Below are positions 1 to 64,000 of a stretch of 64,000 nt of DNA, piece after piece. The stretch comes from Alphaproteobacteria bacterium LSUCC0396 (lineage in GTDB: Bacteria; Pseudomonadota; Alphaproteobacteria; Puniceispirillales; Puniceispirillaceae): assembly GCA_041228345.1 (NCBI GenBank), contig CP166131.1, positions 930,001-994,000 on the forward strand, in the 5' to 3' direction. The notes beneath the pieces are model-generated. The model was not told where the DNA came from. It saw only the letters and a program-made list of their open reading frames with translations, and searched no databases. The stretch's first letter is position 1. Each line of letters starts with the position of its first letter. The position numbers and the translations under genes were made by a program.

Positions 1-1
1 T

Positions 2-499
2 GGCGGGCCAGCCGAAAATTGGGAACTTGGCACACGCGACACCGGTGCCTATGCCACCATGTCGGATGTTGTCGAATATCTTGAATGGCTTGGCGGCGAG
101 GTTTCTGATAGCCGCGATCAGCGTGGCCGGTTTGAAGCAGCTGGCAAGGCCATTCATGAGCATGAAAAAACCCTTACCGATGCGATGATTCACGGTACCG
201 GTAATTTGCCCGGCCTAGCCGAAATGGCGAATGTGCATATCATTGGCGGGATTGATAATCCGGCGCGTGAGGGGCTTGTCTCACTTTATGTTGACGGCAT
301 TGCCTCGAAGGACGTGGTCGCCCGCCTGAATAGCGAGGGCGTGCGGACCCATCTTCGAAAGGCCGATCATTATTCAGGCAATGTTCTTGATCCGCTTGGG
401 CTTGATAGCTGTGTTCGTGTTTCCATGTGCCATTATAATAGCATCGCCGAGGTTGCGCAGTTCCTGGGCGTAATGAAAAACATCACCAGCGCAAACTGA
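2..499 (+). CDS. Class V aminotransferase / cysteine desulfurase-like protein, C-terminal part
   Basis: The reading frame is open from base 2 without a start, so the gene is cut by the window edge and only about 165 C-terminal residues are present. The motif ENWELGTRDTGAYA followed by a helix and the small C-terminal domain (SLYVDGIASKDVVARL, then RKADHYSG and RVSMCHYNS) is the usual end of PLP-dependent fold-type I class V enzymes of the SufS/cysteine desulfurase-like group. The PLP lysine lies upstream, outside the window, so the substrate cannot be judged. An internal ATG at 59 is not the start. The next gene is convergent. Confidence 0.75.
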   Translation, partial: GGPAENWELGTRDTGAYATMSDVVEYLEWLGGEVSDSRDQRGRFEAAGKAIHEHEKTLTDAMIHGTGNLPGLAEMANVHIIGGIDNPAREGLVSLYVDGIASKDVVARLNSEGVRTHLRKADHYSGNVLDPLGLDSCVRVSMCHYNSIAEVAQFLGVMKNITSAN

Positions 500-527
500 G
501 CTGGTGGTAAAAAGGACCGGGTGCCGC

Positions 528-1061
528 CTAGTCCTTTACGGCATCAGTTAGGATAAACGCAATCTGGCAAGGCTCGGTACCGCGGTTCGACCAAGCATGG
601 TTCGTGCCTTGCTGGATGATGACATCTCCTGCTTTTACCAGATATTCGTCTTCATCCATCATCATGTAAATCTCGCCGGTTAGAACCACCGCATAATCCA
701 GACTGTCGGTCCGGTGCATGAAAGGGTGGCGCGCACCTTCAACAATATTGGCGCCAGCTCCCATTTCCGCAAAGGCTGATTTACCGTCAAGCTTGGCCAG
801 CTCTTCGGGATTTTCCGGATCAAATTGAACGATGCGAAACACCGAACCATTTTTGGGTGGGTGCAGGATCAACGGGCCGTTCACCGGATCATCATGGCGT
901 TCCATTGTGGCTGGCGTCTTTGTACTTTGCCACAGGTTTGTCAAAGTCACGCCTGGCCGGTTTGGGCGTTGCAAAATACAATCGGCCTCGCCGTCCATAA
1001 TCACTGTTGCAACACCATTTTCATCGTGGCCAGTAACAACACGCCTGATTTTTCTACCCAT
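528..1061 (-). CDS. Cupin-domain protein
   Basis: A 177-residue protein with one C-terminal cupin barrel. The first cupin motif is degenerate (HPFMHRTDSLDYAVVLTGEI) and the second is GDVIIQQGTNHAW, so metal binding through the histidines is plausible. A longer frame begins at 1079, but the run of G at 1065-1070 lies just before the ATG at 1061 and serves as ribosome binding site, so I start there (MGRKIRRVV). It lies about 160 bp downstream of the DmdA-like gene on the same strand and may share its transcript. Single-cupin proteins act as dioxygenases, isomerases or sensors; no specific substrate can be named. Confidence 0.75.
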   Translation of the reverse strand: MGRKIRRVVTGHDENGVATVIMDGEADCILQRPNRPGVTLTNLWQSTKTPATMERHDDPVNGPLILHPPKNGSVFRIVQFDPENPEELAKLDGKSAFAEMGAGANIVEGARHPFMHRTDSLDYAVVLTGEIYMMMDEDEYLVKAGDVIIQQGTNHAWSNRGTEPCQIAFILTDAVKD

Positions 1062-1223
1062 ATTCCCCCCAAAAAACAAAATGGCTGCGGCAAATCATCG
1101 GTTACGGCCCGCGCCGGCAACGACATAGAAAACCGGGATATGGCTGACGAGCCTTATGCACCCGCTGATACTCGCATTGCCAGATATCAAATGCTGCAAT
1201 CACCTTAATTATAAAAGCAGCAT

Positions 1224-2366
1224 TTAGCTTTTGGCGATATTTTTCTTCGGGTCATAAAACGGCATTTCAACCTGACGTGCTTGACGTAAACCACCAATGG
1301 CATCGACCGTGACCTCAGCACCAATTTGATCGGCACCGCGCTCAACCATCGCGAGGGCGATGTTCTGTTCAAGACGTGGTGAATAGACGGCTGATGTGAC
1401 CTTGCCGACCACCTTATCATTCATGCTTACCGGCCAGAATTTAGTATTAGGAGCCGTAAGAGGCGCACCGTCGATGATCAGGCCAACCTGTCGGCGGGCT
1501 GGTCCTTTCGCGCGGATAGCCTGCAACGCAGACTTGCCAATAAAATCATGCGCAGTATCCAGCGCAACCAGCCGGTCCAGTCCCAGCTCAAACGGGTTCG
1601 TGTTGATGTCCATATCGGCGTGATATGACAGCATACCTCCCTCAATCCGGCGGATAGTTGAGGTATGGCCAGGCTTTAGCCCAAAAGGCTCTCCTGCTGC
1701 CATAATCCTGTTCCATAAGCGGCTGCCTTGCGATCCATCTTGCAGATAAATCTCATAACCAAGCTCACTTGACCAACCGGTTCGAGACACTACCAGTTCG
1801 ATGCCATCGAGCGTCAGATGGCGAAGCCAGTAATATTTTAATGTGGCAATATCTTCCCCGAACAGCGCCTTCATGACATCCATTGACCGCGGTCCTTGAA
1901 GCTGAAGCGGTGATGCATCCGGCTCACAAATATCAACATCAAACCCGCCATGCACAGCAACACCCTGCGCCCAGAGCAAAACATCACTATCGGCTAGTGA
2001 GATCCAGAATTTATCCTCAGCCAACCGCAGGATGATTGGGTCATTCAAAATGCCACCCTTGGCATTGGTGATCAGCGCATATTTACATTGTCCGACAGCC
2101 ATCGTGCTGAGGTCACGCGGAGTTAGATGCTGGACAAATCTTGTCGCATCTGGGCCAGTGATCTGCACCTGCCGCTCGACCGCCACGTCGCACAAGATTG
2201 CCGTATTCACCAAATTCCAAAAATTGGCAACAGGATCGCCGAAGTCACGCGGTATATACATATGATTATACACTGAAAACGCTTTCGCGCCCCATTCTAC
2301 GGTCGCATCAAAATAGGGGGATTTTCGGATTTGTGTTCCAAATCCAAAATCAACTAAATCACGCAT
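1224..2366 (-). CDS. GcvT-family aminomethyltransferase-like protein, DmdA-like
   Basis: A 380-residue protein of the folate-binding GcvT fold. Family blocks seen include YNHMYIP, CDVAVERQVQITGPDA, LTPRDLS, KGGILNDPI, SDVLLWAQGVA, LQGPRS, RTGWSSELGYEIYL and RRIEGGMLSY. The last two build the tetrahydrofolate pocket, and the C-terminal barrel follows. This pattern resembles the DMSP demethylase DmdA and its close paralogues more than GcvT of the glycine cleavage system, and no gcvH or gcvP is nearby. DmdA moves a methyl group from dimethylsulfoniopropionate to tetrahydrofolate. Paralogues with this profile may demethylate other compounds, so I leave the symbol empty. A cupin gene follows downstream. 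Confidence 0.75.
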   Translation of the reverse strand: MRDLVDFGFGTQIRKSPYFDATVEWGAKAFSVYNHMYIPRDFGDPVANFWNLVNTAILCDVAVERQVQITGPDATRFVQHLTPRDLSTMAVGQCKYALITNAKGGILNDPIILRLAEDKFWISLADSDVLLWAQGVAVHGGFDVDICEPDASPLQLQGPRSMDVMKALFGEDIATLKYYWLRHLTLDGIELVVSRTGWSSELGYEIYLQDGSQGSRLWNRIMAAGEPFGLKPGHTSTIRRIEGGMLSYHADMDINTNPFELGLDRLVALDTAHDFIGKSALQAIRAKGPARRQVGLIIDGAPLTAPNTKFWPVSMNDKVVGKVTSAVYSPRLEQNIALAMVERGADQIGAEVTVDAIGGLRQARQVEMPFYDPKKNIAKS

Positions 2367-2571
2367 AAAAACTCCTCTGGAACAGACATGGCGCGGTTAA
2401 AAATGGCGGCAATTCCGATAATAATTATCTGGATAAGGCGCACTCTAACGCGGTTTTATCGGCTGGCTGCGCAGTTAGCGGCCAATTCTGTTCAAATCTC
2501 ACAAACTGCAGTGGGTTCGCGGCGGTTTTATTAACCAAGTAAGCCGGAAAGCTCGCCGGTTGAAACGCGGC

Positions 2572-3294
2572 TTATTTGGCGATGCAACGAAACCCAATAT
2601 AGACCACCGCCATGTCACGCGGCTTGGTGGCGCCATAATCGGCCGTCATCTGTTGCGCCCCATACCACCATGAACCTCCCATCGTGGCCTGCGCCGAACT
2701 GGTGCCAAGCACTGCCCATTCCCAAACATTTGCGCCCATATCAAACAGCCCGTTAACGCCCTGCTTTGTCCGCCCGACCGGTGCGTGGCCAAACCCTCGA
2801 TAAAGCTGGCGGCTGTAGTCACGCTTGCCAGAAACTGGCACTGCCTCAGTGCCGCAGTCGCCAAGGCAATTGGCACCATGCGGGCTGTCTCCGGTCGGGT
2901 AATCATATGTAACACCGCGTCGGAACGGTGAGGGTGGGGCGAGGCGTTGTTCGGTATAGGCGGCACTGATCCATTCGTCACGGCTCGGCAATCGCTGACC
3001 GCGCCATGCGCAATAGGCCGCAGCCTCATCAAAAGTCAGATGAACCGCAGGCTCATCTGGCGGGCTGACCGTGCCGTATGGCTGCCGCCAGTTCCAGCCC
3101 GGCTTGACCACCCATCCCGCTTCATAGACCATACCGCCATCCAGCTCGGCCTTGGTTTGAAACCCAGTAGCCGCGACAAATTCGGCAAAGGCTCTAATCG
3201 ACACCTCAGTCTGGTCCATCCTGATCGCCATGTCAGCTTGCGCCGGGTTAAAAACGATCAGGCCAAATAGCACCCAAAATATACGCATTGACAT
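2572..3294 (-). CDS. Secreted SUMF1/FGE-fold protein lacking the FGE cysteine pair
   Basis: A 240-residue protein with a signal peptide (MSMRIFWVLFGLIVFNPAQA, then DMAIRMDQTEVS) and a formylglycine-generating-enzyme fold. Seen blocks are VHLTFDEAAAYCAWRGQRLPS, YRGFGHAPVG, NGLFDMGANVWEW, MGGSWW and YIGFRC. The active-site cysteine pair of aerobic FGE, expected a few residues after the GGSW block, is missing: here the sequence is GGSWWYGAQQMTADYG. It is therefore probably not a sulfatase-activating enzyme but a member of the wider SUMF1/PvdO/EgtB fold. The frame extends upstream to 3360, but AGAGGTGGCG just before 3294 fixes the start. Confidence 0.7.
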   Translation of the reverse strand: MSMRIFWVLFGLIVFNPAQADMAIRMDQTEVSIRAFAEFVAATGFQTKAELDGGMVYEAGWVVKPGWNWRQPYGTVSPPDEPAVHLTFDEAAAYCAWRGQRLPSRDEWISAAYTEQRLAPPSPFRRGVTYDYPTGDSPHGANCLGDCGTEAVPVSGKRDYSRQLYRGFGHAPVGRTKQGVNGLFDMGANVWEWAVLGTSSAQATMGGSWWYGAQQMTADYGATKPRDMAVVYIGFRCIAK

Positions 3295-3407
3295 CGCCAC
3301 CTCTTTTTTGTGTGCACAGACCTCATAAACCTGCTGCCCTGCCAATAATAACGAGAACACCAGTGAAGATTAATAGACAAAATGTTTATTATAGCCAGCC
3401 CCTAACG

Positions 3408-3436
3408 CAAAACGGGGAACGCTAAGCGCTCCCCGT
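3408..3436 (-). terminator. Rho-independent terminator after the FAH-family gene
   Basis: On the minus strand a perfect 7-bp stem (ACGGGGA paired with TCCCCGT, 3412-3418 and 3430-3436) with an inner CGC/GCG continuation is followed by TTTT. It begins about 43 bp past the stop of the gene ending at 3479. Confidence 0.65.
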
Positions 3437-3478
3437 ATGCCTCCCCCGAAACAGATTTTCTTCATCGGCCTTGTCTGA

Positions 3479-4348
3479 CTATGCGATGGTATTTTCCAAA
3501 CAACCAAGACCGCTAATCTCAAGTGACATATGATCGCCCTTTGCCAGATATTTTGGCGGCGTATAGCCTATCCCAACGCCGGCCGGTGTACCTGTTGCGA
3601 TGATATCACCGGGCATCAATGTCATCGTTGCCGACATGGTTTCAATCAAGGTCGGAATATCAAAAATCAGATCAGCAACAACTGCCTCTTGCCGCACTTC
3701 GCCATTGATTCTGGTGACCAGTTTCATCGCATTCACATCGGCGATCTCATCACTGGTTACAAGCCATGGCCCCATTGGGCAAAAGGTGTCAAGGCTCTTA
3801 CCGATAACCCATTGACCGTGCCGCTGCTGCAACTCACGCGAGGTCACATCATTAATAATGAGATAGCCAAAGACATGATCATAGGCGTCAGCTTTGCTGA
3901 CCTGAAAGGCTTTTTTGCCGATAACAATGCCTAGTTCAATCTCGTAATCAACCGACTGGGTTGGATCAAGCGAGCCGTTCACCGGCTCCCCCGGCCCAAC
4001 TACACTGGTCGGCGCCTTAGTAAAGATAACCGGAACCTTCGGCACGCTCTCCTTACTGGTCGAGTCGAACCCGCTAGAGTGAAATTCAGCGGCATGCGCA
4101 TAGTAATTTTTTCCGACACACAGAATATCACGCTGCGGCTGCGGGATCGGCGACAGTAGTTCTGCACCATCTAATGCAATGCGATTCGTGCCATTGGCTA
4201 CCCAGCGGTCAATTACCGCTTGCTCCTGCCCACAAAGTTTAAGCACAGCTGTTTTGGCATCATCACCCTGAGAACAGATAATAATTTCATCGCCATCAAT
4301 AACGCCAGCAGCGATAGAGCCGGCATCGCGGAAAGTTACAAATTTCAT
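3479..4348 (-). CDS. Fumarylacetoacetate hydrolase (FAH) family protein
   Basis: A 289-residue enzyme with the FAH fold. The metal-binding glutamates are in DYEIELGIVIG, and other family blocks are CVGKNYYAHAAEF, KSLDTFCPMGPWLV and PGDIIATGTPAGVGIG. Relatives hydrolyse or decarboxylate 2-keto acids such as fumarylpyruvate, 2-hydroxyhepta-diene-dioate or acylpyruvates. It is transcribed away from a GntR regulator with about 100 bp between them, the usual layout of a locally regulated catabolic gene. It therefore probably belongs to the same pathway as the aldo/keto reductase and tricarboxylate-type transporter on the other side of the regulator. Confidence 0.8.
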   Translation of the reverse strand: MKFVTFRDAGSIAAGVIDGDEIIICSQGDDAKTAVLKLCGQEQAVIDRWVANGTNRIALDGAELLSPIPQPQRDILCVGKNYYAHAAEFHSSGFDSTSKESVPKVPVIFTKAPTSVVGPGEPVNGSLDPTQSVDYEIELGIVIGKKAFQVSKADAYDHVFGYLIINDVTSRELQQRHGQWVIGKSLDTFCPMGPWLVTSDEIADVNAMKLVTRINGEVRQEAVVADLIFDIPTLIETMSATMTLMPGDIIATGTPAGVGIGYTPPKYLAKGDHMSLEISGLGCLENTIA

Positions 4349-4456
4349 TTTCTCGACAATCCTTATTTTTATCGGTAATATTTAAAAGCATATAGAGTTT
4401 TGTCTGTCAAACGCTCTTGTCTTTAATTGGGGCGCTAGCTGGCAACCACCAATGTG

Positions 4457-5215
4457 ATGGGGATGAATTTGTTAGCACAGGCCGATATGATTGTAACGGC
4501 TGGTTCGAACGACATAAGCGTTTCGAAACATGAGTCGATGGCGCAGCGGGCCTATCGCATAATTCGTGCTGACATCATTTCAGGCGCGCGCGCCCCCGGC
4601 GAACGGCTCCGGATCGAGATGTTAAAAACCATCTATGATATTGGCCCGACACCGCTCCGTGAGGCTTTGCAAAAGCTCAGCACCGAGGGTCTTGTACTGG
4701 CTCTGGAGAAGCGCGGTTTTATGGTGTCACCACTTGATCTTGATGAATTCAGCGACCTAAACATCGCCCGCATCGAAGTCGAAAAGGTCGCACTTAGCAG
4801 ATCCATTGCACTTGGTGACAGACAGTGGGAGTCACGTGTTGTTGCGGCAACCTATCTGATGAACAAGGAAGATACGGCACTGCTCGCCAGCGGCAACGGG
4901 GTTTCTGATGCGTGGGAGGCAGCCAATGCGGAATTTCACGCGACCATGATTGCTGCCTGTGGATCAAAATGGTTGTTGCAAATGCGCGATCATCTGCAAG
5001 ATATGTGTGAGCGCTATCGCCGGTCATCAATAAGTCAAAGCATCAGAAAAACCGGAGATGGCAAACGTGACGTCGGCAAAGAACATGCCGCTATCAGCAA
5101 CGCAGTGCTGGCACGCGATGCCGGACTGGCCTGCCAACTTACCGAGTCCCACTATATGAAAACACTAGACCGGCTAGAACGTGACCTAAGAATGCTCACC
5201 ACGCCACAAATATAA
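4457..5215 (+). CDS. GntR-family (FadR/FCD type) transcriptional regulator
   Basis: A protein of about 252 residues. The N-terminal winged helix-turn-helix includes AYRIIRADIISGARAPGERL and GPTPLREALQKLSTEGLV. The C-terminal FCD domain keeps metal-site histidines in NAEFHATMI, KEHAAI and ESHYM. FCD regulators commonly bind a carboxylate through a metal ion. The start is uncertain: GTG 4454, ATG 4457 and ATG 4463 lie in one frame without a clear ribosome binding site. Its position between a divergent FAH gene and a co-directional reductase/transporter series makes it the likely local repressor or activator of this island. Confidence 0.85.
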   Translation: MGMNLLAQADMIVTAGSNDISVSKHESMAQRAYRIIRADIISGARAPGERLRIEMLKTIYDIGPTPLREALQKLSTEGLVLALEKRGFMVSPLDLDEFSDLNIARIEVEKVALSRSIALGDRQWESRVVAATYLMNKEDTALLASGNGVSDAWEAANAEFHATMIAACGSKWLLQMRDHLQDMCERYRRSSISQSIRKTGDGKRDVGKEHAAISNAVLARDAGLACQLTESHYMKTLDRLERDLRMLTTPQI

Positions 5216-5239
5216 CGTCCTCATTTCCATGCGGAGCCA

Positions 5240-6211
5240 ATGATGAAATACCGATTTCTTGGACATTGCACTGATCCATTATCTGCCATCGGCATTGGCG
5301 GCATGGCAATGACCAATATCTATGGTAGCGCGGATGCGGCGATTGTTGTGAATACGATCCATGCTGCCATGGATGCCGGCGTTAATTTTATCGACACGTC
5401 AGACGCCTATGCTGGCGGCAAAAACGAAGAAATGCTGGCAAAGGCACTGACAGGGCGCCGGCAGAACGCGTTCATTGCCACCAAATTTGGTAATCTGGGA
5501 GGTAGTGCCAATGGACGGCCGGAATATGTGATCGAAGCATGCGAGAGAAGCCTCAAGCGGTTGCAGACAGATGTGATTGACCTTTATTTTCAACATCGCG
5601 TTGATGCTGATGTGCCGATTGAAGATACTGTTGGCGCGATGTCGCGGCTGGTGGAACAGGGCAAGGTGCGTTGGCTTGGCCTGTCCGAGGCTGGACCGGA
5701 AACAATTCGCCGAGCCCACGGCACGCACCCCGTTGCCGCACTTCAAACTGAATATTCACTATGGACGAGATTTGTTGAGGACAGCTATCTGCCTCTTATC
5801 CGTGAACTCGGGATTGGCTTTATTGCATATTCGCCACTGGGCCGGGGAATGCTGACCGGCACTATCACGGGCGCCGACAGCCTTGCAGAAGGCGATCGTC
5901 GCCACGACCACCCAAGATTTCAGGCTGAAAACATCAATGCAAATGTTGCGCTGGTTGCACCGCTTCGAGATATTGCGGCGACAAAAAATGTAACTCCATC
6001 GCAGCTGGCCCTTGCATGGCTGTTAGCGCAAGGCGATGACATCCTGCCCATCCCGGGTACCAAAAATAAATCACATATGCTGGAAAACATCGCAGCCTCA
6101 ATGATCAATTTAAGCGCCAGCGAAGTTGCGGAAATCGGCGCCGCGATCAATCCTGACCTGGTGTCAGGCACCCGTTATCCGGAAAAACAGCTTGGAGGGC
6201 TTGGTATCTAA
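5240..6211 (+). CDS. Aldo/keto reductase
   Basis: A 323-residue NADPH-dependent TIM-barrel oxidoreductase. The catalytic tetrad is visible: Asp in FIDTSDAYAGG, Tyr in the same block, Lys in IATKFG and His in YFQHRVD. The cofactor-binding end is represented by IPGTKNKSHMLENIAA. GGAG precedes the ATG pair at 5240/5243. The gene starts 24 bp after the GntR gene, so the two are probably co-transcribed. Within the island it would reduce or oxidise a carbonyl intermediate of the imported carboxylate; the substrate is not readable from sequence. Confidence 0.85.
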   Translation: MMKYRFLGHCTDPLSAIGIGGMAMTNIYGSADAAIVVNTIHAAMDAGVNFIDTSDAYAGGKNEEMLAKALTGRRQNAFIATKFGNLGGSANGRPEYVIEACERSLKRLQTDVIDLYFQHRVDADVPIEDTVGAMSRLVEQGKVRWLGLSEAGPETIRRAHGTHPVAALQTEYSLWTRFVEDSYLPLIRELGIGFIAYSPLGRGMLTGTITGADSLAEGDRRHDHPRFQAENINANVALVAPLRDIAATKNVTPSQLALAWLLAQGDDILPIPGTKNKSHMLENIAASMINLSASEVAEIGAAINPDLVSGTRYPEKQLGGLGI

Positions 6212-6359
6212 ATGAGGCTTATTGCATGAGCTGCATCGCTATCTAAGTTTTAAAATAGCTTATTCATATAAGAGCTTTACCATACAGAAGCATAGTCATA
6301 ATGTTTTTAAATTAAATTTTACATTCGGCCAAAATGCGGCATGTCGATGGCCTGAATGG

Positions 6360-6373
6360 ACCTACATATAGGT
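6360..6373. promoter_or_regulatory. Short palindrome before the TTT binding-protein gene
   Basis: ACCTA-CATA-TAGGT is a perfect 5-bp inverted repeat about 45 bp upstream of the tctC-like start, in an AT-rich 207-bp gap. It could be the operator of the neighbouring GntR protein, but no second copy was found to support that. Confidence 0.25.
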
Positions 6374-6418
6374 AAAAAGACATGCCCGATGAACCAAGTA
6401 ACCAACTGGGAGGATAAA

Positions 6419-7426
6419 ATGAATTTTGATGCAATGAAACGGCGCCAGTTTTTAAAGACCAGCGCAGCAACTGCTGGCACATTACTTGCTGGTGGCTTGA
6501 TGTCGAGCCCAGCATGGGCAGCCTATCCTGACCGCAATATTGATGTGATCGTTCCAACCCGGGCTGGCGGCGGCGCAGATCGACTGCTGCGCGCAGTTAG
6601 TTCAGTTTGGAAAAACCACCTAAACACTAATTTCGAACCAGGCTTTTTCCCGGGCGCCTCTGGCCGGGTTGGCTATGAAGTCTATATGGGTAAATATCAG
6701 CCCGATGCCTATAGTCTGATCTTTGGCAATATGGGTCCAGAAGTTCTGAACTGGGCAGTAAAAGCGCCAAGTTTTGATATTAATGATTACTTCTATTTTG
6801 GCCGTGTTGACACTGATCCAGGCGTTGTTTTTGTCGGAGCTGAGAGCAAATTTCAGTCAATCGACGATATTATTGCCGAAGGCAAAAAGCGTAAATTGAA
6901 TGTTGGCACCAGCCGCCTTGCGCACCCGGCGTCGATTGGCATCCTCGCACTTGGTGAGGAAGTGGGAGTAGAATTTAATCTTGTGCCTCTATCTGGCGGG
7001 AAGAAGACCGTTGCTGGTGCTGTGACACTTGAGATGGATTTCTGTGTTCTGACTTCAGGCTCGGTGATTGCGGCTGGCGATGCCTGCCGCACGTTGCTGG
7101 TCTTTGACAACAAAAATTTGGCGGGTGACAAGCTTAGCAACGCGCCAACAATGAATGATTATTTCGGCACCAAGCTGCCACCAATGTATTCAGCCAGAGC
7201 TTTTGGCATTCACAAGGCTGCCGCTGACAAATATCCTGACCGGATGGAGCTTTTGCAGAAGACTTTCAAAGATGCAATGAATGATCCTGCATACAAAGAG
7301 GCCTTTCTGAAATCAAAGGGCTTTTGGCCATATTCAAACTATGGCGGCGTTGCCGAATGTGAAGAATTCAAGAGCGCAATGCTTGAGCTTGGTGGACGGT
7401 ATCGTTCGCTTTTGACTGGAAAATAG
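6419..7426 (+). CDS. Tripartite tricarboxylate transporter, periplasmic binding protein (TctC/Bug type)
   Basis: A 335-residue exported protein. GGGAGGATAAA before the ATG at 6419 fixes the start. The N-terminus is a Tat-type signal (KRRQFLKTSAATAGTLLAGG, ending SSPAWAA), followed by YPDRNIDVIVPTRAGGGADR, the start typical of the Bug receptor family. Bug proteins bind carboxylates such as citrate, tricarballylate or aromatic acids. The tctB-like and tctA-like genes follow, separated by a hairpin at 7443-7467. The ligand is probably an organic acid degraded by the surrounding enzymes. Confidence 0.85.
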   Translation: MNFDAMKRRQFLKTSAATAGTLLAGGLMSSPAWAAYPDRNIDVIVPTRAGGGADRLLRAVSSVWKNHLNTNFEPGFFPGASGRVGYEVYMGKYQPDAYSLIFGNMGPEVLNWAVKAPSFDINDYFYFGRVDTDPGVVFVGAESKFQSIDDIIAEGKKRKLNVGTSRLAHPASIGILALGEEVGVEFNLVPLSGGKKTVAGAVTLEMDFCVLTSGSVIAAGDACRTLLVFDNKNLAGDKLSNAPTMNDYFGTKLPPMYSARAFGIHKAAADKYPDRMELLQKTFKDAMNDPAYKEAFLKSKGFWPYSNYGGVAECEEFKSAMLELGGRYRSLLTGK

Positions 7427-7442
7427 ACGCGTTATTAATCAG

Positions 7443-7467
7443 GGGAGCACGCCATTGGCGTGTTCCC
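7443..7467 (+). terminator. Intercistronic hairpin after tctC-like gene
   Basis: GGGAGCACGCC, a 3-nt loop (ATT) and GGCGTGTTCCC form an 11-bp stem with one G-U pair, followed by T-rich sequence. It lies 16 bp after the binding-protein stop and before the membrane subunits. It may act as a partial terminator or an RNA-stabilising hairpin that favours binding-protein expression. Confidence 0.65.
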
Positions 7468-7521
7468 TTTACCATGTATTTTTCCCTTTAATCGCGCAAT
7501 AAGCCGTTTTGGACAATCATC

Positions 7522-8034
7522 ATGACCGAACAAGATCCATCAACACCATCGTCAAAAAAGAACATTGCTGGCGAATTGATAATACCAGTCGGTGCGCTGG
7601 CGTTTACCATCTATTATATCTTTACCGTGATCGAGTCGCCATGGACGGCTCAGGTCAACGCCTTCATGGTTGGCTCAATTCTGCTGGCGGTAATTGGTAT
7701 TTTCCTGATCAGCCGGATCGTCATGCTCGTTCAAGGCAGCGCGCAATTTCATGTCACGTTTGACCGTCTTCCAGATGCTATCAAAAGCCGACAAAGCGGC
7801 TTTATCGGGCTGACAATTCTCTACCTTATCGTCATTGAGTCGATCGGGTTCACATTAACAACAGCTTTGTTTTTCTGGGGGTCAATGCTGCTGCTTGATT
7901 ATGGCAAGGCGCCATTGGCCAAACTGGCGCTCGCCGTTTTTATGGCACTTGTCGCATATGGCATTTTTATTCTTGGCTTTGAAACGCGCCTTCCAAAGGG
8001 TGCTATTGAAACATTTTTGGCAGGGGCTTTCTGA
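7522..8034 (+). CDS. Tripartite tricarboxylate transporter small membrane subunit (TctB family)
   Basis: A 170-residue integral membrane protein with about four hydrophobic segments (IIPVGALAFTIYYIFTVI, AFMVGSILLAVIGIFLI, FIGLTILYLIVIESIGFTL and LALAVFMALVAYGIFILGF). Size and topology match the small subunit of TTT systems, which pairs with TctA. It is followed 2 bp later by the large subunit, so the two are tightly co-translated. Confidence 0.8.
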   Translation: MTEQDPSTPSSKKNIAGELIIPVGALAFTIYYIFTVIESPWTAQVNAFMVGSILLAVIGIFLISRIVMLVQGSAQFHVTFDRLPDAIKSRQSGFIGLTILYLIVIESIGFTLTTALFFWGSMLLLDYGKAPLAKLALAVFMALVAYGIFILGFETRLPKGAIETFLAGAF

Positions 8035-8036
8035 GC

Positions 8037-9545
8037 ATGGACGTTAATCTCGCATTTTTCATTGATCTGTTTTTCCATATAATGGGGATGTGGTGGGTTA
8101 TCGTCCCCTCTATTCTGCTTGGTCTCATTGTTGGTGCAATTCCTGGGTTCAGCGCGGCCAACACAATCATCATCCTGCTGCCCTTTACCTTTATGATGGA
8201 GGTCGAGGTCGGGCTTGTCTTTATGATTGCGCTCTATTGCTCGTCACGGCTTGGCGCGGGTATTCCGGCTATTTTGGTCAATATTCCGGGGACAGCTGGC
8301 GCTGCGGCAACCCCGCTTGACGGCTATCCAATGGCAAAAAAGGGGCTTGGGCAACGCGCGCTGTCGATTTCCTTTGTGTCATCAATTATCGGCGGTGTTC
8401 TTACCACTGCGATTGCCCTTGTGACTATGCCTTGGCTGGCGCGTGTTGGCTTTTATATGCATAGCGTAGAAATGATTGTGGTGATGCTTTTTGGCATTTC
8501 ACTGATTGCATCAGTTGCAGCAAAGGACATGATCAAGGGATTGATTGCTGGCTTTTTCGGACTGATGATCGGCTCGATCGGGGCCGACCATGTTTATGCT
8601 ACCCCGCGTGGCACAATGGGCTTTCTTGAGCTTTATGATGGCGTGCCTTTGATCCCTGCTCTTGTTGGCCTGTTCGCGATTTCCGAGGCTTTTCTGGTTA
8701 TCGAAAGCGGATCAATCTTGTCAAAAAGCAACGTCCAGAATGTGGATAATGCCAGCTGGAAAGAGACTATCAAGGGCGTTCGCATCACCTTGAAGCGCTG
8801 GTATCATGTCACATGGACAAGCATGATAGGGCTTATTATCGGCGTCATTCCAGGCGCTGGCGCTGCCATCGCATCCTTTGTTGCCTATCAGCAATCACGA
8901 ACCTTTTCTAAAACACCAGACGCCTATGGTACAGGACATTACGAGGGGCTGATCGCTCCTGAGGCAGCAAATAATGGGGTAACTGCTGGAACGTTGATAC
9001 CACTGATGGTGCTTGGCATTCCCGGCGGTGCCACAGCAGCCATAATGATGGTGGTAATGCAATATCAAGGCGTGCCTACCGGCCCGCGCCTGTTTGTCGA
9101 ACGGCCAGAGCTGGGCTATGGCGTGTTTATGGCGATGTTGGTGACGTATCTTTTGATGGCCTTCACTATTTTGCCGATGTCACGCTATATGTCGCGGGTC
9201 ACCATGGTGTCGACCACCTACATGTCACCAATCATTATCGCCTTTACGCTTGTCGGTTCATTTGTGCCGCGGGAATATATGTTTGATATGTATCTGGCTT
9301 TTGCCTTTGGCATCGTTGGATATATTGCTCGCAAAACCGGTTATCATGTTGCAGCAATTTTAATTGGTGTGATCCTCGGCCCGCTTCTCGAGCAGTATAT
9401 GCTTCGTGCATTAAAAATGTCTGACGGTGATCCAATGGTGCTTTTCTCGTCATCACTCGGCAATATTTTGTGGGCGGCGCTCGTCATAACCTTAATCTTG
9501 CCGGCATTTTTCAAACGTCGGCGTCACTCCAAAACCGTTGAATAG
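8037..9545 (+). CDS. Tripartite tricarboxylate transporter large membrane subunit (TctA family)
   Basis: A 502-residue permease with about 10-12 membrane segments. The TctA signatures are present: GAIPGFSAANTIIILLPFTF, GIPAILVNIPGTAGAAATPLDGYPMA, and the second repeat GVIPGAGAAIASFVAY with GVTAGTLIPLMVLGIPGGATAAIM. This subunit forms the ion-coupled translocation path for the carboxylate delivered by the TctC-like receptor. The LVIVD propeller gene starts 10 bp after its stop, implying one transcript. Confidence 0.9.
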   Translation: MDVNLAFFIDLFFHIMGMWWVIVPSILLGLIVGAIPGFSAANTIIILLPFTFMMEVEVGLVFMIALYCSSRLGAGIPAILVNIPGTAGAAATPLDGYPMAKKGLGQRALSISFVSSIIGGVLTTAIALVTMPWLARVGFYMHSVEMIVVMLFGISLIASVAAKDMIKGLIAGFFGLMIGSIGADHVYATPRGTMGFLELYDGVPLIPALVGLFAISEAFLVIESGSILSKSNVQNVDNASWKETIKGVRITLKRWYHVTWTSMIGLIIGVIPGAGAAIASFVAYQQSRTFSKTPDAYGTGHYEGLIAPEAANNGVTAGTLIPLMVLGIPGGATAAIMMVVMQYQGVPTGPRLFVERPELGYGVFMAMLVTYLLMAFTILPMSRYMSRVTMVSTTYMSPIIIAFTLVGSFVPREYMFDMYLAFAFGIVGYIARKTGYHVAAILIGVILGPLLEQYMLRALKMSDGDPMVLFSSSLGNILWAALVITLILPAFFKRRRHSKTVE

Positions 9546-9554
9546 GCAGATTTC

Positions 9555-10835
9555 ATGCAAACAGAACCAGTCGCGTTAAATATCGAACAAATTGCCCGAG
9601 TGGACATCGCCGGTGGCGGGCAGGTTACGGTAGAGGATGGATATGCCTATATTGGTCACATGGATGCGCCAGATGGCACCACCATAATTGACGTCAAAGA
9701 CCCATATAATCCCAAAATCGTAGCCGAAATTAAACTCGATGATCATCTATCCCACACGCATAAAGTAAGGGTTGCAGGTGATATCATGATTACCAATGTC
9801 GAGCAGGCGCAGCGACATCTTTTACGGCGAGGAGAGCGGCTACCGGCCCTTCGCGAACAGTTGCGCGATGAGTTGGGGCGTGAGGCCAGCGACGCCGAAC
9901 TTGCTGAGGCGCTTGGTGTTCCGGTGGCAAAGATTGCTGATATTGATCATTTCCTTGCCAATGGCTATCACGATGGCGGTTTTCGCGTTTGGGATATCTC
10001 TGACCGCTCAAAGCCAAAGCTATTATCCTATGTTCGCACGCATGGCTTTGGCACCCACCGGTTTGATATGGATAAGAATTACGCCTATATCTCGACCGAA
10101 ATGGAGGGCTATGTCGGCAATATTTTGGTTATCTATGATCTTGCCGATCCCAGCAATCCGGTTGAGGTTTCTCGCTGGCATATGCCGGGTCAGCACCTTG
10201 CCGCAGGCGAGACGCCGACATGGTCAGGCTATAAGAACCGGCTGCATCACGCATTGCGAGTTGGTGATGAAATGTGGGCTGCTGTCTGGTATGCGGGTTT
10301 TCAGGTGATCGACGTCAAGGACATTAAAAATCCCAAAACCCTTGCAGCGCATAATTATCACCCCCCTTTCCCTGAGCCAACCCACACCGTTTTGCCATGC
10401 GAGCAATTGATTGATGGTCGGCGGATTGCCGTTGTTGTTGATGAAGAACACGATCACACGCCCGGCCTGCTGCACGGCTTTTTGTGGATTTTTGACATCA
10501 CCGACCTCGATAATATCCATGCATTATCGGCCTTTGATGTCAGCGAGATGGACTCGCCTTGGTCGCGTGCCAAGGGCCGCTTTGGCGCGCATCAATTCCG
10601 TGAAAAGATCGACACCACACTAGTTTATGCGACCTGGTTTTCAGGCGGATTGCGGGTGATTGATATCGCCGACCCGTTCAAGCCACGCGAGGTGGCGCAT
10701 TATATTCCGCTTCCCCCCGCTGGGCATGAGAGCCCGCAAAGCAACGATGTCGACGTTGATGACAAAGGCTTTATTTATCTTCTCGACCGCAATGGCGGAC
10801 TGGAAATCTTGCGCATGACGTTGCCTAACAACTGA
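9555..10835 (+). CDS. LVIVD-repeat beta-propeller protein with a sigma-region-3-like helical insertion
   Basis: A 426-residue protein without a signal peptide. It is built of LVIVD-type blades, each ending in a strand such as TTIIDVKDPYNP, FRVWDISDRSKP, FQVIDVKDIKNP or LRVIDIADPFKP. A histidine recurs at the same place in successive blades (about H69, H168, H232, H277, H346; Asn/Asp near 397-398 in the last), suggesting a lined central channel. Between blades 1 and 2, about residues 83-137 form a charged helical insertion whose core, RLPALREQLRDELGREAS and DAELAEALGV, resembles sigma-70 region 3. The function is unknown. Its place right after the transporter suggests an enzyme or binding protein for the imported compound. 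Confidence 0.75.
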   Translation: MQTEPVALNIEQIARVDIAGGGQVTVEDGYAYIGHMDAPDGTTIIDVKDPYNPKIVAEIKLDDHLSHTHKVRVAGDIMITNVEQAQRHLLRRGERLPALREQLRDELGREASDAELAEALGVPVAKIADIDHFLANGYHDGGFRVWDISDRSKPKLLSYVRTHGFGTHRFDMDKNYAYISTEMEGYVGNILVIYDLADPSNPVEVSRWHMPGQHLAAGETPTWSGYKNRLHHALRVGDEMWAAVWYAGFQVIDVKDIKNPKTLAAHNYHPPFPEPTHTVLPCEQLIDGRRIAVVVDEEHDHTPGLLHGFLWIFDITDLDNIHALSAFDVSEMDSPWSRAKGRFGAHQFREKIDTTLVYATWFSGGLRVIDIADPFKPREVAHYIPLPPAGHESPQSNDVDVDDKGFIYLLDRNGGLEILRMTLPNN

Positions 10836-10876
10836 GTGCCCATACCTCGGCAGACTTAACCAAAAAAGGAAAATCA

Positions 10877-11797
10877 ATGATAAATGCCCATCTTGAAAGC
10901 GCTGTTGTCGGCGAAGAACATTGGACTGAAAAAGGTGATGTAAAGCTATTTATGTGGAACAAGTTTTTGCCTGACGCCACGGAAAAAAAGGGAACAATCC
11001 TGTTTGTGCACGGCTCGTCCATGGCATCACAGCCAACCTTTGATCTTCATGTCGATGGGCGCCCATTCAGCTCGGCAATGAATTATTTTTCAACATTGGG
11101 CTATGACACATGGTGCGTTGACATGGAGGGGTATGGCCGTTCATCAAAGCATCGCGACATCACCTGCGACATCGCCAATGGTGCCGATGATTTGGCAGCC
11201 GCCAGCGCCTATATCCAGAATTATCGGAATTGTGGCCCGATGCATGTATATGGCATTTCATCCGGCGCATTGCGCGCCGCAACATTTGCCGAGCGTCATC
11301 CAGAACGCGTTGCACGGCTGGCGCTTGACGCATTCGTCTGGACAGGTGAAGGCAGCCCGACGCTAGCCGACCGGACAAAAAAACTGCCGCAGTTTCTTGA
11401 GTCAAATCGGCGCCCGATTGATTATGCGTTTGTGCAATCAATCTTTAACCGTGATCATCCCGACTGCGTTGAGCCAAAGGTTGTTGATGCTTTTGCCGAG
11501 GCGATTTGCGCACTTGATGACTCGATGCCAAACGGCACCTATATCGATATGTGTTCGCGTTTACCGCTTGTGGACCCGGATAAGATAACCGTTCCAACAA
11601 TTGTTTTACGGGGCCAGTATGACGGTATCGCTGGGGTTCCGGATTTGCTGAAGTTTTTTGAAAAATTGCCAAATCCTGACAAGCAATTCACCTTCATGGA
11701 AGGCATTTCTCATGCGAGTTTCCAGCAGAAAAACTATTTGATGGTCTATGATATTCTATCAGCATTTCTCGGCCGCACAGCACCAGTCTATCGGTAA
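10877..11797 (+). CDS. Alpha/beta hydrolase
   Basis: A 306-residue alpha/beta-hydrolase-fold protein. The nucleophile elbow is YGISSGAL, the oxyanion loop is HGSSMA, the acid is probably in GQYDGIAG and the histidine is in GISHASF. AAGGAAAATCA precedes the ATG. It is the last gene of the island and is followed by a strong terminator. Hydrolases of this group cleave esters, lactones or C-C bonds of ring-cleavage products. Together with the FAH protein it suggests breakdown of an imported ester or diketo acid, but the substrate is not known. Confidence 0.8.
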   Translation: MINAHLESAVVGEEHWTEKGDVKLFMWNKFLPDATEKKGTILFVHGSSMASQPTFDLHVDGRPFSSAMNYFSTLGYDTWCVDMEGYGRSSKHRDITCDIANGADDLAAASAYIQNYRNCGPMHVYGISSGALRAATFAERHPERVARLALDAFVWTGEGSPTLADRTKKLPQFLESNRRPIDYAFVQSIFNRDHPDCVEPKVVDAFAEAICALDDSMPNGTYIDMCSRLPLVDPDKITVPTIVLRGQYDGIAGVPDLLKFFEKLPNPDKQFTFMEGISHASFQQKNYLMVYDILSAFLGRTAPVYR

Positions 11798-11819
11798 GCA
11801 ACAACCATCCACCATATTG

Positions 11820-11859
11820 AAAAAGGGCCAGCGGAACAGGTCCAGCTGGCCTTTTTTGT
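11820..11859 (+). terminator. Rho-independent terminator closing the catabolic island
   Basis: GGCCAGC (11826-11832) pairs with GCTGGCC (11845-11851). The stem is extended by an A-run on the left against TTTTTT on the right. It lies about 25 bp past the hydrolase stop. Confidence 0.8.
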
Positions 11860-11914
11860 TATTTCAATCGTGGTTGCCGATCATTCGTGATAGCCGGCTG
11901 CCGCCCCCTAGCGG

Positions 11915-12856
11915 CTAGACACCTTCAAGTGCGGTCATATGCTGGCACACGCTCTCACCCAAAGCGGTTAGGTCATAGCCACCTTCGAGCAGGCTGACCA
12001 ACCGCATCGCGCCACTCGTTTCAGCCACCTTTTTTGCCGCGTCAATAATATCATTGGTCAAAATGCCAAAATCTTCACTACTCATCTGCAACCCGCCAAG
12101 GGGATCGGCCTCATGCGCATCAAATCCGGCCGAAATTATGATCAATTCAGGCTTTGTCTCAATGATGGAAGGCAAAAGATTATCACGCCAGCCAGACCGG
12201 ATACTGCTGCCTCCGGTGCCATAAGCAAGCGGCAGATTGAAAATATTCTGATAGGCTCCGGTTTCCTCATAAGCTCCGGTACCTGGGAAAAGCGGCATCT
12301 GATGGGACGAGGCATAAAACAGGCTGCCGTCATTCCAGAAACAGGCCTGCGTTCCGTTACCATGATGGACGTCAAAATCCAGCACCACAACACGGTTTAC
12401 CCCCCATTTTTCCTGCGCATGACGCGCGGCAATCGCAGCACTGGAAAACAGACAAAAGCCCATGGCCTTATCCGGCTCGGCATGATGACCGGGTGGCCGC
12501 ATCAAACTAAAGGCGGTGCTGGCCTGATTATCCATAACCATATCAACCGCAAGACAGGCCCCGCCAACAGCGCGGGAAGCACATTCATAACCGCGCTTGC
12601 TGGCCCATGTATCCGCATCAAACGGTGCCGGTTCATCAGCCTCGCCAGCTACGTCATACACCATGTCGAGATAGGCATCACCATGCACTAATTCCAGCTG
12701 GGAGCGTGACGCTATTGGCGCGGCAACTCGTTTCCATGACTGATAGCCATCACCAATATGTTCGAGAATTGCCGCATAGCGTTGCGGCCGTTCAGGATGA
12801 CCTGCGGGCACATCATGGCGAGATGATATTTCATGCGTAATCAGGGCAGGTTTCAT
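11915..12856 (-). CDS. Histone deacetylase-family / acetylpolyamine amidohydrolase-like protein
   Basis: A 313-residue zinc hydrolase of the HDAC superfamily. It has the substrate-pocket block RPPGHHAEPDKAMGFCLFSS, zinc ligands in VLDFDVHHGNGTQ and SAGFDAHEADPLGG, and the final LLEGGYD. Bacterial members remove acetyl groups from polyamines or other amines or reverse protein acetylation; the physiological target cannot be deduced. It is a single gene, convergent with the hydrolase upstream and divergent from htpG. Confidence 0.85.
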   Translation of the reverse strand: MKPALITHEISSRHDVPAGHPERPQRYAAILEHIGDGYQSWKRVAAPIASRSQLELVHGDAYLDMVYDVAGEADEPAPFDADTWASKRGYECASRAVGGACLAVDMVMDNQASTAFSLMRPPGHHAEPDKAMGFCLFSSAAIAARHAQEKWGVNRVVVLDFDVHHGNGTQACFWNDGSLFYASSHQMPLFPGTGAYEETGAYQNIFNLPLAYGTGGSSIRSGWRDNLLPSIIETKPELIIISAGFDAHEADPLGGLQMSSEDFGILTNDIIDAAKKVAETSGAMRLVSLLEGGYDLTALGESVCQHMTALEGV

Positions 12857-13085
12857 CGGTCATTTCTGTCAATCGGGATGGATAGTAATCCACCAAAGGG
12901 TTACCATATCTTTTAATTCAGCTTAGCATAGATTTGCCGGATCGTAAGGTCTCAAAACGCACTCATGGCAATCCTGCTTTCAGGGTAAATTCCATCTCAA
13001 TTTTACCTTGAAATCTAACTGCCAAATTCTTAAATCGGTAGCGCATCGAGATAGCCGATATAGTTGAAATACCAAGGAGCAATCT

Positions 13086-14948
13086 ATGACCACCCAAACA
13101 TTCAATTTTGAAGCCGATACCGGAAAAATTCTGAACATCGTGATCAATTCACTTTATTCGCAAAAAGAAATCTTCCTGCGTGAGCTGATCTCGAACGCAT
13201 CAGATGCCATCAACAAGCGGAAATTTGAGATCATCACTGCTGGCAGTGCCGCCGATACTTTCGATGGAAAAATCACCATCACCGTTCATAAAAAGGACAA
13301 GACCATTACCATAAGCGACAATGGCATTGGCCTGTCAGCCGAGGAAATGGTCGAGACGCTTGGCACAATTGCCAGCTCTGGAACCAAGGCCTTTATGGAA
13401 GCCGCCAAAACAACCAAAGATGCCGATAAAATGACCGACCAGCTGATCGGACAGTTTGGCGTTGGCTTTTATTCCGCCTTTATGGTGGCCGACAAGGTTG
13501 AAGTATTATCGAAGAAACATGACGCCAAATCTGCAAATCTATGGGCCAGTGACGGCCAGGGCGGTTTTAGCATTACTGATGCAGATCGTCATGAAACCGG
13601 CACCAGCGTTATTCTTTATATGCGCAATGACGCTAAGGAGTATCTTGAGCAGGAACGTATCGCGCATCTGGTTAAAAAATATTCCGATCACATTGCCCAA
13701 CCTATTTTTTGGATTGGCAAGGATGACGCGGCTGACCAGCTAAATTCATCAGCTGCCCTGTGGACGCGGCCAGCCAAAGAAATTTCCGAGGATGAATATA
13801 AATCATTTTACCATGCTGTAGCTTCAGCTTATGACAAGCCCTTCATCACACTTCATAATAAGACCGAAGGCGCGGTTGAATTTACCAACTTGCTGTTCAT
13901 CCCGTCATCTGCGCCGTTTGATCTCTATGATCCAGAACGCAAATCGAAACTGCAGCTTTATGTAAACCGTGTTTTCATTACGGATGATTATGAGGGGCTT
14001 GTGCCAAAATGGCTTCGGTTCCTGCGCGGTATTATCGACACGCCCGATGTTGATCTGAATGTTAGCCGCGAAATGTTACAGCAAAATCCCGCCGTCACAA
14101 AAATCAGCAAGGCGGTAGTCAAACGCACCATTAGCGAGATGAAAAAGGCGTTGGAAAAACGCCGTGATGATTATGCCAATTTCTGGGATGGGCTTGGCAA
14201 GGTTATCAAAGAGGGGCTTTATGAAGATTCGGCTAATAGTGAAAAGCTGCTGGAGATTTGTCTGTTCCGGTCAACCAAGACCGACAAGATGATTACGCTT
14301 CAGGAATATGTTGACGGGTTTGCGCAAAATCAGGAGGTGATCTATTACCTATCGGCTGATGATGCAGGACGCGCCCGGCTGAGCCCGCATCTTGAGTCAT
14401 TTCAGGCAAAGGATATTGACGTCTTGCTCCTGACCGACCCGATCGATGATTTCTGGCTATCCAACATTCAGCAATTCGCTGGCAAGACTTTTCAGTCAAT
14501 CACCAGAGGCGAGGTGAATCTATCGGATATTGGTGAAGCCAAGCAGAAAGATGACCAGCCAGATGAAACTCTGTCGGACATTTTTGTTGCGAAGATCAAA
14601 AACGTGCTTGAAGGCAGTGTCGCGAATGTACGTAGCTCGGCAAATATGGAAACCAGTCTGGCCCGACTTGTGGCCGACGAGAATGGCATGGATCAGCAAA
14701 TGGAGCGGATGATGCGAATGCACAATCCCGACTTTAAGGGTATGCCGAAAATCCTTGAAGTAAACGCAAAACACCCATTGATCAAATCATTGAACGCCAA
14801 GCTGGAGACCGGCGAATTTGAAGGATCGGATGATTTTGCCAAATTAATTCTAGATACTGCATTGGTTGCCGAGGGCGAGGCGATTATTGACCCGCGCGAC
14901 TTTACCAGACGCCTATCGGATGTGATGCAAAAGGCGCTTGCGGGTTAA
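13086..14948 (+). CDS. htpG: Hsp90-family chaperone HtpG
   Basis: A 620-residue ATP-dependent chaperone, close to the usual length of bacterial HtpG. The GHKL ATPase motifs are present: LRELISNASDAINKRKFE, ITISDNGIGLSAEEM, GTIASSGTKAF and IGQFGVGFYSAFMVA. The middle domain keeps DLNVSREMLQQNPAV. AAGGAG lies upstream of the ATG. It folds and remodels client proteins in the cytosol under stress. The 229-bp upstream gap presumably holds a heat-shock promoter; a CTTGAAA string at 13007 is suggestive, but no matching -10 element is clear. Confidence 0.95.
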   Translation: MTTQTFNFEADTGKILNIVINSLYSQKEIFLRELISNASDAINKRKFEIITAGSAADTFDGKITITVHKKDKTITISDNGIGLSAEEMVETLGTIASSGTKAFMEAAKTTKDADKMTDQLIGQFGVGFYSAFMVADKVEVLSKKHDAKSANLWASDGQGGFSITDADRHETGTSVILYMRNDAKEYLEQERIAHLVKKYSDHIAQPIFWIGKDDAADQLNSSAALWTRPAKEISEDEYKSFYHAVASAYDKPFITLHNKTEGAVEFTNLLFIPSSAPFDLYDPERKSKLQLYVNRVFITDDYEGLVPKWLRFLRGIIDTPDVDLNVSREMLQQNPAVTKISKAVVKRTISEMKKALEKRRDDYANFWDGLGKVIKEGLYEDSANSEKLLEICLFRSTKTDKMITLQEYVDGFAQNQEVIYYLSADDAGRARLSPHLESFQAKDIDVLLLTDPIDDFWLSNIQQFAGKTFQSITRGEVNLSDIGEAKQKDDQPDETLSDIFVAKIKNVLEGSVANVRSSANMETSLARLVADENGMDQQMERMMRMHNPDFKGMPKILEVNAKHPLIKSLNAKLETGEFEGSDDFAKLILDTALVAEGEAIIDPRDFTRRLSDVMQKALAG

Positions 14949-14966
14949 TCAGAAACGGCGGCCGGC

Positions 14967-15776
14967 CTAGCCTTTCTGGGCTGGTCTTTTCATCTCAATT
15001 TTACCCATATCCAGCCTGCCGATAATCTTGCCAATCCAGCTTTTGACTTCGATGCGGACCGGTACGAGTTGGCCTTGAGATGGTCGGCCAAAAAACATCT
15101 TAAAACGGTCATTGTCAGGCTTGTCATCTCCGCGCCATTTTGACTCGATCCGGTGTCCCCCTATCGGAATAAATTGCACACGGCAGGCCATTGCGCTGCC
15201 TTCGTATTCGTCCGGGCGTGCCTTGGTTAATTCAACCGCGCCGATGGTTTCAAAAGAGATCCGGCTACGCCTCCGACCATCATAGATCTCATAGCTTGCG
15301 GTGCAATTCCCGTCGGCCTCAATTTGATTGATCAACCGCAGAACCGCACTATAGGGATCGATTACACCGACGCGCATCTGATCGCTAAGCGGATAGACTT
15401 CGTCCAGATCCAGGTCGGGTATGCGGGTCTCGGAAATAACATTTGACGCAGAGTCCCAAATCACCCGGCTTTTCACGGTATCAACCCCAGAAAGGCGCTC
15501 CATCATCAGGGTTTTTGGTTGCCAGTTACCCCCTGCTAAAACCAGCTCAGCCTCGGCATTGCTTTTGAATTCGCTGAATATCACTGCCAGCCCTCTAGAG
15601 CCAGCACTTGCCAAAATACGCGCTTTATCTGGTCCGAAGCGGTAATCGAGCTTGCTCTTAGCGAGCAGGATATTTCCCCAGCTAACATCATAGACCAATG
15701 TCGTTGACTGATATGGTGCCGCTACTGCTGCGCCTGCCCAAAACCCGAATAGTGCCAGCACCAAAAGGCTACGCAT
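14967..15776 (-). CDS. DUF3108-family exported protein
   Basis: A 269-residue protein with a Sec signal peptide (MRSLLVLALFGFWAGAAVAA, cleaved before PYQS). The mature part resembles DUF3108 proteins (LVYDVSWGNILLAKSKLDYRF near the start; PVRIEVKSWIGKIIGRL at the end), predicted beta-rich envelope proteins of unknown function. It is convergent with htpG, with only 18 bp between the stops. A 29-bp inverted repeat (CAGAAA/TTTCTG at 14950-14978) spans that junction and may serve as a bidirectional transcription stop. Confidence 0.7.
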   Translation of the reverse strand: MRSLLVLALFGFWAGAAVAAPYQSTTLVYDVSWGNILLAKSKLDYRFGPDKARILASAGSRGLAVIFSEFKSNAEAELVLAGGNWQPKTLMMERLSGVDTVKSRVIWDSASNVISETRIPDLDLDEVYPLSDQMRVGVIDPYSAVLRLINQIEADGNCTASYEIYDGRRRSRISFETIGAVELTKARPDEYEGSAMACRVQFIPIGGHRIESKWRGDDKPDNDRFKMFFGRPSQGQLVPVRIEVKSWIGKIIGRLDMGKIEMKRPAQKG

Positions 15777-15885
15777 TCTCTAATCCTCGCAAACAAACCA
15801 GGAATATACTACTACTGATCATGACAATCATCCAGGCTTCATCCACTTCATGCAAAAGAGGCACATTTTTAGGCCGTTTCATCTT

Positions 15886-15917
15886 TAAAAAAAAGCCGGT
15901 CAAGATGACCGGCTTTC
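15886..15917 (-). terminator. Rho-independent terminator after fccB
   Basis: AGCCGGTCA and TGACCGGCT (15894-15902, 15906-15914) form a 9-bp stem with a 3-nt loop. On the minus strand it is followed by a run of eight T. It lies about 22 bp past the fccB stop. Confidence 0.85.
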
Positions 15918-15938
15918 TTCAAATTTCTAGCTGATATT

Positions 15939-17204
15939 CTATGAGAACATATCGGTGGTAATACCGCTGTACCAACCAATCGACTCCTCATAGGTTGTCT
16001 TACGCACCTCACTGCTCTCATTTCCTTGTGAGACAAACTTATCAACCACATCAATTTTTTCTGACCCAGCTTTGTAATTTGCCCCAACCTTAACCCCGTC
16101 ATTGGTCGCGATGAGGCTCCAGCAAGTGTTGGCAAAGCGAGCGTCATAAACCCTACTTCCGGTTAATTCACCGCGAATTGCATTTGCCGCTACCTTTGCT
16201 TGACTATTCGCAGAAAAGCCGGATTTCGGCATCGCAGAAGCTACAGAAGCATCGCCGAGAACATATATATTAGGATCAGCCTTTGACGCCATGGTAGCCG
16301 GAATGATTGGCGCCCAATCACCATCGGTAACACCTGCGTTTTGAGCAATTACCCCGGCACGCATTGCTGGAATTACACACGCCGCATCAGCTTTAAACGT
16401 GTCAAGATCAGTGACGATTTCCATCGTCTCGTGATTAACTGATTTGATACCCCCGTGAGCTTCCGGGCCGATCCATTCAACCATTCCTGAATAGTGTTTT
16501 TCCCAACCCGCTGTGAACAGCCCCATCTTGGAGAATTTTGCCTTGGGGTCTAGCACAATAATTTTCGCGGTAGGGTTACGCTCTTTCAAAAGATGCGCAA
16601 TCATCGATACGCGCTCATATGGTCCTGGTGGGCAGCGGTATGGATTTGGCGGTGCAACCATTACAAATGTCCCGCCTTTTTTCATCGTCATAACTTGATT
16701 GCGAATTTGCTGCGCTTGCGTTCCTGATGTCCAACCATGCGGCATACGCCCTTGAGCCTGCGGCGAATAGCCAGCGATGCTATCATATTTTAGCGCAATA
16801 CCGGGCGACAATACTAGTTTGTCATAAGACAGCTTGCCGCCAGATGCCAACGTCACCGTTCTTGCAGCGCCGTCAACCGATGCAGCCCACTCATGCACAA
16901 CATTGATACGGTTATTTACTGCGAGGCCATAATAGTTGTGTCCTATCGAGGCGTATTTACGGAAACCACCAATATAAAGATTCGAGAAAAAACACGTGTA
17001 GTAGCGCTTTGACGCCTCAACGAGCGTAACGTCAATCGCACCTTTTGAGTCCTTTGCGATATAGCGCGCAGCAGTTGCACCGCCAGCACCACCGCCTATT
17101 ACAACAACCTTTGGAGTTGCACCAAAAGCCAGAGAAGGCATAGCAAGGCCAAGAGCTGATGCCCCAAACAGGCCGCCAAACCCGCGTCGTGATATTGTTG
17201 TCAT
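15939..17204 (-). CDS. fccB: Flavocytochrome c sulfide dehydrogenase, flavoprotein subunit
   Basis: A 421-residue protein with a Tat signal (SRRGFGGLFGASALGLAMPS) and an FAD-binding GxGxxG block (VVVIGGGAGGATAARYI). Redox cysteines are expected in YYTCFFSN and NPYRCPPGPYER, the positions seen in FccB/SoxF. The family C-terminal domain follows (FANTCWSLIATNDGVKVGANY). It oxidises sulfide to sulfur in the periplasm and passes electrons to its cytochrome c partner. GGGGAGG before 17204 sets the start; the frame runs on to 17231 without one. The fccA-like gene lies upstream on the same strand, 180 bp away. Confidence 0.9.
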   Translation of the reverse strand: MTTISRRGFGGLFGASALGLAMPSLAFGATPKVVVIGGGAGGATAARYIAKDSKGAIDVTLVEASKRYYTCFFSNLYIGGFRKYASIGHNYYGLAVNNRINVVHEWAASVDGAARTVTLASGGKLSYDKLVLSPGIALKYDSIAGYSPQAQGRMPHGWTSGTQAQQIRNQVMTMKKGGTFVMVAPPNPYRCPPGPYERVSMIAHLLKERNPTAKIIVLDPKAKFSKMGLFTAGWEKHYSGMVEWIGPEAHGGIKSVNHETMEIVTDLDTFKADAACVIPAMRAGVIAQNAGVTDGDWAPIIPATMASKADPNIYVLGDASVASAMPKSGFSANSQAKVAANAIRGELTGSRVYDARFANTCWSLIATNDGVKVGANYKAGSEKIDVVDKFVSQGNESSEVRKTTYEESIGWYSGITTDMFS

Positions 17205-17384
17205 ACAAACCTCCCCATTTTTTATGATCAATTTTTGATAGAACTATGCCGTTTAACCTAGTATCCCAAGCCGGATAGAACTAGAAAATCATTTATTTTG
17301 TAAAAATACAAATAGAAAACGCTATATTTTGTTTTCTCTTTCCACACATCGGACGACATCAGCATTTAACATGGGCTTTGTTCA

Positions 17385-17732
17385 CTATTCAGGCAAGGAT
17401 GAAAAATAAGCGGCAAGGGAAATAATTTGCTCATCATCTAGCCGCCCCGCCACCATTTGCATGACGTTATTATTCAGTGCCTTGCTGCGATAGGCTTGCA
17501 TAATAGTCACAAATGTTTCGGCTTCAATACCGTTGATCTTGGGAATGCCGGCGCCCTGGTTACGGTGGCAGGTAACGCATTCCCCTGCCAGATATTCGCC
17601 ATACCCCACGTCGGCCTTGGCAATCTGTTCGGCAAGGCCGACGTCCGCCTTAGCGTGATAGACCAGGCCGAACGATAACAATAGAGCTAAACAAAATACT
17701 CCAAATTGAGAATTGGGGGCGCTTTTATTCAT
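17385..17732 (-). CDS. fccA: Monohaem cytochrome c, FccA-like subunit
   Basis: A 115-residue exported class I cytochrome c. The signal segment is FCLALLLSFGLVYHAKA. The haem site is GECVTCHRNQGAGIP, and the distal methionine is probably in NNVMQMVAGRLDDEQI. It is the short, single-haem type found with SoxF/FccB rather than the dihaem FccA of Allochromatium. Gene order (cytochrome then flavoprotein, same strand) supports a sulfide:cytochrome c oxidoreductase pair. No sox genes are in the window. Confidence 0.8.
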   Translation of the reverse strand: MNKSAPNSQFGVFCLALLLSFGLVYHAKADVGLAEQIAKADVGYGEYLAGECVTCHRNQGAGIPKINGIEAETFVTIMQAYRSKALNNNVMQMVAGRLDDEQIISLAAYFSSLPE

Positions 17733-17898
17733 TAGCTAACCTTTTGGCATTAGAATTGTTATATGGATGAAACTATAAAAACTAGATCATGGCAAGGATG
17801 AGATTTCTGCTGCCATGAATTCAATAATTGAGAACATTGAGAAATTCGGCAAATTGCGCGATAGTGACAAATAATTGAATGCGTAAGAGGGTGAATCT

Positions 17899-18114
17899 TT
17901 GGCAAAATCAAAACCGGATGACAGCGAGTCCATCATCCGTAAATTTCAGAAAATCCATGGCAGCACCTTTGATTATTCGCGGGTTGATTACATTAATCAC
18001 ACCACCAAGGTCACGATCATTTGCCGCCGGCATGGCCCGTTTGAGCAGCAGCCACGCCTTCATCTTCGTGGCAGTACTGGTTGCCGCCCCTGCATAGCTG
18101 AACGCGGCAAATAA
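17899..18114 (+). CDS. Small zinc-ribbon protein, DUF723-like repeat unit
   Basis: A 71-residue protein starting at TTG 17899 with AGAGGG a few bases upstream. It contains one copy of a motif often repeated in phage and mobile-element proteins: KIHGSTFDYSRVDYIN, then TKVTIICRRHGPFEQ, ending GCRPCIAERGK. The single cysteine before RRHG and the terminal CRPC pair could bind zinc. Such units are commonly found with homing-type or Vsr-like endonucleases; here it stands alone. The nuclease part is absent, so it may be a remnant or a stand-alone DNA-binding miniprotein. Confidence 0.6.
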   Translation: MAKSKPDDSESIIRKFQKIHGSTFDYSRVDYINHTTKVTIICRRHGPFEQQPRLHLRGSTGCRPCIAERGK

Positions 18115-18377
18115 GGCGCGCTTTCGAATTTTATTGCCCACAACGCTATCATTAGTTGCATTCATCATTTGTCCAGTTAATAGTTTTCGCGGTTACATTC
18201 TTTCATGGTGCATTCCTTGGGGGCGTTTGTTCGCGGCAGCAATCATGATGCAAATGCTGATCATCCCCTTTTGGAAGGCGCTGTTTGTTGTAGCCACCCA
18301 TTTTCCGGCCTGGTGCACACTCCCTTTAAACGCACACCATCAGCCATGACTTAATCGAGAATTATGCCAAGGATAAC

Positions 18378-19412
18378 ATGATGTTTGATAAATTGATCCC
18401 GACCACTCTCGTTGGTAGTTACCCGCAGCCATCATGGCTTGTTGATAAGGAAAAACTGCTAAGCGAAGGGCCGCCCCGGGTTCGAATGCGCGAGGTCTGG
18501 AAGATTAACGCTGATACGCTAGACGAGGCGCAGGATGACGCGACTCTGACTGCGATACATGATCAAGAGCGCGCCGGCATCGACATTCTGTCGGACGGGG
18601 AAATCCGCCGCGAGAGCTATTTCAACCGGTTCGCCAATGCGCTGTCGGGCATTGATCTTGACAATCCAGCATTGGTGCCAAATCGGCGCAATGTCATGAT
18701 CCCTGTGCCGCGCGTTACTGGTGAGATCAAACGCAAACATCCGGTGCAGGTGCATGACGTTGCCTATCTGCGCGCGCATACCAACCGGCCAATCAAGATC
18801 ACCATTCCGGGTGCGTTTACCATGGCAAAACTGGCCGAAGACGAATTTTACCATGATACAGAGGCTTTGATTAGCGCCTATGCCAAGGCGGTAAACGCCG
18901 AAATTCGCGACCTTAAAGCGGCTGGCGCAGATGTTATTCAGATTGACGAGCCCTATATGCAGGCCAATCCCGAAGAGGCCGATAAATATGGTGTTGATGC
19001 GATAAATCAGGTGCTAGACGGGGTTGACGGTCCAACCGTTGTTCATCTGTGCTTTGGCTATGCCTATGTGGTGAAGGAAAAACCTATTGGCTATACATTC
19101 TTGCCACAGCTTGACGCCTGCCGTGCGGATTATATTTCTGTCGAGGCGGCACAACCAAATCTCGACCCAGCAATTCTGGCCGAATTACCATCCAAGAAAT
19201 TTTTGTATGGCGTGTTAAATCTGGGAACCAACGAAATCGAAACAGCCGCAATTGTGGCCGAACGATTACGTGGGGCATTGCGTTATGTTAGCCCTGACCG
19301 GCTTGTCGCCGCGCCTGATTGCGGGATGAAATATCTGCCGCGTGATGTCGCCTATGGTAAATTAAAGGCAATGGTCGACGGCGCAGCAATCGTGCGCGCC
19401 GAAGTGAAATAG
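18378..19412 (+). CDS. Single-domain cobalamin-independent methionine synthase-like methyltransferase (MetE C-terminal family)
   Basis: A 344-residue TIM barrel equal to the catalytic half of MetE. It has the opening block TTLVGSYPQPSWL and all four zinc-site residues: H224 and C226 in VVHLCFGY, E257 in SVEAAQ and C316 in APDCGMKY. The zinc site activates a thiol such as homocysteine. The N-terminal half of MetE, needed to bind methyl-tetrahydropteroyl-triglutamate, is absent, so the methyl donor may differ. A 263-bp upstream gap shows no recognisable riboswitch. The downstream RraA-like gene is convergent. Confidence 0.8.
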   Translation: MMFDKLIPTTLVGSYPQPSWLVDKEKLLSEGPPRVRMREVWKINADTLDEAQDDATLTAIHDQERAGIDILSDGEIRRESYFNRFANALSGIDLDNPALVPNRRNVMIPVPRVTGEIKRKHPVQVHDVAYLRAHTNRPIKITIPGAFTMAKLAEDEFYHDTEALISAYAKAVNAEIRDLKAAGADVIQIDEPYMQANPEEADKYGVDAINQVLDGVDGPTVVHLCFGYAYVVKEKPIGYTFLPQLDACRADYISVEAAQPNLDPAILAELPSKKFLYGVLNLGTNEIETAAIVAERLRGALRYVSPDRLVAAPDCGMKYLPRDVAYGKLKAMVDGAAIVRAEVK

Positions 19413-19457
19413 CCGGTGACGGATATGGTGTGACGGTCTAGTCAGCCCGGTTGGGGA

Positions 19458-20162
19458 CTAGTGGATATCTTTCATTTGCCCCATGGCTATTTTCAGTTTT
19501 TCAACGGTGAAATCAGGTGATTTTGCCGTTTCCAGAATAACTGCCTCGCGTCGGCTGATCAGGTCAACAGCAGCCGGTATTTGTGCGATTGAAGATGGTG
19601 GAATGAATACCGCACCATGCTGGTCAGCATGAATGATATCATTTGTTTTTGCGGTCAGCCCATGCACCGTCACCTGACAATCTATGTCAACAAGATGCAC
19701 AAAGGCATGACTAGGCCCGACCTTACCGCCAATCAAATTAAAGCCGCGCGCGCTATCCGGCACATCGCGGAAAGATCCATTGGTCACCGCGCCAAGCACG
19801 CCAAGCCCTTTGTGGATATTGGTCTGCACCTCACCCCAGAATGCCCCAACCCCTGGCTGCGGATCAATGTCCTGGATGATAACAATGGTCGGCGTCGGTG
19901 CTGCCGCTACATATTCGTAATAGGCGGCGCGTTTGGCCGCCATTTTAGCAGCACTTTCGTCAGATGGTTCAGCCGCCCGAATGGTTGCGGTGCGCGCAAA
20001 ACCACAAATTGGTGGTAGGCTAGGATCAAGGCTGAACAGATGCGTGGTGGTAAAGCCATATCCCCGCCGTTCAGGCATGATTTCCTCAAGCGCATTGCAG
20101 ATTGTCGGCGTATCCCATTGCGTTAAAACAGCAAGGTCATCAGCGGTTATCGCGGCGCCCAT
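19458..20162 (-). CDS. RraA-like protein / putative 4-hydroxy-4-methyl-2-oxoglutarate aldolase family
   Basis: A 234-residue protein of the RraA/HMG-aldolase fold. Seen blocks are DTPTICNALEEI, GVGAFWGEVQTNIHKGLGVLGAVTNGSFRD (metal-site region) and HADQHGAVFIPPSSI. True RraA, the RNase E inhibitor, is about 160 residues; this longer type is usually a class II pyruvate aldolase or oxaloacetate decarboxylase, or an uncharacterised relative. Residues G-x-WGE and the R-D pair of the aldolase site are present. It is a single gene upstream of an unrelated small gene and convergent with the MetE-like gene. Confidence 0.75.
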   Translation of the reverse strand: MGAAITADDLAVLTQWDTPTICNALEEIMPERRGYGFTTTHLFSLDPSLPPICGFARTATIRAAEPSDESAAKMAAKRAAYYEYVAAAPTPTIVIIQDIDPQPGVGAFWGEVQTNIHKGLGVLGAVTNGSFRDVPDSARGFNLIGGKVGPSHAFVHLVDIDCQVTVHGLTAKTNDIIHADQHGAVFIPPSSIAQIPAAVDLISRREAVILETAKSPDFTVEKLKIAMGQMKDIH

Positions 20163-20243
20163 TTACATCTCCCAATTCAGGTTCACTTGCATGATCTTAA
20201 TCAAAGATTTCCAAAAAGGGATTGATTTTATTCACCTCGGCAT

Positions 20244-20284
20244 AAAAAAACCGTACCGGCCAAGACAGGCGGGTACGGGTTTTT
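20244..20284 (-). terminator. Rho-independent terminator, possibly bidirectional
   Basis: CCGTACC (20251-20257) pairs with GGTACGG (20272-20278). Seven A flank one side and TTTTT the other. On the minus strand it ends transcription from the small gene at 20364-20546 before the RraA-like gene. Confidence 0.75.
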
Positions 20285-20363
20285 CATCGATACCATGAAA
20301 CCGCAAAGAGAGCCTGGTCACATCACCATGTGGCGTGGATTGCCTTGCGTTTCAGCGGTATTA

Positions 20364-20546
20364 TTAAAGCGTGTCGATAATCCGTTTTGCTTCATCGAAA
20401 TCACCAGACATTGCGGCATTTGATGCTTTGGTTGCAACGCTGGCAACAGTGAAGAAATCGGCAACAAAAGCGAGGCTTGCCATAACCGCAGCTTCGATTG
20501 ACTCACATGCGCGGCAGGTTGTTTGATATACAGTTGTAACTGACAT
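20364..20546 (-). CDS. Small Ala-rich hypothetical protein
   Basis: A 60-residue protein starting MSVTTVYQTTCRACESIEAA. CGGAG seven bases before the ATG at 20546 supports this start; the frame runs on to 20579 without a site. It contains C-x2-C near the N-terminus and an amphipathic Ala/Val-rich middle (VMASLAFVADFFTVASVATKA). Its own terminator follows. I do not recognise a family. The ribosome binding site, terminator and stand-alone position argue for a real gene, and an overlapping frame of 103 codons has no such support. Confidence 0.5.
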   Translation of the reverse strand: MSVTTVYQTTCRACESIEAAVMASLAFVADFFTVASVATKASNAAMSGDFDEAKRIIDTL

Positions 20547-20898
20547 TTTAATCTCCGGACAGGTCTTTGACGCGCACATAACAGTCTCGCGAAAAGGACA
20601 CGCCTTTTAACGAGCATCATTGCTCCCAAAAACCAGTTATTGTTGAGTGTTTGTAATTTGAGTCTGGCTGGTACCAGCTCGTTGCGCAGTAGTTAGGCCT
20701 GAAACTGACAAATGTGAAGAGCCAATCACTGCGATGTTTTGGCGCACCCTTGCCGGCCGAATCAAAACACTGGCCCCAAATATACCCGCGCTAATATGAT
20801 TCTAGGGATTGATGGTCAGCCATGTTATAACGGTATTTGTTTCTGCTGATAATTTGCGGCGGCATGTCTTGGCTTGGGTCACATTGAGGGTAGCGCCA
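20547..20898. other. Gene-free interval
   Basis: These 352 bp lie between two divergent small genes and hold no convincing reading frame. The only structure seen is a perfect 12-bp palindrome, GCTGGTACCAGC, at 20667-20678, which could be an operator. Promoters for both flanking genes are expected here. Confidence 0.4.
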
Positions 20899-21135
20899 AT
20901 GATTGGCAAACTGATTATCTTCGCCATTCTGATCGTATCGCTATACGCGGTTTTCATCAGGCTAAAAACACGAATTACCGGCGCACCAGATCCAACACCC
21001 GCACAGCCACAGCTTGAAAAAAGCCGAAAAAAAGGCTGGCTTGGCGATGATTTTCGTATCAGCAAAATCCACATGATCATCACCTTTCTGGCGGCGCTCT
21101 ATCTGATCTGGGCACTCATCACACTTTACCGCTAG
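20899..21135 (+). CDS. Small membrane protein, two predicted transmembrane segments
   Basis: A 78-residue protein starting MIGKLIIFAILIVSLYAVF. The first membrane segment is followed by a polar linker rich in Pro, Lys and Arg (RITGAPDPTPAQPQLEKSRK), a short soluble stretch (KGWLGDDFRISK) and a second segment (MIITFLAALYLIWALITLY). GAGGG lies about 10 bases before the chosen ATG; the frame extends upstream to 20809 without support. It precedes the TIGR02444 gene by 45 bp, so the two are probably co-transcribed. The function is unknown. Confidence 0.6.
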   Translation: MIGKLIIFAILIVSLYAVFIRLKTRITGAPDPTPAQPQLEKSRKKGWLGDDFRISKIHMIITFLAALYLIWALITLYR

Positions 21136-21180
21136 GGTGATTGCCATGATGCACCAACAGCCGAGATTAAGATCAGGATC

Positions 21181-21723
21181 ATGACGATAACAACGCTTTG
21201 GTCATTTGCCGTAACGGTTTATCAGCGTGATGGGGTTGCGGCGGCGTGTCTTGGCTTGCAAGAAGACGCCGATGTTGATGTGCCGTTGATGCTTTGCGTC
21301 GCCTATGCCTGTTTGCAGAATAAACGCATCGGGAATTTTGAATTACTTGATCTTCAAGCGCTGGCCCGCCCGTGGCAGACCGAAATTGTGCAATCACTTC
21401 GCCACATACGCAGCCACCTGAAAACCGGCCCGCACCCTGCCCCGAACGAAATCACTGATGAGCTGCGCAACAAGGTAAAGGCCGCCGAGCTTGCCGCCGA
21501 AAAAATTCAGCTTGAAATGATGCAGATCTGGGCAGATGCGCTTCCCGCCGCTAGCCCAAATAATTCACCTCTAAATTTGCAAACCCTAATCGATGCAATT
21601 GGGATTGTTGTGACCGCCAGCAGCCAGCAGCCAGTCACCCCAAACCAGACTAATCATATAAATATAATTGCGGCCGCCGCGCTGGGTAGTGCCAGCATCG
21701 GCACGCGCCAAAGTAAGCCTTAA
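21181..21723 (+). CDS. TIGR02444-family protein
   Basis: A 180-residue soluble protein with the family opening LWSFAVTVYQRDGVAAACLGLQ, then DADVDVPLMLCVAYACL, and a helical body (ELRNKVKAAELAAEKIQLEMMQIWA). The family is widespread in proteobacteria and has no established role. The C-terminal 60 residues are less conserved and rich in Ser, Gln and Asn. Its stop overlaps the end of the convergent ubiX by 4 bp (21720-21723), leaving no room for a separate terminator. Confidence 0.7.
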   Translation: MTITTLWSFAVTVYQRDGVAAACLGLQEDADVDVPLMLCVAYACLQNKRIGNFELLDLQALARPWQTEIVQSLRHIRSHLKTGPHPAPNEITDELRNKVKAAELAAEKIQLEMMQIWADALPAASPNNSPLNLQTLIDAIGIVVTASSQQPVTPNQTNHINIIAAAALGSASIGTRQSKP

Positions 21724-22292
21724 TCCACGCCCGAACCTGTCCAGCGTTTAACATTAGGCAGCTGTATATCCAGCAGGTCGAGTGCGCGCCCCACGCTCTG
21801 GTTGATCACATCATCGAGCGTTTCTGGCCGTGCATAAAATCCGGGAACTGGCGGCATGATAATAGCACCGCTTTGGGTCGCCTGATCCATCAACCTTATA
21901 TGGCCGGCATGAAACGGTGTTTCGCGAAGCATCAGCACGACGCGGCGGCGTTCTTTCAGGCATACATCAGCCGCCCGCGCGGTCAGCTCTTCATTAAAAC
22001 AATTGGCGATCGCGCTTAGGGTTTTAATCGAACAGGGCGCAACAAGCATACCATTTGTACGGAACGAGCCAGATGAAATGGCCGCACCAATATCTTTGTG
22101 ATTATATAAATGATCGGCAAGCGCGCGAATCTGATCAGGCTCATAATCAACCTCGGCTAGGGCTGTACGAAACCCTGATGGCGTAATAATCACATGGGTT
22201 TCGACATCATCGACCGCCCTTAGCAACTCCAACGCCCTAATACCATAAATAACGCCAGATGCACCGGTAATGGCAACAATCACACGCCGCAT
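21720..22292 (-). CDS. ubiX: Flavin prenyltransferase UbiX
   Basis: A 190-residue protein matching UbiX/Pad1 in length. Motifs are VAITGASGVIYGIRALELL at the FMN site, IITPSGF, ISSGSFRTNGMLVAPCSIKTL and VLMLRETPFHAGHI. UbiX attaches a dimethylallyl group to FMN, making the prenylated cofactor used by UbiD decarboxylases in ubiquinone synthesis. GAGGTGAGGT upstream of ATG 22292 sets the start; the frame runs on to 22382. No ubiD lies in the window. Confidence 0.9.
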   Translation of the reverse strand: MRRVIVAITGASGVIYGIRALELLRAVDDVETHVIITPSGFRTALAEVDYEPDQIRALADHLYNHKDIGAAISSGSFRTNGMLVAPCSIKTLSAIANCFNEELTARAADVCLKERRRVVLMLRETPFHAGHIRLMDQATQSGAIIMPPVPGFYARPETLDDVINQSVGRALDLLDIQLPNVKRWTGSGVD

Positions 22293-22541
22293 TTCATAAT
22301 ACCTCACCTCGAAAAGACGCATCCTGGCAGCTCGCACCCGGTTACGCGATAATAGTGGCCATAGGATATATTGGCATCGCAATATTTCTAAATTACCACC
22401 ACGATCAACGGGTTAAGAGTGCCAGCGATGATGCCAATCTGTCAATCGCCGGCGCGGTTCAATTAGCGTTGCAGGGTTTGCCTCAATTGCGTTACCAGTA
22501 TGGTCTAATTCCCTTTGATTTTAGGCCGCGAGAGGACTAGC

Positions 22542-23495
22542 GTGGCGCATATGCAAATTCCTACCTCACCACCAGCGATGATTATCAATTGGATAATCCT
22601 GATCACTCTCGGCGCAATCTGGGGAGCCAGCTTCCTTGGCGTCGAGTTGGCCCTGACCGGATTTGGTCCGGTGACCGTCGCTGCTGGACGCGTCGCCTCC
22701 GCCGGCCTTATTCTTGTTTTTATTGCAATTGCCTACGGTGACGGGCTGCCGCGTTTTCGCACCGCGACCGATCGGCGTATCTGGTTACATTGTCTTGGCA
22801 TGGCCCTCTTTACCAACGCCATTCCATTCTGCTTGCTATCATGGGGACAGCAAATTGTGACCTCTGGATTTGCCGGCATTAGCATGGCGGTTGTGCCATT
22901 ATTCGTGCTGCCGTTAAGCCATTTCCTAGTTCCGGGCGAAGTGATGAGCCGCATCAAAACTGTCGGGTTTTTATTCGGTTTTATGGGCGTGGTACTGCTG
23001 ATCGGTGGCGGCAAGATTCTGGCCAGCACGACACCATCACCGCTTATGTTTACCGCCCAGTTTGCCTGCATTACGGCAAGCGCCTGCTACGCAATTGGCA
23101 GCATCATCACCCGCCTATGCCCGCCTGTCAGCGCGCTGTCTTTTGCTGCGGCAGGATTGATGCTTGGCGGGATTATCCTCATTCCAGCGGCGCTAATCAT
23201 CGACGGCGTTCCCACACCACCCGCTGGCATTGCCTTTGCCGGCCTTGCTTATCTGGCAATATTCCCAACCGCGATTGCAACTATTTTGCTGACGGTTCTT
23301 GTGCGGCGCGCCGGGCCACCATTTTTATCACTGGTAAATTATCAGGTGCCGGTATGGGCGGTAGTGATCGGTGCCATCGTTCTGGATGAGGCGCTGCCCG
23401 GACATTTCCTGATGGCGTTAGTGGTGATTTTGAGCGGATTATTCATCGCCCAGCTCGGCAGGCGCCGCCACGGAAAACAATCACAACAAGCCTAG
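22542..23495 (+). CDS. EamA/DMT-family transporter
   Basis: A 317-residue protein with ten predicted membrane helices in two EamA repeats (for example WIILITLGAIWGASFLGVEL and LMFTAQFACITASACYAIGS). The GTG at 22542 is preceded by AGAGGA and is preferred to the upstream ATG at 22515. DMT-family carriers export metabolites or amino acids; the substrate is not predictable. Convergent with aapP. Confidence 0.8.
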   Translation: MAHMQIPTSPPAMIINWIILITLGAIWGASFLGVELALTGFGPVTVAAGRVASAGLILVFIAIAYGDGLPRFRTATDRRIWLHCLGMALFTNAIPFCLLSWGQQIVTSGFAGISMAVVPLFVLPLSHFLVPGEVMSRIKTVGFLFGFMGVVLLIGGGKILASTTPSPLMFTAQFACITASACYAIGSIITRLCPPVSALSFAAAGLMLGGIILIPAALIIDGVPTPPAGIAFAGLAYLAIFPTAIATILLTVLVRRAGPPFLSLVNYQVPVWAVVIGAIVLDEALPGHFLMALVVILSGLFIAQLGRRRHGKQSQQA

Positions 23496-23559
23496 TGACG
23501 GCATCAAGCAGAATCATGGCGCCCTAAAACATCCAACCCAAGATCAGGTCAGCCGGTTT

Positions 23560-24336
23560 TTAGTGACCTAAAATCTGGCTCAGGAATAATTTGGTACGGT
23601 CTGATTGCGGGTTATTAAAGAAGGCTTCAGGCTCGTTCTGTTCAACGATCTGCCCCTCATCCATGAAAATAACGCGGTTCGCAACCTTGCGGGCAAAGCC
23701 CATTTCATGGGTCACACAAATCATGGTCATACCGTCATCGGCAAGTTCAACCATCGTATCCAGAACCTCTTTGATCATTTCGGGATCAAGCGCCGAGGTC
23801 GGCTCGTCAAACAGCATTAATTGCGGCTGCATACATAAGGCGCGCGCAATCGCAACACGCTGTTGCTGGCCGCCTGACAACTGGCCGGGATATTTGCTGG
23901 CCTGTTCGGGGATCTTCACCCGTGTCAGAAAATGCATAGCGATTTCTTCGGCTTCGGCACGCGGCGTTTTCCGCACCCAGATCGGCGCCAGCATACAGTT
24001 TTCCAGAATTGAAAGATGGGGAAACAGGTTAAAATGCTGAAATACCATGCCAACTTCACGGCGAATTTCATCAATATTCTTCACGTCATTATTCAGTTCG
24101 ATCCCGTGAACAGAAATGTCGCCATCCTGATGTTTTTCCAACCGGTTCAAACAGCGTATCAAGGTTGATTTGCCCGAACCTGACGGGCCGCAGACAACAA
24201 TCCTCTCGCCCTTGGCGACCGTTAGATTGATATCGCGAAGCACGTGAAACTGCCCAAACCATTTATTTACATTGCGCATAGAAACGACTGTGTTCTGATC
24301 AACAGCCGGTGCGGGACTGTGCTGCGGTTGTGCCAT
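23560..24336 (-). CDS. aapP: General L-amino acid ABC transporter, ATP-binding subunit
   Basis: A 258-residue ABC ATPase of the polar amino acid class. It has Walker [10 protein letters not shown], the Q-loop in [15 protein letters not shown], signature [15 protein letters not shown], Walker [15 protein letters not shown] and H-loop [10 protein letters not shown]. It energises uptake by the AapQM permease. It is the last gene of aapJQMP, 28 bp after aapM. A short N-terminal extension of about 25 residues precedes the domain. Confidence 0.93.
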
Positions 24337-24364
24337 ATCTCTAACTCCCTTTGACGCTCAATGC

Positions 24365-25816
24365 CTAGCGGTTACGGCTGCGGCTGAGTTTCCGTTCCAT
24401 AAACATTGAATAACGTGACATGCCGAAACAGAAAATGAAGAAAATAACTGCCACGACAAGATAGCCTGTAAGGCCTTGAACCGGTGTTGACCATGCCGCA
24501 TCGGCAAGCGTTGATTGCGCCGCCCCAAGAAGGTCAAAAATACCAACAATGCTGACCAGCGCCGTGTCTTTGAACAGGCCAATAAATGTGTTCACAATAC
24601 CGGGGATCACATGGGTCAGGGCCTGCGGCAGGATGATCAACCGCATTGACTGCCAATAGGATAGGCCAACCGCATCGGCGCCTTCATATTGACCCTTGTC
24701 GATCGCCTGCAGACCGCCGCGTACAACCTCGGCCATATAGGCAGCAGAAAATAATGTCACCCCGATCAATGCCCGCAACAGCATATCGAAATTCACCCCT
24801 TCGGGCATGAATAGCGGCAGCATCACAGATGCCATGAACAGCACCGTAATCAACGGCACGCCGCGCCAGAACTCGATAAAAACAGTCGACAGAAACCGTG
24901 CAACCGGCATGTCCGAACGCCGTCCAAGTGCCAGCAAAATACCCAATGGCAATGACGCAACAATACCAGTAATCGCGACCACTAGCGTGATCAGCAAGCC
25001 GCCCCAATCGCGGGTATCAATCGCTTCAAGACTGAAATCGACCGAGAATATCGCCAGCACCGCGGCAAGCAGAATAACCACCCAGCCGCAAACCCCAGTG
25101 ACTGACGCAAGATCACCAAGCGCGCCGGAAACATAGCCAGCCTTGCCAAGCCGCCCCATGGTAATCAGCGCAAGGCCAAGAATTGTGTAAACGCCAATTG
25201 TGCCGGTCGAAATACCAAAGGCACCACCAGTTAACAGCACCGTCGCCAAAACCGGATAGGCTGTCAGCAGTAACGCACCAACAATTTTCCTGTAGGGCAG
25301 GCGCTCAATCATCACCCATGCCAGCATGACACCGCCAACCAGATAGGCAAGGTTCACCCGCCATAATTCATCCGACGGATAGGCACCATAAAAGATAAAT
25401 TTAGCCTTGGCCTGAATGAACGGCCAACAGGCCGCGTGCCAACCCGCAGGTAAAGCACCACCCTGTTCAACAGTCCAGCAAGCTTCGCGCTCCAGTCCTT
25501 TAGGATCCGACCAAACAGCCGAGAAAATTGCAAAATCCAGTAAAGCCAAAGTTTGTGTTACTAGGAAGTATGACAAAATAAGTGTTACAAAGCCCATAAA
25601 AATCGATTTGGTGGCGCCACCAAAAGAGCCAAAATCCGACATGCTGGCAAAGATATTTTTATAGAGCCAGCCGGTAAAGCCACCCTCTGACGGCGGTGGC
25701 GGCAATAATGGCGCCGGTTCGGTGCGCACAAACCCAACCTGCGGATCAACAGCCCCTGATAATGTCTTTTTCACATTGGCTCTCTGCGACGCTGATTTGA
25801 TTGGTTTCTTCGCCAT
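24365..25816 (-). CDS. aapM: General L-amino acid ABC transporter permease AapM
   Basis: A 483-residue membrane protein. The first 60 residues are a polar, Pro-rich cytosolic extension (EPAPLLPPPPSEGG), longer than I expect for AapM. Membrane helices follow, then the ABC permease domain with the cytoplasmic-loop motif QSMRLIILPQALTHVIPGIVN and EVVRGGLQAIDKGQYEGADA. It forms the channel with AapQ. The start lies 1 bp after the aapQ stop, so the two are translationally linked. Confidence 0.92.
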   Translation of the reverse strand: MAKKPIKSASQRANVKKTLSGAVDPQVGFVRTEPAPLLPPPPSEGGFTGWLYKNIFASMSDFGSFGGATKSIFMGFVTLILSYFLVTQTLALLDFAIFSAVWSDPKGLEREACWTVEQGGALPAGWHAACWPFIQAKAKFIFYGAYPSDELWRVNLAYLVGGVMLAWVMIERLPYRKIVGALLLTAYPVLATVLLTGGAFGISTGTIGVYTILGLALITMGRLGKAGYVSGALGDLASVTGVCGWVVILLAAVLAIFSVDFSLEAIDTRDWGGLLITLVVAITGIVASLPLGILLALGRRSDMPVARFLSTVFIEFWRGVPLITVLFMASVMLPLFMPEGVNFDMLLRALIGVTLFSAAYMAEVVRGGLQAIDKGQYEGADAVGLSYWQSMRLIILPQALTHVIPGIVNTFIGLFKDTALVSIVGIFDLLGAAQSTLADAAWSTPVQGLTGYLVVAVIFFIFCFGMSRYSMFMERKLSRSRNR

Positions 25817-25817
25817 T

Positions 25818-27020
25818 CTAGCGCTCCACTAACTTTACGCGGCTGTTAAACCAGTTCATGAAAGCTGCGGTCAAAAGCGAGAATGTTAGATAGACCATCA
25901 TCATCATAAAGATCATCTCGATCTCTTTACCAACTTGGTTTAACGCTGTACCGGCAAAAACCGAGACAAGTTCGGGGTAGGCAATAGCCACCGCCAAGGA
26001 GGAGTTTTTAGTCAAGTTAAGATATTGTGAGGTCAGCGGCGGAATGATCACTCGCATCGCTTGTGGAATAATTACCAATCGTAAAGTGATGTTTGGTCTA
26101 ATGCCCAAAGCAAAAGCAGCTTCTGTCTGGCCTCGATTGACAGCCAGAATACCAGCCCGCACAATTTCAGCAATAAAAGCCGCAGTATACAGTGCAAGTG
26201 CAAAAAGCACAGCCAACATTTCAGGAACCACAGCCATCCCAAAGCCATCCTGATACCCCCGCCTTAATTTCGGACCTGTATCCTTAAACTCTGGAAAACT
26301 CCAATCTAACGGTGAACCAGTTAAGTAAAACGCAATAGATGGAACAACTATCAAGATACCGAGCACCATCCAAAACACCGGTAATATCTGACCTGTGTCA
26401 GCTTGCCTTATAGATGCATATTTTTTTAAATAGAAACCCAACAAGATAGCCAGAAGCACGGCCATAATAGTGATGTAAAAATATTGGCCAACAACCGGAG
26501 CAGGCAGGTATAGACCGGTAATGTTCAATCCCGCCATGCCACCAAAAAGCTCTATCTTTTCTCTTTTGCCCGGCAAGAGACGAAGAACAGCAAAATACCA
26601 GAAAAACAGTTGTAAAAGCAGAGGAACATTTCTCACAACCTCAATATAGATGGTTGCAAAAGTTCTAAGGATTAGATTCTCTGAAAGCCTCATTATGCCA
26701 ACAACAAATCCAATTACTGTTGCTGCAAGAATTCCCAGGAACGCAACAATCGTGGTATTGATAATACCTATAAAATAAACATCAAGATAGGTTGACCGCC
26801 CAACCTCATAGTCAAGTACCCAAGTTCCTAAAGTTGGAATGATTTGAAAACCAGAAGTGCGGCTCAGAAAATCAAACCCAAGTGTTTTCCCCTGGTTGGT
26901 AAGATTATCGACTGTATTGCTAAAAAGCCAATGACCTGCAAGCACCAGTGAAAGGCCCAAAAGCACTTGAAAAAACAAACCTCGGAACTTGGTATCATTT
27001 ATCAGTTTTTCAAGGCGCAC
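25818..27020 (-). CDS. aapQ: General L-amino acid ABC transporter permease AapQ
   Basis: A 400-residue permease. It has a first helix (GLFFQVLLGLSLVLAGHWLF), a large extracytoplasmic insertion and the permease domain IVRAGILAVNRGQTEAAFA with LRLVIIPQAMRVIIPPLTSQ. It pairs with AapM and docks AapJ. To the eye its codons are more A/T-ended than those of aapM. It follows aapJ after a 107-bp gap carrying a hairpin. Confidence 0.92.
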   Translation of the reverse strand: MRLEKLINDTKFRGLFFQVLLGLSLVLAGHWLFSNTVDNLTNQGKTLGFDFLSRTSGFQIIPTLGTWVLDYEVGRSTYLDVYFIGIINTTIVAFLGILAATVIGFVVGIMRLSENLILRTFATIYIEVVRNVPLLLQLFFWYFAVLRLLPGKREKIELFGGMAGLNITGLYLPAPVVGQYFYITIMAVLLAILLGFYLKKYASIRQADTGQILPVFWMVLGILIVVPSIAFYLTGSPLDWSFPEFKDTGPKLRRGYQDGFGMAVVPEMLAVLFALALYTAAFIAEIVRAGILAVNRGQTEAAFALGIRPNITLRLVIIPQAMRVIIPPLTSQYLNLTKNSSLAVAIAYPELVSVFAGTALNQVGKEIEMIFMMMMVYLTFSLLTAAFMNWFNSRVKLVER

Positions 27021-27068
27021 AGACTTCCCCGTCGTTTATTCCAAAAAATATCGTTCGATATACACACT

Positions 27069-27108
27069 AAAAAAACATGTCCAACACGAGTACGCGCGCT
27101 GGACATGT
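27069..27108 (-). terminator. Intercistronic hairpin/terminator between aapJ and aapQ
   Basis: ACATGTCCA (27075-27083) and TGGACATGT (27100-27108) form a perfect 9-bp stem. On the minus strand it is followed by seven T. It sits 20 bp past the aapJ stop. Partial termination here would yield excess aapJ mRNA. Confidence 0.8.
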
Positions 27109-27127
27109 ATCACTTCAGTTTTAATTA

Positions 27128-28159
27128 TTAGCGAATTGGAGGCGCGTACATGATCCCGCCATTGTTCCAAAGTGCGTTTACGCCTCTTGCCAGCTTGAGT
27201 GGTGTGTTAAGACCAACGTGCTTTTCATAGCTTTCGCCGTAGTTGCCAACCTTAAGGATGATATTATAGGCCCAGTCGTTTGACAGTCCAAGCTCTTCAC
27301 CAAACTTACCCTCTTTACCAATCAAGCGTGCAACTGCGGGGGCCAAATCTGCCTGGAACTTCTTCATATTTACATTCTTTGAAGAAATCCCCATCTCTTC
27401 CGCGTTAATCATCGCGTTCAAAGACCAACGCACAATGTTGAACCACTGATCATCACCCTGACGAACAACTGGACCAAGAGGCTCTTTGGAAATGATTTCA
27501 GGCAAAACTACATGACTGTCTGGCTGTGTTAGCTTGCCACGCTGAGCAGCAAGACCTGACCGGTCAGTAGTATAAACATCACAACGACCCGCATCATATG
27601 CCGCCACGACTTCGTCTGCTTTTTCAAAAGCCACTAGCTTAAAGCTCATACCGTTTGCACGGAAGTAATCTGTAATATTAAGCTCAGTGGTGGTTCCGGT
27701 GTTCGTGCAAATATTTGCACCATCGAGTTCTTTTGCAGACTTAACACCAAGTGATGTGGGAACCATCATCCCCTGACCATCATAGTAGTTTACGCCGGCA
27801 AAGTTTAGGCCAAGCTGCGTGTCACGGGTCATTGTCCATGTTGTATTACGTGACAAAATATCAATTTCGCCAGAGCTCAGCGCGGTAAAACGCTGTTTAG
27901 CTGATAGAGCCGAGTATTTAACTTTTTCTGGGTCACCAAACACTGCAGCTGCTACCGCCCGACAAAGGTCAACGTCTAGCCCGGTCCACTTGCCTGCATC
28001 ATCAGCGTTTGAGAATCCAGGTAGGCCCTGTGATACTCCGCACTGGACAAATCCCTTGGCCTTTACAGCTTCAAGAGTGGTTGCTGCGTTGGCTGATGCG
28101 ATCGCACCGAAACCCACTGCTGCGCCGCAAAGCGCAGATAAAAACGAAAGTTTCTTCAT
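27128..28159 (-). CDS. aapJ: General L-amino acid ABC transporter periplasmic binding protein
   Basis: A 343-residue receptor with signal peptide MKKLSFLSALCGAAVGFGAI...ANA. Family 3 solute-binding blocks follow (VKAKGFVQCGVSQGLPGFSN, WTGLDVDLCRAVAAAVFGDP, LSSGEIDILSRNTTWTMTRD and YDAGRCDVYTTDRSGLAAQR). It captures a broad range of L-amino acids for AapQMP. It is the first gene of the operon, with a 608-bp gene-free region upstream and a hairpin directly downstream. Confidence 0.93.
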   Translation of the reverse strand: MKKLSFLSALCGAAVGFGAIASANAATTLEAVKAKGFVQCGVSQGLPGFSNADDAGKWTGLDVDLCRAVAAAVFGDPEKVKYSALSAKQRFTALSSGEIDILSRNTTWTMTRDTQLGLNFAGVNYYDGQGMMVPTSLGVKSAKELDGANICTNTGTTTELNITDYFRANGMSFKLVAFEKADEVVAAYDAGRCDVYTTDRSGLAAQRGKLTQPDSHVVLPEIISKEPLGPVVRQGDDQWFNIVRWSLNAMINAEEMGISSKNVNMKKFQADLAPAVARLIGKEGKFGEELGLSNDWAYNIILKVGNYGESYEKHVGLNTPLKLARGVNALWNNGGIMYAPPIR

Positions 28160-28767
28160 TGTGTCACCTCTAAAATAGTTTTCATTACTTAAAACGTAGA
28201 TTGCCGCGCATATTACTGTTCAAACCGGAAGCTTAGCAATGAGAAAACCGTGGTTTGTCCCCCCAAAGCACGAATTCCGGCTTAATTAGTCGAATTTTGC
28301 ATTAAACGGTCTCAAAAACCGCCTTTTTTACTATCGATTTCGTTTTTGTGTATACAATCTATGGCTGATTGTATGATATCAGGCAGAATCGCTGATTTGA
28401 TTAATATTATAGACAATCTGATTCTCCAGCATCGCCGATCTCTATGGTGTTTGTGATTCACGTTTGTTAATGGAGACGCAAAGATTGGTCTTGGCCGCGT
28501 GAGTGGCTTGATTGCCAGTTGCACGCGCAAGGGCGGCAGAGGCGCGTCGCCCAGAGCTATTATATTTCCTGATTCTGGCCGTTAACTTTGACTGATGTTG
28601 GTCATCACATCGAGCGATGCCGATTGACACTGTTGATATCAGGCGGCAATGTCGCACCGGCTGGTTGCCAGCTCGTCGGGGCAACCCCCCAACATCAACA
28701 AGTCACGTCAACCAGTCACGTCAACAAATCTCATAAATCGCTCAACTAATTATTTGCGTTAGGGTCC
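28160..28767. other. Gene-free regulatory interval upstream of aapJ
   Basis: These 608 bp lie between divergent aapJ and an EamA gene. Short frames inside have no ribosome binding site or recognisable motif. Two features stand out. An 8-bp palindrome TGTATACA (28349-28356) with a related GATTGTATGAT downstream resembles GntR-type sites. A direct repeat AGTCACGTCAAC occurs at 28701-28712 and 28714-28725, just ahead of the EamA gene. No structured RNA was recognised. Confidence 0.4.
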
Positions 28768-29682
28768 ATGTTCATGCCGCGTTACTTTGCCAGATTTCTT
28801 GCTGATAATCCGCACCGTTTTGGTACGATCCTGGCGCTAATCGGGGTCTTGGTGCTAACGCCCGATACACTGGTGATCCGCCTTTCCGGCCTCGAACGCT
28901 GGGCGCTAATGGGGTGGCGCGGGGTTTTAATGGGGGCGATGTCTTTGCTGTTATGGCGATTATTCCTTACCCGAAATCCGCGCGGCGAATGGCGCAGCCT
29001 TGCCAGCTGGCAAGGGCTGTTAGTGATCGCAGCCTTCAGCATGAATTCGGCCACCTTCACCCTTGGCATTGTCGAGACATCAGCGACGGTTGTGCTAACC
29101 GCGGTCGCGACCATGCCGATTTTTGCTGCAATCCTCTCGTTTTTCATGCTTGGCGAGCGTCAGGGATGGCTGGGTTGGCTGGCAATCACCGCAGCCATGT
29201 GCGGGGTTGTGATTGTTGTTATGGATGGCGGTAATGCAATTGGCAGCCCGGATGGGTCGGTGCTGCTTGGCGGGATTTTTGGCGTGCTGACGGCGGCAGG
29301 CCTTGCCCTTACCTTTACCATGGCCCGAAAATATAACGACCTCGGCATTTTGCCTGCGGCGGCGCTTGGCGCGATGATCAGTGGCTTTATCGGCCTGTTT
29401 TTAAGCGATATCAGCACCATCACCAATGTACCCATATGGACAGTCCTGACGATGGGGCTGATTATTCTGCCCATTTCGTTTACCTGCCTTAATCTGGCGC
29501 CGCGCTATACCAGTTCGGCCATTGTCAGCCTGCTTATGCTATTGGAAATGGTGATCGGCCCTTTCTGGGTCTGGCTTGGTGTTGGTGAACAGCCTACCCT
29601 TATCATGATTGCTGGCGCGGGTTTTGTTGCATTGGTGCTGACGCTGCATATTCTGCGCACCCAATGGTTTTCCGGCAGCTAA
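28768..29682 (+). CDS. EamA/DMT-family transporter
   Basis: A 304-residue ten-helix protein. Two EamA repeats are visible, the first around RFGTILALIGVLVLTPDTLV and FTLGIVETSATVVLTAVATM, the second around VLLGGIFGVLTAAGLALTFT. GTTAGGG precedes the ATG. The phrase STPDTL-like PDTLVIRLS near the start is typical of a marine alphaproteobacterial DMT subgroup annotated only as drug/metabolite exporters. The neighbour downstream is convergent. Confidence 0.8.
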   Translation: MFMPRYFARFLADNPHRFGTILALIGVLVLTPDTLVIRLSGLERWALMGWRGVLMGAMSLLLWRLFLTRNPRGEWRSLASWQGLLVIAAFSMNSATFTLGIVETSATVVLTAVATMPIFAAILSFFMLGERQGWLGWLAITAAMCGVVIVVMDGGNAIGSPDGSVLLGGIFGVLTAAGLALTFTMARKYNDLGILPAAALGAMISGFIGLFLSDISTITNVPIWTVLTMGLIILPISFTCLNLAPRYTSSAIVSLLMLLEMVIGPFWVWLGVGEQPTLIMIAGAGFVALVLTLHILRTQWFSGS

Positions 29683-29717
29683 GCGTTAAATAAAGCTGGC
29701 ATGACCTAAAAGTGGGG

Positions 29718-30209
29718 TTAATGCGCCGATGGGCCAGACAGTGATGAGCCGCGCCAATTTGCATCTGGGCTATTCGGCTCACAGTCTAATCCTGCCGCAA
29801 GAATTGCCGTAATTGCGCAATATTCATCTTTTTCCGATGTGTCGCCGCTGACCCCGACCGCACCAATGACCGTTCCATCATCAGCCAGCACCAGCACGCC
29901 GCCCGGTACCGGCACGAACGCACCATCTGCAACGGCCGCAAGTGCGGCCTGAAAACTTGGACGGGTTGCCAGCCGGTCACGGATCAGGCGGCTGGACATT
30001 CCCATACCAAGCGCCCCCCATGCCTTGCCGCGCGCAATGTCAAAACGCATCAGGCCAGACCCATCTTCAGACTGGCTAGCAATGGTCTTGCCAGCCGCAT
30101 CAAGCACCACAATTGTCAGCGGCAACATAGTTTCCGCCCGCGCCGTGCCAATCGCACAATTTATAATGCCGAGAGCCGCCTCAAGCGGAAGAGTGACTTG
30201 CAATCGCAT
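29718..30209 (-). CDS. GlcG/HbpS-family protein (DUF336)
   Basis: A 163-residue protein of the Cob(I)-adenosyltransferase-like GlcG/HbpS fold. Blocks seen are PLTIVVLDAAGKTIASQSEDG, RGKAWGALGMGMSSR, FVPVPGGVLVLADDGTVIGAVGVSG and DEYCAITAI. Some members bind haem or degradation products; others sit in glycolate or diol operons without a known role. It is followed by a GST-type gene upstream on the same strand. A tandem 16-bp repeat (30225-30256) lies between the two. Confidence 0.8.
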   Translation of the reverse strand: MRLQVTLPLEAALGIINCAIGTARAETMLPLTIVVLDAAGKTIASQSEDGSGLMRFDIARGKAWGALGMGMSSRLIRDRLATRPSFQAALAAVADGAFVPVPGGVLVLADDGTVIGAVGVSGDTSEKDEYCAITAILAAGLDCEPNSPDANWRGSSLSGPSAH

Positions 30210-30224
30210 CGCGGATCCCTTTCT

Positions 30225-30256
30225 TGCCCAGCCGGACTTTTGCCCAGCCGGACTTT
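30225..30256. repeat. Two tandem 16-bp repeats
   Basis: TGCCCAGCCGGACTTT occurs twice without a gap, between the GST-like gene and the GlcG/HbpS gene. It is probably a replication-slippage duplication just ahead of the downstream gene. Confidence 0.7.
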
Positions 30257-30278
30257 TTTACCAAGCTACATGGTGCAT

Positions 30279-30890
30279 CTATTCTTTTGGCGGCAAGCTT
30301 TCATCATAGCCCGGTACAGCCGCAGCAAAATCAGCCAGCCACCCGGCAAGGTTGGGCGCATGGTCACGCCAATTAACCTGCTTGCGGAAATCCAGATAAT
30401 CCAACACACAAGCAAGACCAATTTCCGCCACATCTGGCATGGTGCCGTTTTTATAGCTTGGGTTACTGGCGGCAACCAGTTCAAGGCCGCGGATGATTTT
30501 GCCGCGCTGACGCTCGACAACTGAATCGACATATTTGTCTTCAGGGCGCATCCGCCGCTCATAAATCACCAGAATCGCGGCATCTAAAATACCATCCATC
30601 AGCGCCGCACGGGTCAGCACATCATAGCGCGCCGCACCGGCCGCCGGAATAATCTTGCCACCACCGGCCTTGGCATCAAGATATTCCATGATGACACGGC
30701 TGTCATAATAGGTATAGCCGTCATCTTCGAGTGCCGGAATTTTGCCAAGCGGATTCACCGTGCAGATGCCATCATTCGGATCCATCGTATCGGTTAAAAC
30801 GGGCGTAACCTGATCAGCAAAACCAAGGATATAAGTTGCCATTTTAACTTTACGGCCAAAGGGCGAAGACGGGCTTGAACGCAGCTGCAT
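30279..30890 (-). CDS. Glutathione S-transferase family protein
   Basis: A 203-residue cytosolic GST. The thioredoxin-like N-terminal domain starts MQLRSSPSSPFGRKVKMATYIL, with the candidate catalytic Ser in SSPFGRK, the cis-Pro in NPLGKIPAL and the glutathione contact in YYDSRVIMEYLD. The helical C-terminal domain follows (PDVAEIGLACVLDYLDFR). It conjugates or isomerises electrophiles using glutathione; the substrate is unknown. It is the first gene of a pair with the GlcG/HbpS gene. Confidence 0.85.
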   Translation of the reverse strand: MQLRSSPSSPFGRKVKMATYILGFADQVTPVLTDTMDPNDGICTVNPLGKIPALEDDGYTYYDSRVIMEYLDAKAGGGKIIPAAGAARYDVLTRAALMDGILDAAILVIYERRMRPEDKYVDSVVERQRGKIIRGLELVAASNPSYKNGTMPDVAEIGLACVLDYLDFRKQVNWRDHAPNLAGWLADFAAAVPGYDESLPPKE

Positions 30891-31133
30891 TGGGGTAACT
30901 CCTTACCTGAAGATAATGGTCAACACGGCCCAGTAGCCGCGCCTGCTTTAGGCCAGCCTTTTACCGGTGCTCATCACCATTGAAAAGCATGGTCATAAAA
31001 ACAGATCAAAGCCTAAATCCAAGCCGCATGAAATGCCAGCCGAATTTATCATTTACAGATTATGGCTAAAGAACCGGACACCACCGCAAGATTATGCAAG
31101 GCTATCGCCCCTAACGGCGCGTCATCCACCAGC

Positions 31134-32093
31134 CTAAAGCAGATCGCGCGGGCGATTACCGGCAAAGAATGCGTCGAGATTATCCAACGCCCGAAATCCC
31201 ATTGCATCACGCGTGGCACCGGTCGAACTGCCAATGTGGGGCAGCATAAACACATTATCATATTTCGACAGAGCCGGATTGCCGCCGGGTTCAGTCACAA
31301 AACAATCGAGCCCGGCGGCTGCCAGCTTGCCAGTGTCAAGCGCCGCCATTAAGGCCGTCTCATCAACCAATGCACCACGCGCCACATTCACAAACACCGC
31401 ACCATCAGGTAACATCGCAAATTTCTCGGCCGTCATCATGCCCCGGGTTTGCGGTGTCGCCGGACAATGAAGCGACAGGAAATCAGATAGAGGTAACAAC
31501 GATTCCAGACTGTCATGATAGGTTGCCCCCTGTGCCAAATCATCAGGCAAAGGGTTGCGATTATAGTAATGCACATCCATCTCTAGGCCGCGCGCATTGC
31601 GTGCCATCGCTTGCCCAACCCGGCCCATACCAACAATGCCGAGCCGTGCGCCAGTAACTTGCTTGCCAACCATAAAGGACGGCGACCAAAAATCCCAGTC
31701 TCCGTCTCGAACCATACGGTCGCCCTCAACGGCGCGCCGTGCAGCGCCAAGCATTAGCAATAGCGAAATCTCTGCGGTCGCGTCTGACAGCACATCTGGC
31801 GTATTCGTCACAACGATACCGCGTGCCGCAAAGGCAGCCAGATCGCAATGGTCAGTTCCAACCGAATAATTCGCTACGATCTTAAGTCGTGAATCGAGCG
31901 CGGCAACAATATCGGCGGTGAAATGCTCTGAATGGCAGGCAATCATCCCATCCACCTTGGCACTCATCGCGATAATATCGGCACGATCATAGGGGATGTC
32001 GTCATGATTAACGATGATGTCATAGTCGCGTTCGGCGCGCGCCAAAGTGGCATCAGACAAACGGCGGGCAATCCAGATTACGGGGCGTGTCAT
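31134..32093 (-). CDS. D-2-hydroxyacid dehydrogenase (glyoxylate/hydroxypyruvate reductase-like)
   Basis: A 319-residue NAD(P)-dependent enzyme. The Rossmann site is LGIVGMGRVGQAMA with a basic residue after the second strand (YYNRNPL), suggesting NADPH. The catalytic Arg lies in NVARGALVDE, the Glu in CFVTEPGGNPAL and the His in MLPHIGSSTGATR. Such enzymes reduce glyoxylate or hydroxypyruvate. Two TTG codons precede the ATG at 32093; GGAAAG upstream favours the ATG. Single gene. Confidence 0.88.
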   Translation of the reverse strand: MTRPVIWIARRLSDATLARAERDYDIIVNHDDIPYDRADIIAMSAKVDGMIACHSEHFTADIVAALDSRLKIVANYSVGTDHCDLAAFAARGIVVTNTPDVLSDATAEISLLLMLGAARRAVEGDRMVRDGDWDFWSPSFMVGKQVTGARLGIVGMGRVGQAMARNARGLEMDVHYYNRNPLPDDLAQGATYHDSLESLLPLSDFLSLHCPATPQTRGMMTAEKFAMLPDGAVFVNVARGALVDETALMAALDTGKLAAAGLDCFVTEPGGNPALSKYDNVFMLPHIGSSTGATRDAMGFRALDNLDAFFAGNRPRDLL

Positions 32094-32171
32094 CAACAAT
32101 CTTTCCGTGGTGATTAAAAAAAAACATGACTGCCAATAAGAGGTTACCGCATGGCCAGACGCATCAGCACG

Positions 32172-32375
32172 CTAGTCTTTTGTCTTACGAACAGTTTCGT
32201 CGTAAGCATCATAGACCGCCATCGCCATCACAATCAGGGCAATGATCCAGAACGGCAAGCCCCCCTTGAAACCGGCAAATCCGGCAGTGATGCTTTCCGC
32301 CAGACCTAGCACAAAAAGCAGCAAAAAGAAGGTGCCGATGGCAGCCGTGATTATCTTTGTTTTTCTATCAATCAT
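32172..32375 (-). CDS. Small two-helix membrane protein
   Basis: A 67-residue protein starting MIDRKTKIITAAIGTFFLLL, with membrane segments IITAAIGTFFLLLFVLGLAE and FWIIALIVMAMAVYDAY and a charged tail. Its ATG overlaps the amidase stop by 4 bp (32372-32375), so translation is coupled to the TRAP/amidase operon. I recognise no family. The overlap and clear topology argue that it is real. It may assist the TRAP membrane subunits, but that is a guess from position. Confidence 0.65.
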   Translation of the reverse strand: MIDRKTKIITAAIGTFFLLLFVLGLAESITAGFAGFKGGLPFWIIALIVMAMAVYDAYDETVRKTKD

Positions 32376-33736
32376 GGATCTATTCCTAAGTTTTGCGCGG
32401 GTTCTTCCGGCTCATTTTGGTTTTTGTTCAACTCGGCAAGCAACCAGCTTCCAGTGCGCAACAGCCGATCATCCTCTTCGGCGCCACCAACCAGCTGGAC
32501 ACCAATTGGCATTTCATTTTTCGATATCAGAACCGGCACTGTCAAACAGGGCAGGCCGCATAGCGTCCAGACCGTTGAAAAAATCGGATTGCCGGTGACG
32601 CCATCGCTAAATAGCGGCGCTTCACCCGGGGCTGCCGGTGTGATGATCGCATCAAAATCGTTAAAAAACGACTGGAAATAGGAAATTGCACCATGCCGAA
32701 GCCCAACCGCTTCTTGATAAGCCTCGTCACTGATCGTCGCCCCATGTGCCAACAGCTTGGCAACCTGTGGGCTAAGCTTATCGTTATGCTGTTCACGGAT
32801 CTCGGCAAGATTACGCGCGATTTCATAATATTGAATGATATTCTGTGCCTCAACGAGACCCGAGAAAGACCCCTCGGCGTCAAGCTTTTCGACCTGTCCG
32901 CCAAGCGCGTCAATGACCGCCATCATGCCCTCGCGGCTATCGTCTGATAGCTTGTCAAAATAGGGCATCTCGAACCAGACAAAATTTGGTTCGATCGGTG
33001 GTTCGCTGGAGACACCCTTCAACAGATTGGGCCGAGGGCGACAAAATGAGCTTGGATCGGCCGGATCAAATTCGGAAATTACATCGCCAACAAGCGCAAC
33101 ATCCTCGTAATACCGCGCAAAGACACCAACCTGATCAAGCGTCTCAGATGTCCTTAAAACACCCGTCCGCGGCACCATACCAGCCGAAGGTTTAAACCCA
33201 TAAACACCGCAAAAAGAGGCTGGCCGGATAACTGACCCATTGGTCTGGGTGCCAATCGCAACCGGAATATGCCCTGCCGCAACCGCAGCAGCCGAACCGG
33301 CCGACGACCCGCCCGGGCTATACTCCAGATTATGCGGGTTACGCGTTGCCGCCGGATCCATGAATGCAAATGGCGTTGTTGCGGTTTTGCCTAAAATGAC
33401 GGCCCCGGCAGCGCGCAGCCGTGATACCAAGATCGCATCATGTTCAGGCTTTCGCCCGGCCAGCGCCACACTGCCGCATTCGGTCGGCATATCGGCTGTG
33501 TCAATGATATCTTTCAGGCCAATCGGCACGCCATGCAGCGCCCCCATAGCCCGCCCTGACTGGCGTAATTGATCCATCGCTGCGGCCTGTGCAAGGGCGC
33601 CGTCACGGTCAACCCAAACCCATGCCTTTAATGATGCATCGGTCTCGGCAATGCGATCAAGCGCCGCAGTGACAAGCGCAACCGAAGTTGTCTCGCCATC
33701 ACGGATCATCTGTACCATTTGCAAAGCTGATGTCAT
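32372..33736 (-). CDS. Amidase signature-family hydrolase
   Basis: A 454-residue amidase with the Ser-cisSer-Lys machinery. The Lys lies in VPIGLKDIIDTADMPTECGS, the cis-Ser in GGSSAGSAAAVAAG and the nucleophile region is GTQTNGSVIRPASFCGVYGFKPS, where the more usual TGGS reads TNGS. Relatives hydrolyse amides, carbamoyl or aryl-acyl-amide compounds; it does not look like GatA, as no gatB or gatC is nearby. It follows dctM by 41 bp, so the TRAP system probably imports its substrate or a precursor. Confidence 0.88.
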   Translation of the reverse strand: MTSALQMVQMIRDGETTSVALVTAALDRIAETDASLKAWVWVDRDGALAQAAAMDQLRQSGRAMGALHGVPIGLKDIIDTADMPTECGSVALAGRKPEHDAILVSRLRAAGAVILGKTATTPFAFMDPAATRNPHNLEYSPGGSSAGSAAAVAAGHIPVAIGTQTNGSVIRPASFCGVYGFKPSAGMVPRTGVLRTSETLDQVGVFARYYEDVALVGDVISEFDPADPSSFCRPRPNLLKGVSSEPPIEPNFVWFEMPYFDKLSDDSREGMMAVIDALGGQVEKLDAEGSFSGLVEAQNIIQYYEIARNLAEIREQHNDKLSPQVAKLLAHGATISDEAYQEAVGLRHGAISYFQSFFNDFDAIITPAAPGEAPLFSDGVTGNPIFSTVWTLCGLPCLTVPVLISKNEMPIGVQLVGGAEEDDRLLRTGSWLLAELNKNQNEPEEPAQNLGIDP

Positions 33737-33777
33737 TCTATATTTCCTTACCCGTTGGGAGCATTAGCCCCTGATGG

Positions 33778-35145
33778 TTAGCGCGACATATCTGGACCGA
33801 ATAGATAATCAGGCAACCAGAGCGCAATGCCCGGGAACTGATAAAGCAGAACCATGGCAAACAGCACAATCCCAAGATACGGCAACAATCCCTTGAAGAT
33901 ATCCATCAGCTCAATCTGATTTTTCAACACGCCTTTCAAATAATAGGCCGACATCGCCATTGGCGGGGTCAGGAAGGATGTTTGCAGATTCAGCGCAACA
34001 AGCATCGCGAAGAAATAGGGGTTCACGCCAAAATTGTCGAGCATCGGCAGGAAGATCGGCACAAAGATGATCAAAATTTCTGACCATTCAAGCGGCCAGC
34101 CAAGCACAAAGATGATCAGCTGAACCATCACTAGAAACTGCCATGGCTCTAGGTTCATCGCCAGAACCATATGTTCAATCACATCATGCCCGCCAAGATA
34201 TGAGAAGACTGACGCAAAGGTCCATGATCCGACGAACAGCCAACAGACCATCGCCGTTGCCTTCGCTGTCAAAAACACCGATTCCTTCACCTTCGTCCAG
34301 GTCAGCGAGCGATATAATAACGCCAAAACCATACCGCCAAGCGCCCCCATCGCGGCTGCTTCGGCTGGCGTTGCCAGACCCCCAAGAATTGATCCCAGAA
34401 CCGTTGCAATCAGCAACGTTAGCGGCACAAAAGAAACAATCAGATCAAAATAGATTTTGCTGACAGGTGGCACATCTTCGGCACGCGGTTTTGGGGCTAG
34501 TGACGGGTTAAAAAACACCCGTATAATCACATAAACAATGTAGAGACCCGCCAAAATAAGGCCGGGGAACATCGCCGCCGCATAAAGCCGTAACGGTGAC
34601 AATTCAGCAATCGCTGCATAGACAATCAGCATAATCGACGGCGGGATCAAAATTCCCAGCGTGCCACCGGCACAAATCACCCCTGAGGCAAATTTTTTGT
34701 CATAACCGGCTGATGCCATTGCCGGAAAGGCCAGCAGACCCATCAGCGTTACAACCGCACCAACAATACCCGATGCTGTCGAGAACACCGCACAGGTCAG
34801 CAATGCCGCAATCGCCATTGATCCGGGCAGATTACGTGCCGCCATTTGCAGCGAATAGAACAGCCGGTTCACAATGTTCGCCCGTTCCACAACGTAACCC
34901 ATAAACAGGAACAGCGGAATCGCCACCAACGTGTCATTTTCCATGACCGAATAGGTGTTCTGGTTCAGCAAATAAAAGATATTGTTGTTCAAAAGGTCAG
35001 CAAAGCTTGTCGCGCCTTCCGAATAATAGGCGTAATAGCCAAAACCTACGCCCATCGCGAGCAGGGTAAAGGCGATCGGAAATCCCAGCAGCACCAGCAC
35101 AATGAACAGGCACAGCATTAAAATCGCAATTTCAGGATTGGTCAT
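33778..35145 (-). CDS. dctM: TRAP transporter large permease (DctM)
   Basis: A 455-residue membrane protein with about 12 helices of the DctM type. Blocks seen are IAIPLFLFMGYVVERANIVN, FSTASGIVGAVVTLMGLLAFP, CAGGTLGILIPPSIMLIVYA and PAEAAAMGALGGMVLAL. It is the Na+-coupled translocation subunit for the ligand delivered by DctP. Order on the minus strand is P, Q, M, with 46 bp between Q and M. Confidence 0.92.
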   Translation of the reverse strand: MTNPEIAILMLCLFIVLVLLGFPIAFTLLAMGVGFGYYAYYSEGATSFADLLNNNIFYLLNQNTYSVMENDTLVAIPLFLFMGYVVERANIVNRLFYSLQMAARNLPGSMAIAALLTCAVFSTASGIVGAVVTLMGLLAFPAMASAGYDKKFASGVICAGGTLGILIPPSIMLIVYAAIAELSPLRLYAAAMFPGLILAGLYIVYVIIRVFFNPSLAPKPRAEDVPPVSKIYFDLIVSFVPLTLLIATVLGSILGGLATPAEAAAMGALGGMVLALLYRSLTWTKVKESVFLTAKATAMVCWLFVGSWTFASVFSYLGGHDVIEHMVLAMNLEPWQFLVMVQLIIFVLGWPLEWSEILIIFVPIFLPMLDNFGVNPYFFAMLVALNLQTSFLTPPMAMSAYYLKGVLKNQIELMDIFKGLLPYLGIVLFAMVLLYQFPGIALWLPDYLFGPDMSR

Positions 35146-35191
35146 TTCTTGTCACTCTTTTCAACCATAAGGCCGGCATGAAGGCGAGCAA

Positions 35192-35758
35192 TTACTTCTG
35201 CTCAACCTGTTGCGTCAGCATTTCTTCAGTTTCCTTGACGTCGTCAAGGCGATCCATCCAGACGCCAGTTTTCATCGCCCGCCAACAGCGGATTAATTCA
35301 GCCGTTCCTTGCAGGATCAACAGAAATCCTGCCAGTGGAATCAAGGATTTGAAGAAATAAATTTGAATACGTGCCGGAGAATTCCAGCTCACTTCCTTGT
35401 AGCGCCAGCTATCAGAGGCGATTTCCCAGCCAAACCAGAACAGTGCCAGCATGCCGGGAAAGAAGAAGATTAAATATAAGACAAAATCAACGCGGGCCTG
35501 CCATCGCACTGGAAACAGTCGATAGAGAACATCACCACGAACATGGGTGTCCTGCGCCAACGCATAAGGCCCCGCCATCAAGAAGAGCGCGCCATACATT
35601 TGTATCATCATGTCAAACGCCCAAACGGTCGGCGCGTTCAAAACATAACGAACGAAAACTTCGTAGGACACTGAAAATGTCAGAACGAGGATGCACCAGC
35701 CAAAGGCGCGGCCAAACCAGATACTAAGGCTTTCAATCGCATAAACAAATTGCGTCAT
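35192..35758 (-). CDS. dctQ: TRAP transporter small permease (DctQ)
   Basis: A 188-residue protein with four membrane segments (for example FGWCILVLTFSVSYEVFVRY and LVPLAGF-like LIPLAGFLLILQGTAELIRC). The DctQ hallmark region MYGALFLMAGPYALAQDTHVRGD is clear. A charged C-terminal tail (DRLDDVKETEEMLTQQVEQK) extends past the domain. It lies 81 bp after dctP, the gap holding a strong hairpin. Confidence 0.9.
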   Translation of the reverse strand: MTQFVYAIESLSIWFGRAFGWCILVLTFSVSYEVFVRYVLNAPTVWAFDMMIQMYGALFLMAGPYALAQDTHVRGDVLYRLFPVRWQARVDFVLYLIFFFPGMLALFWFGWEIASDSWRYKEVSWNSPARIQIYFFKSLIPLAGFLLILQGTAELIRCWRAMKTGVWMDRLDDVKETEEMLTQQVEQK

Positions 35759-35788
35759 ACATGTCTCCAGAACATGAAAACAATAAAT

Positions 35789-35814
35789 CCAGAAGGCCGC
35801 AAGCGGCCCTCTGG
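35789..35814 (-). terminator. Intercistronic hairpin between dctP and dctQ
   Basis: CCAGA-x-GGCCGC-AA-GCGGCC-x-TCTGG gives two stacked perfect arms (6 bp and 5 bp). On the minus strand it is followed by AT-rich sequence without a strict T-run. It is likely to stabilise dctP mRNA or reduce read-through. Confidence 0.65.
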
Positions 35815-35839
35815 CTATAGCATTTCAGACGACTAAGGC

Positions 35840-36940
35840 TTAGCCGAAGTGATGGTTGTAAGCCAGCTTGTAATCAGGCTGGTTCAGGTTCAGATAGTTC
35901 ATCACATCCTTGGCATATGCTTTTTGTGAAGCAATGACCTTGGCAAAGAACTCATCTTCAGCTGACAAACGATCAACAACAACATCCCACGCTTTCAGCT
36001 GAGCTGCCATCACTGAATCAGGGGTCCGGTGAACGCGAACGCCACTTTCCTTTTGCAGCTTGATCAGATCATCTGAGTAACGCTTTGTGTTGTTCCAGTA
36101 GAAGTTTGAGTTTTCGGCCTCAGATGCATATTTCAGGATCGCCTGAAGCTCTGCTGGAAGCGCGTCATACTTCTTTTTGTTGAAGGTCACTTCGAAGAAT
36201 TCCTGTGACTGGTGGAATGACGCCAGGTGATAATCCTTCGACACATCCTGCATACCAAAGTCACGGTCAGACGTTGGGTTATTGAATTCGGCTGCATCAA
36301 TCAAGCCAGACTTCATCGCAGGCTGGATTTCACCACCAGGCAACTGCACAACAGACATGCCCATTTCCATCAGAACGTCAGCAGCCAGACCAACGGTCCG
36401 GTACTTCAGGCCGTTCATCTGTGAAGCGTCTTTGATTTCTTCTTTAAACCAACCAAGTGGCTGGGCTGGCATCGGGCTGTTGAAGAATGAAACAACGTTC
36501 AGGCCAAGCTTGCCCATCAACTCGTTAAACAGCTCCATACCACCGCCATAATGGCACCATCCGAGAACTTCTTGTGATGACCAGCCAAAGCATGGTCCAG
36601 TCCCAAACAGTGACGCTGTCTTCGACTTTGAGTACCAATAAGCTGGGACATAATGCGCTGCGTCTAGAACACCGCGGTGAACAGCGTCCTGCATCTGGCT
36701 TGTTTTCACAACCGCGTTGACTGACAGCAGGTCGATCTTCAGATCCTTACCGGCCATTGCATGTACACGGTCAACATATGATTTTGCGTTTTCGAGGAAA
36801 ATACCGCCGCCCCAGGCCGCTTGCATTTTCAGTGTCACAGGGGCTGCATTCGCAATGGCTGGCGCTGCAAGTGAGCCAACCGCAGCCGCACCGGCTACCG
36901 CTGATCCACGTAAAAACTTTCTTCTATTCAAATCGGACAT
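35840..36940 (-). CDS. dctP: TRAP transporter substrate-binding protein (DctP family)
   Basis: A 366-residue exported receptor with a Tat-type signal (NRRKFLRGSAVAGAAAVGSL, ending ANA). AGGAGG precedes the ATG. Features such as LKYRTVGLAADVLMEMGMSV, the conserved Arg near the ligand carboxylate and GLIDAAEFNNPTSDRDFGMQ place it near the TakP-like 2-oxoacid receptors, which can form swapped dimers. The ligand is therefore probably a carboxylic acid. The amidase in the operon hints at an amide or N-acyl acid. Confidence 0.88.
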   Translation of the reverse strand: MSDLNRRKFLRGSAVAGAAAVGSLAAPAIANAAPVTLKMQAAWGGGIFLENAKSYVDRVHAMAGKDLKIDLLSVNAVVKTSQMQDAVHRGVLDAAHYVPAYWYSKSKTASLFGTGPCFGWSSQEVLGWCHYGGGMELFNELMGKLGLNVVSFFNSPMPAQPLGWFKEEIKDASQMNGLKYRTVGLAADVLMEMGMSVVQLPGGEIQPAMKSGLIDAAEFNNPTSDRDFGMQDVSKDYHLASFHQSQEFFEVTFNKKKYDALPAELQAILKYASEAENSNFYWNNTKRYSDDLIKLQKESGVRVHRTPDSVMAAQLKAWDVVVDRLSAEDEFFAKVIASQKAYAKDVMNYLNLNQPDYKLAYNHHFG

Positions 36941-37094
36941 TCGATTTCCTCCTAATTTTACAATTCAGCGATGGCCGCCGAACTTGTTTGGGGGCGTACC
37001 ATAACTTGCACCCCTAGTTTATCAATTACTAATTTCGGTTTGCATAGAGGAATCTTCTTATTCCCACCGCTGTAAGAAAACCAGGGAGCGAATA

Positions 37095-37111
37095 AGTGAA
37101 AAAATTTCACT
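37095..37111. promoter_or_regulatory. Palindrome, candidate operator upstream of TRAP operon
   Basis: AGTGAAAAAATTTCACT has perfect 7-bp arms around AAA. It lies about 155 bp upstream of dctP. Its form resembles IclR/KdgR-type operators, but no regulator gene is adjacent. Confidence 0.45.
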
Positions 37112-37122
37112 CAAATAAAAAG

Positions 37123-37149
37123 AATATTAACGAATTTTTTGTTAATATT
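37123..37149. promoter_or_regulatory. Second palindrome, AATATTAAC/GTTAATATT
   Basis: Perfect 9-bp arms flank a 9-nt T-rich spacer, 11 bp from the first palindrome. It could be a protein site or, read from either strand, a weak hairpin; the spacing suggests paired operators. Confidence 0.45.
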
Positions 37150-37307
37150 GATGCAACAAAAGATAAAATTTTTATAAATCGTGAAAAAGGCTTTTGTGCA
37201 AAAATTGCAAATTGATAACCGATCAACTGGATGCACGTTGAAAATGTCATCGCATCAGACACAAATCGCACGGATTCGCCCCCACATTAATGATCCGACG
37301 GGATTCC

Positions 37308-38579
37308 TCACATCGCAAAACGGGACGCCCGAAACGGCGCTGGATCAAGTGGCGGCGGCGTGTCATTGATCAATGCGGATAGCAGCAAGGCTGAGCCGGG
37401 TGCCATTGAAAGTCCGATATGGTGATGACCAAAATTGAACCAAAGACCATGATGACGCGGCGCCATACCAATCATTGGCAGTGAGTCGACAAGGGTTGGT
37501 CGCCGCCCCATCCACGGTGTTTCCTCAATTTGCGCGCCAAGCGTGACCGCCTCGCCCGCCAGTGCCACTGATGTGGTGATTTGCTGAAAATTCGGTGGCG
37601 CATCACGGTCGGTCAATTCAACCCCGGACGTCACCCGAAGGTGATGGCGCATCGGTGCGACAACAAAGCCGCCCTCAACATCGAGAATAGGCCGTCCAAG
37701 CGGCGGCGTTGGCGAAGGGGTTCCATTTGGCGTTGGCGCTGGCGCAAAATGCAGATGATAACCACGTTCCCAAGCCATCGGAATATCATAGCCAAGCCAC
37801 CCAGCAATCTCTGCCGACCATGCACCAGCCGCTAGCACAACATCATCGCCGCAGAAAACCTGCTCGGCGCTGCGCACCTGCCAGCCATCATCATCATGCG
37901 CCAAACCGGTAATGACAGCGCACTCGACAACACCGCCGGCCGCCTGAAACATTGCAAGATAGGCATCAGTTAAATCGGCCGGGCTGGATACGGCGCAGGT
38001 TTCATCCATCAACACGCCCTTGTGATAAATCGGTGCAAGGCCCGGTTCAATCTGCCGGATCTGTTCGCGCTCAATGACTGAAAACTTTACCCCAACTGCC
38101 CGCATCAAATCCATTTCGGCAGCATAGTTTTTAAAAGCTTTCGGGCTTCGAAACAATTTGAACCAGCCGCCGCCATGCCGCAGCAGATGATCAACACCGG
38201 CCGCCTTTATCCATTTTTTATGCTGATCAAGCGACAATTGCAGCAGGCCGCGCAATGCCAATGCAGCGTGCCGGCTATGTGCGGGGCGGCAATGCGCCAG
38301 AAACCGGATAAACCAGCCAAGCCGCCGCAGCACAAACCACGGGTTATAGCGAACCCCATTCGACCGGTTCAGCAGTAATTTTGGCAGGGCTTTGATCAGC
38401 CCCGGATTGTTCAGCACAACAACCGATGATTCCGACAAGACACCGGCATTCCCATATGAGGTTTCGCGGCCGGGCTGTCCGCGATCAATCAATCGCACCT
38501 TATGGCCGTCAAGCTGCAGTTTTAATGCGGCCGCAACCCCGACAATGCCCCCACCAATAACAATTATTGATTTCTTCAT
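37308..38579 (-). CDS. FAD-dependent amino-acid dehydrogenase, DadA-like
   Basis: A 423-residue DAO-family flavoprotein. The FAD site is IIVIGGGIVGVAAALKLQLDG with the acidic/basic partner RLIDRG, then PGRETSYGNAGVLSES. The C-terminal FAD contact is GLWFNFGHHHIGLSMAPGSA. Motifs ETPWMGRRPTLVDSLPMIG match DadA D-amino-acid dehydrogenases. A Pro/Thr-rich insertion (PAPTPNGTPSPTPPLGRP) interrupts the substrate domain and is unusual. Likely membrane-linked oxidation of D-amino acids or related amines; a single gene, so the substrate is open. Confidence 0.82.
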   Translation of the reverse strand: MKKSIIVIGGGIVGVAAALKLQLDGHKVRLIDRGQPGRETSYGNAGVLSESSVVVLNNPGLIKALPKLLLNRSNGVRYNPWFVLRRLGWFIRFLAHCRPAHSRHAALALRGLLQLSLDQHKKWIKAAGVDHLLRHGGGWFKLFRSPKAFKNYAAEMDLMRAVGVKFSVIEREQIRQIEPGLAPIYHKGVLMDETCAVSSPADLTDAYLAMFQAAGGVVECAVITGLAHDDDGWQVRSAEQVFCGDDVVLAAGAWSAEIAGWLGYDIPMAWERGYHLHFAPAPTPNGTPSPTPPLGRPILDVEGGFVVAPMRHHLRVTSGVELTDRDAPPNFQQITTSVALAGEAVTLGAQIEETPWMGRRPTLVDSLPMIGMAPRHHGLWFNFGHHHIGLSMAPGSALLLSALINDTPPPLDPAPFRASRFAM

Positions 38580-38640
38580 GCTGTCCTGCCCCATGCCCTA
38601 GCCCCCGGCGATTATATCCCGATCGTTCACAGCGTCGTTG

Positions 38641-39975
38641 CTAGATCATCATATTTACAACACATAAAGCCGCGCCGCCAACCACCGCATAGGCAAGTGC
38701 CGTCCAGAGATTTGCCCCAAGAACCAAATCGCGCGAGCGCACGCGAAATAAACTTGCGCCAGTAATCACCGACAGTGATGCAACCGAACTCATCGTTCCA
38801 GCGCCCCAGCCAATCAGATGTGCCTGCATTAAAAGTGCGGGGTGAACATCGGCGTGACCGCCACTAAACACCGCCAGAAAGGCCGTGCTGCTAATCACCG
38901 GATGCACACCAACAACCGACGCCAGCATCATGCCAAGCGGGGTCACAACAAGGGCAAACCATCCCGGAATAACACCATCATAAAGGCTGGTCACAAGTGC
39001 AGTAAACGCGCCAGTGCGGGTGGCAAAATAGCCAATCAGCATCGCCATGCTGATAATCAGAAGATCATCTGCAATATTCTTCATGCTGTTTGCGGTATCA
39101 TGGATAATCGGGCTGATCTGCGCCGGATAGCGGATGAACTGCACCGCCACCAGCACCGGCATGACCACAACCACCGCCGACAGCGCGGTAAAATCAAACA
39201 ACACCGCCGCCGTTAAAACCGCCCCAAGCACCAGCAATAGCCGCATCAAAACCGGCTTTAGACATACCAGCGCAATACGCAATTGGTTAGTCGAAAATGA
39301 CCGGTTAAGGGCCGGCAATGAAATCGCTGCAAACAGGATAGCGGTAACACCGCCAATGCCAATCGCAATCCAAGAATTGCTTTTGCCAACAAAACTCTGG
39401 CCGATCGCAAACGCCACGAAAAATGGTGACCATGCCGCTGCTGTTACCATTCCACGCAACGCGGCTTCGGCGGCAAGCTGGCGGCGATGACGATCGGCAT
39501 CTTTGGGAATCGCGGCCGACAAAATTGCCAGCGCACCGGTATTGATGATCCCACCGAATATATTGGCCGCCAGATGCAGGCCGCCCGACGACGCCGAGGC
39601 GGGCAATTTGGCCAATGCGTCTTGGGTACGATGCACCGATGGCATCAATGACGCGGTTGCCCGCACCAATGCCATCGTCGGCAATAGCGCGGTAAAAATC
39701 AGAATATAGCGCCCGCCAGTTGCCCATTCTTCCGTATCGGGAAAATGGTCTAGCAACGCCCAGCCAACAACCACAAGCAATAGCAGAATTAGCACCGAGT
39801 CACGCCGCAAGCGTGACAATGTTAAAACCGCAAAGGCAATGAAGGCAAACACCCCCAGATGGACAATGTCGATATTCCTGATGCCAGTCGTGATTTGCAA
39901 AAGTGCCGCCACCCATGCCACGCATAACAGGCCAAGGCGGATATGGCCCAAAATTGGCGTTAATTTTTTGCGCAT
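38641..39975 (-). CDS. Multi-pass permease of the ion-transporter type, substrate unknown
   Basis: A 444-residue protein with about 11-12 hydrophobic segments (for example LLCVAWVAALLQITTG, VLILLLLVVVGWALL and LVLGAVLTAAVLFDFTA). Two similar halves are suggested by the re-entrant-like blocks ASSGGLHLAANIFGGIINTG and VVGVHPVISSTAFLAVFSGG, which recall anion/organic-acid carriers of the IT superfamily. I cannot name the family. It is a single gene, 46 bp upstream of the DadA-like gene's start region on the same strand. Confidence 0.6.
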   Translation of the reverse strand: MRKKLTPILGHIRLGLLCVAWVAALLQITTGIRNIDIVHLGVFAFIAFAVLTLSRLRRDSVLILLLLVVVGWALLDHFPDTEEWATGGRYILIFTALLPTMALVRATASLMPSVHRTQDALAKLPASASSGGLHLAANIFGGIINTGALAILSAAIPKDADRHRRQLAAEAALRGMVTAAAWSPFFVAFAIGQSFVGKSNSWIAIGIGGVTAILFAAISLPALNRSFSTNQLRIALVCLKPVLMRLLLVLGAVLTAAVLFDFTALSAVVVVMPVLVAVQFIRYPAQISPIIHDTANSMKNIADDLLIISMAMLIGYFATRTGAFTALVTSLYDGVIPGWFALVVTPLGMMLASVVGVHPVISSTAFLAVFSGGHADVHPALLMQAHLIGWGAGTMSSVASLSVITGASLFRVRSRDLVLGANLWTALAYAVVGGAALCVVNMMI

Positions 39976-40075
39976 ATAAAACCGACTGCCCTATCCAGAA
40001 CTATTATCAACCCAGCCACATCCCTAATACCCATTGTCTCGATTTGTCTTAACCTAGCTGATCTCAAATTAACAT

Positions 40076-40102
40076 AAAAAAGCCGGCTCTAGTGATCGGC
40101 TT
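40076..40102 (-). terminator. Terminator overlapping the ABC-F stop codon
   Basis: AAGCCG (40097-40102, minus strand) pairs with CGGCTT followed by five T. The stop codon lies in the loop, so termination directly follows translation end. Confidence 0.5.
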
Positions 40103-41999
40103 CGGCCACCGCGAGCGCTTCTTCGGCGTCAAGCCATGCCTGCTCCGCCGCGGCCAGCGCATCATCGATTGCGGCAAGCTGGCTGGACAAGCTGGCAATC
40201 GCCGCGGCATTGTCACTGTCGTAAAAGCCCGGACGCGCCATCTCACGCGCGATCATATCTTTATCCGCAGCAAGCGTGATCATGGCTTTTTCACATTGTT
40301 TCACCACCGCGCGAAGCTGGCTGGTATTTTGGCGGCGCACACGGCCGGGCGACTGAATTCTTCCGGCTGGTTTTCCGGCTGGTTTTTGATCCGGATTGCC
40401 GGCATCATCACTCGCCGCACGCGCCGTTCCACCCGCCCCGCGCCGCGCCAGCAATTGTCGCTGATAATCAGCCATATCACCATCAAAGGCTTGCACCATA
40501 CCATCTTGAACAATCCATAATTGATCAGCAATCATTTCCACCAGATGCGAATCATGGCTGACAAGAATGACCGTTCCCTCATAGACATTCAAAGCCTGCA
40601 CCAATGCCTCGCGGCTTTCGATATCAAGATGGTTTGTCGGCTCGTCGAGGATAAGAATATGCGGCGCATCAATTGCCGCCATCGCCATCAGCAAGCGCGC
40701 CTTTTGCCCCCCCGAGAGGCGCTCGACCGGGTTATCGACAATATCGGCGTCAAACCCTGCCCCGCCAAGGCGTGCCCGCAATTTAGTCGGTAATTCTTTT
40801 GGCCGAAGGCGTTGCATATGCTGATAAGGGCTCTCGCCAGCAACCAGTTCATCCAGCTGATGCTGGGCAAAAAACCCGATGCGCAATTTCCCTGATTTCT
40901 TGATCTGGCCCGACAGCGGTTGCAGCCTGCCAGCGAATAATTTTGACAAGGTCGATTTGCCCTCGCCATTCGCCCCAAGAAGTGCAATGCGGTCATCCGC
41001 ATCAAGACGCAAATCCAGCTTGCGCAGAACCGGCTTTTGATCATACCCAACCGACACATCATCAAGCACCAGCAAGGGCGGCGGCAGCTCTTCAGGCGTT
41101 GGAAACCGGAACGGGGCTACAGCCTGTTCCGATAGCGCTAAAATCGGCTGCATTTTCTCTAGTTGCTTGAGACGTGACTGGGCCTGACGCGCCTTTGATG
41201 CCTTGTACCGAAACCGGTCGACAAATGACTGGATATGTTTGCGTTGGGCATCTTGTTTGCGCGCCATGGATTGCTGCTGTTCAAGCTTCATCCGGCGTTC
41301 GGTATCAAACTGGTTATAACTGCCGGTGTAGTAGGCAAGCTTGCGATCAGTTAAATGCAGGATGCCAGTGACCGACCGGTTCAGCAATTGCCGGTCGTGC
41401 GAAATCACCAGAACCGTATGGCGGTATTTCGCCAGAAACGCTTCAAGCCAGACCGCACCTTCAAGGTCAAGATAGTTCGTTGGCTCATCCAGCAACAAAA
41501 GATCGGGCTGGGAAAACAACACTGACGCCAGCGCGACACGCATTCGCCAACCACCCGAAAATTCATGGCAGGGGCGCGCCTGTGCTTCATTGTTAAATCC
41601 AAGACCGGACAATATTGACGCCGCGCGCGCTTCGGCCGAATAGGCATCAATATCTGCAAGGCGGGCGTAAATATCGGCAATCCGGTCAGGGTCAGTGGCG
41701 GTATCTGCCTCAGCTAGCAACTGGGCGCGCTCGCCATCAGCCGCCAGTACAGTGTCAAGAAGGCTGATATCACTTGCTGGTGCTTCTTGATCGACGCCAC
41801 CGATGCTGAATTGCTGGGGATAGTCGATCTCGCCGGAATCTAGCGCCCATTCACCGCGGATCAACCTGAAAAGCGAGGTTTTCCCAGTGCCGTTCCTGCC
41901 GACGATCCCAACCTTATGACCGGTTGGGATGACCGCCGAAGCATTCTCAAAAAGCGGTTTTCCCTCAATGGAAAATGACAGGTTCTGAAGTTTTAGCAT
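40089..41999 (-). CDS. ABC-F family ATPase (Uup/YheS type)
   Basis: A 636-residue soluble protein with two ABC domains. Domain 1 has GRNGTGKTS, signature FSGGWRMRVALA and LLLLDEPTNYLDLE. Domain 2 has GANGEGKST, LSGGQKARLLMA and ILILDEPTNHLDIE. The linker contains the ABC-F interdomain helices with FRYKASKARQAQSR. A C-terminal coiled-coil (ASLSSQLAAIDDALAAAEQA) completes it. ABC-F proteins act on stalled ribosomes rather than as transporters. No membrane partner is near, in agreement. Confidence 0.9.
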   Translation of the reverse strand: MLKLQNLSFSIEGKPLFENASAVIPTGHKVGIVGRNGTGKTSLFRLIRGEWALDSGEIDYPQQFSIGGVDQEAPASDISLLDTVLAADGERAQLLAEADTATDPDRIADIYARLADIDAYSAEARAASILSGLGFNNEAQARPCHEFSGGWRMRVALASVLFSQPDLLLLDEPTNYLDLEGAVWLEAFLAKYRHTVLVISHDRQLLNRSVTGILHLTDRKLAYYTGSYNQFDTERRMKLEQQQSMARKQDAQRKHIQSFVDRFRYKASKARQAQSRLKQLEKMQPILALSEQAVAPFRFPTPEELPPPLLVLDDVSVGYDQKPVLRKLDLRLDADDRIALLGANGEGKSTLSKLFAGRLQPLSGQIKKSGKLRIGFFAQHQLDELVAGESPYQHMQRLRPKELPTKLRARLGGAGFDADIVDNPVERLSGGQKARLLMAMAAIDAPHILILDEPTNHLDIESREALVQALNVYEGTVILVSHDSHLVEMIADQLWIVQDGMVQAFDGDMADYQRQLLARRGAGGTARAASDDAGNPDQKPAGKPAGRIQSPGRVRRQNTSQLRAVVKQCEKAMITLAADKDMIAREMARPGFYDSDNAAAIASLSSQLAAIDDALAAAEQAWLDAEEALAVAEADH

Positions 42000-42066
42000 G
42001 GGTCAGACTGGTGCCTTGGAAGCGATCGTTTGTCAATGATATGCGTTACCATCGGACAAAGAAAGT

Positions 42067-42996
42067 TTATCCGGTGAGCCTTACCCCTTCAATCGCTTCC
42101 CAATACGGCGCCTTACCGTATAGCCCCGAGATAAAATCGACAAAAACGCGGGTTCGTTTTGGCAAGATCGTGGTTTTTGGATAAACCACGAATATATCAA
42201 ACCCGCTCCAGCGATATTCAGGAAACAGCGGCTGCAGCAAACCTTTGTTGATTGCCTCATAATGCAGAAATGTGGGCAAGGACACCATGCCCAACCCAGC
42301 AATCGCAAGATCGCGCAAGACATCGCCATTATTGGCCGACATTCGCGGCGTTATATGCAGGCTGCCAGCCTTTCCATCCGGCCCGACATAGCCCCAATCA
42401 TGCGGGCTGCGATCATTCGCATAAACCAGCGCCGGTATTTTCGCCAGATCGCCTGGATGGGTTAGCTGCGGCCATTGCGAAATCAGGCTAGGCGCAGCAG
42501 CAGGCAAAACGCTGACCGATGAGATTTTTTTGGCGATGAGGCTGGAGTCGGTCAGATTGCCAATGCGAATTGCCAAATCGAACCCTTCGGCGATCATATC
42601 CACCCGCTTGTCACTCAAATCCAGCTCGATATGGATGTCGGGATGCGCGTGCATGAATTGTGCAATGGCGGTCGACATATGCGCGATGCCAAAAGACAAC
42701 GGCGCGCTAATTCGCAAGCCACCACTCAGCGCCCCACCCGCATTTTTTACCTCCTGCTCGGCATCTTCTAATGTTGCCAAGACGGATTTTGCCCGTTGAT
42801 AAAACAGCTGGCCGGTCTCATTTAAGAAAAGCCGCCGCGTCGAGCGCTGGATCAGCGCTGCGCCAAGGCGCACCTCAAGATCACGCAATCGCCGGCTCAC
42901 TGCTGAAACCGCAATACCCATGCGATCCGCGGCCTGCGTCAAGCTGCCCGTCTCCACAATCAAAATAAATGCGCGAAGTTCTTCGATCTGGCTCAT
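42067..42996 (-). CDS. LysR-family transcriptional regulator
   Basis: A 309-residue regulator. The helix-turn-helix is IEELRAFILIVETGSLTQAADRMGIAVSAVSRRLRDLE, cited here in parts: TGSLTQAADRMGIA and VSAVSRRLRDLEVR. The effector domain follows (GLRISAPLSFGIAHM, DIHIELDLSDKRVDMI, GFDLAIRIG). The frame runs on to 43197, but the true start MSQIEELRAF is at 42996. It is divergent from an azoreductase gene and probably controls it through the palindrome at 43016-43032. Confidence 0.9.
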   Translation of the reverse strand: MSQIEELRAFILIVETGSLTQAADRMGIAVSAVSRRLRDLEVRLGAALIQRSTRRLFLNETGQLFYQRAKSVLATLEDAEQEVKNAGGALSGGLRISAPLSFGIAHMSTAIAQFMHAHPDIHIELDLSDKRVDMIAEGFDLAIRIGNLTDSSLIAKKISSVSVLPAAAPSLISQWPQLTHPGDLAKIPALVYANDRSPHDWGYVGPDGKAGSLHITPRMSANNGDVLRDLAIAGLGMVSLPTFLHYEAINKGLLQPLFPEYRWSGFDIFVVYPKTTILPKRTRVFVDFISGLYGKAPYWEAIEGVRLTG

Positions 42997-43015
42997 GTTC
43001 TGAGTATAATTTATT

Positions 43016-43032
43016 TTTCTATTAATTAGAAA
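43016..43032. promoter_or_regulatory. LysR-type palindromic site between LysR gene and azoreductase
   Basis: TTTCTA-TTAAT-TAGAAA is a perfect inverted repeat with a T-N11-A core, inside an AT-rich tract 20 bp ahead of the LysR start and 143 bp ahead of the azoreductase. The position fits an autoregulatory and activation site. Confidence 0.5.
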
Positions 43033-43175
43033 TATATTTTTCGGTAAGGCCTCTTTATTTCTAAACTGGGAAAAAATATAAGGTAGGGGCCGTGGGAGAC
43101 CTCCCCCCTCCCTCGGCGATCTTTCTACCCCCGATTTGCCTTTGCCATTAATAACCAAATGGGCGGTTCTATCAA

Positions 43176-43811
43176 ATGAGCGCAGACAAAATAGCAATAT
43201 TGAGAGTTGACTCGAGCATGCGCCAGCATGGCTCGGTTAGCCGTGAGCTGGCTGAATCTGTCGTTGCGCAATTGCGGGCTGATCTGCCGGATAGTGACAT
43301 TGTGTGGCGCGATCTTAAATCGGGCGTCGGGCACGTTAACAGCGCATGGCGCGATGCCAGTCTCGGAGCGCCTGCATCACGATCCGGTGAAGACCGTGCA
43401 TTGCTTGCCCAATCAGATGCGCTTATCGCCGAGGTTGAGCGCGCTGACATCATGGTGTTTGCGGTACCGATCTATAATTTTAGTATTCCGGCTGCCCTGA
43501 AAGCATGGGTCGATATGGTTTGCCGCGACAATGTCGATGGTGCAAACGCGACGTTTCCGGGCAATCGCAGACGGCAAAAGCAGGCGATTGTCATCATGAC
43601 GTCAAACTATACACGCGCTGGCGCCGAAGACGAATTTGCCACGTCATTTCTGCAATTCATTCTGCGTTTCATCGGCTGCACCGACGTCAACATGATTGAC
43701 GTGACCGGGCTGGCAAATGACAGAGCTAGCATCATTCGTGCCGCTCAGGAAAAGATCGAGGCCGTTTGCAAAGCGGTTGTATCCCGGAACATCTCAGCAG
43801 CCGCCGAATAG
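43176..43811 (+). CDS. FMN-dependent NADH-azoreductase / flavodoxin-fold quinone reductase
   Basis: A 211-residue protein of the AzoR family. It has the phosphate-binding start ILRVDSSMRQHGSVSRELAE, the FMN-contact VFAVPIYNFSIPAALKAWVDMVCR and VIMTSNYTRAG. It reduces azo compounds and quinones by two-electron transfer from NAD(P)H, guarding against redox-cycling. The divergent LysR gene is the likely regulator. The 205-bp gap after it holds nothing recognised. Confidence 0.88.
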   Translation: MSADKIAILRVDSSMRQHGSVSRELAESVVAQLRADLPDSDIVWRDLKSGVGHVNSAWRDASLGAPASRSGEDRALLAQSDALIAEVERADIMVFAVPIYNFSIPAALKAWVDMVCRDNVDGANATFPGNRRRQKQAIVIMTSNYTRAGAEDEFATSFLQFILRFIGCTDVNMIDVTGLANDRASIIRAAQEKIEAVCKAVVSRNISAAAE

Positions 43812-44016
43812 GGCACTTGTCGCTGCCGGTATGGGCGAATAGGCTTTTTTTTCATAATAAATCGTATTTGGCGCCACCGATGCTGTGGCTTATACTGCCG
43901 ATCAGGCTGCGAATTACGTTGCCGATTTGCGTGACAACTTGCGTTGACGATTTGGCAAGATTGTCATTGCTGTGACTGAAATAGATCGGTGGGAACCGAT
44001 CGGTTGAGGAAAAACC

Positions 44017-44691
44017 ATGCGTCAGGTCAAAATCGAAGCCAGTTGGAAAGACCAGCTTGCGGCAGAGTTTGCCGCCGATTACATGGCCGAATTAAGCCAG
44101 TTTCTTCGCGATGAAAAGGCCGCTGGCAAGCGCATTTATCCTCCAAATAGCGAGATCTTTGCTGCCTTTGACATGACCCCGTTTGCCAAGGTCAAGGTGG
44201 TCATACTCGGTCAAGACCCCTATCACGGACCGGGTCAGGCACATGGCCTCAGCTTTTCAGTTCGCCCGCATATCGCGCCGCCACCATCCTTGGCGAACAT
44301 CTATCGGGAAATGGCCAGTGATCTAGGCTTAGCAAGGCCAACGCATGGCAATCTCGAGGCATGGGCGCGGCAAGGTGTTTTGCTGTTGAACACCAGCCTA
44401 ACAGTCGAAGATGGCAAGCCCGGCTCGCATAGCGGCAAGGGCTGGGAGAGGTTTACCGATTCGGCAATCGCGGCGCTGAACGGGGCACTCGACAATCTGG
44501 TGTTTATTCTTTGGGGGCGAAAAGCCCAGCAAAAAGGGGCGAAGATTGATCGACAGCGTCATCTGGTAATCGAGTCGGCGCATCCATCACCATTGGCGGC
44601 GCATAATGGCTTTTGGAATAGTCGTCCCTTTTCCCGCACGAATGATTATCTTTGCGCCCATGCAATCCCGCCAATCGACTGGACGCTCTAG
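44017..44691 (+). CDS. ung: Uracil-DNA glycosylase
   Basis: A 224-residue family 1 UDG of normal length. The water-activating motif is GQDPYHGPGQAHGLSFSV, the uracil pocket Asn lies in LLLNTSLTVE, and the leucine loop is HPSPLAAHNGF. It removes uracil from DNA as the first step of base excision repair. Single gene. Confidence 0.95.
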   Translation: MRQVKIEASWKDQLAAEFAADYMAELSQFLRDEKAAGKRIYPPNSEIFAAFDMTPFAKVKVVILGQDPYHGPGQAHGLSFSVRPHIAPPPSLANIYREMASDLGLARPTHGNLEAWARQGVLLLNTSLTVEDGKPGSHSGKGWERFTDSAIAALNGALDNLVFILWGRKAQQKGAKIDRQRHLVIESAHPSPLAAHNGFWNSRPFSRTNDYLCAHAIPPIDWTL

Positions 44692-44803
44692 CGCAATGAT
44701 CTGCAGAACAGCCTGCGATTATTTTTTACGAGTCAAAGCGATCATAAATCTGTAAGCTAGGCGCCTTGACGCTGGGGCTTTGAAAACCAAACCCGGAAAA
44801 TAT

Positions 44804-45721
44804 ATGCCGCAACTTGCCGTTGTCGGTTGCGAACAAGGACTGGTTCACCCCATGCAAGACAACCCGCGCCTAGGCACTATCATGATGATTGCCACGACGG
44901 TTGTCTTTTCGGTGCAAGACGGCATTTCAAGATATCTGGCTGAACATTACAACGTCATTACCGTTGTTACGATCCGCTATATGTTTTTCATGGCTTTTGT
45001 TCTGGCCTATAGTGCGCGGCAAGATGGCGGCATCCGGAAAATTGCCAGCAGCCCGCAATTACCCGTGCAGATCGGGCGCGGCCTTTTGCTTGCCGGCCAG
45101 ATATGCGTTGCCATTTTGAGCTTTAGCACGGTTGGATTGGTAAATTTTCACGCGGTTTTTGCCAGCTATCCGCTGATGGTCATGGCACTGTCGGTGCCGG
45201 TTCTTGGCGAGGCGGTGGGCTGGCGACGCTGGTTGGCGGTTTGTATTGGTTTTTGCGGCGTGTTGTTAATTTTACGACCGGGCACGGAAATGTTTGGCAG
45301 TGCCAGCATCCTGCCCGTTCTGGCCGCCTTTATGATAGCGGTTTATGGAATCCTGACCCGCTATGCGGCGCGGCGGGATGCAGCACTTACCAGTTTTTTC
45401 TGGACAGCGATTGCGGGCGGCATCGCCATGCTGGCAATCGGGCCCTTTTTCTGGGTACCACCCGTTGGCACTGATTGGTACTGGATGGGATTATTATGCC
45501 TAACCGGCACTGGCGGGCACTATTTGCTGATCAAGGCGTTAGACGCCACCAAGGCATCAACCATCCAGCCTTTTGCCTATTTGCAATTGGTATTTGCCTC
45601 AAGCATCGGGATATTGGTGTTTGATGACAGCCTCGACCCGATGTTGATTGTCGGCAGCGCAATCATTGTTGGCTCGGGTCTGTTTGCCCTGCAACGCGAA
45701 CGCCAGGCAGCACAAAGCTAA
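44804..45721 (+). CDS. EamA/DMT-family transporter
   Basis: A protein of about 305 residues with ten helices in two EamA repeats (GTIMMIATTVVFSVQDGISR opens the first; ILPVLAAFMIAVYGILTRYA the second). The start is uncertain: ATG 44804 and ATG 44852 (MQDNPRLGTIMM, the usual family opening) are both poorly served by ribosome binding sites. Substrate unknown. Confidence 0.8.
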   Translation: MPQLAVVGCEQGLVHPMQDNPRLGTIMMIATTVVFSVQDGISRYLAEHYNVITVVTIRYMFFMAFVLAYSARQDGGIRKIASSPQLPVQIGRGLLLAGQICVAILSFSTVGLVNFHAVFASYPLMVMALSVPVLGEAVGWRRWLAVCIGFCGVLLILRPGTEMFGSASILPVLAAFMIAVYGILTRYAARRDAALTSFFWTAIAGGIAMLAIGPFFWVPPVGTDWYWMGLLCLTGTGGHYLLIKALDATKASTIQPFAYLQLVFASSIGILVFDDSLDPMLIVGSAIIVGSGLFALQRERQAAQS

Positions 45722-45766
45722 GGCAGATCCTACCCTGCCGCTTTAAACACACCCCGATAAAGTAAT

Positions 45767-46279
45767 TTAGCCAGATTGGCCGGCCGGACGCGGCGCCGAG
45801 ACACCAACGGTCATCCAGCAATCCTTGAACTGACCCGACGCGACCTTTTGTACAACCCACGAAAAATAGAGAATTTCGCCATTGTTGGTTTCCATCAGCA
45901 CATCAAATTGGCGCCATGCTTCGCCATCACTTGTCAGGCCTGATGCCGTTCTGGAACCGGTTTGGATGCTGTGCGATTTATGGTTCAGCAGAGCCGCATA
46001 GCCGGGCCCCTTCAACATCATCCGAAATCGCGGGAACGGGCCGGTTATCTGGCGGTTTTGCGGATGCGCAAAGCTCCATGTCTGACGGATGCCAAAATCA
46101 CGCTCAACAAGGTCATTATGCTTTAGCCCCATAAGCTGAATGGCCACCACCTCTTCTGGCGCAATTGAGGGGTCTGGGCGCACCAGATCAGTGGCAGATG
46201 CCGCCATCGACAGCAAACAGGCGATCATCCCAAAAACGCCGCTAAGAACATATCGATCAAGGCCATAATGATAACGCAT
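45767..46279 (-). CDS. DUF4864-family exported protein
   Basis: A 170-residue protein with a signal segment (YVLSGVFGMIACLLSMAASA). The mature part fits DUF4864: EVVAIQLMGLKHNDLVERDFG, TWSFAHPQNRQITGPFPRFRMMLKGPGYAALL and a late Cys in FKDCWMTVGV. The fold is probably of the SnoaL/NTF2 type. The function is unknown. It is divergent from an SDR gene. Confidence 0.7.
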   Translation of the reverse strand: MRYHYGLDRYVLSGVFGMIACLLSMAASATDLVRPDPSIAPEEVVAIQLMGLKHNDLVERDFGIRQTWSFAHPQNRQITGPFPRFRMMLKGPGYAALLNHKSHSIQTGSRTASGLTSDGEAWRQFDVLMETNNGEILYFSWVVQKVASGQFKDCWMTVGVSAPRPAGQSG

Positions 46280-46397
46280 CTTTTTTCCAATCCCATTGCT
46301 GTCGGTTGCGAATAGAAGGATGACAACTTATCTCTAATATTGCAAATGCGGTATCGCGCGGCCGGTGAGCGCGCTTTTAAACAAGGGTGAAACAGCA

Positions 46398-47132
46398 ATG
46401 AATATCGTCATTCAGGGCGCGGGGCGTGGCATTGGCCTTGCGCTTGCACATCACGCGCTGGCGAGCGGTGCGACACATCTTTTTCTAACGGCGCAGAACC
46501 CTGAACAATCAGCCGGCTATCAGGAATTACCCCCATCAGCCACAATCAGCTGGGTTGCAATGGATTTTCTAAACCCGGACAGCATTGCCATTGCCGGTGA
46601 TACGATCCTTGCCAGCCAGCCCAACCCTGACCGCATTATCACCACCGCTGGCGTTCTGCATGATGGCGATCTCCAGCCAGAAAAGCGCGTTGGCGCGCTA
46701 TCTGCTGATGCCATGCTAAGGCTTTATCAGATCAATGCGATGGGGCCGGTGCTGTTTTTCAAATCCCTATGGCCTGCCCTGCGGCGCGCCCATCCGGTGG
46801 TTGCCGCCAGCATTTCTGCGCGGGTTGGGTCAATTTCAGATAATCGGCTTGGCGGCTGGTACAGCTATCGTGCTAGCAAGGCTGCTTTGAACCAGTATCT
46901 GCGCACGCTGTCGATAGAGCTTGCCCGCTATAATCCTGAGGCAACGGTTGTCACCCTGCATCCGGGCACTGTTGCCACCAATTTATCCGCGCCATTTCGT
47001 ACCCAGCTTGCCAAAGGTCAATTGCAAAGCCCGGAAGAATGCGCGGCCCGCCTATGGTCGGTTCTTGATCAAGTCTCACCAAATGATAGCGGCAGTTTCT
47101 TTGCCTATGACGGCCAGCCAATCCCCTATTAA
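46398..47132 (+). CDS. Short-chain dehydrogenase/reductase
   Basis: A 244-residue SDR. The cofactor site is IQGAGRGIGLALAHHA, the catalytic Ser lies near SISARVGSISDN and the Tyr-x3-Lys is YSYRASKAALNQYLRTLSIE. It resembles the C-factor/CsgA-like subgroup. AAGGGTG precedes ATG 46398; the frame also opens at 46365 without support. It is convergent with yciB, 7 bp from its stop. Confidence 0.85.
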   Translation: MNIVIQGAGRGIGLALAHHALASGATHLFLTAQNPEQSAGYQELPPSATISWVAMDFLNPDSIAIAGDTILASQPNPDRIITTAGVLHDGDLQPEKRVGALSADAMLRLYQINAMGPVLFFKSLWPALRRAHPVVAASISARVGSISDNRLGGWYSYRASKAALNQYLRTLSIELARYNPEATVVTLHPGTVATNLSAPFRTQLAKGQLQSPEECAARLWSVLDQVSPNDSGSFFAYDGQPIPY

Positions 47133-47139
47133 ACCGGCG

Positions 47140-47712
47140 CTAATCAGCCTCGGGCGTATCGGCGGCAATCCGGCCACGAAGCGTTAATGGCAATTGCGCC
47201 ATCATAAACAGAACGCTGGCAGGCGCCGCGACAAAGGTTTTAAACGCCACCCAGTCAGCATCACTGGCATTGCGCCAAACCATCTCGTTGGCAATCGCAA
47301 GACACAAAAAGAACAGCCCCCATCGCCGGCTAAGCAAAAACCATGTTGGCGTGGTCAGGTGAAATTGTGTGCCAAAAAACTCACGCATCATAGCGCGCCC
47401 AAGCAACAGACCGCCAAGCAGTACAGTAGCAAAAATGCCATTGAACAAGGTTGGCTGAATCTTGATAAAAATAGCTGCATTGAAATAAAGCGCCGCCAGC
47501 GTCATGCCGCCAGATAGCAACAGTGAAAACAGCGCAAAGCGGGCTAACCGCCGGGTCTGTATCCAGTTTAGCGCCATAACCAGCGCGCCAAGCACGACCG
47601 AAATGACCGCCGCCGCAAATAATCCGTAAAACTCATATCCCAGAAAAAATCCGGCAAGCGGTAAAATCTCCAGAAAGAAAGAAACAAGCCTCATTGGCGG
47701 ATAAGATGCCAT
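47140..47712 (-). CDS. Inner-membrane septation protein A / YciB-IspZ family
   Basis: A 190-residue protein with five to six membrane helices. The family hallmark IFIKIQPTLFNGIFATVLLGGLLLGR is present, and the ends LPLAGFFLGYEFYG and RRWGLFFLCLAIANEMVWRN fit. YciB proteins influence cell-envelope synthesis and division. It is 15 bp downstream of the DUF3833 gene on the same strand. Confidence 0.85.
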   Translation of the reverse strand: MASYPPMRLVSFFLEILPLAGFFLGYEFYGLFAAAVISVVLGALVMALNWIQTRRLARFALFSLLLSGGMTLAALYFNAAIFIKIQPTLFNGIFATVLLGGLLLGRAMMREFFGTQFHLTTPTWFLLSRRWGLFFLCLAIANEMVWRNASDADWVAFKTFVAAPASVLFMMAQLPLTLRGRIAADTPEAD

Positions 47713-47727
47713 TGCCAGTGCCGCCCC

Positions 47728-48375
47728 TTATCGGGCAACCCATTGTTCAACGTCTAGCGGGCCAACCGCCGCCGCCGCTTTGCCACGCAAGAACACGATT
47801 GTCACTGATCCAACTTCAACGCCGAACTTGCTGACATAGGCACGGTTAATTGCGATATCCTCGCTTTGGCGATAAATCCAATCGTCAAAATGGACATCCA
47901 TTTTACTGCCTGCCATTTCGAGGCTTACGTCATATTGCCAATTCAGCCCATTACCCGCGATGCGTCCCTTGGCACTGCCATCAACGTCATCGGCACGGCC
48001 CTCATAGCGGAATGTGCCATCTTCGGCGCGGCCAAGATTATCAATCGTCCAGATGCGTGATGCTTTTTCACCATCCTCATATAAAAAGGTTTCATCAAGA
48101 ACCAGCCGGTTGCCGGTGATCGTACCTTTCAGATTTACCCTGAACTGTCGCCGCAGATTGCCAAACCGATCTTCGAAAATACCAAGAGCAATCGTGTCAC
48201 CGGCAAAGAAATCTTCCAGCACCAGCGATGGCCGACGTTCCAAAAGGTGGGTGACGTCCTTTCGCGCACAGGCAGACAAACCGGCAAATACGCCAATTAA
48301 TAATCCCGCCGTCACGATAAGGCGGAAAACCCCACCGATAATTACCGCTCCAAAACTCCGTCTATGTCTTGCCAT
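47728..48375 (-). CDS. DUF3833-family lipoprotein
   Basis: A 215-residue protein with an N-terminal lipobox (VFAGLSACARK) after a hydrophobic segment. The domain shows FFAGDTIALGIFEDRFGNLRRQF, GTITGNRLVLDETFLYEDGE and FDDWIYRQSEDIAINRAYVSKFG, the DUF3833 pattern. It is a predicted outer- or inner-membrane lipoprotein of unknown role. Co-transcribed with yciB. Confidence 0.75.
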   Translation of the reverse strand: MARHRRSFGAVIIGGVFRLIVTAGLLIGVFAGLSACARKDVTHLLERRPSLVLEDFFAGDTIALGIFEDRFGNLRRQFRVNLKGTITGNRLVLDETFLYEDGEKASRIWTIDNLGRAEDGTFRYEGRADDVDGSAKGRIAGNGLNWQYDVSLEMAGSKMDVHFDDWIYRQSEDIAINRAYVSKFGVEVGSVTIVFLRGKAAAAVGPLDVEQWVAR

Positions 48376-48487
48376 CTGATCCTCGCAATGTTGTCATCGC
48401 CGCCTCGTCACTCCAATCCTTGCACCTAACGTAGCAAATTATTGCTGCCCCTGCTGTTAAAATCTATGAGGCTGGATTTTGGGCGGG

Positions 48488-50032
48488 TTACTTATATGGG
48501 GCATCAGCGCGACCAAAGCTTTTAAGAAACCGATCAGCATCATGGCCAACTGCGGCCTGTTTTTCCGGCGCCATCTTATCCAAGGTACGGTAGATCATGC
48601 CAAGACGCGGATTACCGCCCAGCTTGGCGCGATTCCGCCCCAGAAAATCCCAGTATAAATAATTAAACGGACACGCATCCTCACCAGATTTTTCTACCAC
48701 CTTATAACGGCAATTTTTACAGTAATCAGACATCCGGTTAATATAGGCACCCCCCGCCGCATAGGGTTTGCTGGCAAGATAGCCGCCATCAGCAAACAGC
48801 GCCATTCCCGACACATTAGGCAGCACCACCCACTCATACGCATCAGCATAGACAATTAGGAACCATTCATTGACCTCTTGCGGCGACAAACCAGCAATGA
48901 GCGCAAAATTGCCAAGCACCATAAGCCGCTGGATATGATGCGCATAAGCGAGGTCATCCGTTTGCTTGATTGACTGGCGAAGGCAGTTCATCGCCGTATC
49001 TCCGGTCCAGAAAAAATCTGGTAATGGGCGGTTTGCCTCAAGGAAATTAGCGGTCGCATAATCGGGCATTTTCAGCCAGTAAAGCCCGCGCACAAATTCA
49101 CGCCAACCCAGAATTTGCCGGATAAACCCCTCAACTGCATTCAACGGCGCTGCACCTGCATGATAGGCCACCTCAGCCGCGCGAATAATCTCCATCGGGC
49201 CAAGCAAGCCGGCGTTAAGATAGGGGCTTATGTGGCTGTGATACATCCACGGCTCGCCCTCGATCATCGCATCCTGATAACTACCAAACTGGGGCAGCCT
49301 TTCGGCAATAAACCGATCAAGCACGGCCACGGCCTGATCACGCGTCACGGCAAAATCAAATCCGGCAAGCTGGCCGAAATGATCACTACAGCGCGCCTCG
49401 ACCAGCAGCAGTACCTCAGCCGTAATCGCATCCGGCTCATAGCTACTTGGCGGCGGGATTGTTAATCCGGCCTTTGGCGGCTGGCGGTTATCGGCATCAT
49501 AATTCCATTTGCCGCCAACCGGCTCGTCACCAGCCATCAGCACATTATAACGACGTCTTAAATCGCGATAGAAAAACTCCATGCGAAGCGATTTACGGCC
49601 ATCAGCCCATTTGGCAAATTCGTCAAGCCCACACAGAAACCTAGTATCTGTGCGAATTTCTACCGGCAGACCAAACCGCGCCTGCCATCCGGCCATCTCG
49701 TCAGCCAGCCGGTATTCCCCAGCTGCGGTCACGACAATCCGGTCAGGGGCAAATTCGGCAATTGCAGCAGCAACCTCTTTTGCAAGGCTGCCCGCATTTT
49801 CAGGATCATCAAGCCGCCGATAGCGCACCCTTATCCCGTCATCTGCCAGCGCGTTGGCAAAATGCCGCATTGCCGAAAACAAAAACGCAATCTTGCGTTT
49901 ATGATGTTTGACATAGGTGACTTCGGCCATCACTTCGGCCATAAGCACAATATCCTGATCCTTGTCTATATCTGTCAGGCTGGGCAGGTCGCGGCTTAAT
50001 TGATCGCCAAGAACAAGGCGAAGCGTTTTCAT
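48488..50032 (-). CDS. phrB: Fe-S cluster (6-4) photolyase, PhrB/FeS-BCP type
   Basis: A 514-residue cryptochrome/photolyase-family protein. The N-terminal LRLVLGDQLSRDLPSL and FAFLFSA-like IAFLFSAMRHFA blocks are typical. Four cysteines at residues 350, 438, 441 and 454 (AMNCLRQ; DYCKNC; EDACPF) match the 4Fe-4S ligands I recall for Agrobacterium PhrB, in position and spacing. This group repairs (6-4) photoproducts with FAD and a lumazine antenna. Its ATG overlaps the stop of the class I photolyase by 4 bp. Confidence 0.9.
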   Translation of the reverse strand: MKTLRLVLGDQLSRDLPSLTDIDKDQDIVLMAEVMAEVTYVKHHKRKIAFLFSAMRHFANALADDGIRVRYRRLDDPENAGSLAKEVAAAIAEFAPDRIVVTAAGEYRLADEMAGWQARFGLPVEIRTDTRFLCGLDEFAKWADGRKSLRMEFFYRDLRRRYNVLMAGDEPVGGKWNYDADNRQPPKAGLTIPPPSSYEPDAITAEVLLLVEARCSDHFGQLAGFDFAVTRDQAVAVLDRFIAERLPQFGSYQDAMIEGEPWMYHSHISPYLNAGLLGPMEIIRAAEVAYHAGAAPLNAVEGFIRQILGWREFVRGLYWLKMPDYATANFLEANRPLPDFFWTGDTAMNCLRQSIKQTDDLAYAHHIQRLMVLGNFALIAGLSPQEVNEWFLIVYADAYEWVVLPNVSGMALFADGGYLASKPYAAGGAYINRMSDYCKNCRYKVVEKSGEDACPFNYLYWDFLGRNRAKLGGNPRLGMIYRTLDKMAPEKQAAVGHDADRFLKSFGRADAPYK

Positions 50033-51474
50033 GAGGCTGCACGCAATGCCGAAAAGGCGGCCAACGCGGCCTCACGTGATGCTTTTACATCGACAATCGG
50101 CTTTGGATAGGTCTCGCCTAGCCGCACTCCGGCCCCGTTCAGCACCGCCGTCGGTGCCTCCCACGGGTTGCAAAGATAGGCGTCAGGCATAGTGGCAAGC
50201 TCAGGCACATAACGCCGGATATAATGGCCATCCTGATCAAACTTCACCCCTTGAGTGATCGGGTTGAAAATGCGGAAATAAGGCGCCGCATCAGCACCGC
50301 AACCAGCGATCCATTGCCAGCCAGCACTATTATTGGCCAAGTCAGCATCGACCAGACAATCCCAGAACCATGCCTCGCCATGATGCCAGTGAAGCCTTAG
50401 ATTCTTTACCAGAAACGAGCCCACAATCATCCGAACGCGGTTGTGCATATAGCCGGTCTGCCATAATTCACGCATACCCGCATCGACAATCGGATAGCCA
50501 GTAATGCCCTTTTGCCAGCATTGCAGAAATGCCGGATTATCTTGCCAGTCAAAATGATCAAATCGCGGTTGCAGGTTTTTATGCGGCAGGTCAGGAAAGT
50601 GATATAGCAGCGAATGCGAAAATTCACGCCAGCCAAGTTCAGACAGGAAATGATCGTAATCCTGATCCTGACCGATGCCAGCATCCATCCGGTCTTTGGC
50701 CGCATACCAAACTGCATTTGGCGAAATCTCGCCCCAATGCAAATAGGCCGAAAGCCGCGATACATTGCGCCGCGCAGGAAAATTGCGCCCGTCCTTGTAG
50801 CCATCAAACCCATCATCTAGAAATGCGCAAAGCCGGTCATACGCTGCCGCCTCGCCAATATCCCAAACCGCCGCCAACTGATCCTTCCACTTTTGTTTCG
50901 GCAAAAGCCCAAGCGCATTGATCGCATCTGCACCGGTGCCCCCCTCATCAAATCTGGCAATCTTCAAATCTGCTGGCACCGGTAACGGGTGGCGCGGCGG
51001 CGGTGCTGAAAGACAACCGCGCCGATAAAAAGGTGTAAAGACCTTATATGGCGTGCCATCGTTTTTCAGCACGTCCCAAGGCTCCCATAATAGCGATCCG
51101 TTATGGCTGTTCACAGCAATGCCGCGCGCGGCAAACTGCGTCTTGATCGCCGCATCGCGAGCTATCCGCCATGGCTCATAAGCGCGGTTCCAATGAATGC
51201 CTGCTGCGGCCATCGCTGTCGCCAGCCGGGGCAGAATTTCGGCGGGATCACCGGCCAGCACCACCAGCTTGCCATCAAGCGTTTGATTGAGCGCGTTTAA
51301 TGAATGATGCAGCCACCAACGGCTAGCCGCGCCCATGGAATACGCGCCTGAATTAACATCATCCAGAATATAAACCGGCAGAACTGCGCCTTTGGCTGCC
51401 GCCGCCGACAAGGCCGGATTATCGGCAAGTCGCAGATCTTGACGAAACCAGTGAATTTGAATTGAACCTGACAT
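50029..51474 (-). CDS. Class I CPD photolyase
   Basis: A 481-residue deoxyribodipyrimidine photolyase. The antenna domain starts QIHWFRQDLRLADNPALSAA. The FAD domain has WREFSHSLLYHFP, GYPIVDAGMRELWQTGYMHN and NNSAGWQWIAGCGADAAPYF. It splits cyclobutane pyrimidine dimers using blue light. GAGGGTGCG before ATG 51474 marks the start. The downstream (6-4)-type photolyase overlaps by ATGA, so both are made from one message. Confidence 0.93.
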   Translation of the reverse strand: MSGSIQIHWFRQDLRLADNPALSAAAAKGAVLPVYILDDVNSGAYSMGAASRWWLHHSLNALNQTLDGKLVVLAGDPAEILPRLATAMAAAGIHWNRAYEPWRIARDAAIKTQFAARGIAVNSHNGSLLWEPWDVLKNDGTPYKVFTPFYRRGCLSAPPPRHPLPVPADLKIARFDEGGTGADAINALGLLPKQKWKDQLAAVWDIGEAAAYDRLCAFLDDGFDGYKDGRNFPARRNVSRLSAYLHWGEISPNAVWYAAKDRMDAGIGQDQDYDHFLSELGWREFSHSLLYHFPDLPHKNLQPRFDHFDWQDNPAFLQCWQKGITGYPIVDAGMRELWQTGYMHNRVRMIVGSFLVKNLRLHWHHGEAWFWDCLVDADLANNSAGWQWIAGCGADAAPYFRIFNPITQGVKFDQDGHYIRRYVPELATMPDAYLCNPWEAPTAVLNGAGVRLGETYPKPIVDVKASREAALAAFSALRAAS

Positions 51475-51612
51475 CGCACCCTCGATCTTGCCACATAACA
51501 CCCGCGCGCCGCGCGAAACACACACACGAATCGCTGTAGGCGATATAGGCGTTAGCAGTGGCAAAAACAAGGCGAGGCCCAAAGCCAGAACCCGCCTTTC
51601 GCCATAGATAGA

Positions 51613-52470
51613 TTAGCTAGGATCAGCCAGAATGGTCTGCTGCTGCCGACCCAAACCGTCAATATCTAGCGTCATAACATCGCCATGCCGCAAATAGACC
51701 GGATCAGGCTTTTGCCCCATGCCAACACCAGCAGGCGTGCCAGTGGCGATAATATCGCCGGGATGCAATGTCATTAGCTCAGATAGATGCGCAATGATCT
51801 CGGCCACAGAAAAAATCATATCGGCCGTGCTGCCATCCTGCATCATCTTGCCATTGACCGCCAGCTGCATCGACAGTTTTTGCGGATCGGGTATCGCATC
51901 ACGGGTAACCAGCCACGGCCCGACAGGGCCATAATGATCGCATGATTTTCCCTTTGTCCATTGACCGGTTAGGTTCATCTGCATATGGCGCTCGGACACA
52001 TCATTGACGATACAATAGCCGGCCACATGATCCAGCGCGTTTTCTACAGTCACATATTTTGCGCGCGTCCCAATCACCACCGCCAGTTCGATTTCCCAGT
52101 CACTCTTGGTTGATCCACGTGGCATGATGATATCATCATCCGGCCCATTGATTGACGATGTTGCCTTCATAAACACAATTGGATGCGCTGGAATTGGCAA
52201 TCCAGTTTCACGCGCATGATCATGGAAATTCAAACCAATACAGATGAATTTGCCAACGCCAGAGATACAGGGGCCAAGCCGTGATGAGCCATCAACCGCA
52301 GGCAGGCTGTCCGGATCCAGCCCCCGCAACCGGTCTAGGCCAGCATCGTCAATTGCGCTGGCATCAATATCAGCAATATGCCCCGATAAATCGCGGAGCA
52401 CACCCGCCGCATCAATAAGGCCGGGTTTTTCCTGACCGATTTCACCGTAACGAACTAGGCGCATATTCAA
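51613..52470 (-). CDS. FAH-family hydrolase (diketo-acid hydrolase-like)
   Basis: A 285-residue protein. Metal glutamates are in SDWEIELAVVIG; other blocks are FICIGLNFHDHARETG, KSCDHYGPVGPWLVTRD and PGDIIATGTPAGVGMGQ. The pattern is close to ureidoglycolate lyase-like and 2,4-diketo-3-deoxy-fuconate hydrolase-like enzymes and differs from the FAH protein at 3479-4348. It is 33 bp after the acyl-CoA synthetase, at the end of a three-gene operon. The real substrate is unknown. Confidence 0.82.
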   Translation of the reverse strand: MNMRLVRYGEIGQEKPGLIDAAGVLRDLSGHIADIDASAIDDAGLDRLRGLDPDSLPAVDGSSRLGPCISGVGKFICIGLNFHDHARETGLPIPAHPIVFMKATSSINGPDDDIIMPRGSTKSDWEIELAVVIGTRAKYVTVENALDHVAGYCIVNDVSERHMQMNLTGQWTKGKSCDHYGPVGPWLVTRDAIPDPQKLSMQLAVNGKMMQDGSTADMIFSVAEIIAHLSELMTLHPGDIIATGTPAGVGMGQKPDPVYLRHGDVMTLDIDGLGRQQQTILADPS

Positions 52471-52503
52471 TTCCCCCTTTTGGACAAAATATTAAACTGG
52501 GCA

Positions 52504-54138
52504 TCAGCCAGAGGTGACATCGCCGACAAGCCGTTGACGCAACGCATATTTCTGGATCTTTCCGGTTGATGTTTTAGGAATGGGCTCAAACCGGAATTCG
52601 CTTGGCACTTTATAGCCAGCAAGGTTTTGCCGGCACCACTCACGCAGCTCATCCGGCGTTGCAGTTTTCCCGTCAGCCATCTCGATGAAGGCGCAGGGCG
52701 TTTCGCCCCATTTTTCATGTGGCATTGCAACCACCGCAACGCTTGCTACCGCCGGATGCTTATAGAGCGCGTCTTCAACCTCGATTGACGAAATATTTTC
52801 GCCGCCCGAGATGATAATATCTTTTGATCTGTCTTTTAACTGGACATAGCCGTCCGGATGCACAACGCCTAGGTCACCCGAATGGAACCAGCCACCAGCA
52901 AAGGCACGATCGGTCGATGTCGGATTTTTGAAATACCCCTTCATCACCACATTGCCGCGCATGACAACCTCGCCAATCGTGGTGCCGTCCCGCGGTACTG
53001 GCGCCATCGTTTCCGCATCGACAACATCCAGCCCCTCAAGCGCCAGATAACGCACCCCCTGCCGCGCCTTTAGCGCCGCCTGCTTGGCGTTATCAAGCTG
53101 ATCCCAGCTAGGATTCCAGTCATTGACCACCGACGGGCCGTAGGTTTCAGTCAGCCCGTAAAGATGCGTTACGTTAAAGCCTGCCTGTTTCATCGCAGCA
53201 AGCACCGCTTCGGGTGGCGGCGCGGCGGCGGTAAAGAATTCAACCTCATAATCCAGCTTGGCACTATCAGGCTTGCCCGCCACGACAAGCGACATCACGA
53301 TCGGCGCACCACACATATGGCTGACGCGGTGATCTAGAATTGCCTTCCAGATATCCTCGGCACGCACATCACGAAGACAGACATGGGTTCCTGAAATCGC
53401 CGAAATTGTCCATGGAAAGCACCAGCCATTGCAATGGAACATCGGCAATGTCCATAAATAGACGGCGTGTTTTTTCATTGATGCGGTCAGGGCATTGCCC
53501 TGCGCCAACAAATAGGCACCACGATGATGATAGACAACGCCCTTTGGATCGCCGGTCGTGCCTGAGGTGTAATTGATCGAAATCGCATCCCATTCATCAT
53601 CAGGCATCTTCCAGACAAAATCGGCGTCACCGGCAGCGATGAAATTTTCATACTCAATCTCATCATAGCTAGGCGCCTCACCGCTAAATTCGGGGTCGTC
53701 ATAAACCACCAGACGCGGGCTGGTCTTGGCCCGTGCCAAAGCCTCACGAATACGCGGTAAAAGCGCAATATCGGTAATCAGAATTTTAGTTTCGGCATGG
53801 TCTAGCTGAAACGCAATTGTCGCCGCATCAAGCCGCGTATTTAGCGAATGCAGAACCGCCCCTGACATCGGCACACCGTAATGCGCCTCGATCATTGCCG
53901 GGGTGTTCAACAGCATAACCGAAACGGTATCGCCGCGGCCAAGACCGGCCGCTGCCAATACGCTTGCCAATTGCCGGCACCGCGCATAGAGCGACGCGTA
54001 ATCACGGCGCAATTTGCCGTGGATGACCGCGGTTTGAGCGGGAAACACCATCGCTGCACGCTCAAGAAATGTTAGCGGCGTCAAAGGCTGGTAATTCGCT
54101 GGATTCTGGTCAAGCCCGATATCATATGGATTTGTCAT
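52504..54138 (-). CDS. Acyl-CoA synthetase (AMP-forming)
   Basis: A 544-residue ANL-family ligase. P-loop YTSGTTGDPKGVVYHHRG, A5 YGLTETYG, A7 FHSGDLGVVHPDGY, A8 RSKDIIISGGENISSIEVED and the C-terminal lysine in PKTSTGKIQK are all present. Its start (PYDIGLDQNPANYQPLTPLT) is that of the plant-type acyl-activating subgroup found in many bacteria, which accepts short or medium acids. It links the crotonase-like gene (36 bp upstream) and the FAH gene. Confidence 0.9.
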   Translation of the reverse strand: MTNPYDIGLDQNPANYQPLTPLTFLERAAMVFPAQTAVIHGKLRRDYASLYARCRQLASVLAAAGLGRGDTVSVMLLNTPAMIEAHYGVPMSGAVLHSLNTRLDAATIAFQLDHAETKILITDIALLPRIREALARAKTSPRLVVYDDPEFSGEAPSYDEIEYENFIAAGDADFVWKMPDDEWDAISINYTSGTTGDPKGVVYHHRGAYLLAQGNALTASMKKHAVYLWTLPMFHCNGWCFPWTISAISGTHVCLRDVRAEDIWKAILDHRVSHMCGAPIVMSLVVAGKPDSAKLDYEVEFFTAAAPPPEAVLAAMKQAGFNVTHLYGLTETYGPSVVNDWNPSWDQLDNAKQAALKARQGVRYLALEGLDVVDAETMAPVPRDGTTIGEVVMRGNVVMKGYFKNPTSTDRAFAGGWFHSGDLGVVHPDGYVQLKDRSKDIIISGGENISSIEVEDALYKHPAVASVAVVAMPHEKWGETPCAFIEMADGKTATPDELREWCRQNLAGYKVPSEFRFEPIPKTSTGKIQKYALRQRLVGDVTSG

Positions 54139-54174
54139 TTATGTCGCCCCCTCATCACAAACCAGCGTTGCCTG

Positions 54175-54984
54175 TTACCATTTTGGATCACGCTTTTCAA
54201 TAAAGGCGCTGATCCCCTCGGCCGCATCCCGGTGCAGCATATTTTCCACCATTACCCGTGATGCGTAATCATAGGCATCGGCAATGGATAATTCACGTTG
54301 TGCATAAAAGGCGCTTTTGCCAATCGCCAAAGTCACCGGCGATTTGCTGGCAATCTTTTGGGCAATAGCATTCACATGATCACCAAGTTCAGCATCATCA
54401 ACAACAGCGTTAATAAGGCCAATTTCGGCGGCACGATCGGCGGCGACCATATCGCCGGTCAACAGCATTTCCATGGCGTGCTTTGCGCCGACATTGCGCG
54501 ATAACGCCACCATTGGCGTTGAACAGAATAGGCCAATATGCACACCGGGCGTACTAAAGCGCGCCGATGCAGCCGCATAGGCCAGGTCACAGCTCGCCAC
54601 CAATTGACACCCGGCGGCGGTCGCAGTTGCCGCCACTTCGGCAATCACCGGTTTCGGATTTTGCAGGATCGACATCATCACCGACGAACAGCGTTTCAGG
54701 ACATCGGTAAAATAAGCCTCACCACTATCGGCATGGGCGCGGCCGGCGGTCATTTCCTTTAGATCATGGCCGGCACAAAAGGCAGGCCCGTTTGCCGCCA
54801 AAATGATAACCCGTACACGGGCATCAACCGCCGCGTCAGCCAATGCCGCGCCCAGCTGGTCTAGCATTGCCTCGGATAGAGCGTTCCGCCGACCCGGGTC
54901 ATTCAAGGTCAAACGCAATATGCCATCTGCCTTATGCTCACTCTGCAATCGGTCGGATGCCTTGGGGTTTTTGGTTCCTGCCAT
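54175..54984 (-). CDS. Crotonase-fold protein (ECHDC3-like) lacking the hydratase glutamates
   Basis: A 269-residue enoyl-CoA hydratase/isomerase-superfamily protein. The oxyanion and CoA blocks are FCAGHDLKEM and AATATAAGCQLVASCDLAYA, then PGVHIGLFCSTPMVALSRNV. In classical crotonase the two catalytic acids lie in GGGCE and QPE; here these read AGCQ and TPGV, so both are replaced. GAGGTGG upstream of ATG 54984 sets the start. It heads an operon with the acyl-CoA synthetase and a FAH hydrolase, so a CoA-ester reaction other than hydration is likely. Confidence 0.85.
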   Translation of the reverse strand: MAGTKNPKASDRLQSEHKADGILRLTLNDPGRRNALSEAMLDQLGAALADAAVDARVRVIILAANGPAFCAGHDLKEMTAGRAHADSGEAYFTDVLKRCSSVMMSILQNPKPVIAEVAATATAAGCQLVASCDLAYAAASARFSTPGVHIGLFCSTPMVALSRNVGAKHAMEMLLTGDMVAADRAAEIGLINAVVDDAELGDHVNAIAQKIASKSPVTLAIGKSAFYAQRELSIADAYDYASRVMVENMLHRDAAEGISAFIEKRDPKW

Positions 54985-55085
54985 GGTCGTGCCACCTCGC
55001 TCTTCCTCAGGGCTGAAATTTTGCGGCAAAAACGACCGCAAAGTAAAGTATGAACGAAAGTAACGCCTTAAATAGCCGCCCCTAA

Positions 55086-55877
55086 TCAGCTTGTCTCTAG
55101 GCGGCGCTCCAGCCAGCGAACCCCTGCCGACACAATCAGTATCACCACCAGATACTCAAGCACCAAAACTGTATAGATTTCCAACGGCCGATATTCGGTC
55201 ACGACCAATTCATTGGCACGGCGGGTGAGTTCCTGCATCCCAATGACCGACACCAGCGATGACATTTTGAGCATATAAACGAGCTGGTTCCCAAGCGCTG
55301 GCAGAATCCGTTTGATCGCTTGCGGCAAAATTACATATCGCATGGTGTCACGATAATTCAACGAAACCGAATGCGCCGCCTCATACTGGCCGCGGTCAAT
55401 GGACTGGATGCCAGCGCGGAAAATTTCCGCCTGAAACGCACTATCTGAAATTGCCAAAGCCAGTACGCCCGCCCAGAACACCGAAATTGACAGGCTGGCG
55501 ACTTGTGGCAGCCCATAATAAACCCATAAAATCAGCACTAGAATTGGGATGGCACGCACCAGCTCGACATAGACACGGTTAATCGCCTTAGGCGCACGGC
55601 GACGCGACAAACCGGGCAAGGCCACCATCAACCCAAGACAAATCGAGATTAATATTGCCGTCACCGACAGGCCAATGGTGAAATAAAGACCATCAATCAG
55701 AAATGACAAATTGCGGCGACCGGTTTCGGTGGCCGGATTGACAACATACCAGCCCCAATTGCCCGAACAGCCGCCAAGACCAAGCAACGCAGCAAGCCCA
55801 AGCAGGCGGAATAGCATCGGCGTCGCAGGCGCGCCAAATCCAATGATGTTTTTGACAGCATTTAGCAGCATGATCAT
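55086..55877 (-). CDS. Amino acid ABC transporter permease
   Basis: A 263-residue permease of the polar amino acid class. The N-terminal segment (LLGLAALLGLGGCSGNWGWYV) is followed by the permease domain with EIFRAGIQSIDRGQYEAAHS and MRYVILPQAIKRILPALGNQ. ATG 55877 and 55871 share one GAGGTGAG; the frame runs far upstream without support. The ATPase gene ends 7 bp before. It is a one-component permease, probably a homodimer. Confidence 0.85.
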   Translation of the reverse strand: MIMLLNAVKNIIGFGAPATPMLFRLLGLAALLGLGGCSGNWGWYVVNPATETGRRNLSFLIDGLYFTIGLSVTAILISICLGLMVALPGLSRRRAPKAINRVYVELVRAIPILVLILWVYYGLPQVASLSISVFWAGVLALAISDSAFQAEIFRAGIQSIDRGQYEAAHSVSLNYRDTMRYVILPQAIKRILPALGNQLVYMLKMSSLVSVIGMQELTRRANELVVTEYRPLEIYTVLVLEYLVVILIVSAGVRWLERRLETS

Positions 55878-55884
55878 CTCACCT

Positions 55885-56637
55885 CTAATGCCGTAAAATC
55901 TGGCTAAGGAACAATTTGCACCGGTCACTTTCAGGCGCGGTGAAAAATGTCTTTGGGGGGCCCATTTCAACAATTCTGCCATGATCCATAAATAGCATAA
56001 TATCGGCAACCTGCCTTGCAAATCCCATTTCATGCGTAACACAAATCATTGTCATGCCGCTGTCAGCCAATTCTTCAATCACATCAAGCACCTCGGCAAT
56101 CATTTCCGGATCAAGCGCCGATGTTGGCTCGTCAAACAGCATAATCTTGGGCGCCATGCACAGCGCCCGGGCAATCGCCACCCGCTGTTGCTGGCCGCCC
56201 GATAATTGGCCCGGATATTTGTCCAGCTGTTCGGGAATTTTGACCCGCTCAAGATAATTCATCGCCAGCTCGCGTGCCTCGGCCTCGGGCAATTTGCGGG
56301 CGCGCACCGGCCCCAGCATCAGGTTTTCCAAAATGGTCAGATGCGGAAACAGATTAAATTGCTGAAACACCATCCCGACATTATTGCGCAAGGCCTCACG
56401 CCCGGAAGGGCTGTCATCAACCAGCGTTCCATCAATCCTGATCTCGCCCGCTTCATGCTGTTCGAGCCGGTTGACACAGCGGATTAAGGTTGATTTTCCA
56501 GATCCTGAAGGCCCGCAAATTACCAGCTTTTGTCCAAGCGTTATATTCAGTGAAACATTATCTAGCGCCTGAAACGTACCAAAATATTTTGAAACATTGC
56601 TGATTTGGATAAAGGGCTTTTGGGTGGGCGCACTCAC
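55885..56637 (-). CDS. Amino acid ABC transporter ATP-binding protein
   Basis: A 250-residue ATPase closely like AapP. It has [52 protein letters not shown] and [14 protein letters not shown]. It is first in an ATPase-permease pair, and the receptor gene is divergent at 56933. The system is distinct from aapJQMP. Confidence 0.9.
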   Translation of the reverse strand: MSAPTQKPFIQISNVSKYFGTFQALDNVSLNITLGQKLVICGPSGSGKSTLIRCVNRLEQHEAGEIRIDGTLVDDSPSGREALRNNVGMVFQQFNLFPHLTILENLMLGPVRARKLPEAEARELAMNYLERVKIPEQLDKYPGQLSGGQQQRVAIARALCMAPKIMLFDEPTSALDPEMIAEVLDVIEELADSGMTMICVTHEMGFARQVADIMLFMDHGRIVEMGPPKTFFTAPESDRCKLFLSQILRH

Positions 56638-56932
56638 GATGATTGTAACCTATTCATGTCAATATGCCTCAAATTCATCAGGCATCAAGTTTATTCGCCA
56701 TCAAGCAGTTCGCATACAGCCTCTCGCACCCGAACTGCACACCCAAAATGCGCACCCAAAATGCGCACCCAAACTGCAAGCTACCCGATTCCGTTCCAAT
56801 CGGCCAGCCCGCAATCGGCCACGAACAATAAATCGTAGTCGAGACTTGCATTTGGCGGCCGGCAACCTATCTTTAACAATGTGTAAAGAGCAAAATGAAT
56901 CCCCCGAAATACCAGTCCAAGGAGACTTTTTG
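56638..56932. other. Divergent promoter region of the second amino-acid ABC system
   Basis: About 295 bp separate the ATPase (minus) and binding-protein (plus) starts. It holds a triple 13-bp tandem repeat (listed separately) and a near-duplicate ATCGGCCAG/ATCGGCCAC pair. Promoters for both directions must lie here. The long frame upstream of 56933 is not coding, as the repeat lies in it. Confidence 0.45.
56737..56775. repeat. Three tandem 13-bp repeats
   Basis: GCRCACCCAAAAT occurs three times in succession (56737-56749, 56750-56762, 56763-56775), with single-base variations in the first and third copies, in the divergent intergenic region. It may be a set of regulator half-sites or a slippage product. 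Confidence 0.7.
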
Positions 56933-57709
56933 ATGCGCCTATTGAGAATAGTTACCACATTTTTTGCCGTTATTATGATGTCAGCATCAGCGCAGGCCGC
57001 AAGTGCACTAAATGAAATTCTGTCCGGCGGCGTGCTGAAGGTCGGCACCACTGGCGACTGGAATCCAATGACAATGAAGGACACCGCAACCAATAGCTAT
57101 ACTGGCTATGATATTGATGTGATGACCGAGCTTGCCAAGGATCTTGGGGTTAAGGTTGAATTCGTGCCAACTGATTGGAAAACGCTGGTCAGCGGCGTGA
57201 CATCGGGCAAATACCATATGACCGGTTCTGCCTCTATCTCGCCAAGCCGCGCCAAAGCTGCGGGCTATTCAAACAGCTATTTCTCACTGGCGACCGTACC
57301 GCTTACGCTAAAGAAAAATGCAGATAAATTTACCGACTGGGCCGATCTTGATAAAGCAACGGTTACCGTTGCGGCAACTCTTGGAACGACACAGGAAAAG
57401 CAGGTCAAACAGTTTTTTCCAAATGCAAAATACAAAATTGTCGAAGCCCCAGCGCGTGATTTCCAAGAGGTTCTAGCTGGCCGTGCCGATGCGCATATCA
57501 CGTCAAATGTCGAGGCTTATAAGCTGGTGGCGAAATATCCTGAAATGATGGTTGTGCCAGTTTCAGCACCAAAAGCCCCAACACCGATCGCGATGCTGTT
57601 GCCGCAGGCTGATCAGGTATGGATCAACTATGTGAACACATGGATTACGTTGAAAACCGAACGTGGCTTCTTTGCCGAGCTTGGCCGAAAATGGCAGCTT
57701 TCTAACTAA
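56933..57709 (+). CDS. Amino acid ABC transporter periplasmic binding protein (family 3)
   Basis: A 258-residue receptor with signal peptide MRLLRIVTTFFAVIMMSASA, ending QAA. The mature start LNEILSGGVLKVGTTGDWNP and the blocks GYDIDVMTELAKDLGVKVEF and GSASISPSRAKAAGYS are family 3 features. It is also similar to periplasmic cyclohexadienyl dehydratase (PheC), which shares this fold, but the adjacent ATPase and permease favour transport. AAGGAG precedes ATG 56933. A terminator follows. Confidence 0.82.
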   Translation: MRLLRIVTTFFAVIMMSASAQAASALNEILSGGVLKVGTTGDWNPMTMKDTATNSYTGYDIDVMTELAKDLGVKVEFVPTDWKTLVSGVTSGKYHMTGSASISPSRAKAAGYSNSYFSLATVPLTLKKNADKFTDWADLDKATVTVAATLGTTQEKQVKQFFPNAKYKIVEAPARDFQEVLAGRADAHITSNVEAYKLVAKYPEMMVVPVSAPKAPTPIAMLLPQADQVWINYVNTWITLKTERGFFAELGRKWQLSN

Positions 57710-57734
57710 CCTAGCGCCACATATAAATGTGAAA

Positions 57735-57761
57735 GGAGGGGCTTTTGCCTCTCTTTTTTTT
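57735..57761 (+). terminator. Rho-independent terminator after binding-protein gene
   Basis: GAGGGGC (57736-57742), loop TTTT, GCCTCTC (one G-U pair), then eight T. It lies about 26 bp past the stop. Confidence 0.8.
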
Positions 57762-57833
57762 GCGCAATCGTCGTTACGTTGTTATCACCATTGCCAGATG
57801 ATCGCCGAACCAAACCCCAGCGGAGACCGACCC

Positions 57834-58484
57834 ATGCTTGTGCTTTATGACCTTGCGATCAGCAGCTATGGCTGCAAAACCCGCATTCTGCTTCGTCATA
57901 AGGGGCTGGAATGGAAAAGCCTTGCCCCACCAGATGGCTATGGCAGCCCCGCCTATTGCAAGATTGTGCCGTCGGGAACCATTCCGGCATTGCTGCATGA
58001 CGGGCTTACGCTTGCCGAGTCTGATGCGATTGCCGAATATCTGAATGAGCTGGCACCGCTGCCGGCGATGCTGCCTCTATCCATGCAGGACCGCGCCAGA
58101 ATCCGCGCAATATCACGCTTTCATGACACGCGCATCGAACCCCTGTTGCGCGCTTATTTTGGGCAGGTAGCCCCGGCTAATCGCAATCCTGATTTCATTG
58201 CCGAAAATGCGGCATTGCTGCAACGCCGCTTTGACCAGCTTGCACAGATGGTAACGCCGTCACCGTTATTAGATGGCACCGATCTCAGCCTTGCCGATTG
58301 CGGCTTTGCGCCCAGCTTTGCGATTTTAAATTGCCTTCGGGGCGTGCTTGGATTTGAGCTTGATCTGCCATCATCAATCACCACCTATGCGGCTAATTTA
58401 TGCGCGCATCCGTCGGTTCGGGACGAGTATAAAGCCTATGTGACGGCGCTTGATGACTGGGCAGCGGCCAAGCTAGCCAGCTAG
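57834..58484 (+). CDS. Glutathione S-transferase family protein
   Basis: A 216-residue GST. The N-terminal domain is MLVLYDLAISSYGCKTRILL with candidate Ser/Cys in SSYGCK; cis-Pro in PSGTIPALLHDG; glutathione contact AESDAIAEYLNEL. The helical domain ends TYAANLCAHPSVRDEY. GGAGACCGACCC upstream supports the start; the frame extends to 57663 inside the preceding gene. Substrate unknown. Confidence 0.82.
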   Translation: MLVLYDLAISSYGCKTRILLRHKGLEWKSLAPPDGYGSPAYCKIVPSGTIPALLHDGLTLAESDAIAEYLNELAPLPAMLPLSMQDRARIRAISRFHDTRIEPLLRAYFGQVAPANRNPDFIAENAALLQRRFDQLAQMVTPSPLLDGTDLSLADCGFAPSFAILNCLRGVLGFELDLPSSITTYAANLCAHPSVRDEYKAYVTALDDWAAAKLAS

Positions 58485-58593
58485 ATAACACCCATTGACG
58501 CTGAATTCATTTCGCGCCTAGGGTGAAGGCATCTAGGGGTCAAACGATCCTATTTCGATTGATTTGATTCCGCCTCAACGATGCCGGTAAACT

Positions 58594-59514
58594 ATGCAAT
58601 TGTCTCTGGCCTTTCAAAATTTGCCGCCGCAGATGCGCGCCACAATCTTGATGGTTGCGGCGCTTTTCATGTTTACCTCTATGGGCATCTTTATCCGCCT
58701 ATCTGCCGCCGGTCTACCGGTAATCGAAGTCGTATTTTTCCGCAATGCGCTGGCGATGGTTTTGTTGCTGCCGCTCATTATGCGGATGGGCAGATCAAGC
58801 ATCCGAATGCAGAAACCAAAATTATTTTTTCTGCGCGCCCTGATTAATTTTGGCGGTATGTTTTGTGGCTTTACAGCCTTGACGCTAATTCCGCTGGCAC
58901 AGATGACGGCACTTGGCTTTACCGGCCCATTATTTGTTACCATTGGCGCGGTATTATTCCTTGGCGAAGTGATCCGGGCACGACGCATTGCGGCAATTGC
59001 GGTCGGGTTTCTTGGAACATTGATCATCCTACAGCCCGGCTTTGCCGAAATTTCGGTTGGCGCGATGATGGCACTTGCCAGCGCGCTATCAATTGCGATG
59101 GCATCATTGATCGTCAAGAAACTAACCGCAACTGAAACCCCCGAAGCGATCGTATTCTGGATGGTGGCAATGCAGGCCCCGCTGGCGCTAATACCGGCAA
59201 TGGGCGTCTGGCAATGGCCCAGCCTTGAGAACTGGATCTATCTATGGGCGATGGCACTGTCCGGAACGATTGCGCATCTATGCTTTACCCGCGCCTATCG
59301 ACTGGTCGATATTACCGCCTTACAGCCGCTGGAATTTATCAAGCTGCCATTTGCTGTGTGTCTTGCTTGGATTGTCTTTGGTGAATGGCCCGGCTTGTGG
59401 ACATGGGTTGGCGGTGCAGTCATTTTTGCGTCAACCGTATATATCACCCAGCGCGAGGCACGCGCCAAAAAATCATTGCGGCCGAATGCTGGCATCAAGG
59501 AGTCAAAATTATAA
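58594..59514 (+). CDS. EamA/DMT-family transporter
   Basis: A 306-residue ten-helix carrier. First repeat ATILMVAALFMFTSMGIFIR, FFRNALAMVLLLPLIM; second repeat SVGAMMALASALSIAMASLI, with LQPLEFIKLPFAVCLAWIVF near the end. The charged C-terminus (REARAKKSLRPNAGIKE) is cytosolic. The start is uncertain between ATG 58594 and ATG 58633. Fourth member of this family in the window. Confidence 0.8.
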   Translation: MQLSLAFQNLPPQMRATILMVAALFMFTSMGIFIRLSAAGLPVIEVVFFRNALAMVLLLPLIMRMGRSSIRMQKPKLFFLRALINFGGMFCGFTALTLIPLAQMTALGFTGPLFVTIGAVLFLGEVIRARRIAAIAVGFLGTLIILQPGFAEISVGAMMALASALSIAMASLIVKKLTATETPEAIVFWMVAMQAPLALIPAMGVWQWPSLENWIYLWAMALSGTIAHLCFTRAYRLVDITALQPLEFIKLPFAVCLAWIVFGEWPGLWTWVGGAVIFASTVYITQREARAKKSLRPNAGIKESKL

Positions 59515-59528
59515 ACCCGAAAACTGCC

Positions 59529-59553
59529 CAAAAAGCTGCCCAGAAAAGCAGCT
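59529..59553 (-). terminator. Rho-independent terminator after pyrC
   Basis: AGCTGC and GCAGCT (59534-59539, 59548-59553) form a 6-bp stem; on the minus strand five T follow. It lies about 40 bp past the pyrC stop. Confidence 0.55.
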
Positions 59554-59591
59554 AGTTGAGTGGCTAAGTCGAGGAGTGGCAGCCAGCAGGT

Positions 59592-60635
59592 CTAGGCCGT
59601 CTCAACCGCCCAGTAAAGTGGCGTACCACAATCGAAAATCGTCAGGTTTCCGTCTGGCGTGGTGCGGCTTTGTGGATAGATCACCGGCGTATCCTGCTTT
59701 ATCAGGGTCATCCGGCTTTCATTGACCGGCAGGCGGTAAAATGCTGGCCCATGTAGCGAGGTAAAGCCTTCCAAACGGTCAAGCGCATCTTCGGCCTCAA
59801 ACACATGGGCAAGACATGACATGGTGTTTGGTGCCGTGTAAATACCGGCACAGCCACAGGCCATAAGTTTGGCCGCGTCAAGATGCGGTGCGCTGTCAGT
59901 ACCAAGGAAGAAACTGCTATCGCCAGAAACTGCCGCCGCGACTAATGCACGGCGATGGCTTTCACGCTTTGCCACAGGCAGGCAATAATAATGCGGGCGA
60001 ATTCCGCCTGCCAGAATGTGATTTCGATTAATAAATAAATGATGCGTTGTAATCGTGGCAGCGATATTAGCACCGGCAGATTTGACGTAATCGACACCGT
60101 CACTGGTCGTCACATGTTCCAGCACCACCCGCAAATCAGGGATGCGATTGCGTAACGGTTCCAGCACAGTTTCAATAAATACCGCCTCGCGATCAAAAAT
60201 ATCAACCTGCGGGTCGGTCACTTCACCATGCACACAAAGCGGCAAACCAATTTCGGCCATTACGTCTAGCACCGCGATTACCTTGTCCAGATCACGCACA
60301 CCCGATGCCGAATTGGTGGTCGCTCCAGCCGGATACAGCTTGACCGCATGGATCAGTCCAGCCTTTGCCGCCGCCACAACATCGTCCGGCTGGGTTGTCT
60401 CTGTTAGATAAAGCGTCATCAACGGCGTGAAATCATGAGCGGGATTTACACATCCCATAATCCGTTCACGATAGGCCGCCGCATCGGCGCCTGTTACCAC
60501 CGGCGGAACCAGATTCGGCATTATGATGGCGCGGCCGAAATGACGCGATGTATCATCAATAACCGCTGCAAGCATGGCCCCATCACGAAGGTGCAAATGC
60601 CAATCATCCGGGCGGCGAATGGTCAGGAAAGTCAT
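59592..60635 (-). CDS. pyrC: Dihydroorotase
   Basis: A 347-residue dihydroorotase of the E. coli class II length. Metal ligands start [16 protein letters not shown]; the carboxylated Lys is in [14 protein letters not shown]; later His lie in CVHGEV and [11 protein letters not shown]; the Asp is in FLGTDSAPH. It closes carbamoyl-aspartate to dihydroorotate in pyrimidine synthesis. The start [11 protein letters not shown] (60635) is preferred to 60653. It is divergent from the zinc operon. Confidence 0.95.
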
Positions 60636-60842
60636 GGTAACGAACCCCAGCAAAAACCCTGATATTTAATCAGGTGATGAAACAAAAACAGGCTGTCATT
60701 AACGCAACAAGCCCCAGAAATACCCGCATCACACATAACAGCATCACGTGGCAAAATCTACACTGGCTGATGCTGACAATTTATCAGTTCTGCCAGCGTT
60801 GCTGTTTATCGGTTATACTAACCACTAGGTTTTATGGCGCAT

Positions 60843-60859
60843 ATGTTATATTATAACAT
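60843..60859. promoter_or_regulatory. Zur box upstream of znuC
   Basis: ATGTTATATTATAACAT is a perfect 17-bp palindrome (8-bp arms around one T), the known form of proteobacterial Zur operators. It ends 32 bp before the znuC start and 208 bp from pyrC, so it most likely represses znuC-znuB-zur when zinc is ample. Confidence 0.85.
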
Positions 60860-60891
60860 TATCTATTTTGATGATCAGGCCTAGGCTTTTT

Positions 60892-61710
60892 ATGACGCGC
60901 GAACCCAATGATTTAATCACCCTCGAGAATGCCGGTGTCAGGCGTGATAATCGCTGGCTGGTGCGCGGCATTGATTTGCGCATGCGCGCTGGCGAGATCG
61001 TAACCATCATTGGCCCGAACGGCGCTGGCAAAAGCACCACCGCGCAGCTGGTTGTCGGTACATTGCGTGCCAGTGAAGGGCGCGTTCTGCGCCAAACTGG
61101 GTTGCGTGTTGGCTATGTGCCGCAAAAACTGCATATTGATCCAGCGTTGCCAATGCGGGTGAACCGGCTTTTGGACCTGACCGCCATGGTCTCCGTTGAA
61201 GCGAAACGGCGCGCCCTTGATGCGGTTGGCATTTTGCACCTTGGCGATGCATTTGTGCAGGATTTATCGGGCGGTGAATTTCAGCGCGCATTGCTGGCCC
61301 GTGCGATGGTGCGCCAGCCCAATCTTCTGGTGCTGGACGAGCCGGTTCAAGGTGTTGATTTCGCGAGTGAGGTCATGCTGTATAATCTTATCAAACAGAT
61401 TCGCGATACCACAGGTTGCGGCGTTCTGATGATTTCGCATGATTTACATATTGTGATGGCTGACACTGATACTGTTCTCTGTTTGAACGGTCATATCTGT
61501 TGTAGCGGCAGCCCGGATTCGGTTGTCAGCAATCCAGAATATCTGCGGTTATTCGGCGCGCATGATACTGCAGCGCTGGCAGTTTATCAGCATGACCATG
61601 ACCATATCCATCTTCCCGATGGTACGGTTCAGCATGCCGACGGGTCAATCAGCACGGGTTGCCAGCCTGAGCAAAGCGATGACTTGCGGCGCGGGCATGA
61701 TCATGTTTGA
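60892..61710 (+). CDS. znuC: Zinc ABC transporter ATP-binding protein
   Basis: A 272-residue ATPase with GPNGAGKST, Q-loop GYVPQKLHID, LSGGEFQRALLARA and LLVLDEPVQGVD. The C-terminal tail is rich in His (YQHDHDHIHLPDGTVQHADG and RRGHDHV), as in many ZnuC proteins, and may bind zinc. TTG 60868 and ATG 60871 are also in frame, but ATG 60892 after TAGG is preferred. It overlaps znuB by 8 bp. Confidence 0.93.
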   Translation: MTREPNDLITLENAGVRRDNRWLVRGIDLRMRAGEIVTIIGPNGAGKSTTAQLVVGTLRASEGRVLRQTGLRVGYVPQKLHIDPALPMRVNRLLDLTAMVSVEAKRRALDAVGILHLGDAFVQDLSGGEFQRALLARAMVRQPNLLVLDEPVQGVDFASEVMLYNLIKQIRDTTGCGVLMISHDLHIVMADTDTVLCLNGHICCSGSPDSVVSNPEYLRLFGAHDTAALAVYQHDHDHIHLPDGTVQHADGSISTGCQPEQSDDLRRGHDHV

Positions 61711-62551
61711 CGATTTTTTCATCCGCGCGCTGTTTGCGGGCATCGGTCTGGCGGTTATTGTTGGGCCGCTCGGCTGTTTGATTATCTGGCGCAAAATGGC
61801 CTTTTTCGGCGACACCTTAGCGCATGCGGCGCTGCTGGGAATTGCCTTGGCGATCCTTATTGATATTTCGCCCCTCGTTGGCGTTCCGCTCGTGACGCTG
61901 GCAAGCTGTATTGCGCTGATGATTGCCAAACGCACACCCAGCCTTTCATCCGATACGATCTTGGCAATATTGGCACATTCGACATTGGCGCTTGGGCTGG
62001 TGCTAATCTCACTTACAGGCGGTCGCAGCCTCGATGTGAACGGGCTTTTATTTGGTGATATTTTGGCAGTTGATACCACCGACCTTTTGGTGATTTACGC
62101 TGGCGGCGGCGCAATATTGGCAATTATTATCTGGCAATGGCGACGCCTGATTGCGGCGACGTTAAGTCCGGAAATCGCCGAGGCTGAAGGCCTGTCTCCA
62201 CAGCGGGCTGAATGGCTGTTTATGATGCTGATTGCCCTGGTGGTCTCGATTGCGGTCAAGCTTGTTGGCGTGTTGCTGATCACCGCGCTGATGATCATTC
62301 CGGCGGCGGCGGCGCGGCGACTGGTCAGCAGCCCCGAAATGATGGCTGGATTGGCGTCATTGCTTGGCGTGATCGGGGTGATTGCCGGGCTTTATGGCTC
62401 GGCCGAATTTGACATACCATCGGGCCCTGCCATTATTCTGGCTGGTGGATTGTTATTGCTTGGCCTCAGCTTTGTGCCACGCCGACGGCCGGCCAATGCC
62501 AATATGCGCCCCCACACCCATCAAGACGAGGTAGGCCATGACGCAAAATGA
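61703..62551 (+). CDS. znuB: Zinc ABC transporter permease
   Basis: A 282-residue permease of the ABC-3 family with about eight helices. Blocks include GCLIIWRKMAFFGDTLAHAALL and VGVLLITALMIIPAAAARRL. The C-terminus RPHTHQDEVGHDAK is again His-rich. ATG 61703 lies within the end of znuC. The gene overlaps zur by 14 bp. Confidence 0.93.
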   Translation: MFDDFFIRALFAGIGLAVIVGPLGCLIIWRKMAFFGDTLAHAALLGIALAILIDISPLVGVPLVTLASCIALMIAKRTPSLSSDTILAILAHSTLALGLVLISLTGGRSLDVNGLLFGDILAVDTTDLLVIYAGGGAILAIIIWQWRRLIAATLSPEIAEAEGLSPQRAEWLFMMLIALVVSIAVKLVGVLLITALMIIPAAAARRLVSSPEMMAGLASLLGVIGVIAGLYGSAEFDIPSGPAIILAGGLLLLGLSFVPRRRPANANMRPHTHQDEVGHDAK

Positions 62552-62918
62552 GACCCTTGTTTATACCCTGCTATGTCAGGCTGACCGGCCGTTAAGCGCG
62601 TATAATATTCTTGACGCGCTTCGTGATAAGGGCATCCGCGCGCCGCTTCAGGTTTACCGCGCGCTAGGCAAGCTGGTGGAACGCGGCGCGGTTCACCGGA
62701 TTGAAAGTGTAAACGGCTTTGTCGCATGCCAATTGCATGATTGCGGCGGCAGTGAGGTTAGCATTTTCATGCTTTGCACCCAATGCGAGCGTGCCAATGA
62801 ATTCACCGATGCCAGTATTGATAAAACATTGCAGGCACTAGGCGATGATCGCAAATTTCAGGCCGCGCACAAGGTCATTGAAATCACCGGCCTATGCGCC
62901 GATTGCCGTTCGGTCTAG
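62538..62918 (+). CDS. zur: Fur-family regulator, Zur
   Basis: A 126-residue Fur-family repressor. The winged helix comprises PLSAYNILDALRDKGIRAPL and VYRALGKLVERGAVHRIES; the dimer domain carries two CxxC pairs (LCTQCERA, LCADCRSV) for structural zinc and a regulatory site around HDCGG. Linked to znuCB and preceded by a matching Zur box, it is best called Zur rather than Fur. Confidence 0.9.
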   Translation: MTQNETLVYTLLCQADRPLSAYNILDALRDKGIRAPLQVYRALGKLVERGAVHRIESVNGFVACQLHDCGGSEVSIFMLCTQCERANEFTDASIDKTLQALGDDRKFQAAHKVIEITGLCADCRSV

Positions 62919-62934
62919 ACTAACCCCCGCCACC

Positions 62935-64000
62935 CTAGACATTCAGCAACAGATATTCACGCTCCCACGGGCTGATCACTTCAAGAAACGCCTCGGCTTC
63001 AGCGCGTTTTACCTCAACAAACAACGCGACAAATTCCTTGCCAAGAACGCTGTGCAAGGGCTTTGCTCGTTCCAAGGCATCAAGCGCCACGTCAAGATTA
63101 CGCGGCAAGGTTTCCAGATCTTCACCACTGATTTTGCGCGGGCGGGTTGGACGACGCTTTTCCTGCAGCCCCAGCCAGATCGCGGCCAAGGTTGCAGCAA
63201 TCGCCAAATACGGATTGGCGTCAGCCCCCGGAATACGGTTTTCGATCCGCCGGTTCTTCGGATCACCAAGTGGCACCCGCAATCCAACTGTCCGGTTATC
63301 CATACCCCACGCAAGATTGGCAGGCGAATCCTCGGTACCCGTCCGCCGCCGATAAGAATTCACATAAGGCGCCATTAACGCCATCGCCCCACTCAGGTAA
63401 CGCTGCATACCGGCAACCGCATGATAGAAATCATCGCTTTCGTCACCATCATCATTGGAAAAGATGTTTTTCCCCGTCACCTTTGATTTAACCGAGGCAT
63501 GAACATGCATAGCGCTGCCCGGCTGTTCTTGCATTGGCTTTGCCATGAAGGTCGCATGCAGATTATGGTTGATCGCAGCCTGACGGACCGTCCGTTTGAA
63601 CAAAAAAGCCTGATCGGCAAGATCAAGCGCCTTGCCATGATTGAAATTGATTTCCATCTGCGCCGCGCCAGCTTCATGGCTTAGCGTATCAATATCCAGC
63701 TTTTGCAGCTCGCAATGGTCGTAAATTTCTTCGAACAGCGGGTCAAATTCATTCACCGCATCAATGCCATAGGCCTGACGCGCCTTTTCAGCACGGCCCG
63801 ACCTGCCGGTTGGCGTGACCAGCGGCGCATTGGCATCACTGCTTTGCTTGACCAGAAAAAACTCAAGCTCAGGGGCAATCACCGGCTCTAATCCCGCCTT
63901 ATCAAACAGCGCCAAAACCGATTTCAGCACCGCCCGCGCCGAAAACGTTACATCTGTTCCATCCTGATGAACCGCATCATGGATAATCTGCGCCGTTGGC
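62935..64000 (-). CDS. Glutamine synthetase family protein (PuuA-like), 3' part
   Basis: The frame is open through the window end, so the 5' part is missing; about 355 residues are present. Catalytic blocks seen: VIAPELEFFLVK, GAAQMEINFNHGKALDLADQ, HATFMAKPMQEQPGSAMHVH, DNRTVGLRVP and ENRIPGADANPYLAIAAT. The C-terminus FLEVISPWEREYLLLNV is that of gamma-glutamylputrescine synthetase-like enzymes rather than GlnA, so it more likely glutamylates an amine such as putrescine. An internal GTG at 63930 is not the start. Convergent with zur. Confidence 0.88.
   Translation of the reverse strand, partial: PTAQIIHDAVHQDGTDVTFSARAVLKSVLALFDKAGLEPVIAPELEFFLVKQSSDANAPLVTPTGRSGRAEKARQAYGIDAVNEFDPLFEEIYDHCELQKLDIDTLSHEAGAAQMEINFNHGKALDLADQAFLFKRTVRQAAINHNLHATFMAKPMQEQPGSAMHVHASVKSKVTGKNIFSNDDGDESDDFYHAVAGMQRYLSGAMALMAPYVNSYRRRTGTEDSPANLAWGMDNRTVGLRVPLGDPKNRRIENRIPGADANPYLAIAATLAAIWLGLQEKRRPTRPRKISGEDLETLPRNLDVALDALERAKPLHSVLGKEFVALFVEVKRAEAEAFLEVISPWEREYLLLNV

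Follow-up and report, generated by a model that had tools for sequence, protein, structure and literature searches.

The propeller gene and its cluster

The window, which is the whole stretch of 64,000 nucleotides analysed, contains a cluster in the order GntR regulator, aldo/keto reductase, TctC, TctB, TctA, propeller protein and alpha/beta hydrolase:

4454-5215, forward strand: GntR/FCD regulator, head of the cluster
5240-6211, forward strand: aldo/keto reductase, recurring beside homologues of the propeller gene
6356-7426, forward strand: TctC substrate-binding protein with a TAT signal
7522-8034, forward strand: TctB small membrane subunit
8037-9545, forward strand: TctA large permease
9555-10835, forward strand: LVIVD-type seven-bladed propeller protein of 426 amino acids (ORF, Pfam, AlphaFold2)
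10877-11797, forward strand: alpha/beta hydrolase, 41 bases 3' of the propeller gene, also recurring beside its homologues

The propeller gene is a single ORF (ORF list and translation) whose start codon is separated from the TctA stop codon by 9 bases, and its product has no evident signal peptide. Copies at 96-97% identity are found in or near Candidatus Puniceispirillum (SAR116). The connection to a carboxylate transporter, suggested by an earlier sequence-only reading of this DNA, proved to be tight: among 50 homologous loci with upstream sequence, TctA lies upstream of the propeller gene in 39, mostly directly, and was not seen there in the other 11. At some loci, a ModA-like gene is located between the two. 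Elsewhere in the window, on the reverse strand, a DmdA-like protein (1224-2366) scores 376 bits against the dimethylsulfoniopropionate demethylase model, below the NCBIfam cut-off of 410, and the product of positions 2572-3360 resembles, as judged by eye, a protein of the formylglycine-generating-enzyme type.

Three subfamilies of the propeller protein were compared. Subfamily I includes the protein of the window and is mostly linked to TctCBA. Subfamily II genes adjoin sugar ABC-transporter genes or sugar kinases, and occur on plasmids of Rahnella, Erwinia, Pararhizobium and Roseicitreum. The subfamily III proteins belong to SAR116 relatives and have asparagine in place of H69 and H232 (vide infra). 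In one genus of SAR116 (g7), a separate set of TctCBA genes precedes the subfamily III gene, and a gene for a CobW-type GTPase, a putative metallochaperone, lies upstream; this placement is consistent with a metalloprotein but does not prove one. A Skermanella plasmid carries a cassette similar to that of the window plus a TauE gene, and the Rhodobacterales clusters continue with OsmC, a 2Fe-2S subunit and a molybdenum hydroxylase.

The predicted fold and its conserved histidines

The AlphaFold2 model, built from a 47-sequence alignment, predicts seven blades with high confidence (pLDDT 94.4, pTM 0.91). The protein belongs to the LVIVD repeat family PF08309 (42.9 bits, gathering threshold 20.2), which all 47 alignment members match at E 0.01, and falls outside the choice-of-anchor B model TIGR04312 (41.2 bits, 100 required). 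In the predicted structure, H69, H168, H232, H277 and H346 occupy matching places in blades 2-6, each opening inner strand A, as the register motifs of blades 2-7 illustrate (SHT-HKVRV, GT-HRFDM, LH-HALRV, PT-HTVLP, GA-HQF and S-NDVDV). The corresponding position is N397 in blade 7 and G22 in blade 1; the ring thus consists of five histidines, one asparagine and one glycine, with no aspartate or glutamate at any ring position. The sequence-only reading had placed one histidine at the same point of five successive blades, and the model bears this out. Propeller topology and the DSSP assignment suggest that the ring histidines face the central channel.

Conservation follows the same pattern. H35, H67, H69, H168, H231, H232, H277 and H299 are invariant in 54 close homologues and H346 is kept in 98% of them, so that all or all but one of these sequences retain each of the five ring histidines in the family alignment. 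Within subfamily I, the top face of the propeller is more conserved than the bottom face (0.79 against 0.65, with face windows picked by hand from DSSP).

Sb-PTE, a binuclear-metal propeller phosphotriesterase, is the best match in the PDB both by fold (5HRM, E 1.1e-16, with the next protein at 9e-10; Foldseek) and by sequence profile (E 1.8e-10). Its metal ligands in the structure published in 2016 are presumably E201, H258, H389, E407 and H475; these numbers land on E, H, H, E and H in a 583-residue plasmid homologue, and the agreement in residue type supports this list. When the propeller family is aligned with Sb-PTE using hhalign, the probability is 99.6% over 357 columns, which is not proof of common chemistry, because propellers built from the same kind of repeat are readily aligned with one another. 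Two choice-of-anchor B proteins, found with TIGR04312 and taken as a negative control, also align, with a probability of 96.9%. The hhalign comparison pairs H168, E297 and H346 exactly with H258, E407 and H475, and places H277 two residues away from H389, with which it is instead paired by motif. E201 has no direct counterpart and falls near S66/H67. Counterparts thus exist for four of the five presumed ligands, and all four (H168, H277, E297 and H346) are among just 27 residues identical across subfamilies I, II and III. The candidate site residues are as follows:

9657-9659, forward strand: H35, end of strand B in blade 1, the same residue in subfamilies I, II and III
9753-9761, forward strand: H67 and H69, where the inner strand of blade 2 begins; subfamily III has Asn in place of H69
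10056-10058, forward strand: H168, the blade 3 ring histidine, paired by alignment with Sb-PTE H258 (presumed metal ligand)
10245-10250, forward strand: H231 and H232, ring histidine pair of blade 4; H231 is identical in all subfamilies, H232 is Asn in subfamily III
10383-10385, forward strand: H277, the blade 5 ring histidine, matched to Sb-PTE H389 through its motif (HTVLP and HSVVP)
10440-10445, forward strand: D296-E297, where strand B of blade 5 ends; E297 is paired by alignment with Sb-PTE E407
10590-10592, forward strand: H346, the blade 6 ring histidine, paired by alignment with Sb-PTE H475

The positions equivalent to presumed Sb-PTE ligands therefore persist in all three subfamilies, whereas H69 and H232 give way to asparagine in subfamily III. 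Like the Sb-PTE/haloalkylphosphorus hydrolase of Sphingobium sp. TCM1 (5HRM, 5IOJ), the protein is a seven-bladed propeller, but identity between the two is only about 16-23%. Sb-PTE is the longer protein, extended at its N-terminus; it has no equivalent of the helical insertion described below, and carries an inner-strand-start histidine in each of blades 2-7, including the position occupied here by N397.

The ring is not specific to this family, since the choice-of-anchor B controls, which have LVIVD-type repeats but are longer, also possess, as judged by eye, ring histidines and an acidic residue at the place of E297, after strand B. The histidine ring is thus probably a wider LVIVD feature, and its occurrence together with the E297 position in Sb-PTE and two LVIVD proteins makes the metal site look like a property of the wider superfamily. 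For the same reason, the suggestion that the protein could represent a new enzyme class was overstated. The remainder of that picture, a soluble propeller with a metal centre and a helical arm, encoded beside a transporter, can be kept, with the His-lined metal site at the top of the propeller regarded as probable. Such a site may be common to LVIVD proteins, most of which lack an assigned function.

The sigma-region-3-like insertion

One further element interrupts the propeller:

9801-9965, forward strand: helical insertion (residues 83-137) inside blade 2, on the loop joining strands B and C; the part resembling sigma-70 region 3 spans residues 87-136

The sequence-only reading had correctly recognised a helical insertion but had put it between blades 1 and 2; it lies inside blade 2, where strands B (77-84) and C (142-147) flank four helices (87-93, 96-107, 113-120 and 124-136). 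It is found in every sequence of the 54-member set of close homologues. Its likeness to sigma-70 region 3, also proposed earlier, is upheld by several comparisons and exceeds chance. The insertion matches Pfam Sigma70_r3 (PF04539) with an E-value of 7.5e-6 (26.4 bits, cut-off 25.3), and when scored alongside the genome's own FliA-like sigma factor it obtains 27.9 bits against 26.6. A profile of the insertion detects sigma-F (E 1.1e-9) and FliA (E 3.4e-7) in the PDB. Folded alone, it reaches a pLDDT of 82.6, and the 50 best Foldseek matches of the isolated insertion are sigma factors or sigma-containing complexes, with E-values of at least 0.04 and none reaching 0.001. This stretch of 50 residues thus resembles region 3 of the RNA polymerase sigma factors (FliA, sigma-F, sigma-B) in both sequence and helical fold, and the profile score favours descent over convergence without proving it.

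Unlike a sigma factor, the protein has no Pfam match to sigma regions 2 and 4; the region-3-like piece is embedded in a blade, and the remainder is propeller. With region 3 alone present, a sigma factor proper is ruled out. The insertion is conserved at its ends but poorly in its core (mean identity 0.38, compared with 0.63 over the whole protein), and just 15 of the 47 alignment members pass Sigma70_r3 at E 0.01. In the Rhodobacterales, it is shorter by about seven residues, and in subfamilies III and II it is absent or unrelated, with the metal-site residues kept in both. A central contribution of the insertion to the metal site is likewise ruled out, because subfamily III retains the four ligands without the insertion. 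The insertion also apparently explains why a database orthologue (WP_244451195.1, positions 6962-8248 of locus L100) is labelled 'RNA polymerase subunit sigma-70' in RefSeq.

Candidate function and alternatives

By analogy with Sb-PTE, the protein may be a cytoplasmic metalloenzyme of the LVIVD/Sb-PTE type that hydrolyses the cargo of TctCBA, with the sigma-like insertion serving as a lid or docking arm; we give this leading proposal about an even chance of being right. The starts of the top-face strands and the ends of the B strands bear the histidine ring and D296-E297, which would most probably coordinate one or two divalent metals. H168, H277, E297 and H346 are the predicted ligands, and H35, H67, H69 or H231 could complete the site. 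As in Sb-PTE, the metals would activate water, and the substrate might be a small carboxylate, brought in by the adjacent transporter, in ester, lactone or phosphoester form, with the product handed on to the neighbouring alpha/beta hydrolase and reductase. On the B-C loop, at the metal-site face, the insertion would most likely act as a lid or docking arm and not as a transcription factor. If so, a widespread and so far uncharacterised proteobacterial family, found mostly in Alphaproteobacteria, would consist of metalloenzymes, for which candidate ligand residues can now be named and a likely substrate class suggested via the linked transporter.

Other chemistries and roles have to be weighed against hydrolysis. 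Oligogalacturonate lyase and virginiamycin B lyase are metal-dependent propeller lyases, and a lyase or isomerase whose substrate is a sugar acid or carboxylate taken up by the cell would agree with the gene neighbours of subfamily II, which encode binding proteins of sugar ABC transporters and kinases for sugars or sugar acids; a single metal with histidine ligands would also suit elimination chemistry. However, both sequence and fold neighbours indicate Sb-PTE, and no lyase appears among the best 50 PDB matches of the propeller (Foldseek), which makes this option unlikely. It is also rather doubtful that the protein is a purely structural LVIVD propeller, binding the transporter or assisting its assembly, in which the conserved histidines merely support the fold. 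The close placement beside TctA at 39 of the 50 loci would fit such a factor, and the papers found in a literature search described no enzymatic role for LVIVD proteins, but the invariant histidines and acidic residues gather on a single face and correspond to the presumed metal ligands of Sb-PTE, subfamily II is paired with a different type of transporter, and for some homologues the flank examined contains no gene for a transporter.

The sequence-only reading had compared the channel to copper-binding, selenium-binding-protein-type methanethiol oxidases (SBP56; SELENBP1, MtoX), which are likewise seven-bladed with channel histidines and a metal. The comparison fails at the level of profile and ligands. 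The protein scores 25.5 bits against Pfam SBP56 (cut-off 34) and 20 bits against the NCBIfam methanethiol oxidase model (650 required), and hhalign finds only 50 shared columns at 37% probability, covering none of the copper ligands. Those of SELENBP1 (H137, H140, D189 and E252 in human numbering; PMC10362175) differ in type from the ring residues, and the genome encodes a true SBP56 protein elsewhere (680 bits). The analogy with a copper methanethiol oxidase was rejected on these grounds. An SBP56-like oxidase, whose ring histidines would hold copper and which would oxidise a thiol or other small substrate, could draw on the His-lined channel, the weak, sub-threshold SBP56 similarity of 34 of the 47 alignment members, the TauE sulfite-exporter-like genes at 14 of the homologous loci examined and the DMSP-demethylase-like gene 7 kb upstream in the window, but the same mismatches and the separate SBP56 gene render it improbable. 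A non-enzymatic, metal-loaded sensor or scaffold, whose sigma-like domain contacts RNA polymerase or promoter DNA, seems about as improbable: the profile matches to sigma-F (E 1e-9) and FliA (E 3e-7) and a PF04539 score on par with that of the genome's FliA-like sigma factor speak for it, but the poor conservation of the insertion core, its shortening in the Rhodobacterales and the fact that the insertion is absent or unrelated in subfamilies III and II, where the metal site is kept, speak against it. The chance that a metalloenzyme has captured a sigma region 3 domain for contact with RNA polymerase or promoter DNA is very slim; if true, the substrate imported by the co-transcribed TctCBA would feed back directly on transcription.

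Some homologous loci have further features. Two loci in SAR116 relatives (L124, at G020:C3:121500-141000, and L125) each contain a pair of subfamily III propeller genes spaced about 13 kb from each other; the interval holds two TctCBA-type transporters along with genes for TauE and a CobW GTPase. In these loci and in L126, a protein of about 247 amino acids without a Pfam match is encoded directly 3' of a subfamily III propeller gene (L124, 17049-17792, forward strand); the L124 copy has no NCBIfam match either. In the Rhodospirillales, an opposite-strand gene for a ModA-like substrate-binding protein adjoins the propeller gene at six loci (L051, 5167-5874, reverse strand; L047, L049, L053, L059 and L038), and at L051 and L059 this gene has a propeller paralogue on either side.
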